Virus record (IMG/VR): IMGVR_UViG_3300032047_000146
Coordinates: 1-22,541 of that record
Reading direction: 5' to 3' (one strand)
DNA from: a virus
Length of the DNA: 22,541 nucleotides
Shown piece after piece: positions 1 to 22,541 of the stretch. Made by a program: the position numbers and the translations under genes. Positions within the stretch are counted from its first letter, which is position 1. Each line of letters begins with the position of its first letter. The notes under the pieces are model-generated. The model was given only the letters and a program-made list of their open reading frames with translations. It did not search any database and was not told the DNA's origin.

Positions 1-894
1 AATCTCACCGCACGGATTTGTTGAGACAGAACCAAAGCCTTGGTCAGCATACGCATCAGATGGCGTCATTCGTGTAGCAGTATCCCAGAAAAGAACACCC
101 GGCTCGGCCGATGCATGTGCACCTTCGATTAATTCATTCCAAACTTCGGTGGCATCAGTAACATTCTTAATTTCTGGACTAGAAGAATCAACTGGCCAGC
201 GTTGTTCGTATGTCTCATTATTTTTCACAGCATTCATGAACTCATCCGAAACTCGCACAGAGATATTTGCACCAGTCACTTTTGTGAGGTCTTTTTTGAT
301 TTTGATAAACTCCATCACTTGAGGATGATGCACCGAGATAGAAAGCATCAGAGCACCACGGCGGCCGCCTTGTGCAACCTCGCGACATGAGTTTGAAAAT
401 CTATCCATAAAGACTTCGATACCATCAGTTGTCTTCGCAGCATTCGAAGTAGACATTCCTTTTGGCCTGATTGTGGATATATCGAACCCAACACCGCCTC
501 TACGCTTCATGATCTGCACTTGTTCTTGGTCTGTCTTAAGAATCCCTCCGTAGGAATCTTCAGGTGCTTCGATCACAAAACAGTTAGAGATAGACTGAAT
601 CTTGGCCTGATTGCCGATACCCGACATGGGTGAACCTTGAGGGACTACGTATTTAAAATCTTTGAAAAGATTATATATCTCTTGTTTCTCCATAGAATTC
701 GGATATTTTGTTTCGATCCTAGCAAACTCATTCGCTAATCTTTTGTGCATATCATCCGGAGTTAACTCCAGATAATTATCATCTTCATCTTGAAGTGCAT
801 ATTTCCCTGCGAATACAGAGGCTGCTAAAGAATCTCCTTTGAAATACTCTAGAGAAGCCTCTAATACATCGGCGTATGTGTATTTACTATCCAT
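1..894 (-). CDS. Ribonucleotide reductase large/catalytic subunit, probably class II (partial, C-terminus beyond window)
   Basis: Makes deoxynucleotides from ribonucleotides for phage replication. The 298 visible residues cover the N-terminal part of the catalytic barrel. QSISNCFVI (about 100-108) carries the first redox cysteine, C105. A conserved block follows: MKRRGGVGFDIS (129-140), REVAQGGRRGALM (171-183) and VTGANISVR (206-214). The last visible residues are N293-P-C295-G-E297, the loop holding the thiyl-radical cysteine and substrate Asn/Glu; the window ends one codon later. NPCGE instead of NLC.E, and no N-terminal ATP cone, favour a class II (adenosylcobalamin) enzyme, but the C-terminus needed to confirm this is missing. 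The ATG overlaps the helicase stop by 8 bases and follows a strong AAAGGAG site inside the helicase gene, so expression should be coupled to the exonuclease-helicase operon. Confidence 0.93.
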   Translation of the reverse strand, partial: MDSKYTYADVLEASLEYFKGDSLAASVFAGKYALQDEDDNYLELTPDDMHKRLANEFARIETKYPNSMEKQEIYNLFKDFKYVVPQGSPMSGIGNQAKIQSISNCFVIEAPEDSYGGILKTDQEQVQIMKRRGGVGFDISTIRPKGMSTSNAAKTTDGIEVFMDRFSNSCREVAQGGRRGALMLSISVHHPQVMEFIKIKKDLTKVTGANISVRVSDEFMNAVKNNETYEQRWPVDSSSPEIKNVTDATEVWNELIEGAHASAEPGVLFWDTATRMTPSDAYADQGFGSVSTNPCGEI

Positions 895-2281
895 TGTCTA
901 ACTCCTTTTTGGCACGTTTTACTTCGTTCCATTTGTTTTTCATTATGTTCTTTGGATCCATATCAGCAACTTCTTGTAAGTCCATTTTTGTGAATTTAGA
1001 TCTTGCTGTATCTATCTTTACATGAAACTGCATACCATCACGACCAGATCTGTTCTTTGCCACAAACAATCTTCCGAACCCTTTGTCTTTTTCCTCTGGC
1101 TTACGAGATAGGCCGAGAACAAAGTCACTCACTTGTGCTTTACCATAAGCTTCACCCATGTTCTCAAGACCTACCATTTCTGCATTAGCTCCAGCTCTAT
1201 TTGACTGTGAAGCAGTCCAAACAGGAACATTAAAATCACCTGCTAATTGTCTTAACTCTTCATAAATTAGCATTAATTCATGTCGCAATGCATCATACGC
1301 TTTTGTGGATCTCATAACATCTGCATAATCAATAATAACGACAGAAGGAATATGTCCTCGAAACTTCAATTTTTCAAGATGGTTTCGAATTGTATTCACT
1401 GAAGCAGTCCTTGTGGGATAGTATTTAATGATAAGATTACCATGATCATTATCTTCGTAAAAATCTTTGACTATTTGTTTGTTGTCTAAAAGATCATTGA
1501 CCGAAACACCTGTGAGATTCGCATCATATCTTTTTCCAACAAGTACTTCACTTAATTCAAAAGAATAGTGTACGACTGTACGACCTTGTCGCAATGCAGC
1601 AGCACCTACTTGTACTAACCAATGTGATTTACCACAACCTGTTGGTGCAACGACAACCCCTAACTCTCCACGGCCTAGGCCACCATCTAAAATTGTTTTT
1701 TCATCTAGAAAGTCCAGACCAGTTGGTGTCGTAATTCTTTGGATCTCTTGAAAACGAGCCTCGATATCTTCGAAGAAATCATGACCTACAGAGTGAGGCA
1801 TTCCGACTGAGACGGCTTTTTTCATAATGTCAACAACTGATTCGAACTGGTCTCCTTGTACTAATTCAACTGCAGTTGTCAATGCTTCTTTAAAAGCTTG
1901 TCGTTTACAAAAGTCAAGTGCTTTTTCTTTTACATAAGGAAGATCTTCAGGATGAGGATTGCCTCTCATACGATGAATAAACTGTACAATCTGATTTCTT
2001 AGAATGCCATCAGAACCTTCTCCTGATAGATCTCCTGCGACCATCTGAATAAGTAGCTGCATTGTGGGAAAGCATCGATAGTTATCAAAATATTCAAAGT
2101 ACTTTTCACAAAGATACTGCAAATATTTAAGTTCAAAATAATGAGGTTTCATGACTTCATGCATCTGTTGCGCCCAATCTTTATCGATTGCAAGACCTTG
2201 AAATATTTTCTCTTGAAAGGCTTTCCCGTATTGTTGAAACAAAGCAGGACCTGCCTCTTTGATTGCGAGGTTTGTCGTCAT
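887..2281 (-). CDS. DnaB-like replicative DNA helicase (T4 gp41-type role)
   Basis: 464-residue hexameric RecA-fold helicase expected to unwind DNA at the phage fork. Residues 1-180 are a helical N-terminal domain of the DnaB/gp41 kind. The motor domain starts near 190. Walker A is PTGCGKS (213-219), the catalytic-glutamate strand is HYSFELSE (238-245), Walker B is VVIIDYADV (314-322), and the sensor glutamine motif is TASQSNR (356-362). KNRSGRDG (409-416) holds the likely arginine finger. Length and motif order match complete DnaB-family phage helicases. It starts two bases after the exonuclease stop (TAATAATG), with a GGGAG ribosome site lying in the end of that gene. No primase domain is fused, so the primase must be elsewhere in the genome. 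Confidence 0.93.
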   Translation of the reverse strand: MTTNLAIKEAGPALFQQYGKAFQEKIFQGLAIDKDWAQQMHEVMKPHYFELKYLQYLCEKYFEYFDNYRCFPTMQLLIQMVAGDLSGEGSDGILRNQIVQFIHRMRGNPHPEDLPYVKEKALDFCKRQAFKEALTTAVELVQGDQFESVVDIMKKAVSVGMPHSVGHDFFEDIEARFQEIQRITTPTGLDFLDEKTILDGGLGRGELGVVVAPTGCGKSHWLVQVGAAALRQGRTVVHYSFELSEVLVGKRYDANLTGVSVNDLLDNKQIVKDFYEDNDHGNLIIKYYPTRTASVNTIRNHLEKLKFRGHIPSVVIIDYADVMRSTKAYDALRHELMLIYEELRQLAGDFNVPVWTASQSNRAGANAEMVGLENMGEAYGKAQVSDFVLGLSRKPEEKDKGFGRLFVAKNRSGRDGMQFHVKIDTARSKFTKMDLQEVADMDPKNIMKNKWNEVKRAKKELDNG

Positions 2282-2283
2282 TA

Positions 2284-3255
2284 TTACTCCCTGTCGATTG
2301 ATGATAAACGAAGCCAGACTAAGTCAGCATTTATGTGGCCAGGAACATGAAGACCTTCCTTGACCATTGTTTTAATGAATGCAAACTTATTGCGGCCTAC
2401 CTGTGCATTATCATATCGGTAATTCAACTGTTTTACATGTTCTGCACTAAGATTACTAATGTCTAGATACATGAGTCGCCAGTTGAGTTTGGGCACATCT
2501 GGTTGGGCGATAATCGATTCGTATAATTTCATAGATTTTTGACTGTTCCTTAACTTACACTCTGTAAGTATGTCGTCAACTGAGACAAATGAATCTTCTC
2601 GAAGTTTCGGGAATTTACGTGCAAGAGTTTTGAAACCAACGCCTTTGATGCCATTGATACGATCTGATTTATCTCCGATAAATGCACGAGCTGTTACAAA
2701 GTTCTCTGTACTGATACCAAATTTTTCTACAACATCTTCATGGGTGGTGATTTTTTTGTTATTGTATTGAACGACATTTGGTCGAAGAAGTTGATGCATG
2801 TCTTGGTCTGCAGAGCAGATAACAATTTTCCGATCGTCTTCTCTAAGCCTATGCCGGCAAAGCCAACCGATGACATCATCTGCTTCGCAATCGTCTACAT
2901 ACATTTGTTTGATTGGCAAGTTTTCTAAGAGTCGAATAGATAATTGAACTTGCCATAGAAAGTTTTCTGGCGAGTCCATATCTTTTTTGTATAGCTCTGA
3001 CCTGTTGAGTCGAAGTGGTTTACGACCTGACTTGTATGTAGGTAGCATGTCTCTACGCCGGCGAGAACCACCACCTTCCCAGCATACGATAATTTCTGAA
3101 GGACGCCACTTGTCTGAAAGGACACTAAGTGATTTGATAAAGCCAGTGGCGCCGCCGATTGGTTCGCCGTTGGATGAAAGTGATGGATTGACAATGTAGT
3201 TCTTAGCGAAGATGTTGTAAGCATCGATAAGAAGTACGGGACCTCGTGTTGTCAT
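2284..3255 (-). CDS. 5'-3' exonuclease / FEN family nuclease (T4 RNase H-like)
   Basis: 323-residue PIN-like plus helix-hairpin-helix nuclease expected to remove RNA primers and 5' flaps. Visible metal and DNA-binding motifs are LLIDAYN with D11, the basic arch RRRRDMLPTYKSGRK (64-78), DDCEADD (121-127), CSADQD (147-152), GDKSD (194-198) and the H3TH segment GIKGVGFKTLARKF (202-215). A longer reading frame reaches base 3312, but I place the start at 3255: AGGAGT lies 6 bases upstream, the PIN strand begins at once, and the promoter -10 box (3298-3303) lies inside the longer frame. First gene of an exonuclease-helicase-reductase operon. The sequence shows no polymerase domain, as in T4 rnh and unlike Pol I. 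Confidence 0.92.
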   Translation of the reverse strand: MTTRGPVLLIDAYNIFAKNYIVNPSLSSNGEPIGGATGFIKSLSVLSDKWRPSEIIVCWEGGGSRRRRDMLPTYKSGRKPLRLNRSELYKKDMDSPENFLWQVQLSIRLLENLPIKQMYVDDCEADDVIGWLCRHRLREDDRKIVICSADQDMHQLLRPNVVQYNNKKITTHEDVVEKFGISTENFVTARAFIGDKSDRINGIKGVGFKTLARKFPKLREDSFVSVDDILTECKLRNSQKSMKLYESIIAQPDVPKLNWRLMYLDISNLSAEHVKQLNYRYDNAQVGRNKFAFIKTMVKEGLHVPGHINADLVWLRLSSIDRE

Positions 3256-3260
3256 AAAAG

Positions 3261-3266
3261 ACTCCT
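3261..3266 (-). promoter_or_regulatory. Ribosome binding site fixing the exonuclease start
   Basis: AGGAGT on the minus strand, 6 bases before the ATG at 3255. It decides between this start and the in-frame ATG at 3312, which has no such site. Confidence 0.75.
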
Positions 3267-3297
3267 GTGTGTGAAAATGAAAAGAGGGTACACTAGT

Positions 3298-3326
3298 ATT
3301 GTACAGATCCACCTTAATATTTACAA
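3298..3326 (-). promoter_or_regulatory. Sigma70-like promoter of the exonuclease-helicase-reductase operon
   Basis: TTGTAA (-35, 3321-3326), a spacer of exactly 17 bases, then TACAAT (-10, 3298-3303) on the minus strand. The predicted RNA starts near 3291 and gives a leader of about 36 bases with a good ribosome site. The same hexamer and spacing recur at three other gene starts in this window. Confidence 0.65.
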
Positions 3327-3342
3327 ACAGGAATTTAATTAA

Positions 3343-3603
3343 TTATCCTTTGCCTGAACACAGCCTTTCATACACTTCATCTGCTACAGTCTCAGGGTTA
3401 CATTGCCATTCGAGACATGTAGGAAGGCACATATCATAAATGTCGTTCATAAACTTTGCTCCCATTCCCATCTGGCATGCTTTTCTGGTGCTCCCTGGTA
3501 TAATTGCAAGGCACTGTTGGACACAACCTTCTATTTTCATATCGGCTGATTCCAACAAAGTTTTTCTAATTGTTGTTCTAAGTTGTCTTACTGTAAGTCG
3601 CAT
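3343..3603 (-). CDS. Cysteine-rich small protein with candidate prohead-type N-terminal propeptide
   Basis: 86 residues, not matched to a family. The first 18 residues form a basic amphipathic stretch, MRLTVRQLRTTIRKTLLE, followed by S19; LLE before S fits the T4 gp21-type cleavage rule. The same peptide begins three other small proteins here. The remainder holds seven cysteines (27, 31, 43, 59, 63, 68, 82), including C-x3-C pairs at 27/31 and 59/63, which suggests paired helices with disulfides or a metal site. The start has GGAG 7 bases upstream. It sits alone between the recombinase terminator and the exonuclease promoter, a different place from the other three carriers. Internal capsid cargo is my inference; function is unknown. 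Confidence 0.8.
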   Translation of the reverse strand: MRLTVRQLRTTIRKTLLESADMKIEGCVQQCLAIIPGSTRKACQMGMGAKFMNDIYDMCLPTCLEWQCNPETVADEVYERLCSGKG

Positions 3604-3632
3604 TTTGTCACTCCATAACTGATATGATACTA

Positions 3633-3661
3633 ATTATACACCATCATCTAGAAAAGAAAAA
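3633..3661 (-). promoter_or_regulatory. Possible promoter of the cysteine-rich protein gene
   Basis: A consensus TATAAT (3633-3638) lies 30 bases upstream of the ATG. The hexamer 17 bases further up is only TTTTTC and overlaps the T-run of the recombinase terminator, so the -35 is poor. It does not match the TTGTAA type seen elsewhere. Confidence 0.35.
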
Positions 3662-3693
3662 AGGGTACGAAAGATTTTATTCAATCGCACCCT
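3655..3693 (-). terminator. Rho-independent terminator after the recombinase gene
   Basis: On the minus strand AGGGTGCGA (3693-3685) pairs with TCGTACCCT (3670-3662) in a 9-bp stem with one G-T wobble and a 14-base loop, followed by TTTTTTCTTTT. It lies 33 bases past the recombinase stop codon. Confidence 0.75.
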
Positions 3694-3725
3694 CAGGTTT
3701 CACAACCTTTTCCTAACCAAAGGAA

Positions 3726-4976
3726 TTATAAATCTTTGAATGCATCATCCGGTGCTGTCATGTCCATAGCAATTTGTCTCACTTCTTCATATGATTCGGG
3801 ATTGATGTCACCAGCATCTTCTAGCGATCTTCCCATGTATTCTGCAAAACATGTGTTGAATACTTTCATGCAGTAGGTGTTCCACTGAGGTGATTTGAAG
3901 ATTTGGTTGAATTCTGGTTTATAGAACTTCTTTTCTTCTAACACTTCGCCTGTGTCATTCTTGATTATGCAAATAGACTTCCATGCACCAGTACCTGATA
4001 TTTCTACTAAAAGATCTTTGTCATATTGGACCGGACCATTCTCTGAGCAGTACTTTCTAAGAACATCGAATACATATTCATGTTCCACAATACCTTTTCC
4101 AAAGTGGATCTCAAACTCACATCGGCGAAATGGCGCAGCTACTTTATTCTTAATAGTCTTCGCAATAACCTTGATACCAATGGGAGAACCTTGCTTGTCG
4201 AGGATTTGTTTACCCGAGTCCAGTTTGATTCGTACAGATGAGTGAAAAGGGATTGCCTTACCTCCGGGTGTAGTAGTAGGATCTCCATACATAACTCCAA
4301 TTTTTGTTCTGATTTGATTAAGACAGATAAGAAGTACTTTCTCATTTGCAATCAGTCCTGTAATCTTTCGCATACCTTTTGAAATAACACGAGCATTCAG
4401 GCCAATGGTCATCTTATCGTAATCACCTAAAAGTTCATCTTTTGGCGAAGTTGCCGCCACAGAATCCCAGATGATGGTGATGGGAACATCCTTATCTAGT
4501 TCCTTCGCTCTAAGTATGGTCTTCTCAGCGATTGATAACACTTCTTCTGTGCAATGTGTATCGACATATACGAAACGTTGAGTGATGTCAACTCCGAGTA
4601 ACTGAAGGTTCTCTACGGACGTTGCATTCTCTGTATCAATGTATACCACGATGCCACCAGATTCTTGCGTTGATTTGCATATCTGTATCGCGATGTGCGA
4701 TTTACCAATAGACGGTGGTCCAAAGATCTCAACGATGCGACCTTCTGGTAATCCTCCACATGGCCGGCCAGCTACGATGTAGTCAAGTTGGTCTGAGCCT
4801 GTACCAATCCATCGATTGACATGCGTAGGTGAATCTTCGATTGCAAGATTGTATGCAACACGAGATCCATGTTCTTTGTTGAGTGAACTAATCAATGAAC
4901 TGGTGAAATCACCTGTCATTGGCGCAGCTCCCTTTTTGTCTTTCTTTGCCTTTTTTGTTTTCTTTTTTATAGCCAT
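3726..4976 (-). CDS. RecA/UvsX family recombinase
   Basis: 416-residue strand-exchange ATPase for phage recombination, repair and recombination-dependent replication. Walker A is GPPSIGKS (86-93), Walker B is ITIIWDS (166-172), and NQIRTKIGVMYGDP (220-233) leads into the DNA-binding loops. KNKVAAPF (276-283) followed by EFEIHFGKGI matches bacterial RecA more closely than T4 UvsX, judged by eye. The N-terminus is a lysine-rich tail (MAIKKKTKKAKKDKK). About 115 residues follow the FGKGI motif; this C-terminal part does not look like the acidic RecA tail and I do not recognise it. The start has a very strong AAAGGAGG site. I saw no convincing promoter in the 50 bases between the SSB terminator and the start, so its transcription is unclear. 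Confidence 0.93.
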   Translation of the reverse strand: MAIKKKTKKAKKDKKGAAPMTGDFTSSLISSLNKEHGSRVAYNLAIEDSPTHVNRWIGTGSDQLDYIVAGRPCGGLPEGRIVEIFGPPSIGKSHIAIQICKSTQESGGIVVYIDTENATSVENLQLLGVDITQRFVYVDTHCTEEVLSIAEKTILRAKELDKDVPITIIWDSVAATSPKDELLGDYDKMTIGLNARVISKGMRKITGLIANEKVLLICLNQIRTKIGVMYGDPTTTPGGKAIPFHSSVRIKLDSGKQILDKQGSPIGIKVIAKTIKNKVAAPFRRCEFEIHFGKGIVEHEYVFDVLRKYCSENGPVQYDKDLLVEISGTGAWKSICIIKNDTGEVLEEKKFYKPEFNQIFKSPQWNTYCMKVFNTCFAEYMGRSLEDAGDINPESYEEVRQIAMDMTAPDDAFKDL

Positions 4977-5029
4977 TATAGCCTCCTTTGGTTATGTATA
5001 TAACTTACTCGGTGGACACTCCATTGTTC

Positions 5030-5060
5030 AAAAGAAAAGGGAGAAACTTTCGTTTCTCCC
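5030..5060 (-). terminator. Rho-independent terminator after the SSB gene (GAAA tetraloop)
   Basis: GGGAGAAAC - GAAA - GTTTCTCCC on the minus strand: a perfect 9-bp stem with a stable GNRA loop, then TTTTCTTTT. It ends the SSB transcript 27 bases after the stop codon. Confidence 0.88.
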
Positions 5061-5087
5061 CCGTGGAATGACCAACAATCTATAAGA

Positions 5088-5885
5088 TTAGAATGGAAGG
5101 TCACCACCAAGATCTGCAAATGCATCATCGATTTTATCGAATGAGTCAGAGGCTTCTTTCTTTTCCTTCTTCGTATTATTCGTACGAGTGAAGGTAGTAG
5201 TCGCTTCTTGCTTCTCATCTTCGTTATCAGCATCATCTCCGTTCAACCAAGCATTAATAATGCCTTCTAGTTGTTCATAAGATTTCATCTGAAAGACATC
5301 ATCGAGATCTGGAATGTTTTCTGTCCACTCTTTGATCTGCTTTTTAGTTCCAAGCTCGGTTGCTTTGGGACGAGGCATCACATCGGTAGTGGCATACATT
5401 TTTCCAGCTTGCTTTGAGCAAGTAACCTTGATGTCATGACCTTCATAAAGATCAGTAATGTCACCATAGTCTGGATCCAACATGATATTAAGAAGGTTTT
5501 GATACACCATCTTTCCGAATGCATAAAGACGAACACCTTGATCTTCCTCTCCACGAACAATTACTGCAGCGTAGCTTCTCATCTTGGGATACAACTTTTT
5601 GGCCATCTCGTAACCTTCCTTCGTACCTTCACTTTTGAACTTTTGAATCAGTTCGTTGATTGGGTCAGGCTTACCAAATTGGTATGGTGCGAGAAGTCCA
5701 GGGTTGTTGCCAATGTTATAGTAGAAGTACCGCTCCTTGAAAGGGTTCCCATCGTTATCAGTAAAACCGATAATGCGAATGGTAGTAGTCTCATCTTGCG
5801 GTGGACGCCACATTACACGTCGTTTAGAGTTGTTTCCAGATAGTTGTCCGAGTTTCTTACGGATTGCGTCAAAATCAATAGCCAT
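5088..5885 (-). CDS. Single-stranded DNA-binding protein, T4 gp32-like
   Basis: 265 residues with gp32-like layout: a basic N-terminus (KRRVMWRPPQ, 21-30) probably for cooperative binding, an OB-fold core with IRIIGFTD, RYFYYNIG and GKPDPINE, and a charged linker from about 215. The acidic C-terminus ends in DDAFADLGGDLPF, like the partner-binding tails of SSBs. T4 gp32 has a structural zinc site of three Cys and one His; here that segment reads LLAPYQFGKPDPI and the protein has a single cysteine (C146), so the zinc site is absent. It should coat single strands and recruit the recombinase and helicase encoded beside it. It has its own promoter, an AAGGAG ribosome site 8 bases upstream, and its own terminator, which suits a protein needed in large amounts. 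Confidence 0.88.
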   Translation of the reverse strand: MAIDFDAIRKKLGQLSGNNSKRRVMWRPPQDETTTIRIIGFTDNDGNPFKERYFYYNIGNNPGLLAPYQFGKPDPINELIQKFKSEGTKEGYEMAKKLYPKMRSYAAVIVRGEEDQGVRLYAFGKMVYQNLLNIMLDPDYGDITDLYEGHDIKVTCSKQAGKMYATTDVMPRPKATELGTKKQIKEWTENIPDLDDVFQMKSYEQLEGIINAWLNGDDADNEDEKQEATTTFTRTNNTKKEKKEASDSFDKIDDAFADLGGDLPF

Positions 5886-5953
5886 TACACTTTCTCCTTG
5901 ATAAATATTTAAATGTTCAAATGTATTGATACGTTCCTGAGTGGAACAATAGT

Positions 5954-5982
5954 ATCATACTCTGTTCATTCAATGTTTACAA
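5954..5982 (-). promoter_or_regulatory. Sigma70-like promoter of the SSB gene
   Basis: TTGTAA (5977-5982), 17 bases, TATGAT (5954-5959) on the minus strand, about 70 bases before the SSB start. It occupies the gap between the 138-residue gene and SSB and matches three other promoters in the window. Confidence 0.7.
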
Positions 5983-6005
5983 GAGAAAATGAAATTATTC
6001 TGTTG

Positions 6006-6422
6006 TTATTTTCTTTTGTCTTTATATATGGCCCGTTCGCTTTTAGAATGCTTCAATTCTTCGATGAGTTCGTCTATCTGAGCTTTGTCGATGGTTTCTT
6101 CTGTGTCTTCATCTTCTAAAACCACGTGTGTGTATCCTTTAGACTTTGCTAGTTCGAGTAAATCGATTTGTTTCTGAAAATTATCTCTGTGGCTTTTGGG
6201 GTATGGAGACATGATAAATGTCAACGTGTGATGATCAGTTGTGATTAACAGCTCTTTTCTATTCTCAGATTCCCGTCGAGCTTCTTCTCGCGCTCCCCAA
6301 CCGCCGAACGGTGTTCTATCTTGAAAATATTCTCTTTCGATTTCCTCTGGAGATCTATCACCGAATCCTTCTCCGAGTACCTTACGGATCATCTTTCTCA
6401 ATCTTGGTATTGTTGTTCTCAT
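6006..6422 (-). CDS. Small protein with candidate prohead-type N-terminal propeptide
   Basis: 138 residues, no recognised family. The N-terminus MRTTIPRLRKMIRKVLGE is followed by G19, so LGE-G sits at the same position (18/19) as the LLE-S and ILE-S of two other small proteins here. The rest begins glycine-rich and charged (GFGDRSPEE), then a mixed domain with strands LLITTDHHTLTFIMSP and YTHVVLEDED separated by a helix, ending in a Lys/Glu-rich helix. It is last of a three-gene cluster of such proteins, 36 bases after the previous stop. The start has GGAG 6 bases upstream, just below a dyad (6434-6447). Capsid cargo is inferred, not shown. Confidence 0.8.
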   Translation of the reverse strand: MRTTIPRLRKMIRKVLGEGFGDRSPEEIEREYFQDRTPFGGWGAREEARRESENRKELLITTDHHTLTFIMSPYPKSHRDNFQKQIDLLELAKSKGYTHVVLEDEDTEETIDKAQIDELIEELKHSKSERAIYKDKRK

Positions 6423-6433
6423 TATTTTCTCCA

Positions 6434-6447
6434 GTACCGACCGGTAC
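6434..6447. repeat. Perfect 6-bp inverted repeat in intergenic gap
   Basis: GTACCG-AC-CGGTAC, read on the plus strand, in the 36-base gap between two small genes and 11 bases from the next start codon. It could be an operator-like dyad or a small hairpin; it has no T-run, so it is not an obvious terminator. Confidence 0.5.
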
Positions 6448-6458
6448 GATTAACTGCC

Positions 6459-6839
6459 TCATTCATCATATTCTTCTAAAGCTTTTTTAATGCTCATTGC
6501 ATTTTTTGATTTAAGTTTTTTATTCTTGGTGTAAGGTTTTTGACCTGGACCGTTCCCAGCTCCCAAGGGGCCAATAGCTCCTACAATTGCATGTTCGTCA
6601 GATATATCTTCTTCTTGCGATTGAAGTCTTATCACTTTTTTCATCGATGATCTCTTTTCTCTGCCTGTTATATAATCATCTCTTTCCTCTTGGTGAGTCA
6701 AGTCAGGTTCTGCTAGTAGATCAGAATCTGCTTCTTCTCCCGGAAGAACTGTGTCATCATAGACTCTTTCTTCAGATTCATAAGATTCTAAAATAACTCT
6801 TCTAATAGTTTTTCTTAACTCGACTAACTTAATTCTCAT
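6459..6839 (-). CDS. Acidic small protein with candidate prohead-type N-terminal propeptide
   Basis: 126 residues, no named family. It starts MRIKLVELRKTIRRVILE followed by S19, so ILE-S matches the (L/I)-x-E cleavage rule at the same position as its neighbours. The next 50 residues are strongly acidic and look disordered (SYESEERVYDD, LLAEPDLTHQEERDD). A Gly/Pro-rich segment AIVGAIGPLGAGNGPGQKPY (about 84-103) and a lysine-rich helical end follow. Its ATG overlaps the previous stop (ATGA) with no good ribosome site, so it is probably translated by coupling. The acid-then-basic design would suit a packaged or scaffold-associated protein, but that is inference. Confidence 0.8.
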   Translation of the reverse strand: MRIKLVELRKTIRRVILESYESEERVYDDTVLPGEEADSDLLAEPDLTHQEERDDYITGREKRSSMKKVIRLQSQEEDISDEHAIVGAIGPLGAGNGPGQKPYTKNKKLKSKNAMSIKKALEEYDE

Positions 6840-7177
6840 TGCATGTAATCCGGATGTACATCAAAAAAGTCTTCATATCCACCAGTGAGCATTCCCGCAT
6901 CGACCATATCAAACATGATCTGTAATACTTCTTCATACGACATGCTACTAACATACTCAGCTCTTGGATCACCGAGAGGATCATTAGAATAATTTTGAAG
7001 ATAATCAATAACATCTTGAACGACTAGTTCTCCGCCTTGTTCTTGGCCAATGTACAAAATCTCATTCTGAATATCGCCGTGTAGTGTCTTCATGCTTTCA
7101 GAAAGCATGCCTCTTTGGTGCAGCTTTTGATATTCTTCTCTAATAATTCTTTTCAATTGTCTTTTTGATAATCTCAT
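6836..7177 (-). CDS. Small protein with basic N-terminal helix and LSE-S site
   Basis: 113 residues, unrecognised. The N-terminus MRLSKRQLKRIIREEYQK matches the shared peptide (M-R-x5-L-[KR]-x2-I-R), and an LSE-S candidate cleavage site lies at 25-28 rather than 16-19. The rest looks like a small acidic helical protein: VVQDVIDYLQNY, MSYEEVLQIMFDMVDAGML, EDFFDVHPDYMQ. A longer frame opens at 7207, but that start lies inside the upstream terminator hairpin, and AGGAG sits 7 bases before the ATG at 7177, so I use 7177. It is first of three adjacent genes with this N-terminus, and its stop overlaps the next start. Confidence 0.8.
   Translation of the reverse strand: MRLSKRQLKRIIREEYQKLHQRGMLSESMKTLHGDIQNEILYIGQEQGGELVVQDVIDYLQNYSNDPLGDPRAEYVSSMSYEEVLQIMFDMVDAGMLTGGYEDFFDVHPDYMQ
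7091..7109. repeat. Perfect 19-bp palindrome inside a coding region
   Basis: CATGCTTTC-A-GAAAGCATG, 9-bp arms around one base. It lies within the gene at 6836-7177 over the codons for M-L-S-E-S-M, exactly at the predicted LSE-S cleavage site. It could be an RNA hairpin, a protein-binding site, or chance. Confidence 0.6.
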
Positions 7178-7193
7178 CACTTCTCTCCTAATA

Positions 7194-7217
7194 ATAAAAA
7201 GGGACATTACGTCCCTT
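7194..7217 (-). terminator. Rho-independent terminator after the HD-domain gene
   Basis: AAGGGAC-GTAAT-GTCCCTT on the minus strand (7-bp perfect stem, 5-base loop), followed at once by TTTATTATT. It lies 31 bases past the HD gene stop and only about 17 bases before the next start codon. Confidence 0.75.
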
Positions 7218-7247
7218 AATTATACTCAACCCATCGAAACTGTTACA

Positions 7248-7781
7248 TTATTCTTCTAACATGTCTCTTGCATGTAAAAGAATAGATCCTAAAGTATTTT
7301 TTCCTTCTCTTTCATCCAAAGAAACTAATGCAATAAATTCTTCTTCTGTCAATTTTATTTGAAAATAATTTAAAAAATGCATAGTTCTTTGAAGATGTGA
7401 CATTTTTGGTAAATCAAAATTAATTTTAAACTCATTTCCAAGTTTTTCTCTATGCCAATCTGAATCTTGTGGAAGAAGCCAGTCACTCTCTATAGTACCT
7501 AGTCTCCCTATGTCATGAAGAAGGCCTACTTTGTACACGGATTTGATGTCAACTGGTGTTCCATGGAAATTATTTAAATCCTGCATTGCTTTGGCTAACT
7601 TTGTCGATGTTGCAACAATTCCTCCAGGATAACATCCATATTGCTTGTTGTTAGAATTAGCAGGGGCTAGACAAATTCTTTGACCTTGATCTTCTAACAT
7701 TTCATTAATGTTTTTGTCTTCTAGTCGACTTAGAATAGTTTTGAAAGTTGTCCAGTTCTTTTTTATAATTTCCATATCCAT
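7248..7781 (-). CDS. HD-superfamily phosphohydrolase-like protein, possibly with a reduced metal site
   Basis: 177 residues. The core VGLLHDIGRLG (85-95) contains the H89-D90 pair of metal-dependent HD hydrolases. The layout YPGGIV (51-56), LLPQDSDWHREKLGNEF (102-118) and LTEEEFIALVSLD (144-156) matches a family common in large phages, usually of unknown substrate. Family members as I recall them have histidines in the GGLxEHS helix and an HD-like pair near the end; here these positions read GGIVATST and SLDE, so some ligands may be lost. The start has GGAG 6 bases upstream. The gene is a single transcription unit with its own promoter and terminator. Nucleotide phosphohydrolase activity is possible but not established. 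Confidence 0.75.
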   Translation of the reverse strand: MDMEIIKKNWTTFKTILSRLEDKNINEMLEDQGQRICLAPANSNNKQYGCYPGGIVATSTKLAKAMQDLNNFHGTPVDIKSVYKVGLLHDIGRLGTIESDWLLPQDSDWHREKLGNEFKINFDLPKMSHLQRTMHFLNYFQIKLTEEEFIALVSLDEREGKNTLGSILLHARDMLEE

Positions 7782-7812
7782 TGATTGCTCCGATTTAGTG
7801 GTTACATTAATA

Positions 7813-7841
7813 ATATTACACTAAATCTTTCGAGTTTACAA
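7813..7841 (-). promoter_or_regulatory. Sigma70-like promoter of the HD-domain gene
   Basis: TTGTAA (7836-7841), 17 bases, TAATAT (7813-7818), about 32 bases before the start codon on the minus strand. The -35 and following AC are identical to those of the SSB promoter. Confidence 0.65.
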
Positions 7842-7846
7842 TTGAA

Positions 7847-8389
7847 TCATGCTTTTCCGTACCAGACATAAATACTTTTTCCATCTTTTCGATACCTAAG
7901 ATATTTTTCTCTTCTTTTTCTTTTTCCGTCCATTAGGCAAGCATGAATAATAGAATCAAACCAAAATTTATAGAACCTTATTAGCTGAGTGTCCGCAGAA
8001 ATTATATCTTTTCCAGATTTGCTTAGAGAAATCTTAGCAACTTTTCCTCTTTGGAAATGCTTCATGATCTTTACTGATGAAAAGAAAACTCTGAATTCGT
8101 CTGTTGATCTTAAAATTGATTTCATTAGTTTTTCAAAGTCTTCTGTTTGACTAATATTGAGATCTTTTCTAAAGTTTGCAGGATCTTTAATCGCTTTTGA
8201 TGTTTGATTAGTTGAAACAATTTTTGCATCTTTTGCAGACTTGATATTCAATAATTTTCTAACTTCCATGGAAATAGGTCCTGGACTAATGCTCTGGAGT
8301 GCATTCCAATCCTCCGAAGCTATAGAATCTAATTCACCAGTGGATTCATTTTCTTTTTCTAATAATAAATACTCTAACAAATTTTTCAT
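7847..8389 (-). CDS. Uncharacterised protein coupled to the polymerase-like gene
   Basis: 180 residues, unrecognised. I use the ATG at 8389 (MKNLLEYLLLEKEN): GAGG lies 7 bases upstream, and ATGA overlaps the polymerase-like stop, which points to translational coupling. An in-frame ATG at 8404 has no such site. The middle is helical and lysine-rich. The C-terminal third, LIRFYKFWFDSIIHACLMDG followed by a run of Lys/Arg and YLRYRKDGKSIYVWYGKA, is aromatic and basic, which would suit nucleic-acid or partner binding. The first 11 residues resemble the T4 internal-protein leader MKTYQEFIAE in shape, but P1' would be lysine, so processing is doubtful. Confidence 0.75.
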   Translation of the reverse strand: MKNLLEYLLLEKENESTGELDSIASEDWNALQSISPGPISMEVRKLLNIKSAKDAKIVSTNQTSKAIKDPANFRKDLNISQTEDFEKLMKSILRSTDEFRVFFSSVKIMKHFQRGKVAKISLSKSGKDIISADTQLIRFYKFWFDSIIHACLMDGKRKRREKYLRYRKDGKSIYVWYGKA

Positions 8390-9435
8390 ATCACATCCTC
8401 GCATGTTATAGGAAATTTCATATTGTCTATAATTATCTCTCTCGGTACATTTCCTTCACCAGAAAATATGCATGCATCGTGAATAAGCCAATGTGGCTTG
8501 AAATGCTGATTATTCCGAAAGAAATCAGCGAATCCTTTAATCGCTGCGTCGGCTGCGCTAGACTGTAGCCACAGAGAAAGAAGGTGTCTTCCCTTTACAC
8601 CTTCAGTTTTTATTGGTCTTCCATAATAATTCTCAATTACGTCATCCACAACATTTGCTTCCAGCTGTTTTTCCCATTCATCCAATCCAAATAGCTTAGT
8701 GACTGTAGGTATCTGTCTAGCTGATCCATACAACGATGAAATGATTGCAATCTTTGTGTGAGTTCGATCATCTGATAGACCTGCTTTCTTTGCGACCCAA
8801 TCGTATAGATCTCCTTCGACGTGTATTCCACTTACATTCAAAAGAAAACGTGGTTCCATCGACGAGAAATCGATCTGTCTGCAACCTTTTACGACATTCC
8901 GATATTCAGCTTTCATTGTCATCACCTGCGGGCCTGAGATAACACTTAGTCTACCTGTTTTGATTTTAGATCGTACATAACGGACTGTTTGAATTAACTT
9001 CCCATCTGTTCTTATTTTGATAGGTGCATCGATCTTCTTAAGTGCACTGTATCGTGTATAATCCAAAGGAGCCGGTTGAAGAGACCATAGCCAATCATTT
9101 GTATCATAATAGAACTTAGTATACCTGTGTCCTATTATCGACTGTAAGTCATGACATGTCTGCAGAGTATATTCTTGCAATCGTTTCTTAAACTGTGGTC
9201 CGATAAGTCCTACAAAGTTTGCATTCTTAAGACCAAGTTCTGTTGCCATCCTTAGATACTTCTTTTCTATCAATGGTTGAATATCATGGCCATGAATCTT
9301 CATCAAAGGTTCTATAGATCTAGGATGAGGGCAACCAAAAAGATAATTCTGAACTTTTGGTTGCCATGACCAATCTTTTCCATTCCAAGTCAGGTACCTT
9401 TCGGTACCAGTTATTTTATTACATATAGAGAGCAT
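8386..9435 (-). CDS. Compact family A DNA polymerase-like protein, no exonuclease domain
   Basis: 349 residues with the Pol I palm and fingers motifs in order. TGRLSVISGPQVM (160-172) corresponds to the Pol I TGRLSS segment. Motif A is QIDFSSMEPRFLL (187-199) with D189 and E194. Motif B is RTHTKIAIISSLYG (224-237) with K228 and Y236. The QSSAADAA helix is at 291-298, and motif C is IHDACIF (318-324) with H319 and D320. The metal Asp pair is present, but the Glu after motif C Asp (HDE in Pol I) is Ala. There is no 3'-5' exonuclease domain, and the N-terminal 150 residues are too short for a full thumb and exonuclease. At about 350 residues it is much smaller than the 580-900 usual for the family. 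It may be an accessory, repair or divergent replicative polymerase. No ribosome site precedes the ATG. Confidence 0.75.
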   Translation of the reverse strand: MLSICNKITGTERYLTWNGKDWSWQPKVQNYLFGCPHPRSIEPLMKIHGHDIQPLIEKKYLRMATELGLKNANFVGLIGPQFKKRLQEYTLQTCHDLQSIIGHRYTKFYYDTNDWLWSLQPAPLDYTRYSALKKIDAPIKIRTDGKLIQTVRYVRSKIKTGRLSVISGPQVMTMKAEYRNVVKGCRQIDFSSMEPRFLLNVSGIHVEGDLYDWVAKKAGLSDDRTHTKIAIISSLYGSARQIPTVTKLFGLDEWEKQLEANVVDDVIENYYGRPIKTEGVKGRHLLSLWLQSSAADAAIKGFADFFRNNQHFKPHWLIHDACIFSGEGNVPREIIIDNMKFPITCEDVI

Positions 9436-9441
9436 AATTAA

Positions 9442-9470
9442 ATTCTATGCCAATTCAGCTTTATTTACAA
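9442..9470 (-). promoter_or_regulatory. Promoter of the polymerase-like gene, probably giving a leaderless mRNA
   Basis: TTGTAA (9465-9470), 17 bases, TAGAAT (9442-9447) on the minus strand. Only six bases separate the -10 from the ATG, so transcription would start at or next to the ATG. TTGTAA is also the last Leu codon and stop codon of the upstream baseplate gene. Confidence 0.6.
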
Positions 9471-12400
9471 CTTATTTTTATCAACTATTTCAGAAATTTC
9501 TGTTGACATAGCAGAAATAGTGGCTAAAGAAGTGGCCATTGATCTGTACTGGCCTAGTTTGTTTAGAGGTACTAACTTAAGATTTGTTTTAAATTCTTTT
9601 TGAGATATCACATGGGAAATACCAGTGACAGTGTACACATCGTCTATCGTTGTATTTGTTTGAAAGTCTACAAAGAACTGTTGGCCAAAATATACGAAAG
9701 GACATCCGAAAGTGTCCAAACTTAAAGTGACAGGTCTAATAGTCAATGGTAATCCATCATCGACCACACCTTGAGGAATATTCCCCACGCCTTGCCTCTT
9801 CATATTGATTGTCTCCATGGATGGATCAGACTGCGTTGATAAACTAGCATTTAAAATGCCAGAAAATTCTGTCCCATACTTTAGAGTAGGCATATTTTTT
9901 GCTAGTATCCCTCTGAGTTGATCAGGTCCTCCTTCGATCCTGAAAACTATTTGCTCTTCTGTTTCTCCTGGTTTACCTGCTTTCGGAACTTTGATTGTCA
10001 TTTTTTTCAATGACAAATCTCCTAATGATACATTTCCTTCTTCGTCTGTTTGAAACGCAGTTTCAAAATGTTTTTTATATGCAACAACTCGTCCTTGTCT
10101 TGTTTTCACAAGCTCATCCCAATTTTTGTGTTCTTTGCTGTTACTCCCTTTCTCGGGTGGCGGCGGAGCAGATTGGTATTTTTTTACAGAACTAGCATAT
10201 TTTCCAACTATTCCCAGCTCACTGGCGGATGTCGCTTGCCATAGTTGAGTGTAAGAAGAATAAGAATCTACTGCTTGGTCAAAGAAATGAAGTCTTAAAA
10301 TAGATTCTCCTTCTCTTGTTTGGTGTGGAACACATTCTATATTCATTTTTATTTGTGGTTTTTTAAATCGTTTTATCGGAGAGTCTGGATAGCATTTGGA
10401 TAAGACTTCTTGTTTCGATTCTGTGAAGTCTATTTTTGATTTTTCATCTTTTTGGTATTTCTTTTTTATAGCCATCTTTCCTTTTTCATCTTTCCCATAA
10501 AAAGATGATAATCCATATATGTCATCACCTTGGAATTGGAAAAAATTTCTAGCTATCATATTAATAAACTTTTGTATTGTCATGGACGAAGATTTCTTAA
10601 GTTGTTCATAAAAGACTTCTTGGAATCTTGCTTTGTTCACTGGATACTGGCCGACATTTAGGTCTCTTGCCCACATAGAATACTCATTCAGAGGGTAAAA
10701 TATTAATTGGACTTCATCAAACTTGAGTGTGTTTGCCAGAGGTTCTGCAACAAAATGCAGCAAAAGTTTACCAAAGCTCACATGAGATTTTTCGTTGATC
10801 TGGAATAAACTTATTTTATTCAAAGATTCCGATTTTGCTACGAGGTAAGGATCAGATGTTTGTGTTTCTGGGAGTTTCCCAAATGGAGGATAAACAGTGA
10901 TTGTTCTCATCCTTTCTTTTGCTTTTGCTTTTGGTTTTTCTTCTTTTCTTTGTTTTTCTATCTCTTTAGAAATAGCATCGTTGCCGCCTTCTCTTGTGCT
11001 TATATTTGACATCGCATCGCTTATAACATTAAATGCATCGCCTATCGTGGTCGGTTGGTCTGGTGTAGCCTTGCCATCTCCTTCGGACAATTTCGCACTC
11101 CCGTCCGCATTTAAAATTGTTTCATCTGATGCAGAAACAGAGTCTGATTTCTGTTTTTCGTCGGCAGGGCTCATTTGATCTAACAAAGCTTGCATGGCAC
11201 TATCTGTTGAAGATTCTGCTTTCTTTGCTTTCTTTACGAACGGTTTTTTGTACTGTATGGGTGGCACAGCTGCACACTTTCCCATTTTATCTTTGAACCT
11301 AGAAACTAATGCATCCAATAGCGAAGATTGCTTTTCTTGAGCTTCTGTTATTTTATCAGCTAATCCTGACCAGTGTAATTTGGAATCTCCTTTGCTTCTA
11401 GATTTCATATTTTTTAGAAATTTTTCTATTTTTTTCCAATCATCTGGTTCTATAGAAGATAGCCCCTTCATTGAAGTTGTTTTCCCAATAACGTCAGGTG
11501 CACCCATTTCTTGGTTCATGGTGTAGCCTTTCCCCTTTAGATCTCTAAATTTTTCCCTTACTTCTTTAATCACTTTTTGTAAGCTAGCATCTGGTCGATC
11601 TCCACCGGTGTTTGAAATAAGTTCGAATGCAGCATTGGCTGCTCCTTTAGTGATAAGCTTAAGACTTATGTCAACTTCTCCTGTAGGAGTGAAAGAATAA
11701 GTAGAATTAACTATTCCCCATTTAGAGCGCCTTCTCATAGAATTAATAAGTGCACCATAAGGATTATCTTTTGGATCAGATTGAGGATGAGACCAGCCGT
11801 ATTCTATCATTAATTCAACAGTACCTAATTGTCCTGGCACTACCAGTGGTGCAATCTCTTTTAGTCTAGATTTATCATGTAGTTTTATCTTCATCGATGC
11901 ACTCTCTGTTGAAAGAGGCCCCACACTAGGAGCGACAGTAATATCGAATCCTGTCAATGTAAGTAATGGTCGAAACTTATCTAATATCTTTTGTTCAGAT
12001 GGCACACTGTTGGTTTCTGTCGTATCCAAATCGGAGTATGTTAAATTACCATTCACCATAGTCTGTGGAGAAGTGAATATTTCCATTCCAGCCACAGTGA
12101 TTCTTTCTTCTTCAGTGTCACTCGAAGTATCTCCAGCAGTGCCACCGACAGATGGCAATTGGCTAGCTAGTTCTATTGGAGTTGAAGCAATCAGTGTTTT
12201 CATTGTTTTTTCGCCGCCTTCCGATATATTTTCTCCATGAAGAAATTTATAAATTGATATTCCATTTGAAAACACTTCTTTTTTATTATCGGAAGGATCT
12301 GTCTCGATTGGATTCCCTCTTGTGATAACTTTTATGTCAAAATAAGGAACTGCTTTTGACATTTCTATAGAAGGCAAAGATTGTAAGAAAATAGCAGCCG

Positions 12401-12908
12401 CGGCTGTATCTCTATTAGAGAAATTAAGGTTGGGATGATGAATTTCTATAGTAGAAATAGACTTCATATTTCCTTGTGCGTTTGTTAGTTCTGAATCTGT
12501 CCCTAGTATCTCTTTGACGTTGGTGGCTCTTTTGTAGTCTTCGCCCTCGAATACTCCATCCAAAGTTGTGACTGAAATTAATGGTTCTCCTTGTATGGGA
12601 TTTGTAGTGAATCCTTTTGCGACAGGGTCATCTGGATTTCCAATGCAGTATTCATCTATTTTTTTAATTATTTCATCAATATACAGACCATCGCCCGAAG
12701 TTGCTAGCAACACATCTGATAATTCGTCTAATGTTCCTTCTTGTGCGAAGTCGACTGCGCTTTCTAACGAGCTAGCAGTCACTTTACTGTCTGTTGCAGA
12801 AGCTAGCAGTATAGACATAAAAGAATTTGCGTCTTTGACACCGTAATAACCAGATAAGTTTCTAATAGCTTCTCTAAAAGTTCTTTTTTGTTCTGCTCGT
12901 ATACTCAT
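9465..12908 (-). CDS. Large baseplate/hub-like virion structural protein
   Basis: 1147 residues. Two parts look like contractile-tail baseplate hub proteins. Around 320-400, LLTLTGFDITVAPSVGPLST and VELMIEYGWSHP fit the segment TxxGxxxxxxV...LxxxxGWS found in large phage structural proteins. The end, YTVTGISHVISQKEFKTNLKLV (about 1088-1110), has the xVxxVxHxI...FxTxLxL strand pattern of gpD/gp27-type hub domains. Between about 550 and 665 is a Lys/Glu/Ser-rich, probably disordered linker. A second globular part follows from RMRTITVYPPFGKLP. No lysozyme or peptidase motif was noticed. It lies directly after the gp53/LysM-like gene (one base between stop and start) and is last in the tail operon. 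Structural role is likely; the hub assignment is moderate. Confidence 0.7.
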   Translation of the reverse strand: MSIRAEQKRTFREAIRNLSGYYGVKDANSFMSILLASATDSKVTASSLESAVDFAQEGTLDELSDVLLATSGDGLYIDEIIKKIDEYCIGNPDDPVAKGFTTNPIQGEPLISVTTLDGVFEGEDYKRATNVKEILGTDSELTNAQGNMKSISTIEIHHPNLNFSNRDTAAAAIFLQSLPSIEMSKAVPYFDIKVITRGNPIETDPSDNKKEVFSNGISIYKFLHGENISEGGEKTMKTLIASTPIELASQLPSVGGTAGDTSSDTEEERITVAGMEIFTSPQTMVNGNLTYSDLDTTETNSVPSEQKILDKFRPLLTLTGFDITVAPSVGPLSTESASMKIKLHDKSRLKEIAPLVVPGQLGTVELMIEYGWSHPQSDPKDNPYGALINSMRRRSKWGIVNSTYSFTPTGEVDISLKLITKGAANAAFELISNTGGDRPDASLQKVIKEVREKFRDLKGKGYTMNQEMGAPDVIGKTTSMKGLSSIEPDDWKKIEKFLKNMKSRSKGDSKLHWSGLADKITEAQEKQSSLLDALVSRFKDKMGKCAAVPPIQYKKPFVKKAKKAESSTDSAMQALLDQMSPADEKQKSDSVSASDETILNADGSAKLSEGDGKATPDQPTTIGDAFNVISDAMSNISTREGGNDAISKEIEKQRKEEKPKAKAKERMRTITVYPPFGKLPETQTSDPYLVAKSESLNKISLFQINEKSHVSFGKLLLHFVAEPLANTLKFDEVQLIFYPLNEYSMWARDLNVGQYPVNKARFQEVFYEQLKKSSSMTIQKFINMIARNFFQFQGDDIYGLSSFYGKDEKGKMAIKKKYQKDEKSKIDFTESKQEVLSKCYPDSPIKRFKKPQIKMNIECVPHQTREGESILRLHFFDQAVDSYSSYTQLWQATSASELGIVGKYASSVKKYQSAPPPPEKGSNSKEHKNWDELVKTRQGRVVAYKKHFETAFQTDEEGNVSLGDLSLKKMTIKVPKAGKPGETEEQIVFRIEGGPDQLRGILAKNMPTLKYGTEFSGILNASLSTQSDPSMETINMKRQGVGNIPQGVVDDGLPLTIRPVTLSLDTFGCPFVYFGQQFFVDFQTNTTIDDVYTVTGISHVISQKEFKTNLKLVPLNKLGQYRSMATSLATISAMSTEISEIVDKNKL

Positions 12909-12909
12909 A

Positions 12910-13197
12910 TCATCCTACAATTCTTTTTATAGCTTCTAAATCTTTGGGGACTCGAATAATAGTGCCAGGAGGTACCTGCAGAGCCCATCCAATGTCACTA
13001 AGGGCTGCTAAAACCCACCACAGCTGGGAATCTTTAAAGAACTTGCTAGCAAGGTGGTCAAGTCTTTGTGATTCTTGAATAATATAGTCTTTAGTTGGGA
13101 TCAAACCGAGTTCTCTGGCTCTTCTTATTTTTGTAACAGCTTCTGCAGAGGCTAATTTGCCACCTGCGATTCTAGAATCTCTAATGTATCTTTTCAT
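12910..13197 (-). CDS. Small baseplate protein, gp53/LysM-like
   Basis: 95 residues. The C-terminal half has the LysM-like pattern of T4 gp53 and phage baseplate LysM proteins: QRLDHLASKFFKDSQLWWVL (about 44-63), then ALQVPPGTIIRVPKDLEAI (72-90). The paired tryptophans, PPGT turn and final I-x-V-P strand are characteristic. In T4, gp53 joins baseplate wedges around the hub. The basic N-terminus (KIRRARELG) may contact a neighbour. The gene starts on the last base of the previous stop codon (TAATG) and ends one base before the hub-like gene. Confidence 0.75.
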   Translation of the reverse strand: MKRYIRDSRIAGGKLASAEAVTKIRRARELGLIPTKDYIIQESQRLDHLASKFFKDSQLWWVLAALSDIGWALQVPPGTIIRVPKDLEAIKRIVG

Positions 13198-16100
13198 TAT
13201 TCATTTTCTCCCTGTCCACGACCACTGAGTGCACTCTTTTCTGCAGATTTGATACCATTCAACAACTTATTGTATTCTTCTACGCCATAATGTGAATCAC
13301 CAGATATTCCTTTGACATGCTCACCTACTTTATACACTGGCGCTCTATTAAATCCTTTATGGTCTAGACCAGGAGTGATATCGTGTATTGGAATAACTCC
13401 TAATGTGACATCTATCCATCTAGGCGCTCTATTGCCTGGCTCTAATTCCCATGGGAATGAACCCATTTTGTAGTCAAAAGAAATATTGTTTATTGCAACT
13501 GCTATACCTCGACCCATGGTTGATTCGAACGATTTAATAATAGGGTTCTCAGATGTAAAAATAGATTGAATTTCTGATAATGACTGAACGTCTCCTCCAC
13601 CAAGGCCTTCGGTTCCATCTGCAGGCCCTTCAAATATTTTAAATCCATGTCTGTGCACAAATTCCACTGGAGACAACTCACCTGCTGTGCCTGCGCGGAC
13701 TAATACTGGTGGGTCTGATATGACTGATGTTGAAGCGACGCTGACTTTCACTGCAGTGCCTTTTATATCTGACTCAAAATCTCCAATTGTCACACTAGTG
13801 TAGGTTTTGTCTTGTTCTTTTTTCTGATTTAAATTCTTCAATAGCAAATTTTTAGCAAGGTTTGGAGTATCATTTGCCTCGATCCATGTGATCAATTCAT
13901 CTATTTTAGCATAGTGATTTAATTCTCCTCCTGCTTCTTCTGGAGTAAATTGATTCCAAGCAAATGATTCCATTTCATCAGCTCCTAGCATTCTGGCCAT
14001 ATTTTCTTTAGAGTAATTAGAAGTGAATAGATCACCAACTCTTAATCTTGCAAGTGGAGATGCTGTCATGACTTGTGAGAATGGCTGCACAAATTTATTG
14101 TCTCCATTCTTCATAGTTGTCCCTTTTGACCATTGAGGATACACCATTGTCACTAGCTTGTTTGCTTTCCACCACAGCTCATCAAAATCTTCTGAAGATG
14201 TTGCAACCATAGTGAATCCTAAACCAATGCTTCTACTAGCGCCTCCATACGTTTGCACTGCTTCCAATCTTCCAAATCCTTTCTGTGCTGACCATTCACC
14301 CGTCCAAGCATCAGAGAGACTCGTAAGAAATGCATGGAAAGATATAATTTCATTAGTTCTTAGATCTTGCAAATAGAACGGCATGTACTCTGCTTCTAAT
14401 TGATCTTCCATTAGCTGGACTTGTCTAGTAGAAAATCTATTGTTGCCTGCAGGCGTTTGCCATCTATTTTTTATGAGCTCTTTTTCATCTTCTGTCAGTG
14501 AGCTATAAATGTCATTAGTTTTACCAACAAAGCTTGTTCCTATAGAATCAGCACCTTTTCTTCCAGCTACCTTGTCTATTAATTTCATTTCAGAAGATAA
14601 TCCTTTATTTTTATTCAACCAACTGGGCATAAGATACAAAGATGGTGTCGCCGTCAGTGCAGTAGTAGACTTAATGCTTCCTTTCTGTCTGTATTTTGCA
14701 ACTCTTAACGAAGGATAATCTGATATAAAATCTAACGGTACTTTCATAATAGGGAAGTTTAATGGCCCTGACACTCCATCTGCTGCTGTTTTATCACCTA
14801 GCATGGCCAGATAATTCATGAACCCGGTGCATTTATCATCTTTTCCAAGAAAATCAAGGATAGTCAACCATATACTTTCTGTGCCTATCCTAGAAACAAA
14901 TTCAGCTCGTGATCTTGCAACTTCCTTGAATATAGATCTCCAGAATCCCAATGATTTACCATAATCGGCACCCAGTATATTAACAGAGAGCTCTGCTAAA
15001 CCACCCACAGTTGCAGTCACATACACAAGACTCATGCCTGTCAGATTAACATCTTTTTTGTTTTCTAATTGCGTCAGTAAATTAGTAGGAATATACAGTC
15101 CAATTTCTCTCATGAGTTGTCTAGTTATATTTCTAATTTCTTCTGTCACAAGCTTAGTTGCTTGAGTTTTTGCACCTTTTGTAACAATGCTTAATAAAGG
15201 ATTGTGAGTACCATCGTTTGATTTTTCTATGTCTTCTTCTCTTGCTTTTTCGTATGGATTTTCAGATAAGATAGAATTATATCTAGAAGATCCTTTAAAA
15301 AAGTTGTCTGGCCTGAACTTTTGAGGATCTTCTGGATTGGCCATAAGAAATCTAGCTCCAGCTTCATCTTCAGATTGGATTATCCTAGAACCTTGAATAA
15401 GCAAGCCAGCCACAGCTGCACGAACAACGCAGAACAAATATATCTGAGCCATTTCTAACAATACAGTCACACCTCTATTTTCTAGAATAGGAAATCCTTC
15501 TGGTTCGAATTGATCATCCCAAGAATATGTTTGACCCCATGACTTTGTATTCCTGCTTTTTCCTTTAGTGTGAAACTCTTCACCAAATTTTGCTTTCACT
15601 TCCTCTGTAGTTAACTGGCCTGCTTCTCCTTCGAAAGCATGCCCTGCATACATGTCTTCTATTCCTTTTTTCGACCAATGGTTTCCTAAATCGTTTTCTT
15701 CTGGATACCCTAAATACGCGGCTCCTGGAGCTAAAGTACCGATGTTTTGTAGTCCGAGTTTTGCTTTCATCTTGGCTAAAGTATCATCTTCTGCATTGTA
15801 CGATGAAGTATCTCTTCCGGTCGCTTTGATAGTCATCGCGGCGCCGACTCTACTCATTCGATCGAAATATTTGTCCCAAAAGTCTGAAGCAGTCCTGCTG
15901 TCATATTCTCCGAAGGATCCTCCGTGCGAATAGGTTGCTCTTTCAGAATGGACAGATTCGACATTCTTAGGTGTATCTGCAGTAGGATCTACATCTGCCA
16001 TTTTTAAAGAAGATGGTGCACCTACGGGCTTATTAAAAAATGGATTTTTATCTAAAGTGTCTGAAGATATAGTTTTTCTGCCGACACTAGCCCATCTAGA

Positions 16101-16604
16101 AGCAGATTCTGCATTTTTGATTTGTTCTGCAACATATGTATGTGCACCTTTATGATCCTGCGTACTATCGCCTGTTACAGAGTTCTTTGGACCGCCTTCT
16201 AACAAATAATGGCCTGTTGGTCTTTCTCCTGCAGGACCTAAAATATCTGCATCAAATGCAGATGCATTTTTTAATTCATCAAACTCTTTCTTTGCAGCAT
16301 CGACAAGATCTGTATACTTGACTTGATCACTAGAGCCTTCTCCGACGGTTGTTGTTGCTTGCTCTTGAGTTCCACCAGAGATTGGAAAAAAATTCTTACC
16401 TGGATGTTTAACATCATCTGTCAATTCTCCATGAGTAGAATCAGATAAAAATTGACCTAATCTTTCTATTCTTTTTTCATGTAAGTCGTCACTGTCTATT
16501 CTTACGTGACCATTAGATTCTGCAATTGGACTGGTATTCGATGCTGGGTCTGCTCTCGAAAGGTCTACATTAGGATCTAGATTTTCACGAGGATTCTGGG
16601 GCAT
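13197..16604 (-). CDS. Giant virion structural protein, probably baseplate or tail
   Basis: 1135 residues. I start it at 16604 (MPQNPRENLDP) because AAGGAG lies a few bases upstream; the ATG at 16628 lacks a site. The first 370 residues are polar, Gly/Ser-rich and probably disordered. A hydrophobic helix (about 376-405, LFCVVRAAVAGLLI) follows, then a long mixed domain. From about 735 a conserved phage structural region begins: MPFYLQDLRTNEIISFHAFL, then DFDELWWKANKLVTMVYPQW (804-823) and the end block VTLGVIPIHDITPGLD (1063-1078). I recognise this combination from uncharacterised structural proteins of large myophages. The gene overlaps the 64-residue gene by 20 bases and precedes the gp53/LysM-like gene, so a tail-tip or baseplate role is inferred. 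Confidence 0.7.
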   Translation of the reverse strand: MPQNPRENLDPNVDLSRADPASNTSPIAESNGHVRIDSDDLHEKRIERLGQFLSDSTHGELTDDVKHPGKNFFPISGGTQEQATTTVGEGSSDQVKYTDLVDAAKKEFDELKNASAFDADILGPAGERPTGHYLLEGGPKNSVTGDSTQDHKGAHTYVAEQIKNAESASRWASVGRKTISSDTLDKNPFFNKPVGAPSSLKMADVDPTADTPKNVESVHSERATYSHGGSFGEYDSRTASDFWDKYFDRMSRVGAAMTIKATGRDTSSYNAEDDTLAKMKAKLGLQNIGTLAPGAAYLGYPEENDLGNHWSKKGIEDMYAGHAFEGEAGQLTTEEVKAKFGEEFHTKGKSRNTKSWGQTYSWDDQFEPEGFPILENRGVTVLLEMAQIYLFCVVRAAVAGLLIQGSRIIQSEDEAGARFLMANPEDPQKFRPDNFFKGSSRYNSILSENPYEKAREEDIEKSNDGTHNPLLSIVTKGAKTQATKLVTEEIRNITRQLMREIGLYIPTNLLTQLENKKDVNLTGMSLVYVTATVGGLAELSVNILGADYGKSLGFWRSIFKEVARSRAEFVSRIGTESIWLTILDFLGKDDKCTGFMNYLAMLGDKTAADGVSGPLNFPIMKVPLDFISDYPSLRVAKYRQKGSIKSTTALTATPSLYLMPSWLNKNKGLSSEMKLIDKVAGRKGADSIGTSFVGKTNDIYSSLTEDEKELIKNRWQTPAGNNRFSTRQVQLMEDQLEAEYMPFYLQDLRTNEIISFHAFLTSLSDAWTGEWSAQKGFGRLEAVQTYGGASRSIGLGFTMVATSSEDFDELWWKANKLVTMVYPQWSKGTTMKNGDNKFVQPFSQVMTASPLARLRVGDLFTSNYSKENMARMLGADEMESFAWNQFTPEEAGGELNHYAKIDELITWIEANDTPNLAKNLLLKNLNQKKEQDKTYTSVTIGDFESDIKGTAVKVSVASTSVISDPPVLVRAGTAGELSPVEFVHRHGFKIFEGPADGTEGLGGGDVQSLSEIQSIFTSENPIIKSFESTMGRGIAVAINNISFDYKMGSFPWELEPGNRAPRWIDVTLGVIPIHDITPGLDHKGFNRAPVYKVGEHVKGISGDSHYGVEEYNKLLNGIKSAEKSALSGRGQGENE

Positions 16605-16779
16605 TGTCTTCTCCTTGTGGCTTTTCAATCTCTGATACTATCTTCTTTGCTAGCATATCATGTCTTTCTATTTCCATCTCAATATACTTGTCCCACTCTT
16701 CTCTTAAATTTTCCGGCACTTGTTCTCTAAGTTTCTGCAAAAAATCAGTTGAATTTACTATTTTTTTAAGATCTATCAT
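16585..16779 (-). CDS. Small helical protein between tape measure and baseplate genes
   Basis: 64 residues, entirely charged and helical (LREQVPENLREEWDKYIEME, then LAKKIVSEIEKPQGE), with no membrane segment or known motif. Its ATG overlaps the tape measure stop (ATGA), so it is probably translated by coupling, and its end overlaps the following gene by 20 bases. Position suggests a small tail-assembly or tape-measure-associated protein; the sequence itself does not show function. Confidence 0.65.
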   Translation of the reverse strand: MIDLKKIVNSTDFLQKLREQVPENLREEWDKYIEMEIERHDMLAKKIVSEIEKPQGEDNAPESS

Positions 16780-19700
16780 TGCGTTGCTCCTCCTCCGATA
16801 TTTTCAGCTCCGAGGAGACTTTTTGATTTTTGCGTCTGCTCGAAGTATCCATCGACATCTGGCTGACATTCGACAATTGCATCGGCTATTTTCTTAGCTT
16901 CCATATTCACTTGTAGCTTTATTTGTAAAGTCATGTTGTCAGGCCTAACAATGAACTCTTTAGTTTCTCCTGCACCAAGCAATGCTTTTGTGACAGGATT
17001 TAATTGTACTTCACCCAGGTCAGCTTCGATGAGATTCATAGAATTAGCTAGTTCTTTTGCTTCTTTTCCAATTTTAACTACCAAGTCTGCTGGCAAAGAA
17101 CTTCCAATCAAAGCCGCGTTGTATGCTTCGAACATCTTGGGCAGAGCCAAAAAGAAGTCAGTGTACATGTCTAACTTCGCTATATCCGAAGATAAATCTA
17201 CGTAATTCATGTCAAGTGTTTCTTTCATCATTAGGGCATCATACAAAACAGTTCCAAGAACTTGGGAAGGTAAATAATTGCCTTCGTACATTTCATCGTA
17301 AGATGATGCGATCTCAGATAGCATATTGACGGCATCTAAGTGGATTAATACATCATCATATATTTTTTCTTTCAGCCATTTAGATACCATCTTTATGTTA
17401 GACAAAGTATCTCTTGCCAAAATACCAATCTTCTTGTTGACTGTGAATTTAGCAGGATCGTTGCCAAAGAAAGTATTATGAAATGCATTGAACATTGTTT
17501 TCATCATGTTCCCATCTGGCATGCCAACTCCAAAGAACCCTGCTATTGTTGTCATAATAGTATTTAACTTTTCCGCGCCACCTTCTGAGAAGTACCCTTC
17601 TTTTTTACTTAATTCATGGATAATTTGTGTGGCTTCCGAAACTGCCAAAATACCATTGAAGATAGCCTCGATGGCAAGTGCTTTGATATAAAGTTCTTCT
17701 ATATTTGTGCCAGCCGGTACAATATCCAACAACTGTTTGACAATAACAGCCAAACCGTGTTCTTTGTGTGCCATTGTTTTCATGACATTAGTTACACCTT
17801 TTGACATAGCAGTGATCGTTCCACTAGCACCTTCACCTGCTAGGCTTTCAAAGTAGGTCGTGTTCTTTTGAGCTTCTTGGAATGGTTTCATCATACCTAC
17901 TCCCAGTGCCACTGTTGCTTTCATGATAGCAAGAACCATTTTGATTTCTTTGTCTAGCGGTCCTGTTCCCATGCCTATACCAGGACCTACTCCGCCTGTT
18001 TTGGCTTTGATTTGCTCTGCAAGATTTACAACCTCCATTACAACGTCGGTCATCGAACTGGCTATTTTTCCTATAAATCCAGCCATGGTTGTCATCATGC
18101 CACCGATGCCTCCTTTTTTCTCTGTATCGGTAAGAGCACCACTTTCCATAATCTTTGCTGTCAGTGAAGCTGACCTCATCGCAAATTCACCCAAGCTTTG
18201 AGTCACTTCCACAACTTCCTTTATCAGTTTTATTTTTTGTTCCATCTCACCAATATTAACAATTCCTATATTAGCAATTGCGTCAGTCACAGATTTAACA
18301 CTGTCCACCATGCCACCGTCACTTGCAGAAGCTGTTTTTGCTTCACCTGACCCAAATATATCTGTTGACTTTAAAAGATATGCTGCGATTCCACCGACAG
18401 CTGCAATACCCAAGGATCCCCAGCCTCCAAATGAATCATACATTTTCTTAAGTCCATACAATACAAGAGTGAATAAAGCCAAGCCAACCACGATTTTTGT
18501 CACTGATGCAACAGAGACCCAATCAAATGCTGCAGTGGCTCGAGTACCCATGGAGTGGATTGCTCCCCAGATGCCTCCTAATTTCGTATCACTATCTCCC
18601 CACACCCCTGCTTGATCCGCGAGCCAGTATGCACCCCATGCAGCTATTCCTGCCACAGCAGCTGCTCCTATAGCTACGACTCCGATTGCAAATGCAGCCA
18701 TACCAACAGTCAAGCCAACCATGTTAGCTGCAAATCTTAATCCATTGAAACCATCTAGCTGTTTTGCAAAATTTTGCACAACATTTGCAAAACCTCCGTC
18801 TACGAGTCTTCTAAACATTTCGATTGCTGCAGCAAGAATGGCGGCAGCACCCATCAAAGCAACGTATCCACCTACTTCTTCTTTAAGTTTTGCTGCAGCT
18901 AAAGCAAGGAGGCCGATTGAACCCACCGTGAGAATCAAAGCGCCTAGGCCTTTTAAGACTCCTACGAAATTAACTGTGGCTAGAATATCTCCCATGTTTT
19001 TGAGAGCTGGCGTGAGCTCTGTTGCTGTAAGCCAAAATAATCCTGCAGCAGCAAGAAATATAAGTCCTACTGCAGCGACTTGTTCGACTGTTATCTCTCG
19101 AGTAGCATCTATTAGTTTTGCCATGGATATAGAAACAAGCAAAAGAGCTGCAGATACCCCTAGAAGCATTGTAACTTCGATTCCTGCTTTTTGAAATCCC
19201 CATGCTAAAGCACCGACCGCAGCAACCATCACCAGCGCGGTGGCTAACAATCCAGCCAACAAACCCATATTAATAGTTGCTTTTCCTATATCTCCAGCAG
19301 ACATGTCAGCAATCTTTGAAGTCATGCTTTCTACAATTCCACCAGATTCTTCTAAACCTTGTGTTGCCTGTTCTTCAGCGCTTCCAGTCACCATTCCGAA
19401 ACCTAATCCGGAGATCATCTTTTTTATGCTATCTCCGAATCCAGAGATTCCGCCGGCGATAAGACTAGATGCTGCAGCAGTTATCATCGCTGCAAGAACT
19501 GCTTTGACAATAACAAAACCGATAACAACACCCAAGACTTTTGCTAAGTCCCATTTATATTCGTCAAAAAGTGTCCAAAACAAATCTTTCAAAGCCGGCC
19601 ATAATTGAGATTTAAAAGTATCGTATATCATTCCAATCGAATCTATCAAAGCTCCACCAATGCCATCTCGCAATGCACCTTTTGGTGCAGGAGCTTTTGC

Positions 19701-21626
19701 CAACCATTCTTTAATTTTTACGGTCAAATCAGTTATATATTCAGCAGCTTTTTCAACAATAAACTTGATAGCTCCACCTAGAGCTCTTATACCTTTTTCA
19801 ATCCATTCTTTTAGTGCATCTCCGAGACCTTCTGCATTGGGCCCTCCTGTGAGCCATTTTTCTACTGACTCCCACAGCTGCTGCATAAGATTATAGCCTA
19901 CTTCTGCCATATCTGCATCTGGATTCTGCAGTTGTTCAAAAAAGTTTCCTAAAGCAGCTTTGATTTCCGAGGAAAATTCTTTAATCCTGTCCACACTGAA
20001 CAGGTCTCTAAAGTACTGCATGATCTTTTCTAATGGTTTTTCAAACTTTTCTAAGAATATTTTTCCAACTTCAAGGCCCATAGTTCTGAACACTAAGAGG
20101 AAATTGGAAGTTATTTTCATCAATTCTCTAAATTGAGGCGATAACTCTATCGCTTTGGTGAACCCTTGCATGAATGCGGCCAATGGCCCTTCTGCTAGTG
20201 TCGTCATAGATCTTTGAAGATCTTTGATGGATTTAGAAACTTCAATCATAGCATCTTCAGGCGACATTTTCTCTGCTGCTTCTTCCGCTGCATCCATCGC
20301 GTCGTCGAATCCCATTTCGTCTGGATCTATAGACATAGCAGCTTGTAGCGAACCCATATCCATTCCAGTCGTTTGAGCCATCAGTTTCTTTTCATGCCTA
20401 GACAAGTCTTCGAATGATTTACCAGTATCTGCTAAAGACTGTCGAAGCATATCCATTCTAGCAGCTGGATTTTCTTCGTTCATCATTTTCATGGTGTCGA
20501 TATTCATTCCAAATGCTTCGTTTAATTTACCCGCAGCTTGAGCAGCTCCTTCGAAAGAATCAAACTTATCCATAACGCCCTTGAGTGCGTTTATTTCGAC
20601 TCCTAATTTTGCCGCGTATACGGAGGTGGCTGCAAGTTCTTTTTCGCTTAGGTGGCCGAATGTTTCGAAATCCTTCGTTAATTCATTAAGGTTCTTACCA
20701 ATAACTTTCACTGACACACCGAATTTCTTTGATAGGTGTGCTGTTGCCACCATCATGTTCTGCATGGACTCTTCGAATGATCCACCTGTCATCTTTGCAT
20801 TCTTAGCAATTTGCTTAAGCGAATCAGCAGACATGTTCATCCCTTTGGACATTAAGAACATCTCATCTGCGGCACCTTTTATTTGGTCTGTCAAAGAAGT
20901 GAGTGAATTTCCAAAACCTTGAGCCAACGCAGTTGCTTCTTTGAGGATTGCTGCACCATTGCCTATCGTAGAATATAGCGATTTTCCAGCACCAGCTAAA
21001 GAATCTTGTGCGCCTTTTAAATCTGATGCCATCTCTTTGACGAATGCACCTTCATTTGATCTTAAGTCTCCAAAAGATTCTACAATCGCTTGATTCGCTT
21101 GAAACCATTCTCCACTAGATTTTTGATAATACTGTGAAGCTGCACTAAATAGAGAGCCAAAGAACCCACTAACAATAGACATTCCGCCTTTAAAAATGCT
21201 GAATAAACCGGTAGCTCCTGCCCCCACTAATCCAAAGACAGATTTGACAGCTTCCCATGATTCTCTTACAGTGCTGCCTGCGATCGCAAGAAAGCCGCCT
21301 TGCTTGGCTAAGTCTGCAATTGATTCAGATGTACTTTTTGTGGCTTCTGTGACACTTTTAGAAGTTTCAGCTTGCAAACCTAGAGCTCTGTCGAGGCCAG
21401 CTACTCCTTCAGTTGTTTCTTTTAATCCACTAGATAATTCAGATTGAGATCTATTTGTCTCTCTTGCTTGTGTTGAAACTTCTTCTAAACTTGTCTTCAT
21501 GTCTTCAGACATAGAGCTGGCAGCTGATTTTGAAGCTTGTGCAAATTTTTCTACACTAGCATTCAAGCTTTGCATCACTTTAAGCAATTCATTAGCTATA
21601 TCAACTTGTTCTTGTTGTGTCGACAC
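16776..21626 (-). CDS. Tail tape measure protein
   Basis: 1616 residues, the longest gene here. It extends through the tail tube and sets its length. The N-terminus (1-110) is a Ser/Glu-rich coiled coil. A hydrophobic stretch follows (about 113-165), then a helical region with SLADTGKSFEDLSRHEKKLM typical of tape measure proteins. From about 690 to 1050 come many Gly/Ala-rich hydrophobic helices (near 697-730, 785-840, 850-940, 967-990), the part expected to insert into the host membrane during DNA entry. The C-terminal 500 residues are amphipathic helix. No lysozyme or peptidase motif was noticed. It starts at GTG, with AAGGAG 7 bases upstream. It is followed by baseplate genes, as expected in a tail operon. 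Confidence 0.9.
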   Translation of the reverse strand: MSTQQEQVDIANELLKVMQSLNASVEKFAQASKSAASSMSEDMKTSLEEVSTQARETNRSQSELSSGLKETTEGVAGLDRALGLQAETSKSVTEATKSTSESIADLAKQGGFLAIAGSTVRESWEAVKSVFGLVGAGATGLFSIFKGGMSIVSGFFGSLFSAASQYYQKSSGEWFQANQAIVESFGDLRSNEGAFVKEMASDLKGAQDSLAGAGKSLYSTIGNGAAILKEATALAQGFGNSLTSLTDQIKGAADEMFLMSKGMNMSADSLKQIAKNAKMTGGSFEESMQNMMVATAHLSKKFGVSVKVIGKNLNELTKDFETFGHLSEKELAATSVYAAKLGVEINALKGVMDKFDSFEGAAQAAGKLNEAFGMNIDTMKMMNEENPAARMDMLRQSLADTGKSFEDLSRHEKKLMAQTTGMDMGSLQAAMSIDPDEMGFDDAMDAAEEAAEKMSPEDAMIEVSKSIKDLQRSMTTLAEGPLAAFMQGFTKAIELSPQFRELMKITSNFLLVFRTMGLEVGKIFLEKFEKPLEKIMQYFRDLFSVDRIKEFSSEIKAALGNFFEQLQNPDADMAEVGYNLMQQLWESVEKWLTGGPNAEGLGDALKEWIEKGIRALGGAIKFIVEKAAEYITDLTVKIKEWLAKAPAPKGALRDGIGGALIDSIGMIYDTFKSQLWPALKDLFWTLFDEYKWDLAKVLGVVIGFVIVKAVLAAMITAAASSLIAGGISGFGDSIKKMISGLGFGMVTGSAEEQATQGLEESGGIVESMTSKIADMSAGDIGKATINMGLLAGLLATALVMVAAVGALAWGFQKAGIEVTMLLGVSAALLLVSISMAKLIDATREITVEQVAAVGLIFLAAAGLFWLTATELTPALKNMGDILATVNFVGVLKGLGALILTVGSIGLLALAAAKLKEEVGGYVALMGAAAILAAAIEMFRRLVDGGFANVVQNFAKQLDGFNGLRFAANMVGLTVGMAAFAIGVVAIGAAAVAGIAAWGAYWLADQAGVWGDSDTKLGGIWGAIHSMGTRATAAFDWVSVASVTKIVVGLALFTLVLYGLKKMYDSFGGWGSLGIAAVGGIAAYLLKSTDIFGSGEAKTASASDGGMVDSVKSVTDAIANIGIVNIGEMEQKIKLIKEVVEVTQSLGEFAMRSASLTAKIMESGALTDTEKKGGIGGMMTTMAGFIGKIASSMTDVVMEVVNLAEQIKAKTGGVGPGIGMGTGPLDKEIKMVLAIMKATVALGVGMMKPFQEAQKNTTYFESLAGEGASGTITAMSKGVTNVMKTMAHKEHGLAVIVKQLLDIVPAGTNIEELYIKALAIEAIFNGILAVSEATQIIHELSKKEGYFSEGGAEKLNTIMTTIAGFFGVGMPDGNMMKTMFNAFHNTFFGNDPAKFTVNKKIGILARDTLSNIKMVSKWLKEKIYDDVLIHLDAVNMLSEIASSYDEMYEGNYLPSQVLGTVLYDALMMKETLDMNYVDLSSDIAKLDMYTDFFLALPKMFEAYNAALIGSSLPADLVVKIGKEAKELANSMNLIEADLGEVQLNPVTKALLGAGETKEFIVRPDNMTLQIKLQVNMEAKKIADAIVECQPDVDGYFEQTQKSKSLLGAENIGGGATQ

Positions 21627-21633
21627 AATGAAA

Positions 21634-21639
21634 CTCCTT
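21634..21639 (-). promoter_or_regulatory. Ribosome binding site fixing the GTG start of the tape measure gene
   Basis: AAGGAG on the minus strand, 7 bases before GTG at 21626-21624. No in-frame ATG is suitably spaced, so the GTG start is well supported. Confidence 0.75.
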
Positions 21640-21649
21640 TAATTAAATG

Positions 21650-21679
21650 TTCCTAACGAAATTAATTATCCGCTAGGAA
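21650..21679 (-). other. Stem-loop ahead of the tape measure gene
   Basis: TTCCTAGCG and CGTTAGGAA pair in a 9-bp stem with one G-T wobble around a 12-base AT-rich loop, in the 82-base gap before the tape measure gene. No T-run follows, so it looks less like a terminator than a leader hairpin or RNA-processing site. Confidence 0.5.
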
Positions 21680-21708
21680 AGATTTTCGTAAAGGTATCTT
21701 TGACCTAA

Positions 21709-21957
21709 TTAGAAAGGCCAAGATTCACCGGTCTCAGATTTCCACTCATGCGCCCATTTATTTTTATTTTCAACTAGACTTTCTATTTCTTTTAGACTTA
21801 CGCTTTTTAGTTGAAGACTTTCGTACAACTTTTTGCTTGCGTTTAGAGCTCTTTTGAAGATTTCCATTTGCTTTGGAGTCCCCTGAATCTTTACAGTTTT
21901 CTGGTTCCCCGTTATGTATCGGATTGATTCGATTATCAGTCTCTGTTTTTTCATCAC
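21709..21957 (-). CDS. Small protein upstream of the tape measure gene, overlapping the previous gene out of frame
   Basis: 82 residues. It reads like a genuine folded protein: VKIQGTPKQMEIFKRALNAS (about 22-41), a helix KKLYESLQLKSVSLKEIESL, and an end HEWKSETGESWPF. It has its own AAAGGAG 7 bases before GTG at 21957 (an ATG follows directly). It overlaps the 144-residue frame by 188 bases, shifted by +1. Position immediately before the tape measure gene is where tail assembly chaperones lie in many phages, but I cannot confirm the family. The N-terminus MKKQRLIIES also contains an (I)-x-E-S sequence; this may be chance. Confidence 0.7.
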   Translation of the reverse strand: MMKKQRLIIESIRYITGNQKTVKIQGTPKQMEIFKRALNASKKLYESLQLKSVSLKEIESLVENKNKWAHEWKSETGESWPF

Positions 21958-22204
21958 TTAAGTACTCCTTTGCCCATTGTTTGTAATTATGCGTATGCCT
22001 GACAATTTTACTTTTCTTGGCCTTCTTTTCTTCTAAGTATGCATTTTCCGCAATCACAACACGGATTCCCCACATGTTGGTGAATACCTCGACTGCATTT
22101 TCTTTGTCTAGAATCTTGACAATTTCACAAAAAATTGGTGCACTTTGTATCGTCATGTTTGCATATATGCAATCACCTACTGCCATTTCTTTAATATCAA
22201 TCAT
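21770..22204 (-). CDS. Uncharacterised protein with a basic tail overlapping the next gene
   Basis: 144 residues as an open frame. The first 80 look like a compact domain: MAVGDCIYANMTIQSAPIF, then EIVKILDKENAVEVFTNMWG and VVIAENAYLEEKKAKKSKIV, a strand-rich pattern like small SH3- or KOW-type folds. The last 62 residues, ending in an almost pure Lys/Arg/Ser run (VVRKSSTKKRKSKRNRKSS), lie over the following gene in another frame. That tail may be a real basic extension, a by-product of the overlap, or replaced by frameshifting into the next frame. The ATG lies 8 bases inside the end of the preceding gene, with only a weak ribosome site. Function unknown. Confidence 0.6.
   Translation of the reverse strand: MIDIKEMAVGDCIYANMTIQSAPIFCEIVKILDKENAVEVFTNMWGIRVVIAENAYLEEKKAKKSKIVRHTHNYKQWAKEYLSDEKTETDNRINPIHNGEPENCKDSGDSKANGNLQKSSKRKQKVVRKSSTKKRKSKRNRKSS
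21965..21971 (-). promoter_or_regulatory. Ribosome binding site for the 82-residue overlapping gene
   Basis: AAAGGAG on the minus strand, 7 bases before GTG (21957) and 10 before the ATG (21954). It lies inside the 144-residue frame and supports independent initiation rather than expression only by frameshift. Confidence 0.65.
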
Positions 22205-22541
22205 TGTATTCTTTAATTCTCTTTTCTATTATTTTTATGTGTGATGATATGATGTCTATACTTCTAGAGTCTACATTTGAAAATTTATTAATTTTGTCTT
22301 TTTGAGCTTTCACATATTCTAATGATTCGAGTAATTTTAAATACTCTGTAGGATAATCAATCCTAAATTGTAATTTTTCAAATCTTTCCCCTATCGCACT
22401 TAATGGAACATTTGATAGAGAGACACCTTCAAACTCTAGATCATCGCAGATTCTGTGACATTGCTCTTTTATTGTGCAGTCATCACATGATATCCACGAT
22501 GCATTGACTTTTTTGATGATACTGAAAGCTTTCGATAGTAA
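22197..22541 (-). CDS. Partial protein with a four-cysteine motif (N-terminus beyond window)
   Basis: 114 C-terminal residues are visible, reading from LLSKAFSIIKKVNASW to KIIEKRIKEYND. SCDDCTIKEQCHRIC gives C-x2-C-x5-C-x3-C, a possible zinc or iron-sulfur site, followed by a helical region without known motifs. The stop is 8 bases inside the next gene. The family is not recognised; position at the head of the tape measure cluster would fit a tail-assembly or regulatory role, but this is a guess. Confidence 0.65.
   Translation of the reverse strand, partial: LLSKAFSIIKKVNASWISCDDCTIKEQCHRICDDLEFEGVSLSNVPLSAIGERFEKLQFRIDYPTEYLKLLESLEYVKAQKDKINKFSNVDSRSIDIISSHIKIIEKRIKEYND

Follow-up and report, generated by a model that had tools for sequence, protein, structure and literature searches.

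One short N-terminal label on dozens of unrelated proteins in marine T4-like phages, most likely for loading into the head

Introduction

The contents that large phages inject along with their DNA are mostly unknown. In phage T4, the internal proteins (IPs) IPI, IPII and IPIII as well as Alt carry a capsid-targeting sequence (CTS) of 10 residues that gp21 cuts; IPII and IPIII begin MKTYQEFIAE/A (slashes mark processing sites, putative ones included). For IPIII, the first ten residues suffice, with residues 4 and 7 mattering for targeting and residues 8 and 10 for processing (PMC9026906). T4 Ip1–3 have the leader alone in common, and each blocks distinct GmrSD restriction enzymes (PMC12373910). 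Among the head proteins of giant phages, some propeptides are only 20–24 residues long (PMC10052503).

Here, we analyzed a 22,541-base virus record, a fragment of a T4-like myophage (hereafter, the window), together with its relatives. The comparison suggests that marine T4-like phages place one short label on dozens of unrelated proteins, most likely for head loading.

Results

Tagged proteins in the window

The window carries genes for a DnaB-like helicase, an exonuclease, UvsX, a gp32-like single-stranded DNA-binding protein (SSB), a gp53-like wedge protein and a possible tape measure protein; no head genes were found in this 22.5-kb fragment. The original prediction had described four small proteins that begin alike and might form a family of packaged cargo. 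All four open reading frames were confirmed on the minus strand at their coordinates and with their N-termini, with a Shine-Dalgarno-like sequence upstream (Table 1). Each leader fits M-R-x5-L-[RK]-x2-I-R, a pattern seen in 4 of the 19 called window genes, and across 159,572 internal positions in the proteomes examined these residues turned up once. The shared leader is far beyond chance. The bodies of the four proteins gave no family match, barring one weak match below the cut-off. The body of protein 1 shares 42% identity over 57 residues with a tagged protein (178302–178652) of a syntenic 273-kb contig, G001, and the homologue of protein 3 in a close relative, L005, bears the tag MRIRLDELRKIIRTIILE/G. 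An AF2 model of protein 4 has a helix at residues 5–21, a break at the site and folded helices thereafter, at low confidence (pLDDT 63).

Table 1. Tagged genes of the window and the genes that flank their cluster
Feature	Position	Strand	Remarks
Tagged protein 1, 86 aa, Cys-containing body	3343..3603	-	ORF and ribosome-binding site
Tag of protein 1, MRLTVRQLRTTIRKTLLE/S	3550..3603	-	
gp32-like ssDNA-binding protein	5088..5885	-	phrog_1192, E 2e-25; flanks the tagged cluster on one side
Tagged protein 2, 138 aa	6006..6422	-	Weak DUF7189 match below the cut-off
Tag of protein 2, MRTTIPRLRKMIRKVLGE/G	6369..6422	-	
Tagged protein 3, 126 aa, acidic body	6459..6839	-	ORF; homologue in L005
Tag of protein 3, MRIKLVELRKTIRRVILE/S	6786..6839	-	
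Tagged protein 4, 113 aa	6836..7177	-	Body 88% identical to second module of G001 172839–173366
Tag of protein 4, long form, MRLSKRQLKRIIREEYQKLHQRGMLSE/S	7097..7177	-	
HD-like protein	7248..7781	-	PF01966 below the cut-off; opposite flank of the tagged cluster, no tag
Probable fifth tagged protein, 180 aa	7847..8389	-	Tag MKNLLEYLLLE/K at 8357–8389

The window is collinear with 148.7–166.5 kb of G001, with 73% identity for the helicase, 72% for UvsX and 74% for SSB. The interval between the SSB and HD-like genes (window 5885–7248; G001 161160–161956; G003 4352–7150) holds tagged genes in all three phages, and the bodies of these genes differ among the window, G001 and G003. The HD-like gene itself keeps its position in relatives and has homologues in tens of loci. 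The SSB–HD interval is a conserved slot for turnover of the putative cargo. A 349-amino-acid window protein (8386–9435), which had no family match, also keeps its position in G001, G003 and G014.

Distribution of the tag

We described two leader types as position matrices calibrated on internal positions, class 1 (MKITRRQLRRIIKE...) and class 3 (MKNLRQYIRKILxE), and assigned gene starts with a simple caller based on ribosome-binding sites. Two of the genomes in which tags were then counted had also served to train the matrices, which identified 86 tagged proteins in five sets (G001, G014, G002, G003 and the window). The idea of a single leader recurring on dozens of unrelated bodies held in the syntenic G001, where 46 of the 363 called genes are tagged. 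These genes cluster (27 adjacent pairs versus 5.7 expected), with a dense array at 252–264 kb; on contig G031, a stretch of 15 kb holds about 28 of them.

Under the class-3 matrix, the T4 IPIII leader ranks in the top 0.06% of internal and the top 0.4% of N-terminal positions. A similar score was obtained for the leader of the probable fifth window member, which the original prediction did not include and which begins MKNLLEYLLLE/KENES if translation starts at the second Met; a weakly similar L005 protein (E 0.001) begins MRTLYDFLLME/AKS. A further, Trp-containing leader type was observed at the starts of L144:1115 (MKLLFEGWKKFLKE/A), L208:8660 (MKLIMENWKRYLIE/S) and L258:4627 (MRKLLTEWRKYIME/A).

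Because a tblastn search of cultured phages with the bare 29-residue leader gave no match, possibly through removal of the query by the low-complexity filter, we searched for the tag with DNA patterns. The exact 42-base class-1 start pattern was present in at least 120 stretches in IMG/VR; among 84,980 bacterial and archaeal genomes, it matched four contigs only, and two of these four metagenome-assembled genomes (MAGs) had an S77 protease. The tag contigs NHDW01000006.1 and PBIO01000025.1 (L303–L308) had been binned into Methylococcaceae and Halobacteriovorax MAGs. At 101,404 bases, the Halobacteriovorax-binned contig has the same size as an IMG/VR viral contig, and the MAG tag contigs are therefore probably phage contigs in bacterial bins.

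A shorter DNA pattern was present in all 15 tag contigs tested, and its reversed version had zero matches. The pattern was absent from T4, S-PM2, RM378, Mel-JY01 and two very large phages, and 9 out of 10 large contigs picked as controls with unrelated 14-mers lacked it too. One match was found in Flavobacterium phage immuto, which is the nearest cultured relative to judge from MCP and terminase and has a gp21-like protease. There were no tag arrays in immuto, only a few leader-like starts, among them ...RMQKLAGIITE/S, MQFLAGIITE/S and MIKLIDLLTE/S (L131:11675–12139 and L129:24569–25456), and we found no proteomics in one related publication. None of the cultured phages checked had class-1 arrays, and full-text literature searches for leader strings returned no paper.

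The site at the end of the leader

According to the original prediction, the leader ends at an (L/I)-x-E site. At the sequence level this was upheld: counting over residues 7–33, we found such a site in 81 out of 86 tagged proteins and in 197 out of 811 others, with A or S favored as the next residue. When A, G or S was required at that position, the counts were 46 out of 86 and 81 out of 811, respectively. The site was missing in five of the 86, and P1' was often none of these three residues. The main sites fall at residues 14, 18, 21/22 and 27 in class 1 and at 14/15 in class 3.

Since Glu14 is partly built into the class-1 matrix, we made three further tests of the site. For class-3 tags, whose matrix covers residues 1–10 only, a site ended within residues 11–18 in 25 out of 25 proteins, versus 100 out of 811 others. 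Pairwise identity of tagged proteins dropped to about 0.0–0.15 right after the site, except within one paralogous family and for a residual preference for A or S at the position that follows. Finally, in 341 class-1 proteins from newly fetched loci, a few of which lie on training-set contigs, a second site followed in 140 out of 190 proteins with Glu14-Glu15, in 35 out of 131 without Glu15 and in 16 out of 20 without Glu14 (downstream control 10–17%; Fisher p 6e-17). Thus, where the first site would be blocked (E14-E15), a later one usually appears to replace it.

Tag exchange and tags between domains

Leaders appear to be exchanged at the site, as a tag serving many different payloads would predict: homologous bodies share the junction, whereas the tag in front of it differs. 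The body of protein 4 (SMKTLHGDIQNEIL) follows MRLSKRQLKRIIREEYQKLHQRGMLSE in the window, and its L005 homologue follows MRLSKTHLRRTIRRVLKE; in G001, this body forms the second module of a longer protein and is preceded by an internal SKINLRLRTKIRRLTE. A [LIVM]xE motif lay within four residues of the junction in 168 of 213 homology junctions, which include homologues that are not independent, compared with 25% in the control.

Tags were also found within proteins. L166:7070–9766 (899 amino acids) comprises DUF192, a tRNA nucleotidyltransferase/poly(A) polymerase head, a module of no known family and PAP2. Between the first two lies SILRKSIRLLLRE/S; SVIVRLLTE/A precedes the third module, which is a single tagged gene in G001, and NFVKEILKE/E separates that module from PAP2. 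L225, L155 and L221 follow the same plan, with internal tags between domains. To judge from their sequences, these tag-punctuated multi-domain proteins look built for cutting apart.

Head-assembly genes in relatives

The head genes of G001 are in T4-like order: terminase, portal, S77 protease (phrog_207, E 2e-49), a protein in the scaffold position, and MCP. The putative scaffold (128606–130345) is assigned by place and composition, being 579 amino acids long, acidic and without a family match. It has 12 (L/I)xE[AGS] sites, the most of any G001 protein (Poisson p 1e-8). The charge of the tag is basic, at +3.5, versus an acidic −49 for the scaffold, and the tag forms an amphipathic helix (moment 0.67 versus 0.27). 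Similar motifs occur in the other head proteins of the two phages: LREA ends at residue 59 of the G001 MCP and LTEA is at 65 in T4 gp23, and IKES is at 178 in the G001 protease and ITES at 187 in T4 gp21.

A search for a gp21-like S77 protease, as the original prediction had proposed, found one, together with T4-like head genes, in G001 and in all 13 tag-selected contigs of at least 167 kb, all of them relatives of the window fragment. As far as these relatives go, there was no tag-bearing genome that lacked a prohead protease. S77 was also found in 5 out of 8 random viral control contigs of at least 150 kb (4 out of 7 without the tag; p about 0.03). We had first taken this co-occurrence as strong support; because random large contigs often carry S77, it is weak support.

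Bodies behind the tag

Most tagged bodies belong to no family. Those recognized include a tRNA nucleotidyltransferase, a polynucleotide kinase, a tRNA-ligase phosphodiesterase-type domain, a 5'-deoxyribonucleotidase, HD and PAP2 hydrolases, and an M78-type peptidase domain. One weak match to ART-PolyVal (E 9e-4), a domain typical of polyvalent proteins, was obtained among 96 proteins. The bodies are mostly acidic, with a median pI of 4.7, compared with 11 for class-1 tags. In G001, 255404–262464 (L108) holds four paralogous tagged genes in one array, with a GPLLYDVAIEWAT motif. The predicted secondary structure of this family runs in GNAT-like order and a GNAT-like fold is suspected; its AF2 model had a pLDDT of 47, PDB matches were meaningless and no relative with a solved structure turned up. 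Activities such as tRNA repair and nucleotide hydrolysis may be of use during the first minutes of infection, and the annotated payloads outside the window suggest early counter-defense or takeover enzymes.

Discussion

We infer cleavage, packaging and injection from these comparisons, and we are fairly confident that these proteins are head-packaged cargo and share, at their N-terminus, a cleavable propeptide for capsid targeting. The leader, an amphipathic helix of basic character (M-[KR]-I-T-x-x-Q-L-R-x-I-I-[KR]-E or the more T4-like M-K-x-L-R-x-Y-I-R), would bind the acidic scaffold in the growing head, and the gp21-like S77 protease would then cut after (L/I)-x-E, mostly before A or S. 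The freed body would stay in the head and probably be delivered to the host with the DNA. Part of the tagged set may nonetheless consist of ordinary core proteins or of proteins associated with the scaffold. Any body could become cargo by gaining a tag, and bodies could be strung together with a tag and site between them and then cut apart. That this amounts to a portable code able to load any protein, with about 45 pre-made proteins per virion and some tag-punctuated polyproteins cut before injection into enzymes (tRNA repair, nucleotide or phosphate hydrolases), seems to us slightly better than an even bet.

We think it unlikely that the leader, as a cleaved scaffold-binding propeptide, sits instead on proteins for head assembly or internal structure, which would remain in the particle. 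G001 core proteins encoded next to the protease do start in a similar way (126392, ...LKQLIKECLVEILVE/G; 126898, ...LKEFILQE/A), and five tagged genes come immediately after the MCP gene. However, 46 in one genome, with bodies that differ at the same locus in relatives, are too many and too variable for this role, and tRNA nucleotidyltransferase, polynucleotide kinase, PAP2 and other enzyme domains do not fit it. It is very improbable that the leader is a helix for sorting within the cell or for binding a partner (for example a replication compartment, a membrane or the phage RNA polymerase), unrelated to the head, with (L/I)xE a mere part of the helix. The amphipathic character of the tag would suit such a helix, as would the position of some copies near replication genes, as in the window, but the end of conservation at the site, the compensation, the exchange at the site and the inter-domain tags all point to cutting, and the scaffold is rich in such sites. 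We rejected as extremely improbable a DNA-level relic, whether of recent duplication or recombination or as a translation-initiation element, because, although tagged genes cluster as local duplication would have them do, 44% of pairs encode identical tag residues by different codons, exact nucleotide matches vary widely and internal tag copies have no start codon.

If the reading of the leader as a targeting propeptide is true, the tag provides a sequence-only readout of the packaged repertoire in uncultured T4-like phages, along with hundreds of candidate counter-defense or takeover proteins, mostly without a known family. Given the activities of T4 Ip1–3, a repertoire of far greater size with a similar leader would be a direct source of anti-defense proteins. 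In the literature searched, we found no description of a prohead protease that serves to cut tag-punctuated polyproteins, as would be the case here.

Several known systems resemble this one in part. In the giant phages SPN3US (gp245 substrates), phiKZ and 201phi2-1, the prohead protease trims N-terminal propeptides after Glu from several head proteins (PMC10052503); in SPN3US, however, only nine substrates have been identified, most with propeptides of 111–254 residues, and no shared tag on dozens of proteins is described there (PMC10052503). For P1 DarB, the N-terminal residues are enough to direct a reporter to the capsid (PMC9024508), but DarB is a single protein with no multi-protein tag family described, in a phage without a known separate scaffold. 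Polyvalent proteins combine multiple domains with disparate enzyme activities, and their packaging and injection have been predicted (Iyer et al. 2017, PMC5512222). L166:7070–9766 likewise joins several disparate enzyme domains in a single chain, which the window proteins do not; processing of polyvalent proteins has been proposed to occur through their own peptidase domains, whereas here there are prohead-protease-type sites and tags between domains.

The likeness to T4 goes further. T4 IPI, IPII, IPIII and Alt likewise have a short N-terminal leader on unrelated bodies and an (L/I)-x-E/A-type site, and the T4 genome, like that of G001, combines an S77 protease with a many-site acidic scaffold and a gp23-like MCP. 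Class-3 tags retain the hydrophobic residues 4, 7 and 8 that are important in T4 IPIII (PMC9026906). By contrast, class-1 tags, the main type of the window, differ in consensus, charge and length, with no clear likeness to MKTYQEFIAE, and the tag sites lie at residues 14, 18, 22 or 27 rather than after the ten residues of the T4 CTS. T4 has three IPs plus Alt, and at least ten IPs are known across T4 relatives (PMC12373910), compared with up to 46 tagged proteins per genome here. T4 IPs are basic (PMC9026906), unlike most of the bodies described here, and tags inside polyproteins, present in the phages studied here, are foreign to the T4 IP system. Because class-1 tags differ and the bodies are acidic, the tag set would work like the T4 CTS without being a member of the T4 IP family. 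What is new relative to the known T4 CTS kind is the different consensus, the much larger repertoire and the tag-punctuated polyproteins.
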